Assembly: GCF_010233585.1 (NCBI RefSeq)
Contig: NZ_CP045997.1
Span: 5,682,065 to 5,746,064 of the forward strand
From: Spirosoma endbachense
Lineage (GTDB): Bacteria > Bacteroidota > Bacteroidia > Cytophagales > Spirosomataceae
Direction of reading: 5' to 3'
DNA length: 64,000 nucleotides
Shown here: one piece after another, positions 1-64,000 of the stretch
Layout of the letters: each line of letters begins with the position of its first letter
Numbering within the stretch: the stretch's first letter is position 1
Made by a program: the position numbers and the translations under genes
The notes under the pieces: generated by a model
What the model was told of the DNA's origin: nothing
The model's database searches: none
Seen by the model: the letters and a program-made list of their open reading frames with translations, nothing else

Positions 1-342
1 TTTGGCATATCTGGATGCCTGGTAGGCAACATCAGGAACATTTTTGGTGAAACCATCGATAGCGCCACCCCGTCGGGTCTGGGTTTCGAGGTGAACGTGC
101 ATATCGATCAGCCCCGGCAGTACGGTTTTAGACTTTAAATCGAGAACAACATCTTTTCCGGCTGGAGCCGTATAACCTTTCTGAACAGCAGTAATCTTGT
201 TCCCTTCAACCACAACCGTCATCTGAGGTTGTAATGCATTTCCGACGCCATCGAAGAGATTTCCGCAGTGAATAAGTGTACGTTGGGCAAACAGAGGAGC
301 GGCCAGCAGGGACAAACCTGCCAACAGGTATACTTTTTTCAT
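1..342 (-). CDS. Amidohydrolase family protein, N-terminal part (cut by window edge)
   Basis: The frame is open from an ATG at 342 to the left edge, giving about 114 residues. A signal peptide comes first (Lys-Lys, then a hydrophobic stretch ending LFAQ near residue 20), so the enzyme is exported to the periplasm. A composite-domain beta segment follows (GNLFDGVGN near 27-35), then the first metal-ligand motif of amidohydrolases, LPGLIDMHVHLE, with the HxH pair at residues 82 and 84. This is the typical start of the Bacteroidota imidazolonepropionase-like/Xaa-Pro dipeptidase-like group. The substrate cannot be told. The rest of the barrel lies outside the window. Confidence 0.88.
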   Translation of the reverse strand, partial: MKKVYLLAGLSLLAAPLFAQRTLIHCGNLFDGVGNALQPQMTVVVEGNKITAVQKGYTAPAGKDVVLDLKSKTVLPGLIDMHVHLETQTRRGGAIDGFTKNVPDVAYQASRYAK

Positions 343-363
343 AAAAGATTGTTGGTTGGGTAC

Positions 364-392
364 AAAAAAGGCTGCAACGATTGGTTGCAGCC
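364..392 (-). terminator. Intrinsic terminator after the small lipoprotein gene
   Basis: A perfect 9-bp stem (GGCTGCAAC / GTTGCAGCC, arms 370-378 and 384-392) is followed on the minus strand by a run of six T. It lies between the end of the lipoprotein gene (424) and the start of the amidohydrolase (342), so it probably separates the two transcripts. Confidence 0.8.
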
Positions 393-423
393 CTTAAAGT
401 ACAAAAAAGACACCGAACAACTT

Positions 424-855
424 TTATAATTTGGTGACCTGAACGACTGCCGTTCGGGGTTGGTCAGCATTCGACGAGGTTGGGAATGGATTTACTTCCC
501 GCAGAATGACCTTGTAGGTCGCATTGCTAAGCGAAACATTGGTTGAATCCAGTCGCTTAGAATAGCCTTCCTTAAGGTCGGGGCCTAATGTTAAACGGAC
601 TGTCGTTGAGTCGCTATCTTTCGAAAGCAGTAATTTTACCTTAGCCTGCCCGGCCCAGATGCAGGTAACATCTTTCGGGCAGCGGCTGTCCTGAATGGAA
701 TCGGCACGAACGGTAACGTCGGCTCCCACTCGGGCTGATTGATGCAAACTAAGTGCGACACGGTCGGTCGGCGTTGTTTCGGATGAATTGCAGGCTGAAA
801 AGAATACGGCTCCAACGATGAGTAAACCAGCAAGCTGCTTTGTGAAATCGAACAT
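424..855 (-). CDS. Small hypothetical lipoprotein
   Basis: 143 residues. It begins with a lipoprotein signal: hydrophobic segment at 8-20 and lipobox FFSAC with Cys at about 22, followed by a Ser/Thr-rich linker. The mature part has the motif SRCPKDVTCIWAG near residues 57-69. This Cys-Pro-x3-Cys-x-W pattern recurs in uncharacterised Bacteroidota lipoproteins, and the two cysteines could form a disulfide. Predicted all-beta, anchored in the outer or inner membrane facing the periplasm. No enzymatic motif is visible. The DUF4920 gene ends 58 bases upstream on the same strand, so they may share a transcript. Confidence 0.8.
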   Translation of the reverse strand: MFDFTKQLAGLLIVGAVFFSACNSSETTPTDRVALSLHQSARVGADVTVRADSIQDSRCPKDVTCIWAGQAKVKLLLSKDSDSTTVRLTLGPDLKEGYSKRLDSTNVSLSNATYKVILREVNPFPTSSNADQPRTAVVQVTKL

Positions 856-913
856 AATCCCTGGTATTTTTATACAAGGATTCCTGAGCTGGAAAAAAGG
901 TTGGATTGCGCCT

Positions 914-1369
914 TTATTTTTTCACAATAACGCCATCGGCCACAAAGGTCAGGGCTTTTTCGGGTTCGGTGATTTTGGCAATTTCCTCCTTCGATTTTCC
1001 GGCATCTTCAGCGTAATGGCGCAGTTCGTCAACGGGCGTTGTTGTGCTTTCGGCGGTGCCTGCAACGACAACTGTTTTACCAACGATGTCTTTGGGAACG
1101 AAGAAACCGTAGTCTTTGAACGTCACCCGCATGAACTGTCCATCGCCGGTTTTAACTTTCATCCAACAGCCTTTCACTTTGCAGACCGACTCGACCGTAC
1201 CTTCTACTTTGGCAGGCATCTTGTCTTTGCCGTTCATTTTGGTCGTTAGTTCCGTAGCCGGAATGGCGCCTTTTTCGGTAATTTTTTTGCCGTGATAGCT
1301 AAGTTCGCTCTGAGCAAAGGCGCCGAAAGAGGCTCCCACGAGCAAACTGACAATGAACAGTTTTTTCAT
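914..1369 (-). CDS. DUF4920 domain-containing exported protein
   Basis: About 151 residues from the ATG at 1369, which opens a clean signal peptide (MKKLFIVSLL... ending AFAQ). A GTG 21 bases upstream would add seven residues before the signal and is less likely. The mature part carries the features of the DUF4920 family: a KVEGTVESVCKVKGCWMKV segment with two cysteines five apart, and FKDYGFFVPKD in the centre. Members are OB-fold-like periplasmic proteins of unknown role; the Cys pair suggests metal binding or a redox role, but that is inference. Confidence 0.85.
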   Translation of the reverse strand: MKKLFIVSLLVGASFGAFAQSELSYHGKKITEKGAIPATELTTKMNGKDKMPAKVEGTVESVCKVKGCWMKVKTGDGQFMRVTFKDYGFFVPKDIVGKTVVVAGTAESTTTPVDELRHYAEDAGKSKEEIAKITEPEKALTFVADGVIVKK

Positions 1370-1543
1370 GATCGTAAAGGAATTGAACACAACAATAGAC
1401 GAAGATACAGAAAGATTATGGGTTTGCCTTAACTACTTCGTTTACGGATAATTACCAAAGTGCAGCCGGTTTTCAGTATGTTTTTTAATCCTGGCCTTTA
1501 TCGTTCATATTGGATCACAGATTTAACAATCGACAAACGGGTT

Positions 1544-3589
1544 ATGACAGGAACGAATCGGGTTTTGGCTGTTGGCTTGTGCATGCTGGTAGTGACGGCA
1601 TGCCAGAAAAAGGAAAAAGATGAAACGCCGGTACGCACATCTTTTTTTGATAAATCGGGGATGGATACAACGGTTTTGCCGGGGAACGACTTTTTTACCT
1701 ATGCCAACGGAGCCTGGGTAAAGAAAACGAAAATACCCGACGACCAGACAGGCTGGGGATCATTCTACCTGATCTACGAAGAAAATCAGAAGAAAACCCG
1801 ATCAATTCTTGAAGAGGCCGCAAAGGCCGATGCTAAATCGGGCAGCGTCGAACAGAAAGTGGGCGATTTCTATGCCAGTGGCATGGATACAGCTACCATT
1901 AATAAACTTGGTTACGAGCCGGTAAAAGCCGAACTCGCTAAAATTGCGGCCCTAACCGATTATAAACAAGTTCTGGATTATATTGCCGCCGACGAAACCA
2001 ATCGGGGAGGGCAGTTCATCGGGCTATACGTTGCTGCCGATGATCGCCAGAGTTCGATCAATCGCATCAATTTTAGTCAGGCCGGTTTATCGTTGCCGGA
2101 GAAAGAATATTATACCCGAACCGACGAGGCAACCAAAAAAGTCCGGGCTGCTTTCGTGGCTTATATCGGCAAGCTTTTTACGATGGTTGGCGTCGATCCG
2201 GCATCGGCCAAAACCAAGGCGGATGCTATTCTTGAATTCGAAACGGCCCTCGCCAAATCGCACAAAGCCCCCGTTGAACTGCGCGATCCGGTGGCCAACT
2301 ATCACAAATTCGCCGTGTCGGATCTGACGAAACAAATGCCTAACCTAAACTGGCGCACATTGCTTAACAAAATGAGTCTCGAGCGGATTGACACGGTTTT
2401 GGTCGCTCAACCCGGCTACTATCAGGCGCTGGACAAAACCCTGCCGACTGCCCCTATCAGTCTCCTGAAAGATCGCCTTGTCTTTGATGTGTTAGACCAT
2501 AATGCCAGCCTGCTCAGCAAGGCGTTTGAGCAGGCAAGCTTCGACTTTAACAGCAAAACACTCTATGGTCAGCCTCAATTACCCGAACGCTGGAAACGTA
2601 TTGCCGACCGTACCGATGGGGCGCTGGGGGAAGCATTAGGGCAATTATGGGTCAAAAAGTATTTCCCGGCCGAAGCCAAAGAGCGAATGTTGACGTTGGT
2701 CGACAATCTGCAAAAGGTCTATCGGGAGCGCATTGAAAAACTCGACTGGATGGCCCCCGAAACCAAAAAGGTGGCCCTCACGAAGCTGGATAAATTCGTG
2801 AAGAAAATTGGCTACCCTGACAAGTGGAAAGACTATTCAGATGTAGAGGTAAAACGTGATGATTATTATGGCAATGTTCAGCAGGCGCGGAAACATGCCT
2901 ACAAGGAGGATTTTGCTAAAATCAACCAACCTGTCGATCGAACCGAATGGGGAATGACACCGCCAACTGTAAACGCGTATGCGAATCCAACCAACAACGA
3001 AGTCGTTTTTCCGGCCGGGATTTTGCAATTCCCTTTCTTCGATAAAGATGCCGACGATGCTATCAATTATGGCGGTATCGCAATGGTGATCGGCCACGAA
3101 ATGACGCACCTTTTCGACGATCAGGGTCGTCAGTACGATGCCAGTGGTAACCTGCGTGACTGGTGGACCAAACAGGATGCTGAGCGATTTAAAACAAAAG
3201 TTCAGACGGTTGTCAATCAGTATAGCACCTACACCGTACTTGATAATTTACACCTGAACGGTCAGCTAACATTGGGCGAAAATCTGGCTGATCTGGGGGG
3301 TATTACACTGGCTTACCAGGCATTTAAGCTGACAGACCAGGGTAAAAGCACGGACAAGATCGACGGTTTTACGCCCGATCAACGATTCTTTCTGGGTTTT
3401 GCCCAGGTCTGGCGCATTAAGGTTCGGGACGAAACCGAGCGGGCTGGTATTTCGACGGACCCTCATTCGCCCGCCAAATTTCGGGTCAATGGGCCACTGA
3501 CCAACTTTGAGCCGTTTTACCGGGCATTTGACGTAAAGCCGGGGCAGAAATTATATAAACCAGAAGTTGAGCAGGCGAAGGTCTGGTAA
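1544..3589 (+). CDS. M13 family zinc metallopeptidase (PepO/neprilysin type), lipoprotein
   Basis: The frame opens at 1460, but the ATG at 1544 gives a proper lipoprotein signal (LVVTAC lipobox, Cys about residue 20), so it is chosen; the product is about 681 residues. The N-terminal M13 domain includes NDFFTYANGAWVKKTKIP, typical of the family. The catalytic domain has the zinc site HEMTH (His518, Glu519, His522) and GENLADLGG, which supplies the third ligand Glu, and ends in a Cys-less KVW-type tail. The enzyme cleaves short peptides and is anchored in the cell envelope. It stands alone, with divergent or unrelated neighbours. The family is certain; the peptide substrates are unknown. Confidence 0.95.
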   Translation: MTGTNRVLAVGLCMLVVTACQKKEKDETPVRTSFFDKSGMDTTVLPGNDFFTYANGAWVKKTKIPDDQTGWGSFYLIYEENQKKTRSILEEAAKADAKSGSVEQKVGDFYASGMDTATINKLGYEPVKAELAKIAALTDYKQVLDYIAADETNRGGQFIGLYVAADDRQSSINRINFSQAGLSLPEKEYYTRTDEATKKVRAAFVAYIGKLFTMVGVDPASAKTKADAILEFETALAKSHKAPVELRDPVANYHKFAVSDLTKQMPNLNWRTLLNKMSLERIDTVLVAQPGYYQALDKTLPTAPISLLKDRLVFDVLDHNASLLSKAFEQASFDFNSKTLYGQPQLPERWKRIADRTDGALGEALGQLWVKKYFPAEAKERMLTLVDNLQKVYRERIEKLDWMAPETKKVALTKLDKFVKKIGYPDKWKDYSDVEVKRDDYYGNVQQARKHAYKEDFAKINQPVDRTEWGMTPPTVNAYANPTNNEVVFPAGILQFPFFDKDADDAINYGGIAMVIGHEMTHLFDDQGRQYDASGNLRDWWTKQDAERFKTKVQTVVNQYSTYTVLDNLHLNGQLTLGENLADLGGITLAYQAFKLTDQGKSTDKIDGFTPDQRFFLGFAQVWRIKVRDETERAGISTDPHSPAKFRVNGPLTNFEPFYRAFDVKPGQKLYKPEVEQAKVW

Positions 3590-3787
3590 TCTCCGATTTC
3601 TCAGACGATCTGACCCGCTTACTGGTTTAGAGCCGTTAAGACGGATACTAATCTTCAGTAAATAATCTGACCAATGCCGCCAATGATCGCATTCCCGGTA
3701 TTGGCCAGATTGCTTAACGGGGTTCTTTCGATAAAAAGACGCTAATCGAGCTTTACATGTCGTGTTGTTCCTGGTAACTATTTTTGT

Positions 3788-3881
3788 TAGGACTTTGCTC
3801 AGAGCTGTAGAGCCGTGCCACGGTTACTAATTATGAATAAACAAACCGTGGCACGGCTCTACAGCTCTGAGCAAAGTCCTA
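3788..3881. repeat. Long perfect palindrome, REP-like family
   Basis: Two perfectly complementary 38-bp arms (3788-3825 and 3844-3881) flank an 18-base AT-rich loop. The inner end of each arm has CGTGCCACGGTT, which also occurs at the tip of the two palindromes flanking the transposase gene at 60.3 and 61.0 kb. The outer end begins TAGGACTTTGCTCAGAG, close to the outer arm of the element at 23695. The right arm abuts the stop codon of the gene at 3883. It could also end transcription from both sides. Sequence facts are certain; family membership is inferred from the shared core. Confidence 0.85.
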
Positions 3882-3882
3882 C

Positions 3883-4557
3883 TTATAAAGAATTTAAAAA
3901 ATTAATTGCCTCTTGCCGAAAAGGCTTTAAGGTAGCCAATTCAATAAATTTTTTCAGATGTTTGATAGTAGCTTGAGGGGTTTCGCCACCAGCTAATGCT
4001 AGTATTTTTGTCAACTCCTGGCCTTCCTGATATATTCGATTGTCTACTTCTTCCAGGGCTCGAACTAGATCATTTTCATCGAATTGGATCTCTAGTTTAT
4101 CTTCAATATAAGCCATTGGGGCCTGAATTTTGTCAAGATGGTTACCACTTTTGGGGAGATACACAGCCAAGAGCTTCACCAGCGTGATAGGATCATAATT
4201 TTCCAGATCCTTATCAGAAACAGTTAGTAGACTGTCTTCGACAAACCTACTTGCTGTTTCGTCCTGCCCCAAAGAAAAGTAGAGTTTAACGATAGTTAAC
4301 CCTAAAGGCAAATAGTTATAGTGGACTATGGAATATCGGTTCCATAGCTCCAGGTTTAAATTCAAAGCCTCTTGACGTTTACCGCCATGTTCACAAATTT
4401 CTGCTCTTAAAAGAGTTACCTTCTGATCCAGCTCATTTTCTGTAAGAGCAGTCGAGTGTTTTTCTGAAAATGCGTCTAATTTAGATTCGGCATCGTCAAA
4501 GTTTGTTCTATAAACATCAATCATCAATTGATCAAATTGCAGCCGTAGAGAGTTCAT
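3883..4557 (-). CDS. Hypothetical helical (TPR-like) protein
   Basis: 224 residues, not recognised. No signal peptide or membrane segment; it reads as a soluble cytoplasmic protein built from paired helices, with TPR-like spacing (for example GKRQEALNLNLELWNRY and LGQDETASRFVEDSLLTV). The gene is visibly richer in A/T than its neighbours, and it stands alone between a palindrome on its 3' side and a 386-base gap on its 5' side, both signs that it may be acquired. Helical repeat proteins of this size are often adaptors or immunity-type proteins, but nothing here supports a specific role. Confidence 0.65.
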   Translation of the reverse strand: MNSLRLQFDQLMIDVYRTNFDDAESKLDAFSEKHSTALTENELDQKVTLLRAEICEHGGKRQEALNLNLELWNRYSIVHYNYLPLGLTIVKLYFSLGQDETASRFVEDSLLTVSDKDLENYDPITLVKLLAVYLPKSGNHLDKIQAPMAYIEDKLEIQFDENDLVRALEEVDNRIYQEGQELTKILALAGGETPQATIKHLKKFIELATLKPFRQEAINFLNSL

Positions 4558-4943
4558 TTAGGTAAGTTGGTTAAAACTGGCCTGGAAAAGCGTTAATCGC
4601 GATCTTACCATAAACATAGATTCCTGCATCGACTACAATAGCCCTGAATAATTAGAAATGGTTGCGAGGCAGCAAGTTTATCTAGAATCGAAGCTATTCT
4701 GGTTCTGTATATATAATCTTTATATTAAATTTAGTCACTACAGGCGAATTGAAAATAGAGTAATTTTATAGTTGTAACGCACGAAGCTATTGACCACACT
4801 CATCCGGCGCGGGAAAGGAAAAGCCACGATGATTATTTCAAGCCTGATTGGCCAGCCACAAACGGCTTTTTATTGCAGACCAAATGGAAACAAACTGCTG
4901 TTTAAGGCTATAGTCGTGACAAGGTAAATCCTGGAAGCGGGAC
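4558..4943. other. Intergenic stretch with one short open frame of unclear meaning
   Basis: 386 bases without a recognised gene. On the plus strand a 44-codon frame runs from 4771 to a TAA at 4903-4905 with no ATG. Its translation looks protein-like (contains SHDDYFKPDWPATNGFLL), so it may be the remnant of a lost gene. No strong hairpin or promoter was seen. Confidence 0.35.
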
Positions 4944-6611
4944 CTATAACGTCAATCGTTGCTTATCTTTTAACAATGCTGCCTGAAGTTTCTCGTAGGG
5001 TAGCTTTTGTGGGGACACCTTATTGTCAATGGCCAGTACCGCGGCTGTAGCGGCAGATTGTCCCAGAATCATAAACACCGGCTCCATCCGAATCGAACCG
5101 AAAGCAATGTGTGAGCTGGATACGCAAACGGGAACGAGCACATTTCTGCACTCATTTTCTTTCGGTAAAATAGAGCCATAGGCTATCGAATACGGTTTGT
5201 CGGGATGAACGCCAATGTCCCCTTCGTTCTGCACATAGCCGTCTTTTTTGACGTATCGCTGGGCATTGTGCGCATCCAGCGAGTACGACCCCATTCCGAT
5301 CGGGTCGGGAACGCTGGTTTTCGCCAGCACATCTTCTTCAGTCATCACAAATTCACCCAGCATACGTCGGGCTTCCCGAATATAGAGCTGACGTGGCCAG
5401 TTGCCATTCTCCGTAAATTCATCTTTGGCCAGCCCCCATTGCTTCATTTTGGCCTGTACATCATCGGGTACGCGCGGATCGTTCGACAGAAAATACATTA
5501 ACCCTTTCTGGTATAGCTCATGATCTTTAATGATTTGTTTCCGACGCTGATACGTGGCTTCGGGGTAGTCGTAGTTTTTGCCGAGATAGTCGGTACTGAA
5601 GGGACCGTGGTTATTGGTGTCGGTTTTTCGATTCGGAATCGGGTCGAACTTATCGAAAGTTTCGCGCCATCCGGTTGCGAAAACGCGGGCTAAAAGCTCG
5701 TAGCGATTTGCATTGTAACCCGCTGGTTTGGGAAACGGCACCCGGTTGCCGGGGTGATTGCTCAGGCACATACGAAAGCAATACGCCTGTATCTTATTGT
5801 CACCATCGCCTTTTTCTCCCGGAGGATTGGGCGATACTTCGGGTAAAAGACCGCTTTTCGGATCGCCTGCCACCACATAGGGGCTAACGTTAGCCTTGAA
5901 ATAATGACCGTGTTGGAAAACTTCGGTTTCTACACCGTTCCATTTTTCACCATAAACACTGTTGGCTTCGCGGCCTACGTGGTATTTAATGCCCGAAGCT
6001 GCCATGAGATCACCTTCATAGGTGGCGTCGATAAACATTTTCCCTTCATAAACCGTCCCCTTCATGGTGCGAAAGGAACGAACAACGCCCGCACTTTTTG
6101 TAATCCCGGTCTTTGATCGGTCCAGCCATTCGTCGCGGTAAATAGGAATGTGATATTCTTTAACAAAGTCTTCAAAAACCTGCTCGGCAGCATGCGGTTC
6201 AAAAATCCACATGGTTCTGGAGTTGCCGTCGATGGCAGGTGTACCTTGCCCTTTATTCCCGTATTCTTCTTTTTTCTGCCATTTCCAGGAGTCTGCCTTC
6301 TGGTAGTGTTGGTAGAGCCGTTGGTAAAATTCGCGCGATAATCCACCAATTACTTCTTTATTGCCCGTATCGGTAAAGCCCAGGCCGCCCGACGATAACC
6401 CACCCAAATGGGTATCGGGCGATACGATAATGACCGATTTGCCCATTTTCTGGACCTGAACGGCCGCGATCACGGCCGCTGACGTTCCGCCATAGACAAT
6501 AACATCGGCTCTTCGAATCAGAGCAGGATTCGTTTTGATAACGGTAAAGCCCGGCAGAAAAGTGAGCAAACAAAAGATCGGGAAGAAGAGTAGGAGAGTG
6601 GGTTTAGACAT
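4944..6611 (-). CDS. FAD-dependent oxidoreductase (FAD_oxidored family), exported
   Basis: About 555 residues from the ATG at 6611. A TTG one codon upstream was not preferred. An N-terminal hydrophobic segment (residues 5-22) is a signal peptide or anchor. The Rossmann dinucleotide motif follows at about 33-44 as VIVYGGTSAAVIAA, with HLGGLSSGGLGFTDTGN behind it, typical of the PF12831 family. Bacteroidota homologues are often labelled xanthan lyase-like or glucose-inhibited division A-like oxidoreductases and sit near carbohydrate loci. The gene lies just downstream of SusC/SusD, separated by a hairpin, which fits a role in oxidising an imported sugar derivative, but the substrate is unknown. 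Confidence 0.88.
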   Translation of the reverse strand: MSKPTLLLFFPIFCLLTFLPGFTVIKTNPALIRRADVIVYGGTSAAVIAAVQVQKMGKSVIIVSPDTHLGGLSSGGLGFTDTGNKEVIGGLSREFYQRLYQHYQKADSWKWQKKEEYGNKGQGTPAIDGNSRTMWIFEPHAAEQVFEDFVKEYHIPIYRDEWLDRSKTGITKSAGVVRSFRTMKGTVYEGKMFIDATYEGDLMAASGIKYHVGREANSVYGEKWNGVETEVFQHGHYFKANVSPYVVAGDPKSGLLPEVSPNPPGEKGDGDNKIQAYCFRMCLSNHPGNRVPFPKPAGYNANRYELLARVFATGWRETFDKFDPIPNRKTDTNNHGPFSTDYLGKNYDYPEATYQRRKQIIKDHELYQKGLMYFLSNDPRVPDDVQAKMKQWGLAKDEFTENGNWPRQLYIREARRMLGEFVMTEEDVLAKTSVPDPIGMGSYSLDAHNAQRYVKKDGYVQNEGDIGVHPDKPYSIAYGSILPKENECRNVLVPVCVSSSHIAFGSIRMEPVFMILGQSAATAAVLAIDNKVSPQKLPYEKLQAALLKDKQRLTL

Positions 6612-6738
6612 CAATTTGTACGTTTACGAAAGCATTTATCAAACCTGGATGGTCTTTTGATAAGGCAGTAGGTTAGCGGTTTTACCCATTTTTTTGCCCA
6701 AAAACCGGCTATCCGGCGAATAATACAACTTACTTTAC

Positions 6739-6787
6739 ATACAGAATCCACCCCAGTCAGGATTACCAACTGAGATGGATTCTGTAT
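6739..6787 (-). terminator. Hairpin terminator after the SusC/SusD operon
   Basis: Arms of 19 bases (6739-6757 and 6769-6787) pair along their length, with two positions that become G-U pairs in the RNA; the loop is 11 bases. It lies 21 bases past the SusD stop, so it probably ends the SusC-SusD transcript before the FAD oxidoreductase. There is no long T run, so it may instead stabilise a 3' end. Confidence 0.6.
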
Positions 6788-6808
6788 TTCCCTGACAAGT
6801 AAACGGTA

Positions 6809-8224
6809 CTACTTATCAAACCATAGGGGCGTGTCAACGGCCAGCCCCGTTGGTGTATTGGGGTTCGAGTTGATCTCTTCGCTACGGTAGAGTAACCGAC
6901 GAACCAGACCACTCACTGGTGCGCCAGCCGGAGTTGTCATGGCGGGAATCTCCTGGCCGATCGTACCCGAACGACGGTTCTGAACCCAGCCTTCGATGGG
7001 ACGCATAAACAAATCTAAATATTGCTGCTGCGCCAGTACCGTTTTGTAATTGGCGGCCGTTAGCGCCGGTAAGCCAGCCACATAGGTATCTGTCTGTGCA
7101 GTCGGTAGCCCCAGGGATAGAAGTGATTCTTTCACCCCCGCCCGAAAACGCTGAGTGGCCATGTCGAAGCTACTGCCAGTCACAAAGCCACGTGCTATGG
7201 CCTCCGCTTCGAGCAAGAGTTGTTCTGAGTACGAAAACGATACTTCGGGCAGGTCGGGCTTTAATAGATTTATGTTTACCAAAGCCGATTTGTCCGTATA
7301 AGTCTCTACCGAATTGAGCGCAACAAATTCATTGGCTCCGGCAGCAGGTCCTGGCTGATAGAAATACGGAATGCGGGGATCATTCAGGGAAGCCAGTAGA
7401 TTATAGACGACCTTGGAGCAGTACCAGTCTGACTGAACGCCCCCCCGAAATATGGCTGTAAACGAGAACCGGGGATTCTGACGGCCAGGCTGGTTATAAT
7501 ACTTAAACTGCATGGCGTCGGCCGAGGAGGCAATCATATTCCCGCTTGTAATCAGTTGCCCAATGGCGGTTGATTTTGTTGGATCGGCATCGACCATGGA
7601 AAACATAATCCGCAATTTAAGGGAGTTGGCGAATTTTCTCCACTTGGTCATATCGCCCCCATAATAGAGGTCATTAGGCGCAATAATACCTTTTGCGTTC
7701 GGGTCAATCAGGCCGATGGCTTCGTCAAGCATGGCAATACTACCGGTCAAAACATCGACCTGCTTATCAAATTTAGGAAGATCGACCGTTCCGGTAGCTG
7801 CCTCCGAAAACGGAATATCACCCCAGAGCAACGATGTTTGTGCGAAAGCAAAGGCCATCATAATTTTGCACTGCGCTACTGCATTTTTATTGACAGGCTG
7901 TGCTTTCTGGGCCACTTCTATGGCCACATTGAGATTCTTCAGGACATCGGTGTAGGTACGTCCCCACGCACTGCGAACCCGTGTCTGATCATATTTGGCC
8001 TGCTCCAGTCCCCATCGACCACCCGAAGCCCACATCTGGTTCATCAGGGCAATGGGCCAGGTTAGTTCGCCAACGCGCAGGAGCGAAAACTGCGTTGATG
8101 CTCCCGAAAAGAGCAGGGCGGGGTCAACCGAAGTTGAGCGATTAGGGTCTATGTTAATGTCACTATTCCGAAAACAGGCGGTTGTGCTTATCGTGAGGAG
8201 TAGGGCGTAAATCAACGTTCTCAT
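6809..8224 (-). CDS. SusD/RagB-like nutrient-binding outer-membrane lipoprotein
   Basis: 471 residues with a lipoprotein signal (lipobox STTAC, Cys about 17). The mature protein matches the SusD-like family 2 style: NIDPNRSTSVDPALLFSGA near the start, helical TPR-like pairs in the middle and a C-terminal segment with RPIEGWVQNRRSG and RLLYRSEEINSNPNTP, which is typical of SusD partners in Cytophagales. It caps the SusC pore on the cell surface and binds the incoming ligand. It follows SusC by 41 bases in the same operon. No glycoside hydrolase is adjacent, so the ligand cannot be read from context; it may be a peptide or small glycan. Confidence 0.93.
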   Translation of the reverse strand: MRTLIYALLLTISTTACFRNSDINIDPNRSTSVDPALLFSGASTQFSLLRVGELTWPIALMNQMWASGGRWGLEQAKYDQTRVRSAWGRTYTDVLKNLNVAIEVAQKAQPVNKNAVAQCKIMMAFAFAQTSLLWGDIPFSEAATGTVDLPKFDKQVDVLTGSIAMLDEAIGLIDPNAKGIIAPNDLYYGGDMTKWRKFANSLKLRIMFSMVDADPTKSTAIGQLITSGNMIASSADAMQFKYYNQPGRQNPRFSFTAIFRGGVQSDWYCSKVVYNLLASLNDPRIPYFYQPGPAAGANEFVALNSVETYTDKSALVNINLLKPDLPEVSFSYSEQLLLEAEAIARGFVTGSSFDMATQRFRAGVKESLLSLGLPTAQTDTYVAGLPALTAANYKTVLAQQQYLDLFMRPIEGWVQNRRSGTIGQEIPAMTTPAGAPVSGLVRRLLYRSEEINSNPNTPTGLAVDTPLWFDK

Positions 8225-8265
8225 GTCTCAATAATTTAGGATGGTATAGTTGATAAGTGTCTTTT

Positions 8266-11200
8266 TTAGAATGCCAGGCGCAGGTTAGCGCCAATACTCC
8301 GGCTGCTGGGAATACTGCCCCGCTCCAGTCCTTCGCCAATAAGCCCGGTTCCTAATACATTAGCTTCGGGGTCAATGTGAGGCACATTGGAGTGGATGAT
8401 CCATAAATTACGCCCTTCGACCCCTAGTGAAATGTTGCTGAAAGGTGTTTTGCCAACCAGCGCCCTGGGAAAATTGTAGGCTAGTCGTACCTCACGGAGT
8501 TTCGTAAAAGAACCGTCGAAGGTGTTGGTTTCCGGACTTACGGAGTTATCTAACTGGCTCCAGTATTGTTGTACGCTGGCTACCGGAACGTCGTTGGGTC
8601 GGTATGATCCATCGGCGTTCCTGATCACTCCCGGATCAATGAACGGTGTGCGGTTGTTAATTGCCGTTTCGGCGGCTAGCCCACCGCTACGCACGATACC
8701 CACCGTTTGGGAGTTGATGACCCCACCTTTGCGAATGTCGATCAGGAAACTAAAATCGAAACCTTTGTAGGATACCGAATTGCTGATGCCCATGGTCCAG
8801 TCAGGATATATGGATCCAAGTAACCGGCGTGGCCCCGGTGTTCGTAGCCCCGTTGAGGGATTGATGACAATGTTCCCATTGGGATCACGAAGCCAGCCAA
8901 CTCCCTGAATGTTAAATGTTTCACCAGGTTTCGCAACCACGAAAATGCCGAAGCCATCGCCCGAGGTAGTGACAAACTCTGTTAAGCCGGGCGCTAATGA
9001 TTCGACCCGATTGACATTGCGATTAAAATTCAAGGCGGCATCCCAGCGGAAACCGGAGCGGGTTTTGAGGGGAGTGACCGTGAGCATCGCTTCAATTCCC
9101 TTATTCGATAGTTCGCCCACATTCAATCGCCGGGCTGAGTAACCCGTTGACTGAGGGACCGCAATCGATATAATCTGGTCGTAATTGAAGGTTTTGTAAT
9201 AAGTCATGTCCAGCCCCAGCCGACCACCAAAAAACTTCAATTCGGCACCAAATTCGTAGGAGGTTTGCTGTTGAGGTCGCAGGTTGGTGGGCGGTAATAC
9301 GTTTGTAGCTCCAAATGCTGATGCACCACCTATCGGATAAAGGATGTTGAAGGTGTAAATATCGCTGGCCTGAGTGAGCGGATTATACGTGAACGCCAAC
9401 TGGTAAGGGTCTTCATCTGAACCAACATTTGCATAGTTTGCCCGAAGCTTTGCATAACTCAAAATGTCTTTGTGAACAATGCCCAGATTGGGAAATGCTT
9501 CGGTTAGCACAAACGAGGCACTGGCCGACGGGTAGAAATACGAATTGTTGTCGACGGGCAGTGTTGATGACCAGTCATTACGGCCCGTTACGTTCAGAAA
9601 CAGGTAGTTCTTATAATCGAAACTAAAGTCGCCATATAGGCCATAAATTTCGCGCCGACTATAAAAATTTGAGGCTACGTTCGACTGGGCGTTGGCAAAT
9701 GTATACAGCTGATCAATGTTCAACCCATCCGACAATACGCGCGACCGCCGGATTGTTCGTTGGTTGAACTGATGGCCAACAATGCCCTTAAACGTCCAGT
9801 CAGTAGACAATTGACGTGTGACCGTACCAAGTAAGTCTGTCTGTAATTCACGTTCAAAAATGTCATTGGTATCAAATTGGCCATTTAATCGGCCTCGTGT
9901 ACCACGGCGTGTGGTCGAACGGCGATTTTCAGTGAAGAAATCAGTTCCAACGCGCCCGGTAAGATTAAGCCAGGGAGCAACATCATAACTCAGACTGGTG
10001 CCACCATATACCCGGTCGACGGTATTGGAGAATTTATTGAATGTTGTTACAAAATAAGGGTTGTTCTGAATACCGTCCAGGTCGATAGCCCGTGCCAGAT
10101 CACCCGTCCAGCCCGCTGGTACAGACTGGGTAGCGGGGGCGAACAGATTATTCCGTAGCTCATTAATGTCAACGGTTACGGGTGTTCCGGCCAGAATGGT
10201 GCCAATAATATTGGTCGTATTTGACCCTTGCTGGGGGCGCCCATCGCTGGTTGTGCGCACGTAGTTGAGCCAGGCACGCGACAACAGTCGGCTCGTAATT
10301 TTCCGACCGGCATTAATGGCAAACGTATTCCGGGTTAGCTCAGAACCAGGAACGGTACCTGTCTGGCGCAGGTTCGTATAGCCCACCCGGTAGTCTCCCT
10401 GATCACTGGCTCCATCGATAGCAATGCTGTTGATCATGGTATTGCCGGTCACGAAGAAATTTTTCCAGTTCTGTGGGTGAGCTGTAAGGCTTTGGACCTG
10501 CTCTCCTTTGTAATCCAGTACTGGTCCCGTTATTGATGAAATTTTTGGCCCCCAGCCGTTCCCTAGTCGAGGATTATAAACCCCAAGATTACCCTGCGCA
10601 TAGTCGGTCTGAAGGTCGGGCACTTTTAACACATTATCAGTACGATAGGATGTGTTGAGGGTAATATTCATTTTTTTTGACCCGACTTTGCCGCGTTTCG
10701 TCGTTACAACAATGACACCATTACGTGCACGGGAGCCATACAGCGCAGAAGCTGCAGCGCCCTTCAATACGGTCATGGCCTCAATATCATCGGGATTAAG
10801 GTCGCTGGCCCGGTTACCGACATCGACACCGCCCGTAACAATATCCGTTTCGGAGTTATTAAATGAGGAGTTCGAGATTGGAATGCCATCTACTACAAAA
10901 AGCGGCTCACTAGCGCTTGAAAGTGAATTCGCTCCACGAATAACTACACGGCTGGAGCCGCCTACTGAGCCCGACTGTTGCGTAATACGAACCCCGGCAA
11001 CGCGTCCGGCCAGTGAATTAAGTAGGTTTGGATCGCGTGCTTTCACAAGTTCACTACCGCCCACGGTTGAAACAGCGTAGCCTAATTCTTTTTTCTCCCG
11101 TACGATGGCGTTAGCCGTAACGACTACTTCGTCGAGATTGGTCAGATCGGCAACCAGCCTCACATCAAGCGTCGTTTGATCACCCACAGCGACATCCATT

Positions 11201-11433
11201 GTTTTGTAGCCGATAAATGAAAAAACGAGCGTGCTTTTTGCAGGAACAGCCAGCTGATAGGTTCCGTTGGCGGTCGTAACGGTGCCAGTATTTGAGCCTT
11301 TTATCAGGATGCTTACGCCGGGCATATCTTCATTTTCGGGAGATGATACCCGGCCTGTTATCGTACGGGTCTGGGCTTGTATACGAAGCCCTATGCCCAG
11401 CAGTAGCAGAAAAATCGGTAACAGTTTTTTCAT
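8266..11433 (-). CDS. SusC/RagA-like TonB-linked outer-membrane transporter
   Basis: 1055 residues. Signal peptide to about residue 20 (ending IQAQ), then a CarboxypepD_reg-like domain at about 23-110 (ITGRVSSPENEDMPGVSILIKG, VFSFIGYKT), a TonB plug at about 118-240 (LNSLAGRVAGVRI, SRVVIRGANSLSS, FVVDGIPI, the SusC signature) and a C-terminal beta barrel that ends in an aromatic-type residue (RLAF). It imports a ligand captured by SusD using TonB energy. It is transcribed just before SusD. No anti-sigma/FecR-interacting N-terminal extension is present and no dedicated regulator lies next to it. Confidence 0.96.
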   Translation of the reverse strand: MKKLLPIFLLLLGIGLRIQAQTRTITGRVSSPENEDMPGVSILIKGSNTGTVTTANGTYQLAVPAKSTLVFSFIGYKTMDVAVGDQTTLDVRLVADLTNLDEVVVTANAIVREKKELGYAVSTVGGSELVKARDPNLLNSLAGRVAGVRITQQSGSVGGSSRVVIRGANSLSSASEPLFVVDGIPISNSSFNNSETDIVTGGVDVGNRASDLNPDDIEAMTVLKGAAASALYGSRARNGVIVVTTKRGKVGSKKMNITLNTSYRTDNVLKVPDLQTDYAQGNLGVYNPRLGNGWGPKISSITGPVLDYKGEQVQSLTAHPQNWKNFFVTGNTMINSIAIDGASDQGDYRVGYTNLRQTGTVPGSELTRNTFAINAGRKITSRLLSRAWLNYVRTTSDGRPQQGSNTTNIIGTILAGTPVTVDINELRNNLFAPATQSVPAGWTGDLARAIDLDGIQNNPYFVTTFNKFSNTVDRVYGGTSLSYDVAPWLNLTGRVGTDFFTENRRSTTRRGTRGRLNGQFDTNDIFERELQTDLLGTVTRQLSTDWTFKGIVGHQFNQRTIRRSRVLSDGLNIDQLYTFANAQSNVASNFYSRREIYGLYGDFSFDYKNYLFLNVTGRNDWSSTLPVDNNSYFYPSASASFVLTEAFPNLGIVHKDILSYAKLRANYANVGSDEDPYQLAFTYNPLTQASDIYTFNILYPIGGASAFGATNVLPPTNLRPQQQTSYEFGAELKFFGGRLGLDMTYYKTFNYDQIISIAVPQSTGYSARRLNVGELSNKGIEAMLTVTPLKTRSGFRWDAALNFNRNVNRVESLAPGLTEFVTTSGDGFGIFVVAKPGETFNIQGVGWLRDPNGNIVINPSTGLRTPGPRRLLGSIYPDWTMGISNSVSYKGFDFSFLIDIRKGGVINSQTVGIVRSGGLAAETAINNRTPFIDPGVIRNADGSYRPNDVPVASVQQYWSQLDNSVSPETNTFDGSFTKLREVRLAYNFPRALVGKTPFSNISLGVEGRNLWIIHSNVPHIDPEANVLGTGLIGEGLERGSIPSSRSIGANLRLAF

Positions 11434-11488
11434 AGATCAGTTTGCTTTTGAGGTAGTATGAAAAGAGAATAAAAGGCATTGAAGTGCA

Positions 11489-12091
11489 CTAGCGTGTCCG
11501 CTTGATAGTGCGGATAAGCACTGGTTTGCGGAGTAGTTGCAGGGGATTGGAGTACGCGTTGGTTGGCCCTGGCTGACCGGTTTCGCCCGCCTGGATTTTG
11601 CGAACCACATCCATACCGGATATCACCTGGCCAAAGGCTGCAAAACCCTGACCATCAGGATTGCGTTTGCCGCCGAAATCAAGCTCAGGCTGGGCGTTAA
11701 TACAGATAAAAAATTCGGATGCTCCACTTTCGGGTGTCCCGCGCGCCATCGACAGGGTTCCATCCAGGTGTTTTAGGCCAGTTTTAGCGGTTGTTTCCTG
11801 CGGAATTGGCGGAAACATGCGGGTTGAATCGGTCTGTAAGCCACCCTGAATAACTTCAATTTTGACTGGGCTGGTCGCCTGATTGTCTAAACGCACGACA
11901 CGATAGAATTTGGCGCCGTCATATCGTTTATCATCTACATACCGTAGAAAGTTGGCTACCGTACCGGGGGCTTTTTCAGGATACAATAGAATGGTGATAG
12001 CCCCCGCTTCTGTGTCAATCCGGACCTGTTGAGCAGTTGCGGTTGCCCATAAATTGACTAACAAGAGGACATATACTACACAATAGTTCAT
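11489..12091 (-). CDS. Cyclophilin-type peptidyl-prolyl cis-trans isomerase, exported
   Basis: About 200 residues from the ATG at 12091, which opens a signal peptide (hydrophobic 5-17, cleavage near TATAQQ). The longer frame upstream has no signal and was rejected. The cyclophilin core is present: VRIDTEAGAITILLYPEKAPGTVANFLRYV at the N-terminus, KFYRVV in place of the usual FHRV, GTLSMARGTPESGASEFFICIN, and GFAAFGQVISGMDVVRKIQ near the C-terminus. It should isomerise X-Pro bonds in the periplasm. The gene ends 55 bases upstream of SusC on the same strand, perhaps sharing its transcript. Confidence 0.92.
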   Translation of the reverse strand: MNYCVVYVLLLVNLWATATAQQVRIDTEAGAITILLYPEKAPGTVANFLRYVDDKRYDGAKFYRVVRLDNQATSPVKIEVIQGGLQTDSTRMFPPIPQETTAKTGLKHLDGTLSMARGTPESGASEFFICINAQPELDFGGKRNPDGQGFAAFGQVISGMDVVRKIQAGETGQPGPTNAYSNPLQLLRKPVLIRTIKRTR

Positions 12092-12535
12092 GATAAAATG
12101 TTGAGGATGGCTTATTGGGGCGATAACGGATAGTCTGTTGAGGCAAACCTGATTGCCTTTTAGTCTTACTAAACGCAATATGAGTATTTAATACTAGTTT
12201 AGAAAAATTTTAAATTACATTTATTGTATTTATTAAAATATATTATGTTATTTATTAATAAGTTACAAATTATATTTTGAATTTAAGAAAAATGTTGATT
12301 GTTGAATTTACTTAACAATCTCTTATGCATGAACAGATCTGCGAGTAATTACTTAAAATGATGAGCGGATTCTGGCATAAATTGAAAGGTATTGAGACCA
12401 CAGAAAATGGTTTTAAACGGAAAAATCGCTATTTTTTGTTACTTTAATGCGTCTGCCCAACGCCAAGCCTGGTAACAGACGCCAAATCAACAAATCGCTG
12501 TTCAGCGGTGACTCAAATCAACAAGCCTCTAGTTT
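12092..12535. other. AT-rich intergenic region between divergent genes
   Basis: About 440 bases between the divergent cyclophilin and gamma-glutamyltransferase genes. The part from about 12180 to 12300 is strongly A/T-rich. It must hold both promoters, but no clear TAnnTTTG box with a matching -33 element was found. No open frame or hairpin was supported. Confidence 0.5.
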
Positions 12536-14239
12536 ATGAAACATGTAGTACATGCCATTGGCCTGCTTCTGGCAGGTAGTTTGTTTTCATGGGTACACGC
12601 CCAGGATCGACTGAGCGGTAAAACATTTGCCACTCGTGCGGTGGTGATGGCCCGCCACGGAATGGCCTGCACATCGCACCCACTTTCGACCCAGGCCGCT
12701 ATTGACGTATTGCGGTCGGGTGGTAACGCCATTGATGCCGCTATTGCCGCCAATGCCATGGAAGGCCTGGTGGAGCCGCACGTGAACGGAATTGGGGGAG
12801 ATCTGTTTGCTATCGTCTGGGATGCTAAAACCAAAAAACTGTATGGCCTGAATGCATCCGGACGGTCGCCCTATAGCCTTACGCTGGCAGAGTTTCAGAA
12901 ACGGGGACTAACCCATATTCCGTCGGATGGGCCGTTGCCCGTATCAGTGCCTGGTTGCGTTGATGGCTGGTTTGAACTGCATAAGCGATTCGGTCGTACA
13001 CCTATGCCTAAGATTCTGTCGCATGCCATCCGGTATGCCCGCGAAGGCTATCCGGTTCATGACGAAGCCGCTTTTTACTGGCCAACCATGCTGAACCGGT
13101 TTAGCAAATACCCAAACGTAAAGGAAACCTATGCACCGAACGGAGCCGCACCTAAGCGGGGTGAGTTGTTTAAAAATCCGGCTTTGGCCAGTACGCTGGA
13201 GAAAATTGCAACGGGTGGCCGCGATGCATTCTATAAAGGAGACATTGCCCGCACGATTGATGCCTTCATGAAAAAAATGGGTGGTTACCTGAGCGCAAAA
13301 GACCTGGCTGATCACACCTCGGAATGGGTAGAGCCTGTATCCACAAATTATCGGGGTTATGATGTCTGGGAATTGCCACCCAACAGCCAGGGCATTGCTA
13401 CATTACAAATGCTGAATATTCTGGAAGGGTACGATTTTTCGCAAACGCCCTGGGGAAGCCCTGAGCATATTCACCGGTTTGTAGAGGCCAAAAAGCTGGC
13501 GTTTGAAGATCGGGCGAAATACTATGCTGATCCGGCATTTGCCAAGATTCCGGTTCAGGAGTTGATCTCTAAAAACTATGCAACCGAACGCCGGAAACTG
13601 ATCGATCTGAGTCGGGCAGCGAGCCGGGTCGATGCGGGCAATCCGGCGCTTAAACAGGGTGATACCATTTACCTGACCGTTGCTGATGAAGAAGGCAATA
13701 TGGTTTCCCTGATTCAGAGCAATTATCGTGGTTTTGGGTCCGGTATGGTTCCCGATGGGCTTGGGTTCATGCTACAGGATCGGGGCGAACTATATAGCCT
13801 GACCGATGGACAGAATAATACCTTTGCTCCCCACAAACGTCCTTTTCAAACCATCATTCCGGCTTTTGTCACAAAAGATGGTGAGCCCTTTATGAGCTTT
13901 GGCGTCATGGGAGGTAGTTTTCAACCGTTGGGCCATGTTCAGATCGTTATGAACATGATTGACTTCGGTATGAATCCGCAGGAAGCGGGCGATGCGCCCC
14001 GTATTGATCACCTGGGTTCGTCGGAGCCAACCGGCGAAAAAATGATCGATTCAGGATTAATAACGCTTGAGTCGGGCTATCCTTACGAAACCATACGGGA
14101 GCTAATGCGTAGGGGCCACAAAATAGGCTATGGCCTTGGCGCTTATGGTGGTTATCAGGCCATTATGTACGACGCGAAAAATAAAGTCTACCACGGCGCT
14201 ACCGAATCCCGAAAAGACGGCCAGGCCGCTGGGTTTTAG
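12536..14239 (+). CDS. Gamma-glutamyltransferase family protein (Ntn hydrolase), exported
   Basis: 567 residues with a signal peptide (hydrophobic 5-20, cleavage near VHAQ). Family hallmarks: GMACTSHPLSTQAAIDVLRSGGNAIDAAIAA at 42-72, PHVNGIGGDLF at 81-91, and the self-cleavage site where Thr377 (GDTIYLTVADEEGN) would become the N-terminal nucleophile of the small subunit; GVMGGSFQPLGHVQ follows near 460. Such enzymes cleave gamma-glutamyl amides or related compounds in the periplasm after splitting into two chains. The group fits the YwrD/acylase-like branch as well as true GGT, so the exact substrate is open. It ends in a shared terminator with the convergent amidohydrolase. Confidence 0.92.
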   Translation: MKHVVHAIGLLLAGSLFSWVHAQDRLSGKTFATRAVVMARHGMACTSHPLSTQAAIDVLRSGGNAIDAAIAANAMEGLVEPHVNGIGGDLFAIVWDAKTKKLYGLNASGRSPYSLTLAEFQKRGLTHIPSDGPLPVSVPGCVDGWFELHKRFGRTPMPKILSHAIRYAREGYPVHDEAAFYWPTMLNRFSKYPNVKETYAPNGAAPKRGELFKNPALASTLEKIATGGRDAFYKGDIARTIDAFMKKMGGYLSAKDLADHTSEWVEPVSTNYRGYDVWELPPNSQGIATLQMLNILEGYDFSQTPWGSPEHIHRFVEAKKLAFEDRAKYYADPAFAKIPVQELISKNYATERRKLIDLSRAASRVDAGNPALKQGDTIYLTVADEEGNMVSLIQSNYRGFGSGMVPDGLGFMLQDRGELYSLTDGQNNTFAPHKRPFQTIIPAFVTKDGEPFMSFGVMGGSFQPLGHVQIVMNMIDFGMNPQEAGDAPRIDHLGSSEPTGEKMIDSGLITLESGYPYETIRELMRRGHKIGYGLGAYGGYQAIMYDAKNKVYHGATESRKDGQAAGF

Positions 14240-14248
14240 CAACTAACA

Positions 14249-14300
14249 AGGGCAGATGACTACGGTAAAAATCGTTGATTATACCGTAGCCGTCTGCCCT
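14249..14300. terminator. Shared hairpin terminator between convergent genes
   Basis: 19-base arms (14249-14267 and 14282-14300) pair with two G-U-type positions and a 14-base loop. It sits exactly between the plus-strand GGT stop (14239) and the minus-strand amidohydrolase stop (14311), so it likely serves both. Confidence 0.75.
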
Positions 14301-14310
14301 CTTTGCAAAA

Positions 14311-17300
14311 TCAGGGCCGGGTCAGCAACCGGTCAATGGGTAGAACTTCGCCGTTCTTGATGACTTGCTCAACATTCAGCGCATCGGTGATCGTGGTTAG
14401 CGGATCACCGTTGACGATAACCAGGTCCGCCAGTTTTCCTGGTTCGATGGAGCCTAAATCCTTGCTGACGCCTACGGTTTCAGCCGCCCAGAGCGTCGCT
14501 GAACGCAAAGCCTGATAAGGGGTCAGGCCCGCACCTACAAATGATTGTAGCTCTGTGTGCAGGCTCAAGCCATAGGGCACAAAGGGGCTGTCGGTTCCTG
14601 TGGTGACGTGCGCACCAGCGTCGATCAACACTTTGACCCCTTTCTGTAAGTTCCCGAAGTTGCTTAGGTAACCGGGACTGATTTTCGCATATTGAGCGGC
14701 TCCTGCCTGAAGCGCGTTGTTATATTCTTCGCTGTAGAACGCCCGATACTGCCGATTTTCGTAGAGCCCCGGATTTTTTGTGCCCAATACCGAAAAGCCG
14801 CCCTGTAGTGATGCTGTCGGGGTAATGTTCATTCCCGATTTGGCCAATAGCTGAATCACGTCCTGATAACTCCGGTTCATGGCCGTAATCTTGGGCGAAT
14901 ACCCACGCCGACTCGTTCCGCCAATATGTTCGACAGCATCGACGTCATAGCGCATGGCCGGGAAAATCTCGTGAGACGAAACCGGCATTCCGTGGGCGTG
15001 AGCAAACGTGGTAATCCGTTGCTGCATGGCGTCGGGCATACGGACATAGGTCTTGATCAGGTCGTATCCCAATCGAACGGAGCGGTTTAATTCGCGGTCG
15101 AGCTGTTCATCGGAGTTGATGCTGGTCGCTGCTCCGTAATAGATCCGCGTTCCATCGGTTAGCCCTCCGGTAAAAAACTGACGTGGACCGGGCCGGGTAT
15201 TACTCGCCCACGATTCTTTCCGTTCCAGCGCATCGTAGGGATCGGCACCGGGTTCGCGCACGGATGTGATTCCGAACGATAGCCACAGCCGCCCGATTTT
15301 TTCGCCAACCATCGAATGCTGGTGCGTGTGCATTTCGAATAAACCCGGTATGACGGTTTTGGTCGATGCATCGATCAGTTTGCCAGGACGCCCGGCCCGG
15401 TGGGGTTCTATGGCCTTAATTCGGTGACCATCAATAAGAATGTCGACATTGTTGCGGTACGTATTGGCTAACCCATCGAACAGACGACCCGCATGAACCA
15501 CAATCGCGCCGGTAGGCTGGCTGAGTTGCCAGGTCAGGTCCATCGGAATCGTTTCAATATGGCCATCGCCCAGGTAAACCTGTTTGAGCGCGTCCGTCGC
15601 CAGAAAGAGCAAACTTTTAGAATCGCCGGTCCAGGTGGGTGTGTCCGACTGTTCATTGGTCAGTTTGCGGGGTGAACCAACAATAGAACCGTCTGTTTTT
15701 ACGTCCGTTACCCAAACTAATCCGTCGAGGATGTACGCCATTTTTGTCCCATCGGGCGACCAGACGGGGCCGTTTTGCCCACGTGTTGCCAGGCTGTGTC
15801 CGGGTGCAGGCGTTACATAGCGGTCATTCTTTCCATCGAACGATAATAATAAAACTTCGCTGACACCCTCGCGGTAACGGGACGAATAGGGGTGAAGCGC
15901 CGAAACGGCCAGCGTTTTTCCATCGGGGGCCCAACTTGCCTGACTTGGTACAAAGATCGACTCGTGCAGTTTCTGGGTTTTGGGCGTTGTAACATCAGCC
16001 GTGTAGGTAACATCGGCCGTGTAGAGCGTACTGCGGCCCCAGGCATTTCGGGCATCGCTCTGGTAAAAGGCGATCTTGCTGCCATCGGGCGACCAGTTCG
16101 GATAATGCAGATCGTCGCTCATGTCGACCAGCAGGCGATCCTGCCCTGTTTTCAAATCCCGAATCCAGACGTCCATATTGCCGTTTCGGTCCGAAACGTA
16201 GGCCAGCTTTGTTCCGTCCGGCGACCAGCTCGGCTCGACTTCCATCGTTGGGCCCTGGGTTAAACGGTCGGGTGTCTTTTTACCTTTCGTCAGTATCCAG
16301 ATATCACCGAGGGCTGCGAATGCGATTTGTTTACCATCGGGTGAAATCGTAGTTCCTTTGATGCCTTTAACCGTCTGAGGTTTCTGGCTGTCGAAATCGT
16401 ATGTTTTTCGTTTATAGGTATTTCTTGGCAACGCAATAATGGCCTGAAATGGAATTGCCTGGGCTGTTGTACTACCAAGTTTTCGGCGTTTGAGCAAGCC
16501 ATTGGACGTATACAGAAATTCGGTGGCCGAGAGCCAGCTTGCCCGAAATGGGAAGACATCTTCAGCGGCTTCGGTCAGGAGCTGAACCTTGCTGTCGGCC
16601 ACTGCTGCACTGGCCAGTCCACTTAGCGAACTGGTCAGAACATTGTAAAACAGATGCGAACCATCGGGTTGCCAGCTTGGCCCAGCAAATTTTCCGTTGG
16701 CGGGCACAATGATCTTTTCCGTATTACCCGTCGTGGATTTGACAGTCGCATCGGCGTCAGAGTTAATCACATAAACACCCGGCGCGTCGGTGCGATCTGA
16801 AACGAAGGCAACCTTTGTTCCGTCGGGCGAAAAAGCCGGGTTGAAATCATTGCCCGAGTCCTGCGTAAGCTGGGTGAGTTTCCCATCGGCCAGCGTTAAT
16901 TGCCAGATGTCATAATTGCCGCTCCGATCGGAGGCAAATACGATACGCTTACCATCCGGCGACCAGTGTGGTTCGCGATCATCCTGAAGCCCCGACGTCA
17001 GTTGTTTGGGTTTGCCGCCAGTGGCCGAAACGGTCCAGATATGATAACGGCCATCCCAGAAGGCATGAAAGGCAATCAGGCTCCCATCGGGCGACCAGCT
17101 TGGCTGACGACAGTCGCCCAGATTGTCGGTTATGGGTCTGGCGACACCACCAGCGATGGGTACGATCCAGATTGTACCCTGTAAGTCAATCGCAATGCTG
17201 GCTTTGTCGGGCGATAGATCGGCGGCCATATTGGTGCCTTCCGTAACCGTTACCCGAATGGAATCAATACCACTAGCTCGTATTTGGGTTATATAGAGAA

Positions 17301-17361
17301 AAAATAGAATTAAGCCAAACAGGATTGCTTTCAAGGAGATGAGTGTACGCATAGATTTCAT
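14311..17361 (-). CDS. Amidohydrolase with N-terminal TolB/PD40 beta-propeller, exported
   Basis: About 1016 residues from the ATG at 17361 (the frame extends 51 bases further upstream but without a signal). Signal peptide in the first 30 residues. Residues about 40-620 hold repeated PD40 blades, each with SPDG..IAF/LAYVSDR motifs (at least eight copies, for example QPSWSPDGSLIAF and EPHWSPDGKRIVF). The C-terminal third is a metal-dependent amidohydrolase with VIPGLFEMHTHQHSM (HxH) and the late DAGAHVTTGTDSPFVPYG aspartate motif. The fusion is common in Bacteroidota and acts in the periplasm, perhaps as a dipeptidase or cyclic-amide hydrolase; the substrate is unknown. It stands alone and is convergent with GGT. 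Confidence 0.92.
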   Translation of the reverse strand: MKSMRTLISLKAILFGLILFFLYITQIRASGIDSIRVTVTEGTNMAADLSPDKASIAIDLQGTIWIVPIAGGVARPITDNLGDCRQPSWSPDGSLIAFHAFWDGRYHIWTVSATGGKPKQLTSGLQDDREPHWSPDGKRIVFASDRSGNYDIWQLTLADGKLTQLTQDSGNDFNPAFSPDGTKVAFVSDRTDAPGVYVINSDADATVKSTTGNTEKIIVPANGKFAGPSWQPDGSHLFYNVLTSSLSGLASAAVADSKVQLLTEAAEDVFPFRASWLSATEFLYTSNGLLKRRKLGSTTAQAIPFQAIIALPRNTYKRKTYDFDSQKPQTVKGIKGTTISPDGKQIAFAALGDIWILTKGKKTPDRLTQGPTMEVEPSWSPDGTKLAYVSDRNGNMDVWIRDLKTGQDRLLVDMSDDLHYPNWSPDGSKIAFYQSDARNAWGRSTLYTADVTYTADVTTPKTQKLHESIFVPSQASWAPDGKTLAVSALHPYSSRYREGVSEVLLLSFDGKNDRYVTPAPGHSLATRGQNGPVWSPDGTKMAYILDGLVWVTDVKTDGSIVGSPRKLTNEQSDTPTWTGDSKSLLFLATDALKQVYLGDGHIETIPMDLTWQLSQPTGAIVVHAGRLFDGLANTYRNNVDILIDGHRIKAIEPHRAGRPGKLIDASTKTVIPGLFEMHTHQHSMVGEKIGRLWLSFGITSVREPGADPYDALERKESWASNTRPGPRQFFTGGLTDGTRIYYGAATSINSDEQLDRELNRSVRLGYDLIKTYVRMPDAMQQRITTFAHAHGMPVSSHEIFPAMRYDVDAVEHIGGTSRRGYSPKITAMNRSYQDVIQLLAKSGMNITPTASLQGGFSVLGTKNPGLYENRQYRAFYSEEYNNALQAGAAQYAKISPGYLSNFGNLQKGVKVLIDAGAHVTTGTDSPFVPYGLSLHTELQSFVGAGLTPYQALRSATLWAAETVGVSKDLGSIEPGKLADLVIVNGDPLTTITDALNVEQVIKNGEVLPIDRLLTRP

Positions 17362-17542
17362 AGAAGGAAGGACAACGTACTGATTACGAGTAGTATGGTC
17401 AATTGATGCCATTCAACTTCTGAACCTACACAGCCATTGCTATACTTCCAAGCATTAAGCAGATTTGCACCCCAATGGCAGAAAATCTCCTAAAAAAAAC
17501 GTACTTATCCTCGAAAAAAGTCAACAGAGCCAATTTTTTACG

Positions 17543-17573
17543 TTGGGTTATGTGAGGGCAAATTCTATATTTG
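17543..17573 (+). promoter_or_regulatory. Predicted Bacteroidota promoter for the membrane pyrophosphatase
   Basis: TTG at 17543-17545 and TATATTTG at 17566-17573 with 20 bases between match the TTG / TAnnTTTG pattern. The implied transcript start near 17580 leaves a leader of about 40 bases before the ATG at 17622. Confidence 0.6.
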
Positions 17574-17621
17574 TGGGCATTCCTATTTCTAAATCCATTT
17601 TATAACCTATTAACTAATCGC

Positions 17622-20300
17622 ATGAATTATAGTGTCTATCTGGTTCCCGTGTTGGGTATTGTTGGCCTGATTGTGATGTTTACGAAATTTCTTTGGGTTT
17701 CACGGCAAGATGCCGGTGATGCCCGGATGCAGGAAATTGCCGGATACATTGCCGATGGGGCCATTGCCTTCCTTAAAGCTGAATGGCGAGTTCTTACATA
17801 CTTCGGCATAATCGTAGCCATTTTGTTGGCTTATATGGGCAGCTTGGTGCCGAATTCCAGCCCAGTTATTGGTATTTCATTTATACTTGGCGCGTTTCTG
17901 TCGGCGCTGGCAGGCTATATTGGCATGAACATCGCCACTAAAGCGAACGTCCGTACCGCACATGCCGCCCGTACAAGCCTGACCAAAGCACTGGAGGTGT
18001 CATTTACCGGTGGTTCGGTCATGGGGATTGGCGTTGCCGGCATTGCCGTGCTGGGCCTGGGGAGTCTGTTCATTGTTCTTTATAAATTATATGTTGAGCC
18101 ATCCGGCGATGTCAACGGTCTGCCGATGGAGAAAGCCCTCGAAGTGCTGGCAGGTTTCTCGCTTGGGGCCGAATCCATTGCCCTGTTTGCCCGTGTGGGT
18201 GGGGGTATCTATACAAAAGCTGCTGACGTGGGTGCTGACCTTGTGGGTAAAGTAGAGGCTGGTATTCCTGAAGACGATCCGCGCAATCCGGCTACCATTG
18301 CCGATAACGTGGGCGACAACGTGGGTGACGTAGCCGGTATGGGTGCCGATTTGTTTGGCTCATACGTAGCTACAATCCTGGCCACTATGGTACTTGGCCG
18401 CGAAATCGTTATTCCAAATGATCCAATTATTGGCCACGCTCCTATCGTACTGCCCATGGTGATTGCTGGTCTGGGATTGATTTTTTCGATCATTGCCACC
18501 TATTTTGTTCGCGTTAAAGACGACAACGGTAATGTACAGGGTGCTTTGAATCTTGGTAACTGGGCATCAATCGGGATTACACTGGTTGCGTCGTACTTTC
18601 TGGTTAATGCGATGTTGCCGACCGGACTGATGAAGATCCGGGGTGTCGAATTCACGAGGATGGATGTCTTCTACGCTATTGTGACCGGCCTTGTTGTGGG
18701 TGCGTTGATGAGCATTATCACGGAATATTACACCGCTATGGGTCGCCGTCCTGTGCTGTCGATCATTCGGCAGTCGGCAACGGGAGCAGCAACGAACATC
18801 ATTGGCGGCCTTTCGGTCGGAATGGAATCGACCGTATTGCCAATTCTGGTGCTGGCGGCTGGTATCTATACATCTTACCACTTCGCTGGCTTATACGGAG
18901 TCGCGATCTCGGCGGCTGGTATGATGGCTACTACGGCCATGCAGCTGGCCATTGATGCCTTTGGCCCCATTGCTGATAATGCGGGGGGTATTGCCGAAAT
19001 GAGTTACCTCCCCGAGGAAGTTCGTGGTCGTACCGACATCCTCGACGCGGTTGGAAACACGACGGCGGCTACCGGAAAAGGGTTCGCCATCGCGTCGGCA
19101 GCGTTGACGGCGCTGGCTCTGTTTGCCGCCTTTGTTGGTATTTCCGGTATTTCTGCCATTGATATTTATAAGGCCGACGTACTGGCCGGACTGTTTGTGG
19201 GAGGGATGATTCCGTACATTTTCTCATCACTGGCCATTGCGGCCGTAGGTCGTGCTGCTATGGCGATGGTAGAGGAAGTGCGCCGTCAGTTTCGTGATAT
19301 TCCGGGTATTATGGAGGGAACCGGAAAGCCCGAATACGAAAAGTGCGTAGCTATTTCGACCCAGGCCTCTATTCGTGAGATGGTGTTGCCGGGAGCCATT
19401 GCGCTGACCGTTCCGGTTGTTGTGGGCTTTATTTTCGGCCCTGAAGTGCTCGGTGGTTTGTTGGCGGGCGTTACCGTATCAGGCGTGTTGATGGGTATTT
19501 TTATGAACAACGCCGGTGGTGCGTGGGACAACGCGAAGAAATCATTTGAGAAAGGGGTACTCATTAACGGTCAGATGTTTTACAAAAAATCGGAGCCGCA
19601 CAAAGCCTCGGTTACGGGCGACACCGTAGGCGATCCGTTTAAAGATACATCAGGGCCATCCATGAACATTCTGATCAAATTGATGTCGATTGTATCGCTC
19701 GTTATCGCGCCGTATATCGCCGTACAGTCATCTGAAACGGCGGGTTATGCCAAAGAAGGTAAAGAAGCGGCAGGAACTGAAGTGCCGCTCGAAGAGTCAA
19801 CAGCCGCCGACAATAGCGATGTCAATACGCCAAATGCCAAGCTGGGCGAGTTTAGTGTCCAGAAACTAACGAGTGGCATTGAGTTGAACATACCCGAGTT
19901 CGGTATTGAAAACAAGCTTTTGTCGTTCATTAAAAGCGACAAACCCGTTGATAAAACGACCTGGTTCGATTTCGACCGATTGACGTTTGAAACGGGTTCG
20001 GCTACGCTGAAACCCGAATCGCAGGAACAATTGAAGAATATTGCTGAAATTCTGAAAGCCTATCCGGCCGTTAACGTAAAGCTCGGTGGTTATACCGATA
20101 ATACGGGCAATGCGGCCAGCAATCTGAAACTTTCGCAGGATCGTGCCAATTCGGTTCGGGTCGAGCTGGAGAAAATGGATGTTGCTAAAGATCGCCTGGA
20201 GGCTGAAGGCTATGGCCAGGAACACCCGGTTGCATCGAATGATACCGAAGAAGGCCGCGCCCAAAATCGCCGGATTTCCATTCGGGTAACGAAGAAATAG
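17622..20300 (+). CDS. hppA: Membrane pyrophosphatase (ion-pumping) fused to an OmpA-like domain
   Basis: 892 residues from the ATG at 17622 (an upstream TTG at 17571 overlaps the promoter). Residues 1-725 are a complete M-PPase with about 16 membrane helices and the substrate-site motifs [38 protein letters not shown]; it hydrolyses PPi to pump H+ or Na+. [10 protein letters not shown] (A482, G485) is the K+-dependent form. The usual gate glutamate in helix 6 is absent ([11 protein letters not shown]246 and A250), but helix 5 has Glu184 in LGAESIALF where Ser is usual. After an acidic linker, residues about 785-892 form an OmpA peptidoglycan-binding domain ([32 protein letters not shown]). 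M-PPase C-termini face the periplasm, so the fusion is topologically sound. Confidence 0.95.
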
Positions 20301-20317
20301 AGCGATTCTGCTGAATC

Positions 20318-20384
20318 AGGTCTTACGCTGCTAACCGTGCCACCGCAGCCGCGGACGGTCGCAACGGTTAGCAGCGTAAGACCT
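20318..20384. repeat. REP-like palindrome after the pyrophosphatase gene
   Basis: Perfect 21-bp arms (20318-20338, 20364-20384), outer end AGGTCTTACGCTGC, enclose a 25-base GC-rich centre. The left arm runs into CGTGCCACCGCA, the same core as in the element at 23695. It lies in the short gap between hppA and a separate terminator. Confidence 0.8.
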
Positions 20385-20404
20385 ATTATGAAGTAAGTTT
20401 TCCA

Positions 20405-20439
20405 AAAAAAGTCAGCCGTTGATAAAGGCTGACTTTTTT
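20405..20439. terminator. Bidirectional terminator between hppA and the channel operon
   Basis: GTCAGCC / GGCTGAC stem extended by A6/T6 (arms 20405-20417 and 20427-20439). With T runs on both strands it can end hppA from the left and the minus-strand operon ending at 20495 from the right. Confidence 0.85.
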
Positions 20440-20494
20440 CGTTTGCGCATCGAATCAGTTAGTCGGCTTTTCCCAGTATAAATCCGGCAATCGC

Positions 20495-21505
20495 TTACAT
20501 CAGAATATTATTGACTGCCTGAAGAGCTGGTGGCAGGTCGGTTTCGTCCAGCATATCACGCAGATCGATTTCGATGGTTCGGCTCATCGAGGTGATCGGT
20601 GTATCGTTTGGGCCGCCTTCAAAAGGGTTTTCTGTACTTTCGCCGATTTGTTCCAGCGTCGTAAATACCCACGAGACAACAACACTGAACGGAATCGTTA
20701 GCCAAATCAGATCGTCGCCCAGTTTGTCGAATTCTTTCAGTAAGCCAAACGGAACCATCGTCACAAACAAGCGGATAAAGAAACGATTGATGGTTGCAAA
20801 CTGCCGTGGATAGGGGAAGTTCTTGATTCGTTCGCTTTTGCCCTGATGATCGTAGAACTCCTTCAGCATCGTTTCCAGTTGGATGTAACGAAGGTCTTCA
20901 ATCCAACCCATAGTGGATAGCTCCAGCAACTGCTTCGATTGCAGACTGATTAGTTGCGTAGCTCGGTTCTTCTTCGTTAACACATACGCCAGTTCGTCGG
21001 CGGAAATTAATTTCTGGAGTTCTTCGGTCAGATTGCCGGTCCGTTCAGGTATCCCATAAGCAGCTATATACTCCGTGTTGTAGCTCTTGGTGAAGATGGT
21101 TTCCCAGCTGCGGGGTTCACGCAGTTGATAACGAAGGGCCGTCATCCAGGCAATGTGGCGATAAATCAACTGTTGATGGACTAGCTTCCCTTCGGCTTCC
21201 GTTGCCGATACGTCGTGGATAAAATCACGTACCATGATGCCCCAGCTTCGGCTGCTGTTGACGATGCCGCCCCAAATTTGACGGGCTTCCCAGGCACGGG
21301 CATAGGTAGCACTATTTTTGAAACCAACGAGAAACGCGGCTGCCGTTCCCATCAAAGCAACAGGAACCCAGGGAATAGATAACCAGGTCCAACCGGCTAA
21401 GGCATATAATGTGGTTGCCAGCACGGCGATGGAGGTAAGCACATAAATTTCCCGTCTTGTCCAGATGACTAATTCTTTGAGCGTATAGTTACGGCCTGTG
21501 TGCAT
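20495..21505 (-). CDS. Bestrophin-like membrane protein (UPF0187), putative anion channel
   Basis: 336 residues. The N-terminus reads NYTLKELVIWTRREIYVLTS and two helices follow (about 24-45 and 48-65), then GFKNSATYARAWEARQIWGGIVNSSRSWG, the conserved region of bacterial bestrophins; two more helices lie near 235-280 (PFGLLKEFDKLGDDLIWLTIPFSVVVSW). Bacterial relatives form pentameric ion channels in the inner membrane (the Klebsiella protein passes cations; eukaryotic ones pass anions). It is the last gene of the five-gene minus-strand operon starting at 23372 and begins one base after the stop of the TMEM175-like gene. The selectivity is not predictable from sequence alone. Confidence 0.9.
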   Translation of the reverse strand: MHTGRNYTLKELVIWTRREIYVLTSIAVLATTLYALAGWTWLSIPWVPVALMGTAAAFLVGFKNSATYARAWEARQIWGGIVNSSRSWGIMVRDFIHDVSATEAEGKLVHQQLIYRHIAWMTALRYQLREPRSWETIFTKSYNTEYIAAYGIPERTGNLTEELQKLISADELAYVLTKKNRATQLISLQSKQLLELSTMGWIEDLRYIQLETMLKEFYDHQGKSERIKNFPYPRQFATINRFFIRLFVTMVPFGLLKEFDKLGDDLIWLTIPFSVVVSWVFTTLEQIGESTENPFEGGPNDTPITSMSRTIEIDLRDMLDETDLPPALQAVNNILM

Positions 21506-21506
21506 G

Positions 21507-22142
21507 TTATAAGGGCTTTTGGACTTTTGGCGTAATTAGGCCGAAGGCATAGTTTAATTGAATGGTAATGATAAACGCAATACTCAGGTATGTATTAATA
21601 AAGCAAAGTGAAGCCCCGAATGCATACAGACTCTGAGCCGTAAAAATCCGACTGCGTATTGCTTTGTCGACTGCTTCCTTTCCTTTGCCCGATATGGACA
21701 GGAAATTATTTCGACGTGCATATCGCCAGTGTATGTAAAGCATATTACCCATTGCGAAAATATTCAGCCAGTAAATACCAATGGAAACCTGGTTGTTAAT
21801 GTGGTTACTCAGTACGTTTGTTGAAAAGGGAATGAGCGAGACAAAGAGCAAAAAAAACAGCGAATACCAGTTGAGGTTCCGATCATACTTTTCGATATAA
21901 TTGAACTGCGTAGAATAGCCGGTCCAAAAGATTCCCAGCGTCATAAAACTCAAAAAATAGGTCAGTAATTGAGGGAGCAGGATTTTTAGAGATACCAGCA
22001 GTTCGGCATTCGACTGGATTCGACTGCTGACGGGGTCTTTGAGGTCGAAAACGAGTATGGTCATTGCGATGGAGAAAAGCCCATCGCTCAGGGCTTCGAT
22101 TCGCTGTATTCGTTGACCCGAAATCGTATTATAGGATGACAT
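21507..22142 (-). CDS. TMEM175/DUF1211 family membrane protein, putative K+ channel
   Basis: 211 residues with about six membrane helices. The first helix carries the family signature (RIQRIEALSDGLFSIAMTILVFDLK), where the FSDGxFAIAxT-like motif lines the pore in bacterial TMEM175 channels; here it reads LSDGLFSIAMT, so the first residue is Leu and not Phe. Bacterial members are tetrameric leak channels with weak K+ preference. It ends one base before the bestrophin-like gene, a tight coupling that suggests translational linkage. The methyltransferase lies 24 bases upstream. Confidence 0.88.
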   Translation of the reverse strand: MSSYNTISGQRIQRIEALSDGLFSIAMTILVFDLKDPVSSRIQSNAELLVSLKILLPQLLTYFLSFMTLGIFWTGYSTQFNYIEKYDRNLNWYSLFFLLFVSLIPFSTNVLSNHINNQVSIGIYWLNIFAMGNMLYIHWRYARRNNFLSISGKGKEAVDKAIRSRIFTAQSLYAFGASLCFINTYLSIAFIITIQLNYAFGLITPKVQKPL

Positions 22143-22166
22143 GGGTGGTTTCTAAATTCGTGTAGA

Positions 22167-22691
22167 TCATTTACTGATGAATGCCGAGTAGAGATTTGCC
22201 CGCCCGTATAGAGAGGGCCGCTCCCGTAGTTTTTCGACAGAATGAAAGCCCGCTTCACCGAATAAGCGAGTTAATGATTTAAAACTGATTGGATAAGGTA
22301 CCCAGGGATTTGCCGTTTCGGTATCATATTCGACAAGCAAAAAAACGCCCGATTCGTTTAGGTGGCGAATGGCTCGCTGAATAAAAGTCGGTTTATCCTG
22401 AACATAATGCAGCGAATTCGCCATCAGGATTCCATCGAGGTCATAGAAATACCATTCGTCCCGTATAAAATCACAGCAAAGTGTTTCGATCGTTACCTCC
22501 TGATAATCGGTGAGTGTTTCGAGCGCCAGATAATCGGTATCAACAGCATAAATCGTACTGCCGGGTTGTTGATAACTGGCCAAAGCGCGGGTAAACAGCC
22601 CTTTACCACAGCCCAAATCGACCCATCTGGACGTTGATGCTGATTGATAGTGACCGCCCTCGATCAGGGCTATTGCCTCGCTCAGTTGCAT
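22167..22691 (-). CDS. Class I SAM-dependent methyltransferase
   Basis: 174 residues, soluble. Motif I is WVDLGCGKGLFTRAL near residues 22-36, followed by the acidic end of strand 2 (IYAVDTDYLALE), the aspartate loop ETLCCDFIRDEW, motif IV-like YDLDGILMANSLHYVQDK and GVFLLVEYDT. The first 20 residues match the usual MT cap. The acceptor is not evident. It is the third gene in the operon, 5 bases after the NTF2-like gene and 24 before TMEM175. Confidence 0.88.
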   Translation of the reverse strand: MQLSEAIALIEGGHYQSASTSRWVDLGCGKGLFTRALASYQQPGSTIYAVDTDYLALETLTDYQEVTIETLCCDFIRDEWYFYDLDGILMANSLHYVQDKPTFIQRAIRHLNESGVFLLVEYDTETANPWVPYPISFKSLTRLFGEAGFHSVEKLRERPSLYGRANLYSAFISK

Positions 22692-22696
22692 AGTTT

Positions 22697-23023
22697 TTAG
22701 TTTGCCTGACCTACTTCAAGGCGGATAACCTTGTTTTCTTTATTGAGGTGGATTTTAAAATAGGTGCTGAAATCACCCCACTGGTCTGAATGGTATCTGC
22801 CATACAGGGTGAGCCCATTATCGTCTACCCCGATACTGGTAAAATGCTCATGGTTTTTCAATACACCATTCGACCATTTCACAAAGTCCAGTTTATTGCC
22901 ATCATCATATAATTCAGCATCGGCTGTAAAGAGCGAAAACCATGCTTTAGGATCGCCATTGGCTAAGGCATTAACAACTGCTTTTACAATTGGGTTGGTC
23001 AGTTTCGCGGAGAGGTTATTCAT
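22697..23023 (-). CDS. NTF2-like (SnoaL-type) protein
   Basis: 108 residues. The order alpha helix (NPIVKAVVNALANGDPKAWFSLFTADAELYDDG) then four strands (LTLYGRYHSDQWGDFSTYFKIHL, VIRLEVGQA) is the NTF2-like cone fold. Such small proteins bind or isomerise small hydrophobic molecules, but no catalytic pair is clear. Its start overlaps the upstream DoxX-like stop by 8 bases, so the two are probably translationally coupled. Confidence 0.75.
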   Translation of the reverse strand: MNNLSAKLTNPIVKAVVNALANGDPKAWFSLFTADAELYDDGNKLDFVKWSNGVLKNHEHFTSIGVDDNGLTLYGRYHSDQWGDFSTYFKIHLNKENKVIRLEVGQAN

Positions 23024-23372
23024 TTGCCAATGGGTGTTGCAGGTAAATGATTAGCAGCGACAATAAAAAGAAGGGTAGTTCAATAGCTACTCCTTTCAGA
23101 TCCTTGTCTTTCAGGTGAAAAGCAATAATGACAAGTATACCGGCCGCCGTGATAAAATTCCCCCAGACAAACGTTTTGGGGAATAATACGAGCACCGCCC
23201 CGAGCATGGTAAAAAAGCCGAGCGCCATCAGGCCGGTTTTTCCGATGGCCCATTTACTGAACATCTCGGTCATTTCGGGTTTGCCCGTAAACATGGCCCA
23301 ACCTTGCTTAATGCCCATGTACAGGGCAAAAAGGATCAGGGCCGTATTGATAATTTTAAGTGCTATGGTCAT
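23016..23372 (-). CDS. DoxX-like small membrane protein
   Basis: 118 residues with four membrane helices (about 5-21, 44-65, 72-86, 97-113) and the loop GKPEMTEMFSKWAIGKTGLMALGFFTMLGAVLVLF, which has the shape of the DoxX-like family. It is the first gene of the operon DoxX-like, NTF2-like, methyltransferase, TMEM175, bestrophin. The function of such proteins is unknown; a redox or quinone link has been proposed for true DoxX. Confidence 0.7.
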   Translation of the reverse strand: MTIALKIINTALILFALYMGIKQGWAMFTGKPEMTEMFSKWAIGKTGLMALGFFTMLGAVLVLFPKTFVWGNFITAAGILVIIAFHLKDKDLKGVAIELPFFLLSLLIIYLQHPLANE

Positions 23373-23694
23373 GGTAGATGATGGTGAGCGTATACACTAA
23401 AAGCTGAAGAATTCATCGTTTTAGCGCTTCAGGCTTTTACGAGCTAAAAGGCGCCAGGCTTGCCGTAGCGCCATTTTCTGCTGATGGCCAATATACGATT
23501 TACAAGTCAATTCTTTTCATCGATTGGCGTATTGGGCTTAGCCATCTGACGGAACTCATCAGGCCAAACGTAAATTCGGCTAAAATGGCTGATAATCTGT
23601 ACCGTTAACCCGGAATGCGAACAAAGTTGCCTACTGATTCTCTTTTTATTATGGTGAGGTTTTCAGTTTTTTTAATTACTGGTAGAATGATATT

Positions 23695-23755
23695 AGGACT
23701 TTCGCTGAGAAGCGTGCCACCGCATCGGCGGACCGTGCTTCTCAGTGAAAGTCCT
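23695..23755. repeat. REP-like palindrome downstream of rplY
   Basis: 19-bp arms (23695-23713, 23737-23755) with one mismatch and a 23-base GC-rich centre. The outer arm is AGGACTTTCGCTGAG and the inner edge CGTGCCACCGCA, tying it to the elements at 3788 and 20318. It lies in a 460-base gap with no gene between 23373 and 23834. Confidence 0.8.
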
Positions 23756-23770
23756 GGATATATAAAACAG

Positions 23771-23801
23771 AAAAGCCCTTCCTGTTCATTCAGGAAGGGC
23801 T
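23771..23801 (-). terminator. Terminator of the prs-rplY transcript
   Basis: A perfect 11-bp stem (AGCCCTTCCTG / CAGGAAGGGCT) with a 6-base loop, followed on the minus strand by TTTTCTG. It lies 34 bases past the rplY stop. Confidence 0.85.
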
Positions 23802-23834
23802 CTGTGTATCTATTAGTTACTTGTGACAGCGATA

Positions 23835-24404
23835 TTATTTGGCCGAAACCTGACCACGCAGTGCACGTGGGATTTCAATGCTGGCCACTGGGTTTGACGC
23901 TTGCTCGAGCAGCTCGATATTTTTTACCGTGATCTGACCAACGCGAACAGATTTTCCCAGATCTAGACCTGAAACGTCAACGTCAATAAAATCAGGAATG
24001 TTTTCAACGGTGCCTTTTACGCGCAGTTTCCGAACGCGGGTCACCAGTTTACCCCCTTTTTGTACACCTGGAGCCGTGCCAATCAACCGAACCGGAACCG
24101 CAACCTTAACGGGCTTGCCATCAGTTACCAGCAGGAAATCAGCGTGCAACAGAGTGTCGCTCACAGGGTGGAATTGTGCTTCCTGAAGCACTGCCCGATA
24201 CTCAGCACCCTCAATATTGAGCGCTACTTCGTAAATATTGGGCGAATACAGCAAATCACGGAACAGAATAGCGGGTGCATAAAAATGCACTTGTTCCTGA
24301 CCACCGTACAATACGCACGGAACATTGCCCTCGGCCCGAATCGCTTGTGATTCCGTGCGGCCGAGATTCGCTCGTTGATACCCTACAATCTCGATTTTTT
24401 TCAT
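23835..24404 (-). CDS. rplY: 50S ribosomal protein L25/general stress protein Ctc
   Basis: 189 residues, the long Ctc form: an N-terminal L25 beta-barrel (about 1-92, with RAEGNVPCVLYGG and HPVSDTLLHADFLLV) that binds 5S rRNA, and the C-terminal TL5/Ctc beta domain (VPVRLIGTAPGVQKGGKL, LRVKGTVENIPDFIDVDVSGLDLGKSVRV). It is a structural protein of the large ribosomal subunit. It lies 91 bases downstream of prs, the usual order for this pair, and a strong terminator follows. A 15-base palindrome (AATTAGT-G-ACTAATT at 24439-24453) lies in the gap to prs and could be an operator. Confidence 0.95.
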   Translation of the reverse strand: MKKIEIVGYQRANLGRTESQAIRAEGNVPCVLYGGQEQVHFYAPAILFRDLLYSPNIYEVALNIEGAEYRAVLQEAQFHPVSDTLLHADFLLVTDGKPVKVAVPVRLIGTAPGVQKGGKLVTRVRKLRVKGTVENIPDFIDVDVSGLDLGKSVRVGQITVKNIELLEQASNPVASIEIPRALRGQVSAK

Positions 24405-24495
24405 GACTAAATTTAATTTTCGAATGAACGAATGAATGAATTAGTGACTAATTTATTGACGAACTTGGTCATTCAATTAGTCAAAACGCAATCAT

Positions 24496-25437
24496 TCAAT
24501 ACTTTATAAACAGTGAACTAATAGATTCATGATCCCGAATGCGGCCGATGGCTTTGGCAAAAAGCTCCGCAACAGACAGCACTCTGATTTTTTCGTTTGG
24601 CTGCTTCATCGGCAGTGTATCCGCCACAACCAGCTCCTCCAGCACCGAATTCGAAATGTTCTCGTGTGCTTTGCCCGACATAATCGGGTGTGTACACACC
24701 GCCCGAACAGACGCAGCCCCTTTTTCCATGATGATCTGAGCCGCTTTAGCCATCGTACCACCCGTATCGATCAAGTCGTCTACGAGTACCACATTAGCCC
24801 CTTCAACGTCCCCGATTACCTGCATGGAAGCAATTTCATTTGCCCGCTTACGGTGCTTATCGCAAAGCACAATGTCGGCATTGAAATGCTTGGCGAAGGT
24901 ACGGGCCCGGTTTGCACCACCCACATCGGGAGAGGCAACGACCAGATTCTCCAGATTAAGGCTTTTTATGTAGGGTACAAAAACTGATGTTCCTTCCAGG
25001 TGATCGACCGGGAAGTCAAAAAAGCCCTGAATCTGTCCTGCGTGCAGGTCAATCGTCATCAGTCGATCTGCACCCGATGCGGCCAGCATATTCGCTACTA
25101 ATTTGGCCGCAATTGATACACGGGGTTTGTCTTTCCGGTCCTGACGGGCATACCCAAAATACGGAATTACAACGGTGACATAGTGGGCTGAAGCGCGCCG
25201 GGCGGCATCAACCATCAGCAGTAATTCCAGCAGGTTGTCGCCGGGAGGAGGAGTCGACTGAATTAAAAATACATCACAACCCCGAACCGACTCTTCAAAA
25301 CTGGGCGACATCTCGCCGTCGCTGAATCGCCGACAAGTGTAGCCGCCTAAGTCTTTACCGTAATAGTGCGCGATTTTTTCGGCTAAGTAAGTGGATTGAC
25401 TCCCTGAAAAAATCTTAACCGGATTGAACGAAGCCAT
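24496..25437 (-). CDS. prs: Ribose-phosphate pyrophosphokinase
   Basis: 313 residues from the ATG at 25437, which gives the standard N-terminus MASFNPVKIFSGSQS; eight more codons upstream are open but not family-like. The enzyme makes PRPP from ribose 5-phosphate and ATP for nucleotide, His and Trp synthesis. Visible sites: DGEMSPSFEESVRGCDVFL (ATP loop), RQDRKDKPRVSI (flexible loop), DLHAGQIQGFFD, and the PRPP loop VLVDDLIDTGGTM. Its promoter has a TACCTTTG -7 box just upstream. Confidence 0.97.
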   Translation of the reverse strand: MASFNPVKIFSGSQSTYLAEKIAHYYGKDLGGYTCRRFSDGEMSPSFEESVRGCDVFLIQSTPPPGDNLLELLLMVDAARRASAHYVTVVIPYFGYARQDRKDKPRVSIAAKLVANMLAASGADRLMTIDLHAGQIQGFFDFPVDHLEGTSVFVPYIKSLNLENLVVASPDVGGANRARTFAKHFNADIVLCDKHRKRANEIASMQVIGDVEGANVVLVDDLIDTGGTMAKAAQIIMEKGAASVRAVCTHPIMSGKAHENISNSVLEELVVADTLPMKQPNEKIRVLSVAELFAKAIGRIRDHESISSLFIKY

Positions 25438-25458
25438 TAGTACCTGACAAATTTCCCG

Positions 25459-25466
25459 CAAAGGTA
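25459..25466 (-). promoter_or_regulatory. Predicted -7 box for prs-rplY
   Basis: On the minus strand TACCTTTG matches the Bacteroidota TAnnTTTG -7 box and lies 22 bases before the prs ATG. A clear -33 TTG was not found at the usual distance. Confidence 0.5.
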
Positions 25467-25621
25467 CAAAAAAAATGAGAAGTTCGGCCTTAGCTCCCTA
25501 TAGTTTATTCGAATTATAAGCTGAAACCAATCGATGACCCGCCAGTGTACCTGTCGATAACTTACTGATTGGATGGGTATCGTGTGCAAAACAATTCGCC
25601 GTTCAACTGATTCTGATAGAT

Positions 25622-26770
25622 ATGATAAAGACTGCAACAACCACATCATCAGGAACGTCATGGTTGGCTGATGCCGATAAAATGAACGAATTAATCAACA
25701 GAATTGCCGGTACTGCCGCTCAAACGGATGATGACGAAATCTTTCCCGAGGCTGTGTTCGATTGGTTGGCAGAAGCAGGCTTGCTGGCAGTTACTTTGCC
25801 TGATCGTGAGTTAGATACAGGCCAGTTGCTGCATTTGCTGAAACGTATTGGAACCGGAAACCTAGCGGTTGGGCGGATTTATGAAGGCCATATTAATGCA
25901 CTAAACTTAATTGCTTTATATGCCAGCCCCAATCAGAAGCGGGTCTGGAACGACGACGCTCAGGAGTACAACCGACTCTTTAGTGTCTGGAATACGCAGG
26001 CAGATGATGGCATTCGAATTCATGCCATCGGTGAAGGTCGATATCGACTGGAAGGGGCAAAAACGTTTTGTTCCGGAGCCGGTTGGATTCATCGCCCACT
26101 CGTAACGGGTGAGCTGGTCGGGGCTGATGCACACGGATGGCAGATGTGTGTTATTCCGACGGAACGTGTCAAACCGATTATGCAGGACAAGACCTTCTGG
26201 CAACCGCTGGGAATGCGGGCGTCGGTCAGTTATAAACTTGATTTTACGGGTGTCGAAATTGACGAGGCTGATTTGCTTGGCCAACCTGGTGATTATTTTC
26301 GACAGCCTCATTTTAGTGGCGGAGCCATCCGATTTGCGGCTGTGCAACTGGGCGGGGCCGAAGCTTTATTGAATGAAACGAGAGCACTTCTGGCATCGAT
26401 GAATCGTACCGATGACGTGTTTCAGAAAACGCGGCTCGCCGAAATGGCTTGTCTTGTAGAGTCTGGCAACCAGTGGATTACGGTGGCGGGGGCAAAGACG
26501 GATGAGTGGCTCGGGCGTGAAAAAGAAACCGATCGGATTGTTGCTTACGCTAATATGACCCGAACGGCCATCGAAGAAATCTGTCTGCGTGTGATGCAAC
26601 TGGCTGAACGATCAGTAGGAGCACGGGGGCTCATGCGGCCACTTCCATTTGAGCGACTTCATCGGGATCTGACATTCTACCTCCGTCAACCTGCTCCCGA
26701 TGCGACGATCGCTGCGATTGGCCATTATGTACTCAATAACCACGCAAATGCACATGATCTCTGGCGTTGA
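25622..26770 (+). CDS. Acyl-CoA dehydrogenase family protein
   Basis: 382 residues. It has the acyl-CoA dehydrogenase layout: N-terminal helices (IFPEAVFDWLAEAGLLAVTLPDRELDTGQLLHLLKRIGTGNLAVGRIYEGHINAL), a central beta barrel (FCSGAGWIHRPLVTG, QPLGMRASVSYKLDFTGVEIDE), and a C-terminal helical bundle with a terminal HRDLTFYLRQPAPDATIAAIGHYVL segment. It would oxidise a carbon-carbon bond with FAD. It is the first gene of an operon with PIG-L and methyltransferase genes and overlaps PIG-L by about 23 bases, so it probably acts on a pathway intermediate rather than in general fatty-acid breakdown. The bound substrate is unknown. Confidence 0.88.
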   Translation: MIKTATTTSSGTSWLADADKMNELINRIAGTAAQTDDDEIFPEAVFDWLAEAGLLAVTLPDRELDTGQLLHLLKRIGTGNLAVGRIYEGHINALNLIALYASPNQKRVWNDDAQEYNRLFSVWNTQADDGIRIHAIGEGRYRLEGAKTFCSGAGWIHRPLVTGELVGADAHGWQMCVIPTERVKPIMQDKTFWQPLGMRASVSYKLDFTGVEIDEADLLGQPGDYFRQPHFSGGAIRFAAVQLGGAEALLNETRALLASMNRTDDVFQKTRLAEMACLVESGNQWITVAGAKTDEWLGREKETDRIVAYANMTRTAIEEICLRVMQLAERSVGARGLMRPLPFERLHRDLTFYLRQPAPDATIAAIGHYVLNNHANAHDLWR

Positions 26771-27497
26771 TAAAGCCCAATTTCTGGAAAAACTGGCTGT
26801 TCCCATCGACCCGGCCGAACTTGGTGAGCTGCTGGTGATTGCGCCCCATCCCGATGATGAATCGCTCGGCTGTGGCGGTACCATTGCCCTACTGCGTCAG
26901 CAAGGCTATAGCGTTCATGTTCTGTTTGTGAGCGATGGGACAATGTCGCATCCAAATTCGTGGGCTTATCCTGCCGAACGGCTACGCCAGCTGCGTGAGT
27001 CAGAAGCGGTGGATGCCCTTCGTATTCTGCATGTATTGCCGGATACCATCACATTCATGCGCCAGAAAGATACACAGGTTCCCATGCCGGATAGCGCTGG
27101 TTTTAGCGACTCGGTTGATTTTGTTTATGAATTGATTAGACAGGTTAACCCCAAAACGGTATTGGTTCCGTGGCGCCGTGATCCACACCGGGATCATCGG
27201 GCATCCTGGCAAATTCTGATGGCAGCTTTAGGCCGGTTTTCCAGTCCCCCCCGAATACTGGAATATCTGATCTGGTTGTGGGAGCTGGGCGATGAAAATG
27301 ACATGCCCAGGGCCGATGAGATGAAGGTATGGTGCGTACCGATTGAAAAGGTAATGGATCAGCGCAGACAGGCCATAGCGAGTCATCGTTCACAGGTTAG
27401 CCGGTTGATCCATGATGACCCCACGGCTTTTTACCTTTCGCCGGAATTACTGACTCATTTTGATGCACCCCGTGAATTGTTTCTGGAAGAAATCTAA
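26748..27497 (+). CDS. PIG-L/LmbE-family deacetylase
   Basis: About 249 residues from the ATG at 26748, inside the end of the upstream gene; the frame is open further but the later start fits the family. The zinc motif is VIAPHPDDESLGCGG (PHPDDE) at about 29-43 and the second site is RRDPHRDHRASW (HxDH). These enzymes remove the N-acetyl group from GlcNAc-containing lipids or glycosides. The neighbours (acyl-CoA dehydrogenase, NodS-like methyltransferase, convergent glycosyltransferase) suggest synthesis of a modified glycan or glycolipid. Confidence 0.92.
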   Translation: MHMISGVDKAQFLEKLAVPIDPAELGELLVIAPHPDDESLGCGGTIALLRQQGYSVHVLFVSDGTMSHPNSWAYPAERLRQLRESEAVDALRILHVLPDTITFMRQKDTQVPMPDSAGFSDSVDFVYELIRQVNPKTVLVPWRRDPHRDHRASWQILMAALGRFSSPPRILEYLIWLWELGDENDMPRADEMKVWCVPIEKVMDQRRQAIASHRSQVSRLIHDDPTAFYLSPELLTHFDAPRELFLEEI

Positions 27498-27511
27498 CAA
27501 ATTGCTGAACC

Positions 27512-28093
27512 ATGTCAAGTCTGCCAACCACCTATTTCGACGATGTTTATCGAGCCAGCATTGATCCCTGGTCGTTTGAGACGAGTCCTTATGAAAAGGC
27601 CAAGTACGAAGCTACACTGGCTGCTTTATCGAAAAATCATTACAGAAATGCATTTGAGATTGGCTGTTCCATTGGGGTGTTGAGCCAAATGCTGGCACAA
27701 CGATGTGACAAACTTCTGGCTGTAGATGCCAGTGAGCTGCCACTTGAAACTGCCCGAAAGCGGCTGGCTCCTTATTCGCAGGTGACAACCAGGCAGATGA
27801 GTATTCCAAACGAATTTCCAGATCAACAATTCGATCTTATTTTGCTATCGGAGGTTGGGTATTATCTGGCACTGGATGATTTAAAACGGACAAGGCAATT
27901 GATGATTGATCATCTGGAAATTGGAGGGCACTTGCTACTTGTTCACTGGACACCCTTCGTGCCTGATTATCCGTTGACTGGCGATCAGGTTCATGAACAA
28001 TTTATGGAAGCGACTGGTGAGGGAAACTCCTTAACTCATCTGTCAGGACAACGAACGGATAAATACAGACTGGATCTTTTCAGGAGAACTTAG
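27512..28093 (+). CDS. NodS-like class I SAM-dependent methyltransferase
   Basis: 193 residues. The N-terminus YFDDVYRASIDPWSFETSPYEKAKYEATLAAL is characteristic of the NodS-like group; motif I is AFEIGCSIGVLSQMLA near 45-60, followed by LLAVDASELPLETARKRL and the strand-4 segment FDLILLSEVGYYLALDDL. In rhizobia NodS methylates a chitooligosaccharide amine, which makes sense after a deacetylase. The start lies 14 bases after the PIG-L stop. The stop overlaps that of the convergent glycosyltransferase by four bases. Confidence 0.9.
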   Translation: MSSLPTTYFDDVYRASIDPWSFETSPYEKAKYEATLAALSKNHYRNAFEIGCSIGVLSQMLAQRCDKLLAVDASELPLETARKRLAPYSQVTTRQMSIPNEFPDQQFDLILLSEVGYYLALDDLKRTRQLMIDHLEIGGHLLLVHWTPFVPDYPLTGDQVHEQFMEATGEGNSLTHLSGQRTDKYRLDLFRRT

Positions 28094-29244
28094 AAAGCGC
28101 TATACAATTTGCAAAAGTGGCGCAGATGCTGAATGGCGCTTGTAATTGGCACCAACGGCCAGTGGTTGGCCCAATCGCTCTGAGCCATTTTTTCTTCTAT
28201 TCGCTCCCACAATTGCCCGAAAAAACAACTTCTCCTTAGCTCATCGTTTAGCCAGTTTGGCTCTAGCCGTAAAGCGTGTGCAATTGGCACCAGGTCATTT
28301 AAGTCTGGCGATTGCTCCCTGATCTGCCACCACACCCGAAGTTTTTGCCGGTTTTGAAACTTCGTAATGATTGCGTCGCCTGGTTCAACAATTTGCTGCT
28401 TTCCAGCCTGATTGAGATCAGCCCAATAGCGCAACTGCTCAGAAAAGCCAACGGCAACACGTCCGTCCATACGAGTTGATGTAAATACTTTTACCGCTGG
28501 GCTTTGGCGGACGCGGGCATCCATTCGCAGCAGTGCTTTGTAGAAAGCTTCATCTTCCAGAAATGGCTTTTCCGGTAAGCGACCGGCCTGCTCATACATC
28601 CGGCAGGTAACCGCAATACTGGCTCCAAAATGCTGAAAATGCCGGGGCCACGGATCGTGGGGAGAAGGATCAAGCAGCGCTTCGGTTTTGGCTACCAGTG
28701 TCCGATACATCACATCGCGCAGGTGATAGAGACGTACTTTACCCGGATCAGGGTGAGTCAGTATCCGGCCGCCAACAGCATCATTTCCGTTGGCTATTTC
28801 GAGCATGATGTAGTAAATCCAGCGGCTATCGACCACCGTATCGCCATCGGTTGACGCAATGATACCGCACGAATGACCGGAGTTTGTCAGCCGACGGTGT
28901 GCTTCATCCATAAGAAGCCGTCGCACTGTACCAATCGTTGCCCTGGCTGCGGGCAGTTCAATCTGGGCAATATGTAGCGGAAAATTCGGATAGTTCTGCT
29001 GATAATGTTTGGCAACAATATAGGATTGGTCCGAACAGTTATTGGCCAGGAGCAATACTTCATAAATGGCCGTATTCAGTGGTGCGCCCGTGCCATCCTG
29101 CTGATTACGAAGAGCATCCAGCGTTTGAATCAGGTGATGAGCTTCATTACGAACCGGAACAATTACACTTAGTTGCAACAAGGCGGAGGGGGGGGCAGGA
29201 AATAAAATCGGGTATTCCAGAAGATGATTTACTTCGGTTTGCAT
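28090..29244 (-). CDS. Glycosyltransferase family 2
   Basis: 384 residues. GT-A fold with LSVIVPVRNEAHHLIQTLDALRNQQ at about 26-50, GIIASTDGDTVVDSRWIYYIM (the DxD-like site, DGD) at about 124-145, and a later acceptor region RLPEKPFLEDEAFYKALLRMDARVRQSPAVKVFTSTRMDGR. The C-terminal 100 residues are helical. No membrane segment is present. It is convergent with the acyl-CoA dehydrogenase/PIG-L/methyltransferase operon (stop codons overlap by four bases), and together they look like one functional set. Confidence 0.88.
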   Translation of the reverse strand: MQTEVNHLLEYPILFPAPPSALLQLSVIVPVRNEAHHLIQTLDALRNQQDGTGAPLNTAIYEVLLLANNCSDQSYIVAKHYQQNYPNFPLHIAQIELPAARATIGTVRRLLMDEAHRRLTNSGHSCGIIASTDGDTVVDSRWIYYIMLEIANGNDAVGGRILTHPDPGKVRLYHLRDVMYRTLVAKTEALLDPSPHDPWPRHFQHFGASIAVTCRMYEQAGRLPEKPFLEDEAFYKALLRMDARVRQSPAVKVFTSTRMDGRVAVGFSEQLRYWADLNQAGKQQIVEPGDAIITKFQNRQKLRVWWQIREQSPDLNDLVPIAHALRLEPNWLNDELRRSCFFGQLWERIEEKMAQSDWANHWPLVPITSAIQHLRHFCKLYSAF

Positions 29245-29372
29245 ATGGCAATTTATACCCTGTGGCCTTATTGAATGAGCCGGGTATCAGCGAAACCGAA
29301 TCGGAAAATGATTGTTGTATTATTGGATAAAGTGCATCAAAAAGTTTGGCAACGGTACCATTGCCGATGGCT

Positions 29373-29948
29373 TTAGACTACATTTCGATGAGTAAACCGA
29401 GTCTGTACGGTACGCAGGATAAACACACATAAGGTGGCCGCCAATACGCCAATTCCGGCTCCTGCCAGCACATCGAGCGGATAGTGAGCCGCAACATAGA
29501 TACGACTATACGAAACGAAAACGGCCCATAGGAAAATCCATTTAGTCCACGGATATTGCTTTCCTACAAGTAGCCAGAGGCCCGTTGCCAGGGCAAATGT
29601 GTTGGCCGCATGCGATGAGGCAAACCCGTATAAACCACCGCATTCCAGGACAGGATGGATAAATTTTTGCAGAACCGGAACGTGGCAGGGACGTAACCGA
29701 AGCGTGAGCGGCTTCAGCAGAGCCGATGCCGTCTGGTCACTGATCGCTACGGCTGCGGCTAAGGTTAATACCATCCAGATCGCCTGTTTCCGATAGCGGA
29801 AGGTGAGCCAGCCGATGAGCAGTGCGTAAAAAGGAAACCAGGTGTTTCGCTCCGTTGCAAAGATCATGATCGGATCAAGCCAGGATGCGTAGAGGCCATT
29901 GAGCCACAAAAACAGATCGGTGTCGAGTTGGTTAATCGCGTCGCGCAA
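29373..29948 (-). CDS. PAP2-family phosphatase, membrane
   Basis: 191 residues with about six helices. The three phosphatase motifs are KPLTLRLRP (KxxxxxxRP), FASSHAANTFALA (PSGH site reading SSH) and SRIYVAAHYPLDVLAG (SRxxxxxHxxxD). It would dephosphorylate a lipid phosphate such as undecaprenyl-PP or phosphatidate at the periplasmic face. The gene is next to but not tightly linked to its neighbours. Confidence 0.9.
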   Translation of the reverse strand: MRDAINQLDTDLFLWLNGLYASWLDPIMIFATERNTWFPFYALLIGWLTFRYRKQAIWMVLTLAAAVAISDQTASALLKPLTLRLRPCHVPVLQKFIHPVLECGGLYGFASSHAANTFALATGLWLLVGKQYPWTKWIFLWAVFVSYSRIYVAAHYPLDVLAGAGIGVLAATLCVFILRTVQTRFTHRNVV

Positions 29949-30010
29949 GGAAAGGTCGGTTTACGGTAGTTGATTTGCCGGGTATACGACAAACCAACTA
30001 CCGATTTCTA

Positions 30011-30925
30011 TCATAACACTAAGAATTGACTCAGGTAGTTCCGGGCGGTCAGAATAGCCGTGTGCACGTCATCGGCACTGCCTTCAAAGGCTTTATCTTC
30101 AACTTCGATGCAAACCGGACCCCGATAGCGAACATCGGTCAATGCCGCGAAAAAATCGCGCCAGCGCACATCGCCCAGACCAGGTAGCTTGGGCGAGTGG
30201 TATTCCAGTGGATTGGCCATAATGCCAACGCGGTTTAATTTGTCGGGATAGAGTTTAACGTCTTTGAGATGGATGTGATGCAGACGATCGCGGTAATCGT
30301 AAATAGGTTTTACCTCGTCCATCATTTGCCAGATTAAATGGCTGGGGTCATAATTCAGCCCCAAAGCCCGCGATGGAATGATCTCAAATAGCCGATCCCA
30401 GATGGCTGGGGTCGTGGCGAGGTTTTTTCCGCCCGGCCACTCGTCATCCGTAAACCACATCGGACAGTTTTCAATCCCAATCCGGATGTTGTTTTCTTCG
30501 GCCCCCCTGATGATCGCAGGCCAGTGTTCGGCATATAGCTTCAGGTTATCGGCTACGCTCAGCGACCAGTTGCGACCAATAAATGTATTTACTACGGGTA
30601 CGCCTAGTTTGGCCGCTGCCCGAATGATTTTCTTGATATGTTCCCGATAAAACTCAGCCTGCTCGGGGTTAGGGTCGAGCGGATTCGGATAGTAGCCCAG
30701 GCCGGAGATCGATACACCATAGAGCCGCGTTAATGTGTGAACCTGCTCGACATTCAGATTGTCGACATCAATGTGTGTTACGCCCGCGTAGCGACGGGCA
30801 TCGGCGTTCCCGCTGGGCCAACACATCAATTCAACGCATTTGAAGTTGTTGTCAGCCGCAAATTTCAGAACTCCATTCAAATCATAATCGGCCAGAATAG
30901 CCGATACAAAGCCGAGGTTTAGCAT
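30011..30925 (-). CDS. Sugar phosphate isomerase/epimerase (AP-endonuclease-2 TIM barrel)
   Basis: About 304 residues from the ATG at 30925 (MLNLGFVSAIL), the start typical of the family; the 56 codons upstream are likely noncoding and overlap deoC. Metal and barrel motifs seen: ELMCWPSG, NTFIGRNW, RIGIENCPMWF, LNYDPSHLIWQ, LHHIHLKDVK and VCIEVEDKAFEG. It isomerises or epimerises a keto-sugar in the cytoplasm. It starts 40 bases after deoC, so they probably form an operon for breakdown of a sugar or deoxyribose. Confidence 0.9.
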   Translation of the reverse strand: MLNLGFVSAILADYDLNGVLKFAADNNFKCVELMCWPSGNADARRYAGVTHIDVDNLNVEQVHTLTRLYGVSISGLGYYPNPLDPNPEQAEFYREHIKKIIRAAAKLGVPVVNTFIGRNWSLSVADNLKLYAEHWPAIIRGAEENNIRIGIENCPMWFTDDEWPGGKNLATTPAIWDRLFEIIPSRALGLNYDPSHLIWQMMDEVKPIYDYRDRLHHIHLKDVKLYPDKLNRVGIMANPLEYHSPKLPGLGDVRWRDFFAALTDVRYRGPVCIEVEDKAFEGSADDVHTAILTARNYLSQFLVL

Positions 30926-30965
30926 TTGATTAAAGGGAATAATAGTCAATGAACGATTCGAGAGC

Positions 30966-31733
30966 TCAGTATCCGTTGAGTTCGGTAATTGGAAGAACTG
31001 ATGTGGAGGGTACAACCAGACCTGACCGCCGATAGGCTTCGTTGATGATAGCCACAGTAGAGGAGGTGCCGATTCGGGAAACGCCCATTGCATTGAGCTT
31101 CAGTAACTCATCTAACGTACGGATTCCGCCCGAAGCCTTGACCTGAACGTTTGGCCCGACATGCGTAAGCATCAATCGTAAATCATGCTCAGTAGCCCCT
31201 TGGTAGTCATATTTGCCATCAGTTCCTTTTACGAAACCAAAGCCCGATGAGGTCTTAACGAACTCAACACCGACTTCGGTACAGATCTGGCAAAGCCGAA
31301 TTTTAAGGGCGTCGTCGGATAGAAAGTCGGTCTCGAAAATTACTTTCAGGATGGCTCCAAATTCCTGGCAGGTATAAAAAACAGCCCGTATTTCATCGGA
31401 AATATACGACCAGTCTTTGCTCAGGGCCTTACCAATGTTAACAACCATATCGATCTCAACGGCTCCATCCCGGCATGCCTGAACGGTTTCTGCCAGTTTA
31501 AGGCTTAAGGCGTTACTGCCATGCGGAAAACCGATTACGGTGCCAACCCGAACACTGGAACCCGCCAGTAATTTGGCAGCCATAGAAACGGCATAGGGTT
31601 TAATACAAACCGACGCCACATTGTAGGCTAATGCTACCTGGCAACCTGCGCGAAGTTCCGCATCAGTCTGGGTTGGATGTAACAGGGCATGATCGATGAG
31701 TTTGGCAATGTCATGAATCGGGAGTGGGTTCAT
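30966..31733 (-). CDS. deoC: Deoxyribose-phosphate aldolase
   Basis: 255 residues, cytoplasmic. It splits 2-deoxy-D-ribose 5-phosphate into acetaldehyde and glyceraldehyde 3-phosphate. The Schiff-base lysine is Lys160 in VEFVKTSSGFG; Asp95 (EIDMVVNIGK) and Lys199 (VKASGGIRT) complete the active site. KLIDHALLHPTQT at the N-terminus and GTVIGFPHG are also typical. It precedes a sugar epimerase in the same direction. The rest of a deo operon (deoA, deoB) is not in the window. Confidence 0.96.
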   Translation of the reverse strand: MNPLPIHDIAKLIDHALLHPTQTDAELRAGCQVALAYNVASVCIKPYAVSMAAKLLAGSSVRVGTVIGFPHGSNALSLKLAETVQACRDGAVEIDMVVNIGKALSKDWSYISDEIRAVFYTCQEFGAILKVIFETDFLSDDALKIRLCQICTEVGVEFVKTSSGFGFVKGTDGKYDYQGATEHDLRLMLTHVGPNVQVKASGGIRTLDELLKLNAMGVSRIGTSSTVAIINEAYRRSGLVVPSTSVLPITELNGY

Positions 31734-32044
31734 AAGTACGCAGGAAATGGAGCGGCTAAATTAGGAAATTGTTAGGATAGTGTTCGGCAGGAAGTTCTTA
31801 TGAGCAGATACGAAAGGTCACTGTCGCGAGAAAGGCGATAGCTAAAGCTGATAAAACAGGAAGAGAGAACTACCCTGAAATTAGGGCGAAAGTAGGTCTG
31901 AAAAGATGCTGAACAGGTGTTTCTGGTCGATACAGATGCGTGGTTTTACGGACGGCAAAAAGGGTGTTTACCCCGTTAATTAATACCGGAAATTGTTGGA
32001 AATTTGTTAGCTATCGTTCTGGCTTTTTACAATTTATGGTGATT

Positions 32045-32080
32045 AGGTCTTTCGCTTTGAGCCACGGTCCGCCGTGGTTG
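32045..32080. repeat. Degenerate REP-like element (one-sided)
   Basis: Starts AGGTCTTTCGCTTTGAG, like the outer arm of the elements at 23695 and 3788, and continues to a CCACGG-TCCG-CCGTGG hairpin. The matching second outer arm is missing; an AAACCTATAAGG palindrome takes its place. Confidence 0.6.
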
Positions 32081-32085
32081 GTTAC

Positions 32086-32118
32086 AAACCTATAAGGTTT
32101 GTGAAACCTTATAGGTTT
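32086..32118. repeat. Palindrome AAACCTATAAGGTTT-GTG-AAACCTTATAGGTTT
   Basis: Two perfect 15-bp arms (32086-32100, 32104-32118) with a 3-base loop; each arm is itself nearly palindromic. From general knowledge, similar AAACCTATAAGGTTT repeats are scattered in Bacteroidota genomes. It lies 45 bases before the gene at 32164 and may be a dispersed repeat or a transcription end. Confidence 0.75.
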
Positions 32119-32163
32119 AAATTGGTCGAGCACTGGATTCAATCCTACTAAACTTGTTGACAT

Positions 32164-33072
32164 ATGACTTTGCAGGAACTAGTTGCGAACGGATTGGGAG
32201 TTAATCTCCGTGATTTAGCGTTCGACCATGAACTGGTCGGTGATATACAGTCACGACTGATCAAACTGGGCTGTTTGGATCCTCCAATCGACGGCGATTT
32301 TGGTCCAGTGTCTGCTCTGGTGTTGCGAACCTACGCCAAACAGGTAGGTATTCTTCTTGAGGAAACGATAAGTGTCGATTTGGCCAAATCGTTACTCCAG
32401 CACAGTGAAGATACATTTATACCGCTGACATTGGGAACTGATTTCGCCAGCCGTATTGTGAAGTATATGCAGTTACGTAATTTCTGGGTTGCCAGGCTGC
32501 CCAAATTTCTCACAATAGTCTACGTAGAAGGTGCCGATGAGAGTGGTGAACCCAACGCTGATGTGTTTAATAAATTTAATGACCGCCGGGTTGTTTTAGC
32601 GATAGAAAATGGGAAGCCTAAAATTCTACTGAACGTATTGGCAACAACAGAGCCGGGTAAATTTTTCACTGATCACCCCGAAAACCCTGAAGGAGCGGCA
32701 CGAATTGCATTTGACCAGTATAAATCGTGGCGGGTAGGCATTCATAAAGCGGATACTCCAACGGCTCACGAGGCTTTGGTGCAGGTTGCTAACGTAGCTG
32801 TTTTCCGTGATTTAAATCAGGATGGCAAGCGTACCGGCGATAAGATTGATGTTGGTAGTGCGTTTGGAATCAATCAGCATTCAGGACATAATGCGAGCCC
32901 TGATAATATCGGCAAGGCCAGTGCAGGCTGTCTTGTTGGCCGATCTACTGACGAACATAAACAATTTATGAAGCTTATAAAGACTGATCCCCGCTTTAAA
33001 GAAGCCAGCAATGGCTATCGATACATGAGTACGGTCATTGCTGGCGACGATCTGAAGAATAAGATTGGTTGA
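32164..33072 (+). CDS. Peptidoglycan-binding-domain protein with YkuD-like Ser-x-Gly-Cys motif
   Basis: 302 residues. The N-terminal 65 residues fit a peptidoglycan-binding_1 fold (IQSRLIKLGCLDPPIDGDFGPVSALVLRTYAKQVG). The middle (about 100-215) is unrecognised. The C-terminal third has FRDLNQDGKRTGDKID, which resembles a Ca2+ loop, then GINQHSGHN and SAGCLVGR; this His/Ser-x-Gly-Cys spacing resembles the YkuD L,D-transpeptidase site, so it may be a cell-wall enzyme. There is no signal peptide, which is odd for such a protein and leaves room for a phage- or secretion-system-borne origin. The gene is alone and preceded by two palindromes. Confidence 0.7.
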   Translation: MTLQELVANGLGVNLRDLAFDHELVGDIQSRLIKLGCLDPPIDGDFGPVSALVLRTYAKQVGILLEETISVDLAKSLLQHSEDTFIPLTLGTDFASRIVKYMQLRNFWVARLPKFLTIVYVEGADESGEPNADVFNKFNDRRVVLAIENGKPKILLNVLATTEPGKFFTDHPENPEGAARIAFDQYKSWRVGIHKADTPTAHEALVQVANVAVFRDLNQDGKRTGDKIDVGSAFGINQHSGHNASPDNIGKASAGCLVGRSTDEHKQFMKLIKTDPRFKEASNGYRYMSTVIAGDDLKNKIG

Positions 33073-33089
33073 GGATAGCGTTTGACGCT

Positions 33090-33332
33090 TCACAAAACCA
33101 CTAATCCAGTTTTCACTGCCCATAAGGCCAGTCCAACGCGGCTTTTTACCTGTAATCGCTCAAATAGTACTTCCCGATAACCATCGACGGTGCGTGGGCT
33201 GACGCACATTTTGTCCGCAATTTGGACATAGGTTAACTCGGAGCAGGCTAATTGGAGAAATTGAAGTTCGCGATGTTTAAAGTTGGGAAAAATAGGATTA
33301 GTACTTGGTAGAGAAGGTAGAGAAACATTCAT
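33090..33332 (-). CDS. Stand-alone LuxR/NarL-type HTH protein
   Basis: 80 residues. Residues about 18-76 are a GerE/LuxR helix-turn-helix (FKHRELQFLQLACSELTYVQIADKMCVSPRTVDGYREVLFERLQVKSRVGLALWAVKTGLVVL). Full-length Bacteroidota NarL regulators carry a receiver domain in front, which is missing here, so it is either a truncated regulator or a genuine stand-alone DNA-binding protein. It lies next to an orphan sensor kinase at 33567 on the same strand. Confidence 0.8.
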   Translation of the reverse strand: MNVSLPSLPSTNPIFPNFKHRELQFLQLACSELTYVQIADKMCVSPRTVDGYREVLFERLQVKSRVGLALWAVKTGLVVL

Positions 33333-33566
33333 TACGGTGTGTGAATACAGCTAGCTATGAGTCTAGATAACTTCTTGTAAATAAGTCAATAACAGGCTAT
33401 TTTTCAAAATGAAGTGAGTAAACGGTAACACATAGAAAAATAAGTAATACTACTGTGCCATTATGTAAATTTTTAGGCACGAATAGGCTAACAATTGTGA
33501 CTTACTTAGGAGTATATATAAGGAATCGTCGTATATGGTTCACCGTAATTAATATTACGTCAATGA

Positions 33567-34907
33567 TTAATAGGCAATCTGTTGCCTTGAAGGAATTAAG
33601 GGCACGGCTACATTGAATAGTTTATCCTCTTCGGAAATGTAGATGGCGGGTTGATTTAATAATTGGAATTTTAACTGAATATTCTGAAGACCTTTTTTTG
33701 TCGACATGAGCCGGTTAACCCGTTTCCGCTGTAGATTATTACGAACAATCAGAAAACCATCGTTGTCGGTAAAAATTTGAATGACTAATGGGTTACTGGC
33801 AGAAACAATGTTGTGTTTCACCGCATTTTCAATCAATAGTTGTAAGGTCAGCGGTGGAATTAAACACGTTTTGTCGCTATCATCGATGTTAATTTCCAGG
33901 TTGATTCCCTGGTCGTATCGTGTTTTCAGGAGGTGATAGTACGAATTGATAAACTTAATCTCTGCTGCCAGTGGTATAAGTTCCTGATCGGTAGCCTGAA
34001 GTAAATAACGGTAAACATTCGACAGTTCATCAACAAACCGCTCGGCCTTAGTTGGTTCATCGGCAATCAGCGACGATAGCGAATTAAGACTGTTGAACAG
34101 AAAGTGAGGGCTTAACTGGGCCTGCAATGCCCGCATCTGCATTTCGGCTACTTCGTGCTCGAGCAACTGAACGGTTTGTTTGGCAACTGTCTGGTCGCGT
34201 AGCCGTTGCCTGCGTTCCCGGTTCAGCGCCTGCTCAAAAAGGGCTTTCTTGACTGCATCACGCCGATGGCGATACGCTAAACCCAGTGAGAAAAACACTA
34301 ATTCCAGTACGATTCCTAGTTGCAGATAGGTAAGTGGGGCTAGCCAGAACCCGTCAAGGTCATTAGCTGGTCGTATCATTGTGAGAGCCATTGCCATCAA
34401 CGCACCCAACACGAGCATAGCTGACCCCGTAATAAAAAAACGCCCGATAGGGTCTTTGCGCTTATAAACCGTTATGATAATGTAGCCTGATAAAATGACC
34501 ATTCCGGTTCGGACCAGCGTATGGATAAGTTCATGAACTGGCAGAGTCCAATAATCAGACAAAAAACAGAAACCGGCTTCAAGTAAAATATAAGCTGCCA
34601 GTCCAGTTTGCGTCATGCGGAACAGCCGCAATAAATTGGGGCGATGTTCGCGAAGACTCAGAAAAGCGGTTGTAAAATCGTAATAAACAATATAGGCGAC
34701 CATTGGCCCCGTAATTCGCACAAAATCGGCAAGATTATCAGATAAGATACCGCTCGATCGTAGTGGGAAATAACCTAGCCAGATTAACAGGTAAACCGTA
34801 TAGAGCCCGTAGATTCGTTCCTGATAAAAACACCACTGCACAATGTTGTACAGTAGTATTGCCGCCATCATACCCAGAAAGAGGAAGAGCCAGGTTTCGT
34901 AAACCAT
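33567..34907 (-). CDS. LytS-type sensor histidine kinase with 7TMR-DISM-like membrane domain
   Basis: 446 residues. Seven membrane helices fill residues 1-195, starting with YETWLFLFLGMMAAILLYNIV; a coiled coil follows (RRDAVKKALFEQALNRERRQRLRDQTVAKQ), then the His_kinase domain (QLSPHFLFNSLNSLSSLIADE, autophosphorylated His near residue 274) and a degenerate HATPase (LIENAVKHNI). Such kinases usually pair with a LytTR response regulator; none is adjacent. The extracellular DISM sensor found in many relatives is absent. The neighbour at 33090 is a possible output partner, but that is inference. Confidence 0.88.
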   Translation of the reverse strand: MVYETWLFLFLGMMAAILLYNIVQWCFYQERIYGLYTVYLLIWLGYFPLRSSGILSDNLADFVRITGPMVAYIVYYDFTTAFLSLREHRPNLLRLFRMTQTGLAAYILLEAGFCFLSDYWTLPVHELIHTLVRTGMVILSGYIIITVYKRKDPIGRFFITGSAMLVLGALMAMALTMIRPANDLDGFWLAPLTYLQLGIVLELVFFSLGLAYRHRRDAVKKALFEQALNRERRQRLRDQTVAKQTVQLLEHEVAEMQMRALQAQLSPHFLFNSLNSLSSLIADEPTKAERFVDELSNVYRYLLQATDQELIPLAAEIKFINSYYHLLKTRYDQGINLEINIDDSDKTCLIPPLTLQLLIENAVKHNIVSASNPLVIQIFTDNDGFLIVRNNLQRKRVNRLMSTKKGLQNIQLKFQLLNQPAIYISEEDKLFNVAVPLIPSRQQIAY

Positions 34908-35080
34908 AGTCTTTAATAACCGTGGGTTAAAAAGAGTGCATAAAACTATAAAAGTTGCACCATCGAACGGCAGACTACTTAATCAACGGTTAAAACCCTG
35001 TCTTATCGGTTTGAATACGGTTTAAATGCATCAGATTGAATTGCTTGCTTTGCGAAAAGTGTCGAACAAGCTTATAAAAC

Positions 35081-35110
35081 AAAAAGGCCTCCACTACTGG
35101 GGGCCTTTTT
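35081..35110. terminator. Terminator next to the small lipoprotein gene
   Basis: AAAAAGGCCTCC / GGGGGCCTTTTT arms (35081-35092, 35099-35110) with one G-U-type position. A on one side and T on the other make it work on either strand; it lies 22 bases past the stop of the lipoprotein gene. Confidence 0.8.
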
Positions 35111-35132
35111 GAAACTTATAGAATTGAATCGA

Positions 35133-35327
35133 TTATTTGATCGAATCTTTCTTGGTTGTGTCTTTTGCCATCGTCGTGTCACTGGACATCGTTGATGTTG
35201 AATCCGACGACATGGTCGAGCTGGAATCCGTTACTGTCGTAGATGATTCGGTCGACTCGGTTTTGGTGCTTGAACAAGCTGTGGTCAGAGCCAACAGAGA
35301 GAGCAGGAGAAAAGCAGATTTTGCCAT
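35133..35327 (-). CDS. Tiny Ser/Thr-rich lipoprotein
   Basis: 64 residues from the ATG at 35327; a TTG three codons upstream was not preferred. Lipobox LTTAC (Cys about 18) then an almost pure Ser/Thr/Asp/Lys tail with a repeated STMSSD unit and a basic end (KKDSIK). It is a low-complexity, membrane-anchored periplasmic protein of unknown role; similar tails occur in many Cytophagales. A good terminator follows it. Confidence 0.7.
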   Translation of the reverse strand: MAKSAFLLLSLLALTTACSSTKTESTESSTTVTDSSSTMSSDSTSTMSSDTTMAKDTTKKDSIK

Positions 35328-35472
35328 GTTTTTCAATGAATTGAGATGAATTCTATGTTTCTAGTTATTAATTCAAATAGATTAGAAAAGTAACCCATCA
35401 TTTTGCAGAATTGTTGGACTTTTTGACAAGTATGCTGATTCTTTCACCTATTTTTGCTAAACAGGCAGTAAT

Positions 35473-35522
35473 AGAACTTTCGCTCAACGGCGGGCACACC
35501 GCTGAGCGAGTCCTATGTTCTA
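35473..35522. repeat. Degenerate REP-like element
   Basis: Outer AGAACTTTCGCTCA echoes the AGGACTTTCGCTGAG arm of the family. The inner GCTCAACGGCG / CACCGCTGAGC stem has G-U-type mismatches. It lies in the gap between the small lipoprotein and the SDR gene. Confidence 0.55.
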
Positions 35523-35655
35523 AGACAAAGTGTAGATTTCCTTCGGCTAACTTCTCCTTCGAAACGGTCAGCATTCGACTCTAGACCATTTTAGCCTAGT
35601 TATGAAAATGGCCTATGAAAGACACAGGCCATACAATGCAGTACTCCCTCAATTC

Positions 35656-36420
35656 TTATAAAAACATACCGCCCGAAGCCTCAATCCGTTGGGCGTTTAC
35701 CCAGCGGGCATCGGTCGAACATAGGAATGTCACAACACCGCCTATATCGTCGGGGAGACCCATACGCCCCAGGGCCGTTTGTGAAGAGATAAATGCACCC
35801 AGTTCGGGGTGGGCTTCCCGTGCTGCTTTGGTGAAGTCCGTTTCGATGATGCCCGGTGCTACCAGATTTGCCCTTATACCACGGGAACCCAGTTCTTTTG
35901 CCAGGTATTTGGTAAAGATTTCAACGGCTCCTTTCATTGAGGCATAGGCCGCATAGCCCGGTGTCGTGAAGCGGGTCAGACCGGTCGATACGTTCACAAT
36001 ACCACCTTTATCGGCCAGAATGGGGAGGGATTTTTGGGTTAGAAAATAAACTCCTTTGAGGTGAATGTTGAACAGGTTATCGAAGTCTTCTTCGGTTGTC
36101 TGTGCAAAAGGAGAAGCCGCATCAATACCGGCATTGTTAATCAGAAAGTCGAAAGTTGATCGGCCCCATTTTTCGTTTAGCGTAGCGGATACCTGTTCCA
36201 GAAATGAATTGAAGGTGCTAACCAGACCCGTATCCAGGCGGAGTGCAGTGGCTTTCCGGCCTTTCTGTTCGATTTCCTGAACAACGGCCTCGGCCTCATC
36301 CTGTTTGGAGCGATACGTTAAAATAATATCTATACCGTCGGTAGCTAAGCGTAAGGCGATGTTTTTACCCAGACCACGGCTACCACCGGTTACTACTGCA
36401 ATTTTGTTTTCAGTTGCCAT
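35656..36420 (-). CDS. Short-chain dehydrogenase/reductase (SDR)
   Basis: 254 residues from the ATG at 36420. Cofactor loop VVTGGSRGLGKNIALRL (TGxxxGxG), NNAG at about 90, catalytic Ser (VNVSTGLTRF) and YAAYASMKGAVE (YxxxK) at about 155-160. It is a cytoplasmic NAD(P)-dependent oxidoreductase of 3-ketoacyl-reductase type. The AraC regulator sits 70 bases upstream on the same strand and probably controls or is cotranscribed with it. Confidence 0.93.
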   Translation of the reverse strand: MATENKIAVVTGGSRGLGKNIALRLATDGIDIILTYRSKQDEAEAVVQEIEQKGRKATALRLDTGLVSTFNSFLEQVSATLNEKWGRSTFDFLINNAGIDAASPFAQTTEEDFDNLFNIHLKGVYFLTQKSLPILADKGGIVNVSTGLTRFTTPGYAAYASMKGAVEIFTKYLAKELGSRGIRANLVAPGIIETDFTKAAREAHPELGAFISSQTALGRMGLPDDIGGVVTFLCSTDARWVNAQRIEASGGMFL

Positions 36421-36490
36421 CTTGTTTGTTGTTGATTGACGGCACAAAGTTGCAGGACGCGGGTTGGCACTTTATGGTGACTCTTTCAGA

Positions 36491-36907
36491 TTAAATGGTG
36501 ATAGCTTCAGTTTTTTCCCATGCTTCCTGCAAAATGGCTTCCCGATACTGCCTGGGAGTAACACCCTGAAAGCGTTTGAAAAACTTGGTGAAGTTAGATG
36601 GGTCGAAAGTCAGTGTCATGGCAATATCGGCAATAGTGCGCCGATTGTCGCGGAGCATAGTTCTGGCAATGGCCATTATCTTATTCTCGAAGAAGTAGCA
36701 GGGCGATTTGCCAGTTGTTAGTTTAATGGTATTGCTGAGGTGAGTTGGGTGAATGTGCAACTCATCGGCAATATCCCGAATCTCGTACATGTCGGTAACG
36801 CGCCCTTCCAGGAGGTCAGCCAAATGACGATCTATAATGGCCATGAAGTCAGCGGTTATTTCATGCTGCCGGGCAGCAATTTTATGGGGCAGTTTGTAGG
36901 TGGTCAT
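36491..36907 (-). CDS. AraC-family regulator, HTH-only form
   Basis: 138 residues. The C-terminal 100 residues are an AraC HTH_18 pair (IRDIADELHIHPTHLSNTIKLTTGKSPCYFFENKIMAIARTMLRDNRRTIADIAMTLTFDPSNFTKFFKRFQGVTPRQYRE). No ligand-binding domain is present, only a short helical N-terminus. It lies directly upstream of the SDR gene, a common pair. Confidence 0.9.
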   Translation of the reverse strand: MTTYKLPHKIAARQHEITADFMAIIDRHLADLLEGRVTDMYEIRDIADELHIHPTHLSNTIKLTTGKSPCYFFENKIMAIARTMLRDNRRTIADIAMTLTFDPSNFTKFFKRFQGVTPRQYREAILQEAWEKTEAITI

Positions 36908-37050
36908 GACATTTGGAATCGGGAATGCTTACCGATTAAACTAACCATTTTTCGGTGTTTTTTGATCGACATGAAAAATGTTAGTTGGTAATTGTGTCTG
37001 GAGAGATATTGAAACCTGCCAAACAGCATGGTAAAACACGAGCCTCATCC

Positions 37051-37058
37051 TACCTTTG
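37051..37058 (+). promoter_or_regulatory. Predicted -7 box for fumC
   Basis: TACCTTTG matches TAnnTTTG and lies 54 bases before the fumC ATG at 37113. A -33 TTG was not identified. Confidence 0.45.
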
Positions 37059-37112
37059 CCGACGAATTTTGAGACAGTCTCTTGTCTAACTTCTTATATC
37101 TATAGTCTATAC

Positions 37113-38513
37113 ATGGAATATCGCATCGAGAAAGACACGATGGGCCAGGTTCAGGTTCCGGCCAACGTCTATTGGGGCGCGCAAACCCAGCGTTCCATCG
37201 AGAACTTTAAAATTGCCCAGGATATCAATAAAATGCCGCGCGAGATTATCCGGGCATTTGCGTACCTCAAAAAAGCGGCTGCATTGACCAACCTCGATGC
37301 GGGAGTACTGTCGCAGGAAAAAAGCGATCTTATTGGTCAGGCATGTGATGAAATTCTGGCGGGGAAACTCGACGATCAGTTTCCGCTGGTGGTTTGGCAA
37401 ACGGGCTCAGGCACTCAGTCGAACATGAATGTCAATGAGGTTGTGGCGTATCGGGGGCATGTATTGCACGGCGGCCAGCTCATTGACGAAAAGAAATTTC
37501 TGCATCCAAACGATGATGTGAACAAGTCGCAGTCGTCGAACGATACGTTTCCGACGGCGATGCACATTGCTGCCTACAAAATTCTGCTTGACGTTACGAT
37601 TCCCGGCATCACAAAACTACGCGACACGCTGGCTGCCAAGTCGAAGCAGTTTATGCATATCGTCAAAATTGGGCGAACGCACTTCATGGATGCCACGCCC
37701 CTGACGGTTGGTCAGGAGTTTTCTGGCTATGTATCGCAACTTGATCACGGTTTGCGGGCTATCAATAATTCGCTGGCTCACCTGAGCGAACTGGCACTTG
37801 GCGGAACGGCCGTTGGGACGGGTATCAACACGCCCCCAAATTACTCAGAAAGCGTCGCGAAGCACATTGCCAATGTAACGGGTCTGCCGTTCATTACTGC
37901 CGAAAACAAGTTCGAGGCACTGGCGGCTCACGATGCAATTGTTGAATCGCACGGGGCACTGAAAACCGTTGCGGCTAGCCTGATGAAAATCGGCAATGAC
38001 ATTCGGATGCTGTCGAGCGGACCGCGTGCTGGTATTGGGGAGTTGCATATTCCCGATAACGAGCCCGGTTCATCGATTATGCCGGGTAAAGTGAACCCAA
38101 CCCAGTGCGAAGCCATGACCATGGTAGCTGCGCAGGTCATGGGCAACGACGTTGCGATCAACTTTGGTGGTGCTATGGGGCATTTTGAACTGAACGTCTT
38201 CAAGCCGGTCATGATTTATAACTTTCTGCATTCTGCGCGGCTCATTGGCGATGTGTGCGTATCGTTCAATGACAAGTGTGCCGAAGGAATCGAACCGATC
38301 GAAGCCAACATCAAAAAACACGTTGATTCATCGCTGATGCTGGTGACGGCCCTGAATACAAAAATTGGCTATTACAAAGCCGCCGAAATCGCACAGACGG
38401 CTCACCGCGAAGGATCAACCCTGAAAGAAACGGCCCTGAAGCTCGGTTATTTAACCGAAGAGGAGTTTAACGAATGGGTGAAGCCTGAGGATATGGTAGG
38501 CGAGATAAAGTAA
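37113..38513 (+). CDS. fumC: Class II fumarate hydratase
   Basis: 466 residues from the ATG at 37113 (the frame opens earlier, but [26 protein letters not shown] is the family N-terminus). The signature [11 protein letters not shown] is present, with [14 protein letters not shown] and [11 protein letters not shown] forming the other active-site segments. It hydrates fumarate to malate in the TCA cycle. A promoter-like box lies upstream and a hairpin follows the stop. Confidence 0.97.
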
Positions 38514-38534
38514 GTTTTTTGACAAATGGTTAGT

Positions 38535-38579
38535 ACCGTAACCCCGTCAGGATCGTTCCGATTTTAACTGGGTTACGGT
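38535..38579 (+). terminator. Hairpin after fumC
   Basis: Perfect ACCGTAACCC / GGGTTACGGT arms (38535-38544, 38570-38579) with a 25-base loop. No T run follows, so it is a weak terminator candidate or a 3' stability element. Confidence 0.5.
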
Positions 38580-38589
38580 CATTCAATGC

Positions 38590-39249
38590 ATGATCCGTTT
38601 CTTTACGCTATTATTTTGCTTTTTATTCACGACCGCCCTAGCTCAGGAAAAGGACTGTGTAAATGATTTTTATGCGAGGAAGAAAATAATTGAATTAATG
38701 CTAAAGAGCTACCGAAGGGTATATGACTTCCATAAAGAAGAGAATATCGCCAGTATTGGCTCAGGTAGCGGTAATCGGGAAGTAATCTATTCAATGATGG
38801 CTGATAGTCTTACGTTCTATGTGCAGGACATCAATCCAATTTGCCTTGAGCCAGACATATTATCGGCAACAATCCGGCGATTATATGCCGTCATGAACCG
38901 TAGTTGCACCGCGAAATTTATCTCCATTCGAGGAAAAGCGAAGGAGACGCGACTTCCTGATAAAGTCTTTGACAAAGTTATTGTTGAAAACAGTCTACAC
39001 GAATTTGAATCTCCTGTCGATATGCTGAAAAGTATTCGAGGTAACTTAAAGAGAGACGGCTATTTGTTTATTTCTGAGTTGATTGCCAAACGGCCTGGTA
39101 AAAAACATATAGACTGTCGAAAACCATTATTTACGGAGCAATCTTTAGTCAAGTTATTGGATGAGAGTGGCTTTCGGCTAAAGGCAACAGAAACAGTTCA
39201 TCCATTCGATGATTACGATAAAGTATACAAGTTTGAAATAAAAGAATAA
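38590..39249 (+). CDS. Exported class I SAM-dependent methyltransferase
   Basis: 219 residues. A clear signal peptide (hydrophobic 4-17, cleavage near ALAQ) precedes a complete Rossmann methyltransferase: motif I NIASIGSGSGNREVIYSMM near 53-71, YVQDINPICLE (acidic end of strand 2), strand-4 segment KVFDKVIVENSLHEFES and strand-5 DGYLFISEL. A methyltransferase outside the cytoplasm has no obvious SAM supply, which makes the signal peptide odd. The substrate is unknown. It follows fumC by 76 bases and may be separate from it. Confidence 0.82.
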   Translation: MIRFFTLLFCFLFTTALAQEKDCVNDFYARKKIIELMLKSYRRVYDFHKEENIASIGSGSGNREVIYSMMADSLTFYVQDINPICLEPDILSATIRRLYAVMNRSCTAKFISIRGKAKETRLPDKVFDKVIVENSLHEFESPVDMLKSIRGNLKRDGYLFISELIAKRPGKKHIDCRKPLFTEQSLVKLLDESGFRLKATETVHPFDDYDKVYKFEIKE

Positions 39250-39369
39250 TATTAATCAGATAGTGCTTTCCCGGATAAGGTAAGTTTGTCACAGGATGAT
39301 TTGGTTCAAAAGACTGGATAGTTGGAAATAGAGGTATTGTATTCACAGGCAGATTCCTGACAACCAAAA

Positions 39370-39407
39370 AACAAAAAATATCCCCAGCGTATGACTACAG
39401 CTGGGGA
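39370..39407 (-). terminator. Terminator of the ECF sigma factor gene
   Basis: TCCCCAGC / GCTGGGGA stem (39381-39388, 39400-39407). On the minus strand it is followed by a T-rich run (the plus strand has A runs at 39366-39378), so it ends the transcript of the sigma factor gene that ends at 39487. Confidence 0.7.
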
Positions 39408-39486
39408 TTCATTGTCCGGTGGGTAATAATACTAGATCAGGCAAGCGTATTAGGCACTCTTACTGATAATTGATATTCCTCCGTTT

Positions 39487-40074
39487 TTAGAAATCTACGG
39501 GTTTCTGAAATTGCTTTTCCTGATCTGAAATTGCAGTTATGCACAGAGCACGGAGTTTATCCCGGCTTCGTTTCAAGCGCATTTTGATGGAACTCTCCGA
39601 GAGATTATAGTACTCGCTGATCGTTTTGACCGATACCCCCTGCTCGTACTTGAGCCGTAACATGGCCACCTCATCCTCGGGCAGGCTAGTGAGAAACAGA
39701 CTCAATGCCCGCCATTGGCTAACCACAGTTTCTAAAGGTGAGGAGTCTTGCTCGGCGACATCCTTCATAACCGCATCCGACAAAGGCTCGGTGCGTTTAC
39801 TGGCGCGAATGTGGTCGATGCAGTAATTATGGGAAATGGCATAGAGCCAGGTAGAAAAGGCAGACCGATTTTGAAACGTCTTGAGCTTGATAAAGACTTT
39901 AATGAAGATATCCTGGGTAAAATCTTTGGCCATTTCGGTGTCGTTGGTCATCGTCAGGCACTTATGATAGACTCGATTGACATAGTGATGGTAGATGTTG
40001 TCAAAGCTGTCGATAGCCTCTGAGTTTTGAAAGGAAGTTACGGTTTGTTCGTCTGATGTATGATACTTTGTCAT
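39487..40074 (-). CDS. ECF-type RNA polymerase sigma factor
   Basis: About 195 residues from the ATG at 40074. Sigma region 2 is at about 25-90 (YHHYVNRVYHKCLTMTNDTEMAKDFTQDIFIKVFIKLKTFQNRSAFSTWLYAISHNYCIDHIR) and region 4 at about 125-175 (LPEDEVAMLRLKYEQGVSVKTISEYYNLSESSIKMRLKRSRDKL). It directs RNA polymerase to a specific promoter set. No FecR-like anti-sigma gene or SusC with a matching extension is adjacent, so its signal is unknown. Confidence 0.92.
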   Translation of the reverse strand: MTKYHTSDEQTVTSFQNSEAIDSFDNIYHHYVNRVYHKCLTMTNDTEMAKDFTQDIFIKVFIKLKTFQNRSAFSTWLYAISHNYCIDHIRASKRTEPLSDAVMKDVAEQDSSPLETVVSQWRALSLFLTSLPEDEVAMLRLKYEQGVSVKTISEYYNLSESSIKMRLKRSRDKLRALCITAISDQEKQFQKPVDF

Positions 40075-40469
40075 GGTGAGTAGGGTAAAGCAAAAAGAAT
40101 GAAGTAAATGAAACAAATGCCTATACGTTATGGAGGAGCCTGGTTAATTTATTCCAAACTAATCCCTCATAACACACATAGATGGTTCTGAAAACGCCAG
40201 TGATACTAGACCCATTGGCGACCAATATCTGATACTTGCTGGTATTAAGTAAACTATAGGCGGGTAATTTCCGTAGGCGTTATTCTGACATTGCATTAGT
40301 AAAACGCGCTGGTTTATAAGTAAAACGCGAGTGACAAAGGTCTATAGGGCTAGGTATAAATACTGGTATTTTTATATCAAATACTGGTACTCACGTACCA
40401 ATAGAATAAAATTTATGCTAAAAATTGGACTATAAGTATATTGATAATTATAATATGTATAATATTCGC
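40075..40469. other. AT-rich intergenic region with short direct repeats
   Basis: 395 bases between the sigma factor start and the broken HTCS gene. It holds two copies of AAGTAAAACGCG (near 40300 and 40319) and two of AATACTGGTA (near 40368 and 40381), which could be regulator sites. No gene or strong hairpin was seen. Confidence 0.4.
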
Positions 40470-40838
40470 CTAGTTTTTATTAGAAAAAGCGGACGGGGTC
40501 ATTTGATAAACTTTGCGGAAAGTACGGGTAAAATAGGAAGGGTCTTCGAAGCCGACAAGATAGGCAGTCTCAGAAACAGTATGTCCCTGGCGCAATAATT
40601 GGGCAGCCCGTTTCAGGCGATAATTACGAATAAATTCTCCCGTTGAAGTGCCAGCCAGTGCTTTTAACTTCCGGTGTAAATTCATCCGGCTCAGGCCGCT
40701 TTCTGAAACAAGTTCATCGGCTCCAAAGCCCGCGTTGTCGAGATGTTTCTCAACTAATTCAGCAAGCTTCTCCAATAATGGATCAGTAGGAGCAGGGGGT
40801 TTAGGAAGAGGATCCGGATTGGTAGCGCTGGCAAGCAC
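40470..40838 (-). pseudogene. Detached AraC output domain of a broken HTCS regulator
   Basis: 122 residues starting at a GTG. It is in the same reading frame as the kinase part upstream and separated from it by a TGA at 40854-40856 and five codons, so it is the C-terminal DNA-binding domain of one gene cut by an in-frame stop. The domain is a good AraC HTH_18 (FIRNYRLKRAAQLLRQGHTVSETAYLVGFEDPSYFTRTFRKVYQMTPSAF). It could still be made only if reinitiation occurs at the GTG. A genuine single-base change (CGA to TGA) or a sequencing error would explain it equally. Confidence 0.8.
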
Positions 40839-40853
40839 CCAGTCACGTAATTG

Positions 40854-43780
40854 TCAGCGTTGTTCTAGTACGTTTCGGACGCGTAACCGAAGCTCCTGAA
40901 CATGAAACGGCTTTCCAATATAATCATCGGCTCCCAGCGACAAACCTTCAATCCGGCTTTCAACTGACGCTTTGGCGGTTAACAGAATAAGGGGAATGTG
41001 GCTGGTTCGCAGATCTTCTTTTACGTTTTTACAAAGCGTATACCCATCCATAATCGGCATCAGCACATCGCTGATCACCAAATCTGGAATAAGCTTAGTG
41101 GCTTGTTCCAAACCCTCAGCCCCGTTAGAAGCACGATGAATTTGATAATGGGAGGGAAGACTATCGGCAATAAAATTGCTCAGTTCCAGATTATCTTCTA
41201 CAATCAATACAATCGGAGCATCGTCAGACCGTTGTTCTTCGTCGGATTCATTAGCTTCTGATTCGACAGCCGTTGGTAGAGAATGGGCTATCTCAGAAGT
41301 AGTTGTAGGACGATAAGGCAAATCGACCCTAAAGGTCGTGCCACTATTTACTTTACTGAAAACCTGAATGGTTCCTGATTGTACTTCAACTAACTCTTTA
41401 ACAAGTGCCAGCCCAATACCAGTACCTTCCTGTTGGCGAGTGCTGGAATTGTCAACCTGATAGAATCGGTCGAAGATTCGTGGAAGCTGGTCTGCTGGAA
41501 TGCCAACACCAGTATCAGATACGGTTATTTGAACCCATGAGTTATGGGTAGTTTTAGGATTTCTCTTTTCAGTTGAATCCAGGTGCTGAACAGGCATTAA
41601 ATCGACGGTTACCTTACCGCCTACTGGTGTGAATTTTAACGCATTTGCCACCAGATTAGATACAATGCGTTCCAGTTTGTCGGAGTCAAACCAATAGGCC
41701 GGATGTAAATTTTGAGCCTGTAAATCTAGCTGAATGTCCTTTGTATTGGATTGGTATTCAAACGTTTGTATTAATTGAGTTATAAAAGCTACCAGATCAC
41801 CCTGACTTTCGTTTACCTGCAATGCATGAGCTTCTGCTTTAGAAAGTTCCATTAACTGGTTAATCAGGCCTAATAGCTGAGTTGCATTTTGATAAATTAA
41901 ATCAAGCTGATGCCGATCGTCAATATGGCGCAGCCGCTGTTTTAATTTTTCAGCTGGTGCCAGAATTAAGGTTAATGGTGTTCGGAACTCATGGGTGATA
42001 TTGGTAAAGAAACGGGCTTTTATGGCGTCGATTGCCTTGAACTGAATAGCCTCCTGCCGAGTAATATAAGAACGAACCAGCCCATAAATCACGCCTGCCA
42101 GAGCACCAATATAAAGCAGAATGGCCCACCAGGTTGCCCACCAGGGCGGGCGAATAACTAGGGTCAATTCACGAATGTGTTTACTCCATATGCCCGACGT
42201 ATTGGATGCATTAAGCCTGAGTACATAATTTCCCCATCGTAAATCAGTATACTCCGCTACAGGACGACTGGTTTCAATCCATTTCTCATTCAGTCCAATT
42301 AGCTGATAGCGGTAGCGAATTTTGGGCTGATTATTATATTGTAAGGCAGCAAAATGAACCGCTAAGAAGTTCTGATTATAGGGTAGATCCAGGTGATCGA
42401 TCGCCTGTACGGGTAATGAATCGGGTAGTTGCTCGGGAGTAAGTGGCTGATTGTTAACTTGAATATCCGTGAGTTGTATGGGTGGCTGATAGTCATCATC
42501 GCGTAATTTGTTTGGATAAAAAGACGTAAGCCCACCTATACCGCCCAGAATAATTCGATCGTCGGGGAGGTGTAGGTAATGAAACCGATTAAATTCATCT
42601 TCCAGAATGCCATCTTCGTGTGTATAAGTGCGTGTCTTGAACGTACGTCGATCCATTCGGCATAAGCCCTGATTGGTTGCAATCCAGAGAAAGCCCCGTT
42701 GATCAGTAATAGCGGTATAAATTACATTGTTGGGCAAACCGTCCTGTGTAGTAAATCGGCGGCAGGTACCCGTTCGTTTATCAAACCGACATAGGCCATT
42801 GCCAAAAGTTCCGATCCATAAAATTGCCTTGTCGAATGGATCGGCAAACAAACAAAAGAGTTGGTTACTACTTATTGATCTCAGATCGGTTGGCAGGTGT
42901 TTATATTGTTTGATTTGCCCGCTTGTGCGATCGATGCTGTAAAGTCCATGCGTATTGGTTGCTACCCAAATTGCCTTTTCATCAACCACAATTTGCAGCA
43001 TCTCTCCTTCAATGCCATTTGTTAGCGTGCTGGATTTGGGTTGATTGATACGCGTACTTCCAGATCGAATCGGGTGTCGAAATGGGTGCCATTGGCCTCC
43101 TTCATACCATAGTGCTAACGAATCAGTCAGTATCCATATGCGTCCTGTAGGGTCAGTGGCTATAGACGTGACCGGGACAGTCCAGTCATGCCGCAAGGCC
43201 GGTGGAACTGGAAACGGAAACGGAACGGTTGTGAGCTTCTTCGTCTGGAAATCAATCTGATAAAACTGGCTATTATCTATGTTGAACCACATTTTTCCTG
43301 TCTTATCGAATGTGTACCGAAACTTATAGGGGACCACATCTTTAGGTAAGGGCGGTAATTGATCAGCTGGCAACTCCAAATTCTGAACCAAAAGATCCTG
43401 ATAAAAGCCATTTTGATAGGGCATTGCCCTGAACAGGTTGGTTTTAAGGTTGTATTTAAGGACACCTTCTTTATTTGTTCCACCCCATAGCACATCAGAG
43501 CGATCGATTAGCAACCCTCGGAAAGCATTCTGATTGTCTAACCTCGTAATTAAATCAATTCCCTTTTTGTCGTTGAAACGATAGAGCAAATGATAAATAT
43601 TAAAGTATTCATTGCCCTGACTATCAGAAACAATGCGAGTATGGTGCCAAACTGAAGAAACATTAGTGTGAGCAGGTAACGCAATCGACCTAACCTGGCT
43701 CGTTTGAGGATTGACTATCATCACCGAGCGGCTTGACAATACGAACAAGTCATTAGTAGCGCGTAGAAATATACCTATAT
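40854..43780 (-). pseudogene. Truncated HTCS hybrid two-component regulator (kinase part)
   Basis: The frame runs 989 residues but the first ~16 lie inside IS sequence, so the true start is lost at about 43780. What remains is: part of the periplasmic Reg_prop propeller and Y_Y_Y domain (to about 555), a membrane helix (WWATWWAILLYIGALAGVIYGLV), HisKA (FFTNITHEFRTPLTLILAPAEKL, phospho-His near 612), HATPase (NALKFTPVGG, GTGIGLALVKEL) and a receiver domain (DLVISDVLMPIMDGYTLC). No signal peptide remains; full HTCS proteins have about 200 more N-terminal residues. The AraC output domain lies beyond an in-frame stop. The gene is therefore broken at both ends; HTCS proteins sense glycan fragments and switch on SusCD loci. 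Confidence 0.85.
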
Positions 43781-44060
43781 AGTACTCCCCCAAATTAGGA
43801 CCACTAGCTAAGTTGAAAAACAAGCTGTAAATAGTGGTTCAAAATGAAAGCAAAACGCAAGCAGCACTCGCCTGCCTTTAAAGCCAAAGTGGCTCTGGAA
43901 GCGGTTGAGAAGTTGAAAGAAAGCCGTAGTTTTAGCCGTGCTGGGAACAGGGGTCATGAATTTGTCGTCTAGTTAACCACAAAGGTAAGACTACTGGCTC
44001 CCAGCCAGTTTTATAAGAAAGCCCTGTATAAGCAAGTGAGTCGCCGTTTAAAATATTGTA
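43781..44060 (+). mobile_element. Remnant of an IS3-family-like insertion sequence (orfA fragments)
   Basis: The left edge AGTACTCCCCCAAATTAGGA is of the type seen at IS3-family ends and marks where the HTCS gene stops. An ATG at 43844 begins MKAKRKQHSPAFKAKVALEA, the start of IS3-type orfA, and runs 43 codons before it degrades to a TAG. A further open piece at about 43995-44070 (ALYKQVSRRLKY) resembles the orfA C-terminus. No orfB, DDE domain or right inverted repeat was found, so the element is a dead remnant. Its right end cannot be fixed. Confidence 0.65.
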
Positions 44061-44148
44061 CACCATGACTGTAAGGTTTTTTGCATTTCACAAAGCCGGA
44101 GTGGTACGCAGTTGGGAGGGTTTAACATGAACGCCTATTTAGTCATGA

Positions 44149-44208
44149 AGCCATAATGAAAAAGATTTTGTAAATGGCCGATTTACGAAGTCTTTTTTCA
44201 TTATGGCT
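44149..44208. repeat. Compound hairpin near the IS remnant
   Basis: Arms AGCCATAATGAAAAAGA (44149-44165) and TCTTTTTTCATTATGGCT (44191-44208, one extra base) enclose a second stem GTAAAT / ATTTAC. It may be a small non-autonomous element or a terminator; it is not similar to the REP family. Confidence 0.6.
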
Positions 44209-44388
44209 AACTCCGTCGACTCCTCAGAACAAGCTCTGTTGCTGGCGAAGTTAGCCAAAAACTGGCCGACTGCATTCCCCTCCCAATGGCATCGCAACTC
44301 GTAAATATACGTATGTTTTTAGACGAAATCAATATCGTTTTGATCGATACAAATGGTACAATAACACCAGCCTGGCTTCAATATTGGA
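44209..44388. other. Gap with a possible gene remnant
   Basis: On the plus strand a frame open from about 44211 to a TAA at 44438-44440 contains PLPMASQLVNIRMFLDEINI and later TITPAWLQYW, which reads like real protein, perhaps a phage or transposon structural fragment. It overlaps the DUF4180 gene in antisense at its 3' end, so only the part before 44389 could be real. No start site or full domain was recognised. Confidence 0.3.
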
Positions 44389-44751
44389 TTAGTTCGCCGA
44401 AAGTCTGTTTAACGCTTCTGCTGTTGAATTTACAAAGTTAATTTGCCGGGCTCTATTACTTTCAATAATAAAGTCTTTGATACTTTTACCCGGATATTTA
44501 GCGAAATCACCAACTATAGCCAATCGGACCCGATAAGTCGAAAACTTTTGAAGTATTTCGCCGGCTATTCCTGATTTTAAATCAAAAAAATCTGGGGTAA
44601 TATTTTTCTCATGAATGATTATTCTGTCAAAATCCTGGTAATATAAATTGCCTAATAAGTCTAAGCCATCTTCAGTAGTTTTAATCACAATAACATCTGA
44701 AACTACTTCAGCAATTTTTATGTCATTTATTGTATGTGTTTCAATTTGCAT
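44389..44751 (-). CDS. DUF4180 domain-containing protein
   Basis: 120 residues, soluble. It matches DUF4180 along its length: EDGLDLLGNLYYQDFDRIIIHEKNITPDFFDLKSGIAGEILQKFSTYRVRLAIVGDF and FIIESNRARQINFVNS. The fold is STAS-like and the function is unknown. It is the last of four minus-strand genes starting with the WYL regulator, 100 bases after the YdeI-like gene. Confidence 0.88.
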   Translation of the reverse strand: MQIETHTINDIKIAEVVSDVIVIKTTEDGLDLLGNLYYQDFDRIIIHEKNITPDFFDLKSGIAGEILQKFSTYRVRLAIVGDFAKYPGKSIKDFIIESNRARQINFVNSTAEALNRLSAN

Positions 44752-44851
44752 GCCGTTAATTACTTCAATTGGTTGTTAGTTTGCTTCGTATGGAACACAA
44801 TGATTAAGGGCTTTGCCTATTCAGCAAAGCCCAGGATAGACAGATAAATTT

Positions 44852-45232
44852 TTAGTCTGCGAGAATTGGCTCCCACCGTCCATTATTCTTGGCAATATCG
44901 ATCATCTTTTGTCCGGATTCTGTCATTAATCCTTCCTGTATCATTCTGTCTACTCGTTCTCTGTTCGATTTACTCCAGTTACTTCTAGGTTTACGGGGTG
45001 AAAAGCGTTGATATCGACTTTCTGTATCCCGTTTATTCGTCAATGAATCGATCCAGCCAAAACATAAGGCTTCCTCCACAGCTTCGCTGTAGTTAACGCT
45101 TTTTGTTTTACTGTCCTTATTATACAGAATTAAACAAATTTCGGTTTTCGATTGGCCATTCTTTTCCAGCCACTGTCGCCATTGTTCTCTTGTTTCTACG
45201 TAGACCGTTTCAATACCTTTATTCGTTTCCAT
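44852..45232 (-). CDS. YdeI/OmpD-associated family protein
   Basis: 126 residues. The N-terminus ETREQWRQWLEKNGQSKTEICLILYNKDSKTKSVNYSEAVEEALCFGWIDS and the RYQRFSPRKPRSNWSKSNRERVDRMIQEG segment are the hallmark of the YdeI group of DUF1905/bacteriocin-protection proteins. The role is unclear. It starts 14 bases after the VOC gene and is probably in the same operon. Confidence 0.88.
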   Translation of the reverse strand: METNKGIETVYVETREQWRQWLEKNGQSKTEICLILYNKDSKTKSVNYSEAVEEALCFGWIDSLTNKRDTESRYQRFSPRKPRSNWSKSNRERVDRMIQEGLMTESGQKMIDIAKNNGRWEPILAD

Positions 45233-45246
45233 TATAAACCGATTGT

Positions 45247-45684
45247 TTACTTTTTGTTGGTGGAAGATAAAATATCAAGGTAATGGCGATTGTACATTAT
45301 GCCTAAAATATTGCCAAACGGGTCAACGACTGACGCCGTAATAAAGCCTATACCGCGCTCCGTGATTGGCTCATGCGCTGTAGTTCCCAAGGCTAAAAGC
45401 CGATCCAGTGCTTTTTGAATATCATCGACATGCCAGTACAAGATGGCACCGCCGGGGCCATCCCCGGACGGTTTAGGCATGTATTTTTTATCGATAATGC
45501 CCACCTCATGCTGGTAGTCGCCAACGCGGAACTCGACATAAGCTGGATTTTCCTCGTCGGGACGCTGGAAATAGGGGTCAATGCCAAAAAGTTCAGTATA
45601 CCACTTACGGGCTTCTTTCATGTCATCTACCCAGTAACTGACGTTGGCCATTCCGCGAAACATTGCTTTTGGTTCCGTTTCCAT
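45247..45684 (-). CDS. VOC-family (glyoxalase/bleomycin-resistance-like) protein
   Basis: About 145 residues from the ATG at 45684; an ATG at 45696 is close to a predicted -7 box and is less likely. Two paired beta-alpha-beta modules: MFRGMANVSYWVDDMKEARKWYTELFGIDPYFQRPDEENPAYVEFRVG and YWHVDDIQKALDRLLALGTTAHEPITERGIGFITASVVDPFGNILGIMYN. Metal ligands are not complete, so it may be a binding rather than a catalytic protein. It follows the WYL regulator by 54 bases. Confidence 0.88.
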   Translation of the reverse strand: METEPKAMFRGMANVSYWVDDMKEARKWYTELFGIDPYFQRPDEENPAYVEFRVGDYQHEVGIIDKKYMPKPSGDGPGGAILYWHVDDIQKALDRLLALGTTAHEPITERGIGFITASVVDPFGNILGIMYNRHYLDILSSTNKK

Positions 45685-45706
45685 CTTTTTAAGCATTTTG
45701 TTTCAA

Positions 45707-45714
45707 CAAAGTTA
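45707..45714 (-). promoter_or_regulatory. Possible internal -7 box before the VOC gene
   Basis: TAACTTTG on the minus strand fits TAnnTTTG and lies 22 bases before the chosen VOC start. No -33 element was found, so this may be chance. Confidence 0.3.
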
Positions 45715-45738
45715 AATCGGCGGTGTGACAGCCCTATG

Positions 45739-46449
45739 TCAGGGGTTATTTTGATTTTTTGACAGTTCGAAATATTCCTGTAACGTTATTTTGTGAGGTT
45801 CAAATTTCTCATGCTGAACATCTAGCCGTTGGATACGGTCAAGTCTGAAAATCCTGAAATTATTTCGTAAACGGCACCAGGCAACCAGCAGCCAATTTTC
45901 TTGTGTACTCAATAAGGCAAAAGGCTCAATAATTCTTGAACTAGTTTCATTTGTATCTAGCTTTTGATAATCGATTGTTGTTAAGTTGAAATTCGTTAAA
46001 GCTAACTGCAAACTTGCCAAATAATTACTTGTTTTGTCATTTGTATTGTTCTGGCTTACAATAATTCGACTGGAAAGCAATTCAGTATTTTCCTTTGTCT
46101 TGTAACGTAATACAGATTTTATTTTTTCGATCGCTGCTGTATATTCATTTACGAACGACGCGTCTTTGTTTTTTGAGACGAATTTTTCCGCTGTAATTAA
46201 CGCATTTGCTTCACTTTCAGTAAAACTTACTGGTGGAAGCCGGTAACCTTCCATTAAGTAATAACCTTTTCCTTCTTCAGTTAAGATAGGAATACCCGAT
46301 TGTTCTAAGGCCCTGATATCACGGTAAATTGTGCGAATGCTAACATTAAATTTGCTCGCCAGTGCTGTTGCAGTAATAAGTCGTTTAGTTTGCAATTGTG
46401 TAAGAATTGCCGTCAGTCGCGAAAGCCGTTTTGTATCGTTGTCGTTCAT
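45739..46449 (-). CDS. YafY-type regulator with HTH and WYL domain
   Basis: 236 residues. An HTH_11 winged helix at about 10-60 (AILTQLQTKRLITATALASKFNVSIRTIYRDIRALEQSGIPILTEEGKGYYL) and a WYL domain at about 140-225 (LTTIDYQKLDTNETSSRIIEPFALLSTQENWLLVAWCRLRNNFRIFRLDRIQRL). WYL domains bind nucleotides or other ligands and switch the HTH. A good promoter (TTG, 19 bases, TATGTTTG) lies upstream. It probably controls the VOC, YdeI and DUF4180 genes that follow. Confidence 0.93.
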   Translation of the reverse strand: MNDNDTKRLSRLTAILTQLQTKRLITATALASKFNVSIRTIYRDIRALEQSGIPILTEEGKGYYLMEGYRLPPVSFTESEANALITAEKFVSKNKDASFVNEYTAAIEKIKSVLRYKTKENTELLSSRIIVSQNNTNDKTSNYLASLQLALTNFNLTTIDYQKLDTNETSSRIIEPFALLSTQENWLLVAWCRLRNNFRIFRLDRIQRLDVQHEKFEPHKITLQEYFELSKNQNNP

Positions 46450-46878
46450 TAAATTTAGGATAGCCGCGATTATTCGATGAGTCTTTTGCTTCTGGTATAA
46501 ATAATCCTTACACCTGCTTTAGCAAACATAGGTAACACTGGCTTTATACCAAAATTGACTTATTTTAATGCGTATACAGCCCTCCTAATGCTAACTTTAT
46601 ATTTTATCGTGACCGTGGTTTGGTAATTGAAAATTCAGATTTATGCACCATAGCTTTCAATTTTTGTTTGTATTATATTTTTGGCGAATAGTGTACTAAT
46701 GTTCAAGTGCCTGATTGTTAATTAATAAATAGTAATCGGAGTTGTGATTACTTGTTGGTGGTTGTAGAAATGAATGTATTCAGATTTGCGGGGTATAACG
46801 TTCGATTGACCGGACAGTTTTTCCTAAACATTAACAATTCAGTTGGGTATGTTTTGGAATCGTGTTTCTTTGCAGATT
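46450..46878. other. Divergent intergenic region
   Basis: About 430 bases between the WYL regulator and the SGNH hydrolase gene, holding promoters for both. It is A/T-rich with no gene or clear hairpin. The frame that opens at 46752 on the plus strand overlaps the hydrolase in another frame and is not supported. Confidence 0.5.
46523..46552 (-). promoter_or_regulatory. Predicted promoter of the WYL regulator
   Basis: On the minus strand TTG (46550-46552), a 19-base spacer and TATGTTTG (46523-46530) fit the Bacteroidota pattern. Transcription would start near 46516, about 67 bases before the ATG. Confidence 0.6.
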
Positions 46879-47541
46879 ATGAAAACTTTATTTCGACTTT
46901 CGTTCCTGCTGTTCGTTGGCTTGATGGCTATGACTGCAGCCAAACCAACCCGTGTCGTTTTTTTTGGGGATTCCATCACCCAGGCGGGTATCAAAACCGG
47001 TGGTTACATTGACCGTCTGAAGACGCTTCTACCGACCGATCAGTTTGAACTGATTGGCGCTGGTATTGGAGGGAATAAAATCTACGATCTATTCCTTCGG
47101 ATGGACGACGATGTGCTTGCCCAGAAGCCCGATGTCGTTGTCGTTTGGGTAGGTGTAAATGACGTTTGGCATAAAGCATCCTCCGGAACAGGAACTGACC
47201 CCGACAAATTTGTGAAGTTCTACGAAGCCGTTGTGAAAAAGCTACAGGCTGCCAACGCGCGTGTCGTCTTGTGTACACCGGCTGCTATCGGCGAAAAAAC
47301 GGATATGACAAACCAGCAAGATGGCGATCTGAACCAGTATAGTCAGTTTATTCGTGATATGGCTAAACGGCATAACCTGCCACTCGTTGATTTACGGAAA
47401 GCCTTTCTGGACTATAACCTGAAGAACAATCCCGAAAATAAAGAGAAAGGAATTTTGACGACTGATCGCGTTCACCTGAACGATGCAGGTAACCAGTTTG
47501 TCGCTGAACAGATGCAGAAAGTGCTGGCTACCGTAAAATAA
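46879..47541 (+). CDS. SGNH/GDSL hydrolase, exported
   Basis: 220 residues from the ATG at 46879, with a signal peptide (hydrophobic 5-20, cleavage near MTAAKP). The four SGNH blocks are present: RVVFFGDSITQ (catalytic Ser), GAGIGGNKI, VVWVGVNDVW (Asn of GxND) and TTDRVHLNDAG (Asp and His). Such enzymes remove acyl or acetyl groups from polysaccharides or lipids in the periplasm. It is followed by a perfect hairpin and then pepT. Confidence 0.93.
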   Translation: MKTLFRLSFLLFVGLMAMTAAKPTRVVFFGDSITQAGIKTGGYIDRLKTLLPTDQFELIGAGIGGNKIYDLFLRMDDDVLAQKPDVVVVWVGVNDVWHKASSGTGTDPDKFVKFYEAVVKKLQAANARVVLCTPAAIGEKTDMTNQQDGDLNQYSQFIRDMAKRHNLPLVDLRKAFLDYNLKNNPENKEKGILTTDRVHLNDAGNQFVAEQMQKVLATVK

Positions 47542-47544
47542 CTA

Positions 47545-47582
47545 CCCGCCTGAATTCGTACTTTACCACGAATTCAGGCGGG
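47545..47582 (+). terminator. Perfect 15-bp hairpin after the SGNH hydrolase
   Basis: CCCGCCTGAATTCGT / ACGAATTCAGGCGGG arms (47545-47559, 47568-47582) with an 8-base loop, starting right after the hydrolase stop. No T run follows, so termination is likely but not sure. Confidence 0.65.
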
Positions 47583-47663
47583 AGTGCCAGAAAATTTGGA
47601 TAACAATCTTAAGGGCATTTAGTTGATTCGTTGTTCGAATAACATTCTGTCCACGACCACTAT

Positions 47664-48926
47664 ATGCATACTATTCCCCTCGCCGGTTATCGGCACAGTG
47701 CTGTTGACCGCTTTTTGCGGTACGTTCAAATTGATACACAGTCAGACCCTCAATCAGCAACCAATCCGAGTACCGAAAAACAAAAAGATCTCAGCCGAAT
47801 ACTCATACAGGAGTTGACCGAGATGGGTCTGACTGACGTCGAACTCGACGAGTGGGGCTATGTTTACGCTACCATACCGGCAACTACTGAAAAGACCAAT
47901 GTCCCAACGATTTGCTTTTGCTCGCATGTAGATACGTCGCCTGACGTAACAGGCGCTGGTGTAAAACCAATCATTCATTACAACTGGAATGGTGCCGATA
48001 TCATACTACCGGACGATGCCACACAGGTAATTCGGGTAGCGGATCATCCCGACCTCAGGCACCAGCTAGGCAATGATATCATTACGGCAAGTGGTACAAC
48101 CTTACTGGGTGCTGACAACAAAGCCGGAGTTGCCGAAATTATGGATGCTGCTCAGTATCTACTGACCCACCCAGAAGTGAAACATGGTCGTATCCGACTC
48201 CTCTTTACGCCCGATGAAGAAGTAGGCCGCGGTACGGAGAAAGTGGATATTCAGAAGCTGGGTGCCGATTTTGGGTATACCATTGATGGCGAAGCACTCG
48301 GAACACTTGAAGACGAAACCTTCTCGGCTGATGCCGTCAGGATAACCATTCAGGGTGTCAGCACGCACCCCGGTTTTGCCAAAGGGAAGCTTGAAAATGC
48401 GCTAAAAATAGCTGCTGATCTGCTGGCTACGCTCCCTAAAAATGCACTTTCTCCCGAAACGACCGAGGGGAAAGAGGGTTTTGTTCACCCAACCCGTTTT
48501 GAAGGAAATCAGGATCAGGCGGTGCTGGAATTTATTATCCGGGATTTCACGGAAGTTGGTTTGCAGGAGAAAGAAACCTATCTGCAAAACAAACTCAATG
48601 ATGTTTTGGCGAATTATCCTGGCTCATCGGCAAAACTGGTCGTGAAGGAGCAATATCGCAACATGAAAGAAGTGCTGGATCAGCATGCCGCCGTGGTCGA
48701 CAATGCACTGGAGGCTATCCGACGGGCAGGACTATCGGCCGAACGGCGTAGTATTCGTGGGGGGACCGATGGATCACGTTTGTCGTTCATGGGCTTGCCC
48801 TGTCCCAATATATTCGCTGGCGAACACGCCTTTCATTCGCGTCTGGAGTGGGTATCGGTTCAGGATATGCACAAAGCCGTTGAGGTCATCGTCAATCTGG
48901 CTCAGGTGTGGGAGGAGCGAAGTTAG
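47664..48926 (+). CDS. pepT: Peptidase T (tripeptide aminopeptidase)
   Basis: 420 residues, M20B family. Metal and active-site motifs: CFCSHVDTSPDVTG (His and Asp), TLLGADNKAGVAEIM, LLFTPDEEVGRGTEKVD, YTIDGEALG, VSTHPGFAKGKLENALK, and RGGTDGSRLSFMGLPCPNIFAGEHAFHSRLEWVSVQDM. It cleaves the N-terminal residue from tripeptides in the cytoplasm with two Zn2+. No neighbour is functionally linked. Confidence 0.97.
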   Translation: MHTIPLAGYRHSAVDRFLRYVQIDTQSDPQSATNPSTEKQKDLSRILIQELTEMGLTDVELDEWGYVYATIPATTEKTNVPTICFCSHVDTSPDVTGAGVKPIIHYNWNGADIILPDDATQVIRVADHPDLRHQLGNDIITASGTTLLGADNKAGVAEIMDAAQYLLTHPEVKHGRIRLLFTPDEEVGRGTEKVDIQKLGADFGYTIDGEALGTLEDETFSADAVRITIQGVSTHPGFAKGKLENALKIAADLLATLPKNALSPETTEGKEGFVHPTRFEGNQDQAVLEFIIRDFTEVGLQEKETYLQNKLNDVLANYPGSSAKLVVKEQYRNMKEVLDQHAAVVDNALEAIRRAGLSAERRSIRGGTDGSRLSFMGLPCPNIFAGEHAFHSRLEWVSVQDMHKAVEVIVNLAQVWEERS

Positions 48927-49049
48927 CGGACCCGTTGCAGACCAGTCTGAGTGAATTTTATGCCTATAACTGCTTTAGATCGGCGAGAAAAAGCCCGTTC
49001 CGGCAATAAATCAGGCTAATCTCAAACAAGGCTGTTAATAGATAGTCAT

Positions 49050-49057
49050 TACTTTTG
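49050..49057 (+). promoter_or_regulatory. Predicted -7 box for the RNase H/trmN6 transcript
   Basis: TACTTTTG matches TAnnTTTG, 18 bases before the ATG at 49076. No -33 TTG was identified. Confidence 0.45.
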
Positions 49058-49075
49058 CGGAAAAGAGAGTGATCT

Positions 49076-49729
49076 ATGGCTCAGAAAAAGCCGAAATTTT
49101 ATGTTGTCTGGCGCGGTCGTGAGACCGGCGTATTCGACAACTGGGCCGACTGTCAGAAGCAAACGGCGGGCTTTGATGGGGCGCTGTTTAAAGCGTTTGA
49201 TACCAAACCGGCAGCCATAAAAGCCTATAAAGACAAACCACACGTGCACATCGGGCAGGGTAAAAACGGATCGGCGAAGCAGACCGGAGCATCCAGCCTG
49301 AAAGTGCCCGGTTTGGTCGGTTCGCCAATTCAGGATAGTCTGGTTGTCGATGCCGCCTGGAATACCGCTACCGGCGATATGGAGTATCAGGGAATATATC
49401 TGGCTACGAAGCAGAAGCTCTTTCTCAAGGGACCTTATTTAGATGGGACGAACAACATTGGTGAATTTCTGGCGATTGTTCACGCGTTAGCCCTGCTCCA
49501 TCAGAAGGGTAGTAACATTCCGGTTTATTCCGATTCCCGAACAGCCATTGGCTGGGTCAAAAAAAAGAAAGCCAATACCAAACTCGAAGAAACATCCCGC
49601 AATACGGAACTCTTCGACTTGCTCGACCGGGCCGAAACCTGGCTTCAAACACACATTTATGCAAATCCGGTATTAAAGTGGGAAACTACCGTGTGGGGTG
49701 AAAATCCGGCAGATTTTGGTCGAAAATAA
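49076..49729 (+). CDS. Ribonuclease HI with N-terminal viroplasmin-like domain
   Basis: 217 residues. Residues about 8-52 are the caulimovirus-viroplasmin/RNase H1 N-terminal hybrid-binding fold (KFYVVWRGRETGVFDNWADCQKQTAGFDGALFKAFDT). The catalytic domain keeps the four acidic ligands: VVDAAWN, NNIGEFLAIVHAL, VYSDSRTAIGWV and NPADFGRK. It digests RNA in RNA-DNA hybrids. trmN6 begins 3 bases after its stop, so they are cotranscribed. Confidence 0.93.
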   Translation: MAQKKPKFYVVWRGRETGVFDNWADCQKQTAGFDGALFKAFDTKPAAIKAYKDKPHVHIGQGKNGSAKQTGASSLKVPGLVGSPIQDSLVVDAAWNTATGDMEYQGIYLATKQKLFLKGPYLDGTNNIGEFLAIVHALALLHQKGSNIPVYSDSRTAIGWVKKKKANTKLEETSRNTELFDLLDRAETWLQTHIYANPVLKWETTVWGENPADFGRK

Positions 49730-49732
49730 AAC

Positions 49733-50446
49733 GTGTGCTATATACCTGTGTTTTCGTTCAAGCAATTTACCATTCATCAGGAGCGCACGGCCATGAAGGT
49801 CTGCACCGATGCGTGTGTGCTTGGTGCCTATGCCGATGTAGCCGGAGCAAGAATACTCGATATTGGTACTGGTACCGGTTTATTGGCACTGATGGCTGCA
49901 CAGCGCAATCCGAATGCGCTCATCGATGCGGTAGAAATGGATGCGGCTGCATTTAGTCAGGCTGCTGAGAATGTAACAGCAAGCCCTTTTGCCAAACGGG
50001 TTGTAGCCATACACGAACGCATACAGGACTTTACGGCCAGCGGACGCAAATACGACCGAATACTGACCAACCCACCTTTTTATACGAACCACCTTCGCTC
50101 TCCCGATTCTGCCATCAATCGGGCTCTTCATACCGACGAACTACCTTTTTCAGAACTGATTGAGGCCGTTGTTCGGTTACTGGAGCCGGAAGGGCAATGG
50201 TGGGTACTGCTGCCGCCCTACGAAACCGGGAAATTAGCTGAACTGGCCAGCGAAGCAGGACTAGGTCCATTCAGACAGCTGGCCTTGAGACACCACGCGA
50301 ACAAGCCTGTATTTCGAATAGTGACAGGCTTTTCGTTCCGAGCCGACAATCGTTTCGACGAAGTATTGGACATCTATGAGCCAGATGGGCGAACCTATTC
50401 AACTGCATTCCGGAACCTGCTCCGTGATTTTTACCTGATATTCTAA
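49733..50446 (+). CDS. trmN6: tRNA1(Val) (adenine(37)-N6)-methyltransferase
   Basis: 237 residues from a GTG at 49733, 3 bases after the RNase H stop. The family N-terminus FSFKQFTIHQERTAMKVCTDACVLGAY is present, as are motif I ARILDIGTGTGLLALMAAQ and the N6-adenine methyltransferase motif NPPF (LTNPPFYTNHLRS). It methylates A37 of tRNA1(Val). Start and function are both well supported. Confidence 0.93.
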   Translation: MCYIPVFSFKQFTIHQERTAMKVCTDACVLGAYADVAGARILDIGTGTGLLALMAAQRNPNALIDAVEMDAAAFSQAAENVTASPFAKRVVAIHERIQDFTASGRKYDRILTNPPFYTNHLRSPDSAINRALHTDELPFSELIEAVVRLLEPEGQWWVLLPPYETGKLAELASEAGLGPFRQLALRHHANKPVFRIVTGFSFRADNRFDEVLDIYEPDGRTYSTAFRNLLRDFYLIF

Positions 50447-50447
50447 A

Positions 50448-50455
50448 TACCTTTG
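50448..50455 (+). promoter_or_regulatory. Predicted -7 box for the GT2 gene
   Basis: TACCTTTG fits TAnnTTTG, directly after the trmN6 stop and 76 bases before the GT2 ATG. Confidence 0.45.
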
Positions 50456-50531
50456 TGAACTTCGTATCGACATTGAGCACTTTGTGGCTAAAGTTTCGTT
50501 CATGAAGTAAAGAACAAAAGGTTCGAATTAA

Positions 50532-51524
50532 ATGACTGAATTGCTTCAACTAACCGTTTTAATTCCGCTTTTCAACGAAGACGAGTCGCTGCCCGAACTG
50601 CACGACTGGATCGTGCGGGTTGTAACGGAACAGCACTATACATACGAAATCCTGTTTGTCGACGATGGCAGCACCGATGACTCATGGGCGGTTATCGAAC
50701 GGCTGGCAGGCGTTAACCCGAATGTTCGCGGGGTTCGTTTTAATCGTAACTATGGCAAAACGGCCGCCCTGCAAACCGGATTCCAGGCGGCTCGGGGCCA
50801 GATTGTGATCACGATGGATGCCGATTTGCAGGATAGCCCCGACGAAATTCCGGAACTGTATCGCATGATCGTTGAGGATAAATACGATCTGGTATCGGGC
50901 TGGAAACAAAAACGCTATGACCCGATTACCAAGACTTTCCCGACAAAACTGTTCAATGCGGTTTCGCGCTGGATTTCGGGGGTTCAACTCCACGATTTCA
51001 ATTGTGGCCTGAAAGCCTACAAACAGAAGGTTGTTAAAACGATAGCTCCCACTCTATATGGCGATATGCACCGGAACCTGCCCATTGTGGCTAACTGGAA
51101 CGGCTACGGCCGGATTGGGGAGAAGGTTGTCCAGCACCGTGCCCGTAAGTACGGGACAACCAAATTTGGCCTTGAACGCTTCGTCAATGGTTTTCTGGAT
51201 GTGCTGGTTATTGCCTTCGTACACCGGTTTAGCAAGCGGCCGATGCACTTTTTCGGCACATTCGGAACGCTATCGTTTTTTGTCGGGACAGTTCTGGCCG
51301 TGTGGCTTATCGCCGAGAAGCTGATCAATATCTCCCAGGGCGTGAAATTTAGAAATGCCACCGATAATCCGTTGTTCTACTTCGGACTGGTCGCCATTAT
51401 TCTTGGCGTTCAGCTATTCCTGGCGGGCTTCCTGGGTGAAATGCTGGTCCGGCAATCGCTGAATAAATCCGGTGAACACCAGGTCGCTGAGCGTGTTGGT
51501 TTCGCGGATCGAATAACTGTATAG
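50532..51524 (+). CDS. Glycosyltransferase family 2, DPM1/GtrB-like, with two C-terminal membrane helices
   Basis: 330 residues. GT-A motifs: LTVLIPLFNEDESLPELHDWIVRVV, ILFVDDGSTDDSW, VITMDADLQDSPDEIPELYRMI (DxD at about 96-98) and VSGWKQKRYDPITKTFPTKLFN. Two membrane helices at about 240-262 and 278-300 flank the end, as in polyprenyl-phosphate sugar transferases (GtrB, DPM1). It would load a sugar onto a lipid carrier at the cytoplasmic face. No clear O-antigen gene is next to it. Confidence 0.92.
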   Translation: MTELLQLTVLIPLFNEDESLPELHDWIVRVVTEQHYTYEILFVDDGSTDDSWAVIERLAGVNPNVRGVRFNRNYGKTAALQTGFQAARGQIVITMDADLQDSPDEIPELYRMIVEDKYDLVSGWKQKRYDPITKTFPTKLFNAVSRWISGVQLHDFNCGLKAYKQKVVKTIAPTLYGDMHRNLPIVANWNGYGRIGEKVVQHRARKYGTTKFGLERFVNGFLDVLVIAFVHRFSKRPMHFFGTFGTLSFFVGTVLAVWLIAEKLINISQGVKFRNATDNPLFYFGLVAIILGVQLFLAGFLGEMLVRQSLNKSGEHQVAERVGFADRITV

Positions 51525-51676
51525 GATTATTTCCAGCTTAAGTTAGATAAGATTTTTTGGTAGAAATAGGATTTTTTCGGGCGGAGTTTTCGGTTTTGAC
51601 CGAATAAACCCGTACGATATAAAACTTATCCTGTATCCGTTTAAAAGGAAAACGATTCAGTATAGTTTTCTCTTCG

Positions 51677-51684
51677 TATTTTTG
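51677..51684 (+). promoter_or_regulatory. Predicted -7 box for ppa
   Basis: TATTTTTG matches TAnnTTTG. Transcription would start near 51691, placing the hairpin at 51697 at the very 5' end of the mRNA. No -33 element was identified. Confidence 0.45.
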
Positions 51685-51696
51685 TAGCACTAAAGG

Positions 51697-51755
51697 CATT
51701 CCGCCCCCTTTTTGTCAGGCCAAATGGCATTAACTGACGAAAAGTGGGCGGAATG
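51697..51755 (+). promoter_or_regulatory. 21-bp hairpin in the presumed ppa 5' leader
   Basis: Arms 51697-51717 and 51735-51755 pair at 19 of 21 positions (CATTCCGCCCC... against ...GGGCGGAATG) with a 17-base loop. It lies between the predicted -7 box and both candidate ppa starts (51810, 51846). It could be an attenuator, a stability element or a terminator of the upstream GT2 gene; there is no T run after it. Confidence 0.6.
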
Positions 51756-51845
51756 TTTGTTTCAGCGAAACAACAAACATTGATTATTCCAGTTTTTTCT
51801 TTAAATCGTATGCAAGCATTTTTTGAGCCGACACAACTTGACCCT

Positions 51846-52457
51846 ATGGCAAAAACTCCTTCTAAAGCCCACCCCTGGCACGGTATTTCACCAGGCGAAA
51901 AGGCTCCGGATATTATTACCGCGTTCATCGAAATTGTACCGACCGATACGGTTAAGTATGAAATTGATAAAGAGTCGGGTTATCTGAAAATTGACCGCCC
52001 GCAGCAGTATTCCAACATTATTCCGGCTTTATACGGATTCGTTCCTCAGACCTACTGTGGCGATGGAATTGCCCAGCTAGCGTCTGATCGCTCGGGCCGT
52101 ACTGTCGAACTGGGTGATGGTGACCCGCTGGATATCTGCGTACTGACCGAACGCGAAATCACCCACGGTGATATTCTGTTGCAGGCGATCCCGATCGGTG
52201 GTTTCCGGTTGATCGACAAAGGTGAAGCCGACGATAAAATTATTGCCGTTTTGAAAGGGGATTCCATGTATGGTCAATACAATGACCTGAGCGAATTGCC
52301 CGTAGCTGTTGTGAAGCGTTTACAGCACTACTTCTTAACCTACAAGAATTTACCCGACGAGCCAGCTGTCATGGAACTGGCAAATGTGTACGGTCGCGAT
52401 GAAGCCCGTGACGTAATCCGGACCGCCATGGAGGATTATGCGAACATGCCTGCCTGA
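51846..52457 (+). CDS. ppa: Family I inorganic pyrophosphatase (soluble)
   Basis: 203 residues from the ATG at 51846 (MAKTPSKAHPWHGISPGE); an ATG at 51810 would add 12 residues and is possible. The metal-site motif DGDPLDICVL is complete, as are TDTVKYEIDKESGYLKIDRP and LYGFVPQTYCGDG. It hydrolyses PPi to drive biosynthesis and is in addition to the membrane pyrophosphatase at 17622. It is followed by its own terminator. Confidence 0.95.
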   Translation: MAKTPSKAHPWHGISPGEKAPDIITAFIEIVPTDTVKYEIDKESGYLKIDRPQQYSNIIPALYGFVPQTYCGDGIAQLASDRSGRTVELGDGDPLDICVLTEREITHGDILLQAIPIGGFRLIDKGEADDKIIAVLKGDSMYGQYNDLSELPVAVVKRLQHYFLTYKNLPDEPAVMELANVYGRDEARDVIRTAMEDYANMPA

Positions 52458-52479
52458 TGCAGTAACGTGATTTTATAAA

Positions 52480-52536
52480 CAACTGGGTAATTTGGTGAAT
52501 GACAGGGAGTCGTTCGCTAAATTACCCAGTTGTTTT
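52480..52536 (+). terminator. Long hairpin terminator of ppa
   Basis: 24-base arms (52480-52503, 52509-52532) pair with three G-U-type positions, a 5-base loop, and TTTT after the stem. Confidence 0.8.
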
Positions 52537-52636
52537 AGAACCCTGTTTGATTTCAATACCTTATTTAACCAGTCAACCATTTATCCGCCGATTTGCGCAC
52601 TCAACATTTTTCTGAAATATTGGCAACTATGACGCG

Positions 52637-52644
52637 TAAATTTG
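52637..52644 (+). promoter_or_regulatory. Predicted -7 box for sppA
   Basis: TAAATTTG fits TAnnTTTG, 39 bases before the ATG. A TTG lies 14 bases upstream of it, slightly closer than usual. Confidence 0.5.
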
Positions 52645-52683
52645 TTTATTATGTGTATTAACACACAACTCAATCATTAATAC

Positions 52684-54456
52684 ATGCGACAGTTTCTTAA
52701 GTATGTTTTAGCCACAATCGTTGGCTTACTACTGTTTTCGTTCGTCGGCTTTCTGCTGTTGATCGGGCTAAGTGCGGCTTTGTCGTCATCGTCTGACCAG
52801 AAAGTTGAAGTGAAGGAAAATTCGGTGTTGAAAATTGATCTAGATAAACCTATTGAAGAGCGCAGCGCTGATAATCCGTTTAATGGTTTCGGGCCTATCG
52901 ATGCGTCTGGTGATGCCATCGGGCTTATTGAATTAAAGCAGACCTTAAAGGACGCCAAGGAAGACGATAATATTAAAGGAATTTATCTTCAGGCAGAAAG
53001 TCCGAGCGCAGGCTGGGCCTCCGTCGAAGAGATACGTAATGCGTTGATTGACTTCAAACAATCGAAGAAGTTCGTTTATGCATATGCCGAAACGATGAAT
53101 GAGAAAGGCTATTACATTGCATCGATAGCGGATAAAATTTACCTCAACCCCGTTGGCGATCTGGAATGGAACGGCCTGGATGCTGAACTGTCGTTCTTTA
53201 AGGGAACGCTCGACAAACTAGGGATCAAGCCGGAGATTTTTCGGGTGGGGGAGTTCAAAAGCGCCGTTGAACCGTTTATTCGGGAGGACATGAGTGAACC
53301 CAACAAACGGCAGGTTACTTCCTTCATTAACTCGATCAACGACCACATGCTCGTCAGAGTGGCTCAGAGTCGTGGGTTGCGCGTTGATTCGCTGAAACGG
53401 TATGCCGATAAGCTGACCATTCAGAAACCCGCCGACGCGCTCCGTACGAAACTCGTTACCAATATTGGTTATCAGGATGAACTGGAAAGCGTAATTCGTA
53501 AAGAGCTGGGCCTGGATGAGAAAAAGAAGATCAATTACGTGTCGCTCAGCAAATATGAACGCTCTGAATCAACGGATCCGAACACGGAAGGAACCGGTAG
53601 CAATCGGATTGCCGTGGTTGTGGCTTCGGGAGATATTCATACTGGTAAGGGCGAAGAAAATAGTATTGGTTCCGAAACCATTGTTGAGGAGCTTCGCAAA
53701 GCCCGGCTTGACGATAAGGTTAAGGCCATTGTTCTGCGTGTGAATTCGGGTGGTGGTAGTGCACTGGCGTCCGATGTGATGTATCGGGAAGTTGAGCTTG
53801 CCCGTAAAGTGAAGCCGGTTATTGGCTCAATGTCAGACTATGCAGCTTCGGGCGGTTATTACATGCTTATGGGATGCGATAAAATTGTCGCTCAACCGAA
53901 TACCATTACGGGCTCCATCGGCGTATTCTCGCTGTTGTTCAATACCGAAACGTTCTTTAAAGACAAACTTGGCGTGACCTACGACCGCGTTAAATCCAAC
54001 GAGAATGCGGATTTTCCGGCGGTAACGCACGAAATGACGCCCTTCCAGAAGCAGACCTTACAACGGGCTACGGAGCGAATCTATGCCGATTTTACCAGCA
54101 AAGCGGCTGCCGGACGCAAATTGCCGGTTGATAGTATTCGTGCCATTGCGGGCGGCCGTGTCTGGACAGGATCGCAGGGTAAAGCAATCGGTCTGGTCGA
54201 TCAGCTTGGTGGACTGGATGATGCCATTAAACTGGCGGCTCAGTCGGCTAAACTGAAAGAGGGCGATTACAAACTCAAATACCAGCCCCGGAAGAAACCT
54301 TTCTTCGAGCAATTGATGAGCTCCTTCGGTGGTGATGAAGAAACCCGTGTTCAGGCACAGCTCGGTGAATTGGCGCCCTATGTGAAGTACCTGAAAAAAC
54401 TCAAAACGATGGAAGGCATTCAGATGCGGCTGCCGTTTGAGATGACGATTCGATAA
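52684..54456 (+). CDS. sppA: Signal peptide peptidase SppA, 67K type
   Basis: 590 residues. One N-terminal membrane helix (about 8-31), then two tandem Peptidase_S49 domains. The catalytic pair is Lys192 (FRVGEFKSAVEPFIRED, in the N-terminal repeat) and Ser389 (SDYAASGGYYML, in the C-terminal repeat), as in E. coli SppA (K209/S409). It degrades released signal peptides in the inner membrane. It stands alone and has a terminator after it. Confidence 0.96.
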   Translation: MRQFLKYVLATIVGLLLFSFVGFLLLIGLSAALSSSSDQKVEVKENSVLKIDLDKPIEERSADNPFNGFGPIDASGDAIGLIELKQTLKDAKEDDNIKGIYLQAESPSAGWASVEEIRNALIDFKQSKKFVYAYAETMNEKGYYIASIADKIYLNPVGDLEWNGLDAELSFFKGTLDKLGIKPEIFRVGEFKSAVEPFIREDMSEPNKRQVTSFINSINDHMLVRVAQSRGLRVDSLKRYADKLTIQKPADALRTKLVTNIGYQDELESVIRKELGLDEKKKINYVSLSKYERSESTDPNTEGTGSNRIAVVVASGDIHTGKGEENSIGSETIVEELRKARLDDKVKAIVLRVNSGGGSALASDVMYREVELARKVKPVIGSMSDYAASGGYYMLMGCDKIVAQPNTITGSIGVFSLLFNTETFFKDKLGVTYDRVKSNENADFPAVTHEMTPFQKQTLQRATERIYADFTSKAAAGRKLPVDSIRAIAGGRVWTGSQGKAIGLVDQLGGLDDAIKLAAQSAKLKEGDYKLKYQPRKKPFFEQLMSSFGGDEETRVQAQLGELAPYVKYLKKLKTMEGIQMRLPFEMTIR

Positions 54457-54477
54457 CCCGGATTAGCTTGTAAATAG

Positions 54478-54518
54478 AAAAGGCCCGTACGGTTTTAAGA
54501 CTGTATGGGCCTTTTTTT
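54478..54518 (+). terminator. Intrinsic terminator of sppA
   Basis: GGCCCGTACGGT / ACTGTATGGGCC (54482-54493, 54500-54511) with two G-U-type positions, A before and seven T after. Confidence 0.85.
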
Positions 54519-54561
54519 GCCTGTCTACTTTGTTTACCTTGCGTTACATAAAATCGATTCA

Positions 54562-55806
54562 ATGAAGATCCTTCCGATTCATCTCGATCTGTTTGCACTG
54601 ATTATCTTTCTGGGTGTTGCACAGGGAATTTTCCTGGGTATCTTCTTCCTGACGGGTGAGCGGGCGCGTAGCGTTTCGAATCGGTGTTTGGGCTGGTTTA
54701 ATCTGGCATTGGCGGCAATTAGTGGCGAAATATTCCTGAATTATACCAACTACACCTTCCGATTACTCTGGACGGGGGATTTTGCCGAGCCGTTTAACTT
54801 TGTGCTGGGACCTTTATTCTACTTCTTCGTTTATAGCCGCTTATGGAAGAAACTGCCTCGTCATTGGATCTGGCATTTGCTGCCTTTCGCGATCTGGCTT
54901 ATCAACGCCGTTACCTGGTTTTATCAACCCATAGAATTTAAATACAACTCCTATATCGATTCTCAGCATCCTGAGTTGCCGTACATTCACGCTGATTCGT
55001 ATTTAGACGAAGATTTTACGGGATTGCGTCGCTATATAAACCAGATGACCTTGTTCAGTTGTCTCGTTTATGCCATTCTGGCGCTCATAACGCTGTGGAA
55101 ATCAGGTCGTAATAAATCGACGGTGCATCAGGTTTCGGGTCTGACATCCTTACGTTTATTAAGCGGGCTTTTTGCGCTGGTCCCCATTCTGATTATTATT
55201 GTTAAACCGCAGTTTTATCGGGATGTAGGTGATTACTTATTGGCAACATACGTCTCCGTTACTATTTATGTAACGAGTTTTCTGGTGATGCGCGGTTCTG
55301 ATTTTCTGCGACATGAACCGGCAGCAGAGCCGGTCGTTCTTGAACCTGAGTTACCCGTCGAGCCAAAAAAGAAATACGAAAAATCGGCTTTGTCAGAAGA
55401 GGTGGAAGAGGCCGTTCTCGCAAAACTCGCCCGCTTGCTCGAAACCGGAAAGCCTTATCTGGAAAGCGATCTGTCGCTGCCCAAACTGGCCGAACGGTTG
55501 AACACGAGCCCACACAATCTGTCGCAGTTGCTGAACGATCGGCTCGGGCAAACCTTCTTCGATTGGCTGGCAATCCATCGAATAGCGGAAGCGCAACGAT
55601 TGCTGAATGACCCGTTAACCACCAATCTTAAAATCGATGAGATTGCTGAGCGGGTTGGCTACAACTCGCCATCCGCTTTTCATACGGCCTTCAAGCGGTT
55701 GACCAATCAAACGCCGGCTCAATATAGAGAATCGGCCGCAATACGTTCGGCCGGGTTGTCGACAACGGAGCCGCAGGCTTCATCCCGGTCGGCAAGAACT
55801 TCATAA
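54562..55806 (+). CDS. Membrane-bound AraC-family regulator
   Basis: 414 residues from the ATG at 54562. Residues about 8-260 hold seven membrane helices (LDLFALIIFLGVAQGIFLGIFFL, FNLALAAISGEIFL, and so on), then a linker and an AraC HTH_18 at about 320-410 (LPKLAERLNTSPHNLSQLLNDRLGQTFFDWLAIHRIAEAQRLL, KIDEIAERVGYNSPSAFHTAFKRLTNQTPAQYRE). It senses a membrane or external signal and regulates transcription directly. Its last codons are part of the 54-bp repeat shared with 57862. Confidence 0.92.
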   Translation: MKILPIHLDLFALIIFLGVAQGIFLGIFFLTGERARSVSNRCLGWFNLALAAISGEIFLNYTNYTFRLLWTGDFAEPFNFVLGPLFYFFVYSRLWKKLPRHWIWHLLPFAIWLINAVTWFYQPIEFKYNSYIDSQHPELPYIHADSYLDEDFTGLRRYINQMTLFSCLVYAILALITLWKSGRNKSTVHQVSGLTSLRLLSGLFALVPILIIIVKPQFYRDVGDYLLATYVSVTIYVTSFLVMRGSDFLRHEPAAEPVVLEPELPVEPKKKYEKSALSEEVEEAVLAKLARLLETGKPYLESDLSLPKLAERLNTSPHNLSQLLNDRLGQTFFDWLAIHRIAEAQRLLNDPLTTNLKIDEIAERVGYNSPSAFHTAFKRLTNQTPAQYRESAAIRSAGLSTTEPQASSRSARTS

Positions 55807-55827
55807 GGATCGGGAAATAGGGCATTA
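55774..55827 (+). repeat. 54-bp direct repeat, copy A
   Basis: Identical in 41 of 54 positions, without gaps, to 57862-57915, which lies exactly 2088 bases further on. The left 30 bases overlap the last codons of the membrane AraC gene. It ends before the PQQ dehydrogenase start at 55880. The origin is unclear. Confidence 0.7.
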
Positions 55828-55879
55828 TCGGCGTTTGTGGAGGATTTTTGGTCCATCAAATCAAAAGACCCCTATTTGT

Positions 55880-57841
55880 ATGCAAGCGCTCCCCCAATGT
55901 CTAAGAGCCCGATTTTTTTGGTGTATTGCCGTACTACTGCTTTCAGCCATTGGCGTCGCCAGGGGTCAGGCGGCCAATTCTGTAGAATGGCCTGCTTATG
56001 GGAATGATGCCGGTGGGATGCGGTTTTCGCCCCTGAAGCAAATTAATCCAACCAATGTAAAGCAGTTAACGGTAGCCTGGACATTCCGGACTGGTGAGTT
56101 AGAACACTATAAAGGGACGAGTGCCGACGAGAAAGCGGCATTTGAAGCAACCCCGATTATGGTGGATGGTACACTTTTTTTTAGCACACCAACATCGCGG
56201 GTTTTTGCGGTAGATGCTGCCACGGGCCAGAAAAAATGGGACTATAATCCCGATGTTTATCTGCGTCAGGATTTATCCGAAATCACGTCGAGAGGAGTTT
56301 CATGCTGGCCTGCTCCCGCAGATAAGCGCGCTTCCGGATCGAGTGGCAAGCGCATTTTCGTAGCAACGCTGGATGGTCGACTAATTGCCCTGGATGCGGT
56401 TACGGGTAAACCAATTTCGACTTTCGGGAAAGAAGGAAGCGTGGATTTACGCAAAGGCGTTGGCAATATCAGTGTGACCTCGCCACCGGCAGTTATTGGC
56501 AATACGATCGTGGTTGGCTCATCGATGGGCGATAACCAACGGTTCAATTACGAGCGGGGCGTTGTGCGCGCCTACGATGCGCTAACGGGGGCATTACGAT
56601 GGAGCTGGGACCCTATTCCCCGATCGAAAAATGATGCAGGCTTTACGACCTGGAAAGGCGCCGAAGCAACACAAACGGGCGCGGCTAATGCCTGGTCGTT
56701 GATTTCGGCGGATGCTGAACGTGATTTAGTTTTTATCCCGACAACCAGCCCAAGTCCCGATTATTACGGTGGCGAACGTATCGGTAGCAATCTGTATGCC
56801 AGCTCAATTGTTGCCATACGGGCGTCTACCGGTAAAGTTGTCTGGCATTTTCAGACGGTCCATCATGATTTATGGGACTACGATAATGCGTCGCAGCCCC
56901 TGCTATTCACCTTCACAAAGAATGGCAAAGCGGTGCCAGCTGTAGCCGTGGGCACTAAAGTAGGTCATGTCTTTATTCTGAACCGGGAAACGGGCGTGCC
57001 GCTGTTGCCCGTTGAAGAGCGACCTGTGCCCAAATCAACCGTTCCGGGTGAGGAAGCTTTCCCAACCCAACCCTTTCCTGCGACTCTACCGCTGCTGGGT
57101 TTGCCAAAGCTGGAAGCCTGGGGACTGACACCAGATGATAAAGCTGTGGCCCAGCGTCGCATCAATAGCCTGCACTACGAAGGAATGTTTACGCCCCCAT
57201 CGCTACAGGGGAGCCTGATTGCACCGGGTAATGTAGGGGGCGTTCATTGGGGCGGTATGTGCTATGATCCCCAATCAGGTTTGCTCATTACCAACATTAA
57301 TCGGTTAGCTGCCGCTATTCGCCTGTTGCCTCGGGAGAAATTGGCCGAATCCGTTAAAAATGATCAGGAACTGCTTCGGGCAGAAACGGGAATGCAGGCC
57401 GGAACGCCTTATGTAATGAAGCGGAGCTATTTATTTACCAAAGATGGACGTGGTATTATCATGCAGACACCTCCGCCCTGGGGAACGCTGGTGGCGATAA
57501 ATCTACAAAAGGGTTCACTGGCCTGGGAAGTACCGCTGGGCTATATGATGGACATTACCAAGTATCCACAAGCCAAACAATGGGGTTCCCTGAATTTTGG
57601 CGGAGCTATTGCCACAGCAGGCGGGGTGATATTTGTGGCCGCCAGTCTGGATGGTCACCTGCGGGCGTTCAACACCCAGGATGGTAGCTTATTGTGGGAA
57701 GTAGCATTACCGGCAGGCGGGCAGGCCACGCCCATGACGTATCAGATCAATGGACAGCAATACGTCGTGATTGCCGCTGGTGGCCACGGAAAGCTGGGGA
57801 CAAAACTGGGTGATTATGTTGTGGCCTACCGACTTCCTTAA
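55880..57841 (+). CDS. PQQ-dependent dehydrogenase, exported
   Basis: About 653 residues from the ATG at 55880, which opens a signal peptide (ending VARGQAAN). It has the PQQ propeller layout of membrane-type glucose or alcohol dehydrogenases: EWPAYGNDAGGMRFSPLKQINPTNVKQLTVAWTFRTGE at the start, CWPAP, GERIGSNLYASSIVAI, FQTVHHDLWDYDNASQPLLF, and a late AIATAGGVIFVAASLDGHLRAF with GGQATPMTYQINGQQYVVIAAGGHG. It oxidises a sugar or alcohol in the periplasm. No haem c motif or membrane helix is present. No PQQ-synthesis genes are in the window. Confidence 0.93.
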   Translation: MQALPQCLRARFFWCIAVLLLSAIGVARGQAANSVEWPAYGNDAGGMRFSPLKQINPTNVKQLTVAWTFRTGELEHYKGTSADEKAAFEATPIMVDGTLFFSTPTSRVFAVDAATGQKKWDYNPDVYLRQDLSEITSRGVSCWPAPADKRASGSSGKRIFVATLDGRLIALDAVTGKPISTFGKEGSVDLRKGVGNISVTSPPAVIGNTIVVGSSMGDNQRFNYERGVVRAYDALTGALRWSWDPIPRSKNDAGFTTWKGAEATQTGAANAWSLISADAERDLVFIPTTSPSPDYYGGERIGSNLYASSIVAIRASTGKVVWHFQTVHHDLWDYDNASQPLLFTFTKNGKAVPAVAVGTKVGHVFILNRETGVPLLPVEERPVPKSTVPGEEAFPTQPFPATLPLLGLPKLEAWGLTPDDKAVAQRRINSLHYEGMFTPPSLQGSLIAPGNVGGVHWGGMCYDPQSGLLITNINRLAAAIRLLPREKLAESVKNDQELLRAETGMQAGTPYVMKRSYLFTKDGRGIIMQTPPPWGTLVAINLQKGSLAWEVPLGYMMDITKYPQAKQWGSLNFGGAIATAGGVIFVAASLDGHLRAFNTQDGSLLWEVALPAGGQATPMTYQINGQQYVVIAAGGHGKLGTKLGDYVVAYRLP

Positions 57842-57861
57842 TCGGGTTTTCTGGAGTGAAA

Positions 57862-57915
57862 CAGGCTTCGCCCCGGTCGGCGCGAAGTTCAAGATTATCG
57901 GAAAATAGCCCGTTA
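57862..57915 (+). repeat. 54-bp direct repeat, copy B
   Basis: Partner of 55774-55827. It lies between the PQQ dehydrogenase stop and the acyltransferase gene. The core CTTCGC...GCGAAG can form a small hairpin, so it may belong to a second dispersed palindrome family. Confidence 0.7.
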
Positions 57916-57968
57916 AAACCCTATTAAACGGAATTTTGGCTTATCAATCACAAACGCAGTTTACGCCA

Positions 57969-59189
57969 ATGATCGCTACTAAACAAGTAATGACAGACAT
58001 TCCAACACTAGAAAACAAAGTCGTTGATACGGCAGCATTTCGACGTTATGACCTCGACTGGTTGCGCGTCATTGCTATCCTCACGCTCCTGTTTTACCAC
58101 ACGGGCATGATCTATGTTTCATGGGGCTGGCATGTACAAAGCAAAGCAACGAGTCCCGAATTTGAACTGGTCATGCGCTGGCTGCACCGCTGGCGGATGC
58201 CACTACTATTCTTTATTTCAGGAGCCGGAACCTATTTTGCGCTTCGCAAACGTTCGTTTGGCTCCTACGCGGGCGAGCGTGTCCGACGGCTGTTCGTACC
58301 GCTGGTATTTGGTATGTTTGTTATCGTGCCTCCGCAGATTTATTTTGAGTGGCTGTTTCGCGGTCGTTTTGCGTGGAGTTATAGCGAGTTTTACCCTGCA
58401 GTATTCCAGTTTCAGCCTTATCAGGACGGGGGTGCTGGTGGCGCTTTTAGCTGGCATCATCTGTGGTTTGTCGCGTATCTGTTTCTGTATTCATTGGTAA
58501 GTATTCCGGTATTTCGCTGGTTGAAGAGTGATCGTGGTCAGCGGTTTGTCGATCGAATTGGCCGACTGATTGCCCGGCCGGGGGGTGCTCTGTGGCTGGT
58601 CGGATTGCTGCTTCTGAACGATGTTTTACTGGGCGGTTTCTTCCCGAACGAAACGCACGCCCTAGTGAACGACTGGGCTTATTTTATGAATAACCTGATT
58701 CTGTTCTGGCTTGGTTATATCCTGATCAGTCGACGCGATTTCTGGCAAGCCATCACCGATCAGCGACACTATTTTCTGGTTGGTACGATACTCTGTACGA
58801 TTGTCCTGTACGGTGCCAGGCCGTTCTTCGGGCTTGATCCTGCTGACGATACGGTATTAATTCGAACACTCTTTAGTTTCAATGGTCTGGGACTAACCTG
58901 GTTTTCGGTACTAATGACCATCGCCTATGGATACCGTTATCTCAATGTCAATCCGACCTGGCGTGGGCGACCTGTTTTGCCGAAGCTAAACGAGGCTGTT
59001 TATCCGTTCTATATCCTCCATCAGACTGTTATTGTCATGATTGGCTACTATGTTTTAACCCAGACGAACCTTGGTGTTTACGACGGCTTTTTAACGATAA
59101 GCCTTTCATCTTTAGTTGTTTGTATCGCCATTTATGTGCTTGTCGTTCGGCCATTTAAGCTGATGCGTGTATTGTTTGGCTTGAAATAA
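57969..59189 (+). CDS. Membrane acyltransferase (Acyl_transf_3 family)
   Basis: About 406 residues from an ATG at 57969; an ATG at 57936 or 57990 is also possible. About ten membrane helices. The family start RYDLDWLRVIAILTLLFYHTGM supplies the probable active-site His; RWRMPLLFFISGAGTYFALRKRS and YPFYILHQTVIVMIGYY are also typical. It transfers an acyl or succinyl group to a cell-surface glycan or lipid. It follows the PQQ gene on the same strand but not tightly, and the 54-bp repeat lies between. Confidence 0.9.
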   Translation: MIATKQVMTDIPTLENKVVDTAAFRRYDLDWLRVIAILTLLFYHTGMIYVSWGWHVQSKATSPEFELVMRWLHRWRMPLLFFISGAGTYFALRKRSFGSYAGERVRRLFVPLVFGMFVIVPPQIYFEWLFRGRFAWSYSEFYPAVFQFQPYQDGGAGGAFSWHHLWFVAYLFLYSLVSIPVFRWLKSDRGQRFVDRIGRLIARPGGALWLVGLLLLNDVLLGGFFPNETHALVNDWAYFMNNLILFWLGYILISRRDFWQAITDQRHYFLVGTILCTIVLYGARPFFGLDPADDTVLIRTLFSFNGLGLTWFSVLMTIAYGYRYLNVNPTWRGRPVLPKLNEAVYPFYILHQTVIVMIGYYVLTQTNLGVYDGFLTISLSSLVVCIAIYVLVVRPFKLMRVLFGLK

Positions 59190-59308
59190 ACGCCTATACT
59201 GTTGATTTACGAGCGCTGGTTTACGATTTTTGATGGTCTGAACTCATCATTATGGGGGTAGAGCGTGCCGTTTCCTGGTTCGTTTCGTCAATTTAAAATC
59301 GTACACCT

Positions 59309-60313
59309 ATGCTTCGCACTGACTGGACCCGTGCTGAAATCACCGAAATATATAATTCACCCGTTCTGGACCTCGTTTATCGGGCTGCAACCGTACATCG
59401 TCAGCATCACGACCCGCAGGAGGTGCAGGTTTGCACGCTGTTATCGGTTAAGACCGGCGGTTGTCCCGAAGATTGTGCGTACTGTCCGCAGGCAGCCCGT
59501 TACCATACGGCCGTGAAGGTTCACAAACTAATGGAGGTCGATGAGGTACTGACTGCTGCGAAACGTGCCAAAGACACCGGTAGCACGCGCTTTTGTATGG
59601 GAGCCGCCTGGCGCGAAGTGCGCGATAACCGCGATTTCGACAAGGTGCTGGAAATGGTTGAGGGCGTCAATGAAATGGGCCTGGAAGTGTGCTGCACTCT
59701 TGGAATGCTAACCGAAAGCCAGGCGCAAAAACTGAAAGATGCGGGTCTGTACGCCTACAACCACAACCTCGATACGAGTGAAGAGTTCTACGGTGACATC
59801 ATCAGTACCCGTACCTACGACGACCGTTTAGATACGCTTGGTCATGCTCGTAAAGCAGGTATTTCAGTTTGTTCTGGTGGCATCATCGGCATGGGTGAAT
59901 CGGATCAGGATCGCATTGGGATGCTGCACACGCTGGCTACACTCCCTCAACATCCTGAATCGGTTCCGGTAAATGCCCTCGTACCCGTAGAAGGCACACC
60001 GCTGGAAGATCAGCCTCGCGTATCGGTTTGGGAAATGATTCGGATGATTGCTACGGCCCGGATTATCATGCCCAAAGCGATGGTACGGCTATCTGCCGGT
60101 CGGGTTCGGATGAATACGGAAGAACAGGCATTGTGTTTTCTGGCCGGAGCCAATTCTATTTTTGCTGGTGACAAACTCCTGACTACCCCAAATCCTGATG
60201 AAGATCAGGATCAGCAGTTGTTTCAGACACTGAACATCCGACCCCGAAAAGCATTCAAGAATGGGGACAGGCCATCGGTAGTTTTTGAACAAATTCCGCT
60301 AGCTGCGATTTAA
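59309..60313 (+). CDS. bioB: Biotin synthase
   Basis: 334 residues. The radical-SAM cluster is Cys52, Cys56, Cys59 in [20 protein letters not shown] and [37 protein letters not shown] are the later bioB motifs. It inserts sulfur into dethiobiotin. The other bio genes are not in the window. The stop is followed directly by a REP-like palindrome. Confidence 0.97.
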
Positions 60314-60315
60314 AA

Positions 60316-60384
60316 GCGATTGTTTTTTGATTAAGGCGTGCCACGGTTCAAAACCGTGGCACGCCTTAATCAAAAAACAATCGC
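60316..60384. repeat. Perfect 33-bp palindrome at the left edge of the RAYT gene
   Basis: Arms 60316-60348 and 60352-60384 are fully complementary with a CAA loop. The inner 16 bases AAGGCGTGCCACGGTT are shared with the copy at 60994; the outer 17 bases are specific to this locus but mirrored perfectly. It starts three bases after the bioB stop. This is a REP-type sequence of the neighbouring transposase. Confidence 0.88.
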
Positions 60385-60398
60385 ATCTCATTGATTCA

Positions 60399-60992
60399 GT
60401 GTACTTTGTAGAAGACAAAATCTACCACGTTTATAACCGTGGCAACAATAAACAACCTATTTTTTTTAGACCAGAGAACTATATTTATTTTCTATACAAA
60501 GTCCGGCGATATATTAGACCAAACTGTAATTTACTGGCCTACTGTTTACTGCCCAATCATTTTCATTTTCTCTTTCAGGCCACATCAATGTCTGTATTCA
60601 TGAAACAGACTACAGTCGTGACACAAACACAACTGAGCGATGGATTTAAGAATTTATTGAGTACGTATACCCAGGCAGTCAATAAGCAGGAGAATCGCGT
60701 TGGGTCTTTATTTTCTCAAAATACAAAAGCAAAACTGGTGAGCTGTGATGAAACCAAGACTGACTATAGCTTACTGTGTCTAAATTACATTCACCAAAAT
60801 CCGGTTGAGGCTGGACTGATTCAAATGATCGAGGACTGGCCTTATTCTTCATACCTGGATTATGCTCATCGTCGAAATGGAACATTGTGTTCTAAAGAAA
60901 TAGCCTACCAGCTCATTGATGCGGATTGGGATAATTTTAGTGCATTTTCAGAAGCTATACTTCCAGAAGAATCGATTCGTAATTTGTATTAA
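60399..60992 (+). CDS. REP-associated tyrosine transposase (RAYT, Y1 family)
   Basis: About 197 residues from the GTG at 60399 (VEDKIYHVYNRGNNKQPIFF is the family start); the frame is open further but within the palindrome. The Y1 transposase signature is complete: HUH metal site LLPNHFHFLF, and YIHQNPVEAGLI with the catalytic tyrosine near residue 125. RAYTs cut and rejoin single-stranded REP hairpins. It is flanked on both sides by perfect palindromes with a common core. Confidence 0.9.
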   Translation: MYFVEDKIYHVYNRGNNKQPIFFRPENYIYFLYKVRRYIRPNCNLLAYCLLPNHFHFLFQATSMSVFMKQTTVVTQTQLSDGFKNLLSTYTQAVNKQENRVGSLFSQNTKAKLVSCDETKTDYSLLCLNYIHQNPVEAGLIQMIEDWPYSSYLDYAHRRNGTLCSKEIAYQLIDADWDNFSAFSEAILPEESIRNLY

Positions 60993-60993
60993 T

Positions 60994-61078
60994 CCGTTTT
61001 CGGGAATTTGGAAGGTATAAGGCGTGCCACGGTTCAAAACCGTGGCACGCCTTATACCTTCCAAATTCCCGAAAACGG
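60994..61078. repeat. Perfect 41-bp palindrome at the right edge of the RAYT gene
   Basis: Arms 60994-61034 and 61038-61078 are fully complementary with the same CAA loop as at 60316. The inner 16 bases are shared; the outer 25 are specific but mirrored. Confidence 0.88.
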
Positions 61079-61123
61079 GCATACGATTTCTTCTTACTAA
61101 GTCGTTGGTCAGAAAAAGCGTTT

Positions 61124-61618
61124 ATGATGTCGGTACCAACGATTCGTTTTATTGCTGTGCTGCTGATTGGTCAATTAGGATTGAATGCCTGTCAGACAAA
61201 CCCAGATATTGTACTGCCAAGCACGGCCATCGGTGCTAATCCGAAAGTTACTGTTTCTGACTGGATCGCTATTACTGATGAAACCTGGACAATCAGCGCT
61301 AAAGCTCCCCAATTACACATTGCCGGTTTTGTCGATAGCGCCGTTACGAATTCCGTTGTCGAAAATGGATTAGTCGTTGCTTTCTACCGCCACTCGGCCG
61401 TAGAAGAGGTGTATCCGCTACCGGTATCGATTGGAAATCAGGCAATTTCATTCACCTATTACGCCATGAATGACAAAGGTATAATCAGCTTTCAACAGAA
61501 AGCTGGACAAACGCTCGATGGCGAATACCGTTGGATTGTGGTTCCGAAAGAGGCTGCCAAAAACGTAAACTGGACCGATTACGACGAGGTGAAACAGGCG
61601 TTAAATCTAAAGGAATAA
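61124..61618 (+). CDS. Hypothetical lipoprotein
   Basis: 164 residues. Signal with hydrophobic 8-18 and lipobox LGLNAC (Cys about 23). The mature part is predicted all-beta (VTVSDWIAITDETWTISAKAPQLHIAGFVDSAVTNSVVENGLVVAFYRHSAVEEVYPLPVSIGNQAISFTYYAMNDKG). No family was recognised; similar short lipoproteins are common in Cytophagales. It lies just after the second palindrome, with no coupled neighbour. Confidence 0.75.
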   Translation: MMSVPTIRFIAVLLIGQLGLNACQTNPDIVLPSTAIGANPKVTVSDWIAITDETWTISAKAPQLHIAGFVDSAVTNSVVENGLVVAFYRHSAVEEVYPLPVSIGNQAISFTYYAMNDKGIISFQQKAGQTLDGEYRWIVVPKEAAKNVNWTDYDEVKQALNLKE

Positions 61619-61665
61619 AGCAAGAGCGGCCTATTTCCCCAAATAGATGCTGCTGAGTCGCCTAA

Positions 61666-62511
61666 TCAACGTTTGATTTTATCCCACCATTTTCGAATTG
61701 GATCGGCCCAGTCCGCTGTGCCAAGCCTGTCTGGGTCCTGGCTGATTTCCAGAACCTGATGGGCGGTTAGCCGACGTTCTGGCGATACGGTCAATAGTTT
61801 GTTGATCAGCCGAACACTCGTTGCTGATAGGCTTGCATTCAGCTTTATTGGCGAAATAAAATCGGCTTTTTGGATCAAACGACCGGATTCGGATTCGGTG
61901 CTGCCACCAAACGGCGAATAACCGGTCAGCATTTCATAGAATAATATGCCCAGCGCCCAGCAGTCTGACGCAGAGCTGCTCTCGCCCCTGAATTGTTCAG
62001 GAGCCATTGACGAGGCTGTCCCAACAACGTGTCCCTGTCGGGTTAGTCGGGGGGAGTTAGCGAGCCGGGCCAGTCCAAAATCCAGCAATTTGATGTTCTG
62101 GTGTGGGAGAAGTTTGATGTTGCTGGCTTTGAGGTCTCGATGTACGATACCCCGTTCGTGGAGATAGGAGAGAGCCGAAGCAACCTGACCGATCAGTTTC
62201 CAGGCTGTTGCTTCCGGAAGTGGACCGTTGCGCTGAAGAAATTGTTCAACAGTTGGCCCCTCTACATATTCCATAACAAGACAGGAAAGACCATCTTCCA
62301 CGAAAAATTCATACAGCAATGTCATGTGCGGGTGCCTGAGCGATGCCTGCACCGACGCTTCGTTGCGAAACCGTTCGGCCTGTTCCAGTTGACGTAGCAA
62401 CTTGATCGCTACCGTACGGTTTGTGGTCGCCTGATGAGCCTGATAAACTTCGCCCATGCCGCCCGAACCCAGCCAACGGGTCAATGTATAGCCACGAATA
62501 GTTTGATTCAT
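61666..62511 (-). CDS. Hanks-type Ser/Thr protein kinase
   Basis: 281 residues, kinase domain only. Glycine loop LGSGGMGEVY (15-24), Lys37 (VAIKLL), HRDLKASN (catalytic Asp126), DFG (Asp144) and APE-like MAPEQFRGE are all intact, so it should be active. No PASTA, membrane or other C-terminal domain is present. It starts 75 bases after the ABC exporter stop on the same strand and may be cotranscribed with it. Confidence 0.93.
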   Translation of the reverse strand: MNQTIRGYTLTRWLGSGGMGEVYQAHQATTNRTVAIKLLRQLEQAERFRNEASVQASLRHPHMTLLYEFFVEDGLSCLVMEYVEGPTVEQFLQRNGPLPEATAWKLIGQVASALSYLHERGIVHRDLKASNIKLLPHQNIKLLDFGLARLANSPRLTRQGHVVGTASSMAPEQFRGESSSASDCWALGILFYEMLTGYSPFGGSTESESGRLIQKADFISPIKLNASLSATSVRLINKLLTVSPERRLTAHQVLEISQDPDRLGTADWADPIRKWWDKIKR

Positions 62512-62586
62512 GTCAGAAAGCTAAAGACGAATGGTATATAGTCCGGACTAGGTCTGGAATGTAAATAAAGTCTGATAATAAGCCGA

Positions 62587-64000
62587 TTATCCCAGTACAG
62601 TGGCTGCCAGCCGACTGATATTAAGCGTCCGGGCATTGGAGTCAATGATGTCGCGGTAGAGGCCGCCCGACTGATAGAGCGACTCGTGAGTGCCCTGCCC
62701 AATCACTTCGCCCTCCTGCATGACATAAATCTGGTCGGCGTCCATGATCTGACTGATGTTATGGGAAATGATTAAGACGGTGCGATTCTGCTTGATGGCG
62801 TCCAGACTTTCCTTGATTTGTTCCGCAGTGATGGCATCCAGACTGGCGGTAGGCTCGTCGAGCAGTAGCACCGGTGGATTTTTCAGGAATAACCGGGCAA
62901 TGGCAATGCGTTGCTGCTGCCCACCCGACAGGGTTCGGGCTTCGGTTTGGTAACCCTGGGGCAATTGCAATACCTGTGCGTGGAGACTGGCTTGTCGGGC
63001 GGCTTCAATAACGTCGTCGGGAGTAGCTTCCAGGCGTCCGTAGCGAATATTTTCTTCGATCGTTCCGGCAAAAATGTGGTTTTTCTGAAGAACCAGTCCC
63101 ACGTTTTCCCGGACAAATTCGCTGTCATAGTCTGAAAGAGGTTTCCCGTCCAATAGAACGCTGCCCTGGGTCGGATTGTAGAAACCGGCCAGCAGATTCA
63201 GGGCTGAACTTTTACCCGCCCCTGATAGCCCGACGATGGCCGTTACTTTCCCCGGTTGAAGATCGAGTGTAACATTGCGGAGGGCCTGCTTACCGTTCGG
63301 ATAAATAAAATCGACATTTTTGAGGGAGAAGTGCCCCTGCCAGGCAGTTGTTTTGAGTGAGCCCTGATGGGGCAAGTAGGTATTGTTCTCGATCATGTCA
63401 AAAAATCCTTCGGCATAGACAAGGGCTTCTGAATACTCGTCATAGATTCGATGCAGGTGCCTGACCGGTGCCGACACATTGTTGAAGAGCATAATATGGA
63501 GTAGAATGGCCCCAATGGTCATCTGGCGGTTAAGAACAAAATAGATGGTCACTACAAAGACGAGTACAATGCCGATTTGTTCAGCCACACTTTTTAGCCC
63601 ATCGAACAGGTAATTTGTCCGATGATGACGAATTTCGTTGGTGCACAAACTGACGTTCAGGACGTGCTGACGGTCCTGTTCATAACGTTCCCGCACAAAG
63701 GATTTTACGACAAAAATAGATTCCAGGAGTCCGAAGAGCGCATTGGCCTTATTTTCCCGTATTTCCTGAATACTTCGGCGTATCTGCGATTGACGCTTGG
63801 TTTGCTCCCGGCTGATATAGGCATACAAGGGTAGTACCAGGGTTGCGACGATACCAACGCCTACATTTTTATTGTAAATCAGCACCAGCGCAAAGAGCGC
63901 ATTGGCCATCATCGGAACAATGTCGACAAATAGATTCTTTACCGTTTTGGTCAGGCTTTCGATGCCCTTGTCGATTCGTTTTTCGAGCTTGCCCGTCTGA
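62587..64000 (-). CDS. ABC exporter, permease fused to ATPase (cut by window edge)
   Basis: The frame is open from the stop at 62587 to the right edge, giving about 470 residues; the N-terminal helices lie outside. The membrane domain runs to about residue 200 of the visible part. The ATPase has Walker A (GLSGAGKSSALNL), Q-loop, signature (LSGGQQQRIAIARLF), Walker B (PPVLLLDEPTASLD) and the switch His (ISHNISQI), so it is intact. This is the MsbA/lipid-or-peptide exporter layout. It is transcribed toward the Ser/Thr kinase. Confidence 0.92.
   Translation of the reverse strand, partial: QTGKLEKRIDKGIESLTKTVKNLFVDIVPMMANALFALVLIYNKNVGVGIVATLVLPLYAYISREQTKRQSQIRRSIQEIRENKANALFGLLESIFVVKSFVRERYEQDRQHVLNVSLCTNEIRHHRTNYLFDGLKSVAEQIGIVLVFVVTIYFVLNRQMTIGAILLHIMLFNNVSAPVRHLHRIYDEYSEALVYAEGFFDMIENNTYLPHQGSLKTTAWQGHFSLKNVDFIYPNGKQALRNVTLDLQPGKVTAIVGLSGAGKSSALNLLAGFYNPTQGSVLLDGKPLSDYDSEFVRENVGLVLQKNHIFAGTIEENIRYGRLEATPDDVIEAARQASLHAQVLQLPQGYQTEARTLSGGQQQRIAIARLFLKNPPVLLLDEPTASLDAITAEQIKESLDAIKQNRTVLIISHNISQIMDADQIYVMQEGEVIGQGTHESLYQSGGLYRDIIDSNARTLNISRLAATVLG

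Follow-up and report, generated by a model that had tools for sequence, protein, structure and literature searches.

The window analysed here is a stretch of 64,000 nucleotides, positions 5,682,065–5,746,064 of a genome that consists of a single contig with 10,326,072 bases. This genome is labelled G000 in a set of 36 genomes of one genus, Spirosoma (labels G000–G0xx, with locus labels of the form Lxxx). In the part of the window described in Table 1, a RAYT gene lies between two palindromes downstream of bioB, which could be matched in 34 of the 36 genomes. The left palindrome begins after a gap of 2 nt from the end of bioB, and the right one after a gap of 1 nt from the end of the RAYT gene. 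The frame of the latter is also open from a TTG at 60327, within the left palindrome. For the right neighbour, no Pfam family was found above the cut-off.

Table 1. Features at the RAYT locus, with positions counted from the first letter of the window.
Feature	Position	Strand	Details
bioB (biotin synthase-like), left neighbour	59309..60313	+	Radical_SAM and BATS domains
Left palindrome	60316..60384		arms 60316-60348/60352-60384, 33 bp, 100% complementary, loop CAA
REP core of left palindrome	60338..60362		GTGCCACGGTT-CAA-AACCGTGGCAC
RAYT (HUH/Y1 transposase-like) gene	60399..60992	+	GTG start, 197 aa, NHFH and YIHQNP motifs
Right palindrome	60994..61078		arms 60994-61034/61038-61078, 41 bp, 100% complementary, loop CAA
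REP core of right palindrome	61024..61048		
Right neighbour ORF	61124..61618	+	164 aa; directly after bioB in G002 and G013

The inverted-repeat search confirms the original prediction of palindromes with 33 and 41 bp per arm, CAA loops and perfect outer mirroring (100%). A shared inner core is also present in both, but it is 17 bp per arm long and not 16, and this common part amounts to a 37-nt direct repeat (100%). Outside this common part the left and right palindromes are unlike, and each is perfectly mirrored within itself. Hairpins with arms of at least 11 bp and loops of 3–12 were absent from five first-order Markov copies of the window, and the REP core has 2 matches in the window vs 0.00 expected, so the probability that the pair arose by chance is negligible.

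We now turn to the protein. Its sole NCBIfam match at E≤1 is NF047646 (REP_Tyr_transpos), with 52 bits and thus below the cut-off of 80, and in the PDB only E. coli TnpAREP (4er8, E 0.005) matches at this threshold. The Pfam family PF01797 (Y1_Tnp) gives 21.1 bits, below the cut-off of 23, and a search of G000 with this family had no matches. Both the HUH motif (N54 H55 F56 H57) and the tyrosine motif (Y131 I H Q N P) are intact. None of 15 homologs deviates at H55, H57 or Y131. From the YIH[QN]NP motif described in PMC6006769 and the alignment with 4er8, Y131 would be the catalytic tyrosine. A protein search of G000 returns this gene and one relative that is 35% identical, while the nearest RAYT in another genome of the genus is found in G003 (73%). 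There, as here, REPs stand on both flanks and have copies elsewhere. The RAYT and REP identity that had been proposed is supported by the only NCBIfam and PDB matches and by the dispersed core (see below). A grouping with IS200, on which the proposal could have failed, is not seen, since no IS200 model in NCBIfam matches the protein at E≤1.

Judged by these features, the gene resembles the Bacteroidota RAYT group known as Bertels group 5 or Quentin TnpAREP subclass 2.6, with which it shares the host phylum, the HUH motif and YIH[QN]NP (PMC6006769). For this subclass an insertion of ca 21 aa between alphaC and beta4 and a median HUH-Y distance of 82 are reported (PMC6006769); the spacing from H57 to Y131 is 74 residues. 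The HUH consensus given there is NH[LIV]H, compared to NHFH here. Subclass 2.6 genes are described as having "atypical secondary structures" on their flanks, which recur elsewhere and lack a GT[AG]G head, similar to the present case. However, in the parts of that account dealing with them the structures are weaker, with no mention of locus-specific mirrored outer arms, while here arms reach 41–42 bp (PMC6006769). The two flanking palindromes are taken to be copies of the RAYT's own REP.

The original prediction regarded gene and palindromes as a self-contained unit; that such a unit moves as a block is not supported. The block follows bioB in G000, G004 and G003. In G004 the gene is broken by a 269-bp deletion in its middle (query 1331-1599), and the protein search recovers two pieces only, which leaves one RAYT at bioB in each of G000 and G003 within this one genus. 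The distance from bioB to the downstream gene is 148 nt in G002 and 144 nt in G013, compared to 813 in G000, and no second copy of the block was found in G000. Neither several copies nor differing sites in relatives, as would be typical of IS200/IS605 mobility, were seen. Since the site is the same in three genomes, is without the block in two others, and has no second copy in G000, the block appears to have entered, or to have been lost, at the bioB site and to have stayed there. We also considered that the core could derive from the RAYT gene, which contains GTTTATAACCGTGGCA, 14/16 like the core; the G003 gene differs at this point, and the likeness was dismissed as coincidence.

A genome-wide search shows that the core is not confined to the locus. 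With at most 2 mismatches, GTGCCACGGTT-NNN-AACCGTGGCAC (family A1) occurs at 28 places in G000 and 33 in G004, and 11 of the 36 genomes are positive, while the reversed control gives 0 in all 36. A search that uses the inner 23 bases and allows 3 mismatches yields 31 places in G000 (control 1), from which L028 (an old hairpin of other origin, present in four relatives), L031 (chance) and L029 (decayed, with 4-bp arms) were dropped. In G000, arms of at least 20 bp are found in 26/28 copies and 16/28 are perfect throughout; in G004 the numbers are 28/31 and 24/31 of the measured copies, with the place at 3815938 outside the measured set and another, which shares locus L099, not among the 31. The arm ends were set by an extension score that favours paired columns. 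A fixed-offset profile is free of this bias and gives for pairs 16–28 a pairing of 0.83–0.97 in G000 (29 loci) and 0.74–1.0 in G004 (31 loci), vs 0–0.6 for family B (15 loci, see below). Predicted ORFs contain only 2 of 27 loci examined in G000, the other 25 being outside them, as expected for dispersed intergenic REPs. What the Spirosoma palindromes have in common is mainly the tip; most measured copies of A1 and of a second family, A2 (see below), have additional arm beyond 15 bp that is mirrored within the locus and largely unrelated between loci. The description of the two palindromes as target hairpins with locus-specific outer arms is correct, but such mirrored arms typify many dispersed copies and not this unit. 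In one case (L176, the G004 ortholog of L013), an array of CCGCGGCTGCGACCGT units takes the place of the palindrome tip, so that a repeat is nested in a hairpin.

An arrangement of a RAYT between inverted, dispersed palindromes is also that of the classical REP/REPtron, which however has a GTAG head, while here there is none and mainly the tip is common to the copies (PMC2817692, PMC3733652). For REPs of Stenotrophomonas, pairing was noted to be preserved, "suggesting selection for complementary mutations" (Nunvar 2010, PMC2817692). The GT[AG]G foot tetranucleotide was not found, the outer positions being unconserved between copies; subclass 2.6 is likewise described without it (PMC6006769). 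TIRtrons and double palindromic TIRs also place Y1 transposase genes between long, partly self-complementary repeats, but those are families of like repeats, whereas the arms here are locus-specific (Di Nocera 2013, PMC3733652).

Long arms are a property of some families only. Family B (AAACCTATAAGGTTT) occupies 47 places in G000 and is linked to the second RAYT of this genome (L149, at 811488), the relative mentioned above. Arms of at least 20 bp are found in 1/35 measured copies (L353), the others being near 15 bp, which is to be compared with the 26/28 of A1 (p = 3e-14). In G004, 15 of 18 B places were measured, and one (L335) reaches 21 with a mismatch. Around 1500 in L353, the tail AAATTGGCCGAG, which is seen beside many B copies, is mirrored on both sides. 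One B copy, AAACCTATAAGGTTT-GTG-AAACCTTATAGGTTT, also lies in the window, at 32086-32118. Outside the genus, the A1 core was found at 34 places, in 7 of the genomes searched, and the 19 distinct copies measured have arms of 12–17, all 19 near 15 bp. In genus g13, a RAYT-like ORF (L384, 213 aa) has an A1 core with 15-bp arms at either end. Among 79 Bacteroidota RAYT loci beyond L243, 24 have hairpins on both sides that share at least 12 inner bases, and in 21 of these both arms are 12–19 bp (the exceptions are L250, L253 and L291); the same script found no such shared hairpins at the remaining 55. At L302 and L291, a palindrome of 45–46 bp per arm is present on one side, possibly an independent case of arm growth. 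A second Spirosoma core, A2 (ACGCCATATCT), is present at 232 places in 12/36 genomes, with arms of at least 20 bp in 35/36 distinct copies measured (range 16–42; L358/L395 and L370/L396 are the same copies and were counted once). The surroundings of the A2 RAYTs of six genomes, all of this single genus, largely match.

A number of simple causes for the long arms were considered and rejected. Long hairpins are not a general host trait, since palindromes without a listed core (score ≥18) number 28 per 386 kb of Spirosoma blocks vs 8 per 196 kb beside other Bacteroidota RAYTs, that is, 7.3 vs 4.1 per 100 kb and no clear excess. Here at least 3 of the 28 are missed REP variants, local REPs seem to be among the 8, and a homologous hairpin present in several blocks was counted once for each. 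Age is not the cause either, as eight B locus pairs common to G000 and G004 keep ca 15 bp (L335 alone having 21 with a mismatch; the pair L351/L335 was matched on one side only). Nor is the RAYT clade, because in a tree of 31 RAYTs those with long arms do not group together but are scattered; the tree was built from hand-chosen rows and labels (19 of 80 Bacteroidota loci and 13 Spirosoma genes, with L314 dropped as it had no sequence). Position does not differ, A1, A2 and B alike being mostly near gene 3' ends. Perfect palindromes with 18–31 bp per arm, loops of 0–1 nt and none of the listed REP cores also stand at L429:6947, L429:7345, L430:10750 and L428:14119.

How the arms change was followed in 20 orthologous palindrome pairs of G000 and G004, using the first 30 base pairs of each and retaining L029 despite its exclusion from the 28 loci above. 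We find 39 mirrored vs 48 one-sided substitutions. Mirrored indels amount to 17 nt, and a further 14 indels are unmatched. The one-sided substitutions are concentrated, with 32/48 in L010, L011, L015, L024 and L029. Transversions make up 25/39 of the mirrored changes vs 133/312 of the changes in the flanks (p=0.016; limited to flanks at least 75% alike, which differ by 8.4%), and as the mirrored changes are transversion-rich they do not follow the G-U route of RNA compensation. G-T combinations among the outer pairs of the delimited arms number 2/560 in G000 and 0/594 in G004, and 5/308 and 5/341 among the core pairs. The loops are the same in 9 of the pairs, exactly inverted in 3 and changed in 8. 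At six loci (L010/L102, L011/L081, L015/L110, L014/L097, L027/L098 and L009/L092), the flank mirrors the opposite side in one genome only, as judged by eye. At one site common to G002 (L418) and G013 (L419), with surroundings 80% alike, the A2 palindromes are both perfect while their outer arms are unrelated by eye. Joint change of both arms and loop inversion, the two marks of template switching, and one-sided overwriting are all observed in individual pairs.

The explanation that we favour, with moderate confidence, is that the RAYT has kept to one place while the Spirosoma REPs seed longer palindromes through fold-back DNA copying (template switching), which maintains and in part extends the arms. 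The ancestral REP was probably a hairpin of ca 15 bp with a 3-nt loop, and some Spirosoma REP families would act as seeds of longer palindromes. A strand bearing the REP hairpin would fold back and be copied along its own arm, such that one arm, at times together with the flank next to it, becomes a mirror copy of the other. Such copying would keep the arms perfect despite sequence turnover, invert loops, and could lengthen the arms with local sequence. That the arms are maintained by copying is well supported, and template switching during replication would be the agent. Homogenised arms, loop inversion and joint pair changes as seen here are also described for template-switch (quasipalindrome) mutation (PMC8794818, PMC8604942). 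Those studies deal with RNA genes and yeast coding inverted repeats, whereas here dispersed REP hairpins are concerned, and the genome that carries them also has a REP family that is mostly unextended.

It is important to note that generic template switching does not by itself say where lengthening happens, because the B copies shared between genomes are mostly unlengthened and the same core in g13 has 15-bp arms beside a RAYT-like gene. Evidence against copying also comes from the 48 substitutions that are one-sided and the 14 indels that are unmatched. Intrastrand switching is reported to predict an excess of G-C and U-A (Monttinen and Loytynoja 2022, PMC8794818). The outer 5' arms are indeed G/T-rich in 21/25 A1 copies of G000, 23/28 of G004, and in 17/19 A2 copies of G002 and 15/16 of other genomes. 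However, the predicted excess fails in one of these five sets, the A1 copies of other Spirosoma (3/12), and in the coreless palindromes (12 plus, 13 minus and 3 equal, n=28), so the base bias falls short of proof of fold-back copying. The replication strand was considered as a cause of this bias and set aside, the skew from 38 loci being too weak to use.

Another option considered is that palindromes with arms of ca 30 bp are mobile as such and insert whole, after which the outer arms drift and selection for an RNA hairpin (a terminator or mRNA stabiliser) keeps the pairing. We regard this as unlikely. The outer arms of A1 are slightly alike in register (0.348 in G000 and 0.334 in G004, vs 0.24–0.28 when slid), some of them recall TAGGCCTTTCGC..GAGCC by eye, and pairing declines near pair 31, all of which would suit a unit of this size; but the A2 outer arms of G002 are hardly alike (0.312 vs 0.26–0.30) though many of their cores are identical. 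A role in RNA would fit with the location, since 13/24 copies in G000 and 16/28 in G004 that have a gene ending towards them are at most 20 nt from the predicted stop. Against this option stand the excess of transversions, the rarity of G-T pairs, the inverted loops, and family B, whose copies are similarly placed but lack long arms.

The sites that are empty in relatives bear on several of these readings. The gap is without a hairpin for L012 in G004, G013 and G002 (an old hairpin adjoins this gap), for L013 in G002, G003, G032 and G013, for L021 in G013, G003 and G032, and for L011 in G013. Four A2 sites of G002 are similarly empty in G013, one of them also in G000 and another also in G000, G004 and G032. 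For L012 and L013, neither outer arm was found in the flanks of the relatives' empty sites, which counts against copying from the flank and would suit arrival with the arms already present, as in whole-palindrome insertion. At the A2 sites L421 and L424, a short piece of one arm is seen in the relative's flank, although this is by eye and weak.

The lack of gap hairpins at L012, L013 and L021, and at each of the four A2 sites in at least one relative, speaks on the other hand against REPs inserting into the tips of pre-existing hairpins such as terminators, with the outer arms being the old hairpin. This we consider quite improbable. It would account for the plain hairpin after bioB in G032, which begins with CAAAGTAGC, the same stem (by eye) with which the REP palindrome of G003 begins, and for a site where G003 has an 18-bp loopless palindrome and G002 an A2 REP, the two sharing a TGCTGAC stem. 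REP dimers inside longer palindromes are also described in other bacteria (Di Nocera 2013, PMC3733652). However, loss of the core could yield the same coreless hairpins, the second palindrome of G004 being a candidate example.

We have also considered that the RAYT writes the outer arms, by nicking at the foot of the REP hairpin and letting the freed 3' end copy the neighbouring flank of the same strand, to which we give little credence. Long arms do go with particular RAYT-linked families (A1, A2 and those beside L123 and L130) and not with B of the same genome. Moreover, A1 arms of at least 20 bp are found in 60/67 copies of the genomes with the A1 RAYT or its remnant (G000 26/28, G004 28/31 and G003 6/8), vs 8/14 in eight genomes that lack the A1 RAYT (p 0.008; a partial sample of the copies, from G005, G006, G007, G009, G022, G027, G029 and G032). 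But those 8 are long though a RAYT match is absent (G005, G027 and G029) or only distant, and the shorter arms could be decay, so that the comparison leans towards either some effect of the RAYT or decay after its loss. The broken RAYT of G004, the short arms of the same core beside the RAYT-like gene of g13, and the at least three changes that the long-arm state needs on the tree also argue against it. It is similarly doubtful that certain Spirosoma RAYTs are palindrome-writing enzymes, whose insertion or re-nicking would turn a 15-bp REP into a palindrome of 30–40 bp of local sequence, which genomes that lost the RAYT would keep and which would then shrink.

The REP/RAYT family is already known, while the behaviour of the mirrored arms is apparently undescribed. 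A literature search on Spirosoma/Bacteroidetes RAYT/REP, palindromes, template switching and terminators, with thin coverage of subscription journals, gave no locus-specific mirrored REP arms among the matches listed. Perfect long hairpins that hold their pairing through sequence change are usually taken as a sign of selection on RNA. The dispersed copies, for which the mostly unextended family B and the A1 core outside the genus serve as controls, point instead to DNA copying. If fold-back copying is right, each genome would offer dozens of marked sites for timing and dissecting the growth of hairpins and the copying of one arm onto the other. It would also be a warning that perfectly mirrored changes do not prove a functional RNA stem.

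Finally, it can be mentioned that in most of 30 genomes of the genus (L051-L080) bioB is followed, by eye, by a long hairpin, and that the one in G018 has 40-bp arms. The sequences of these hairpins are often unrelated, which gives the impression of terminators that turn over through mirrored changes.
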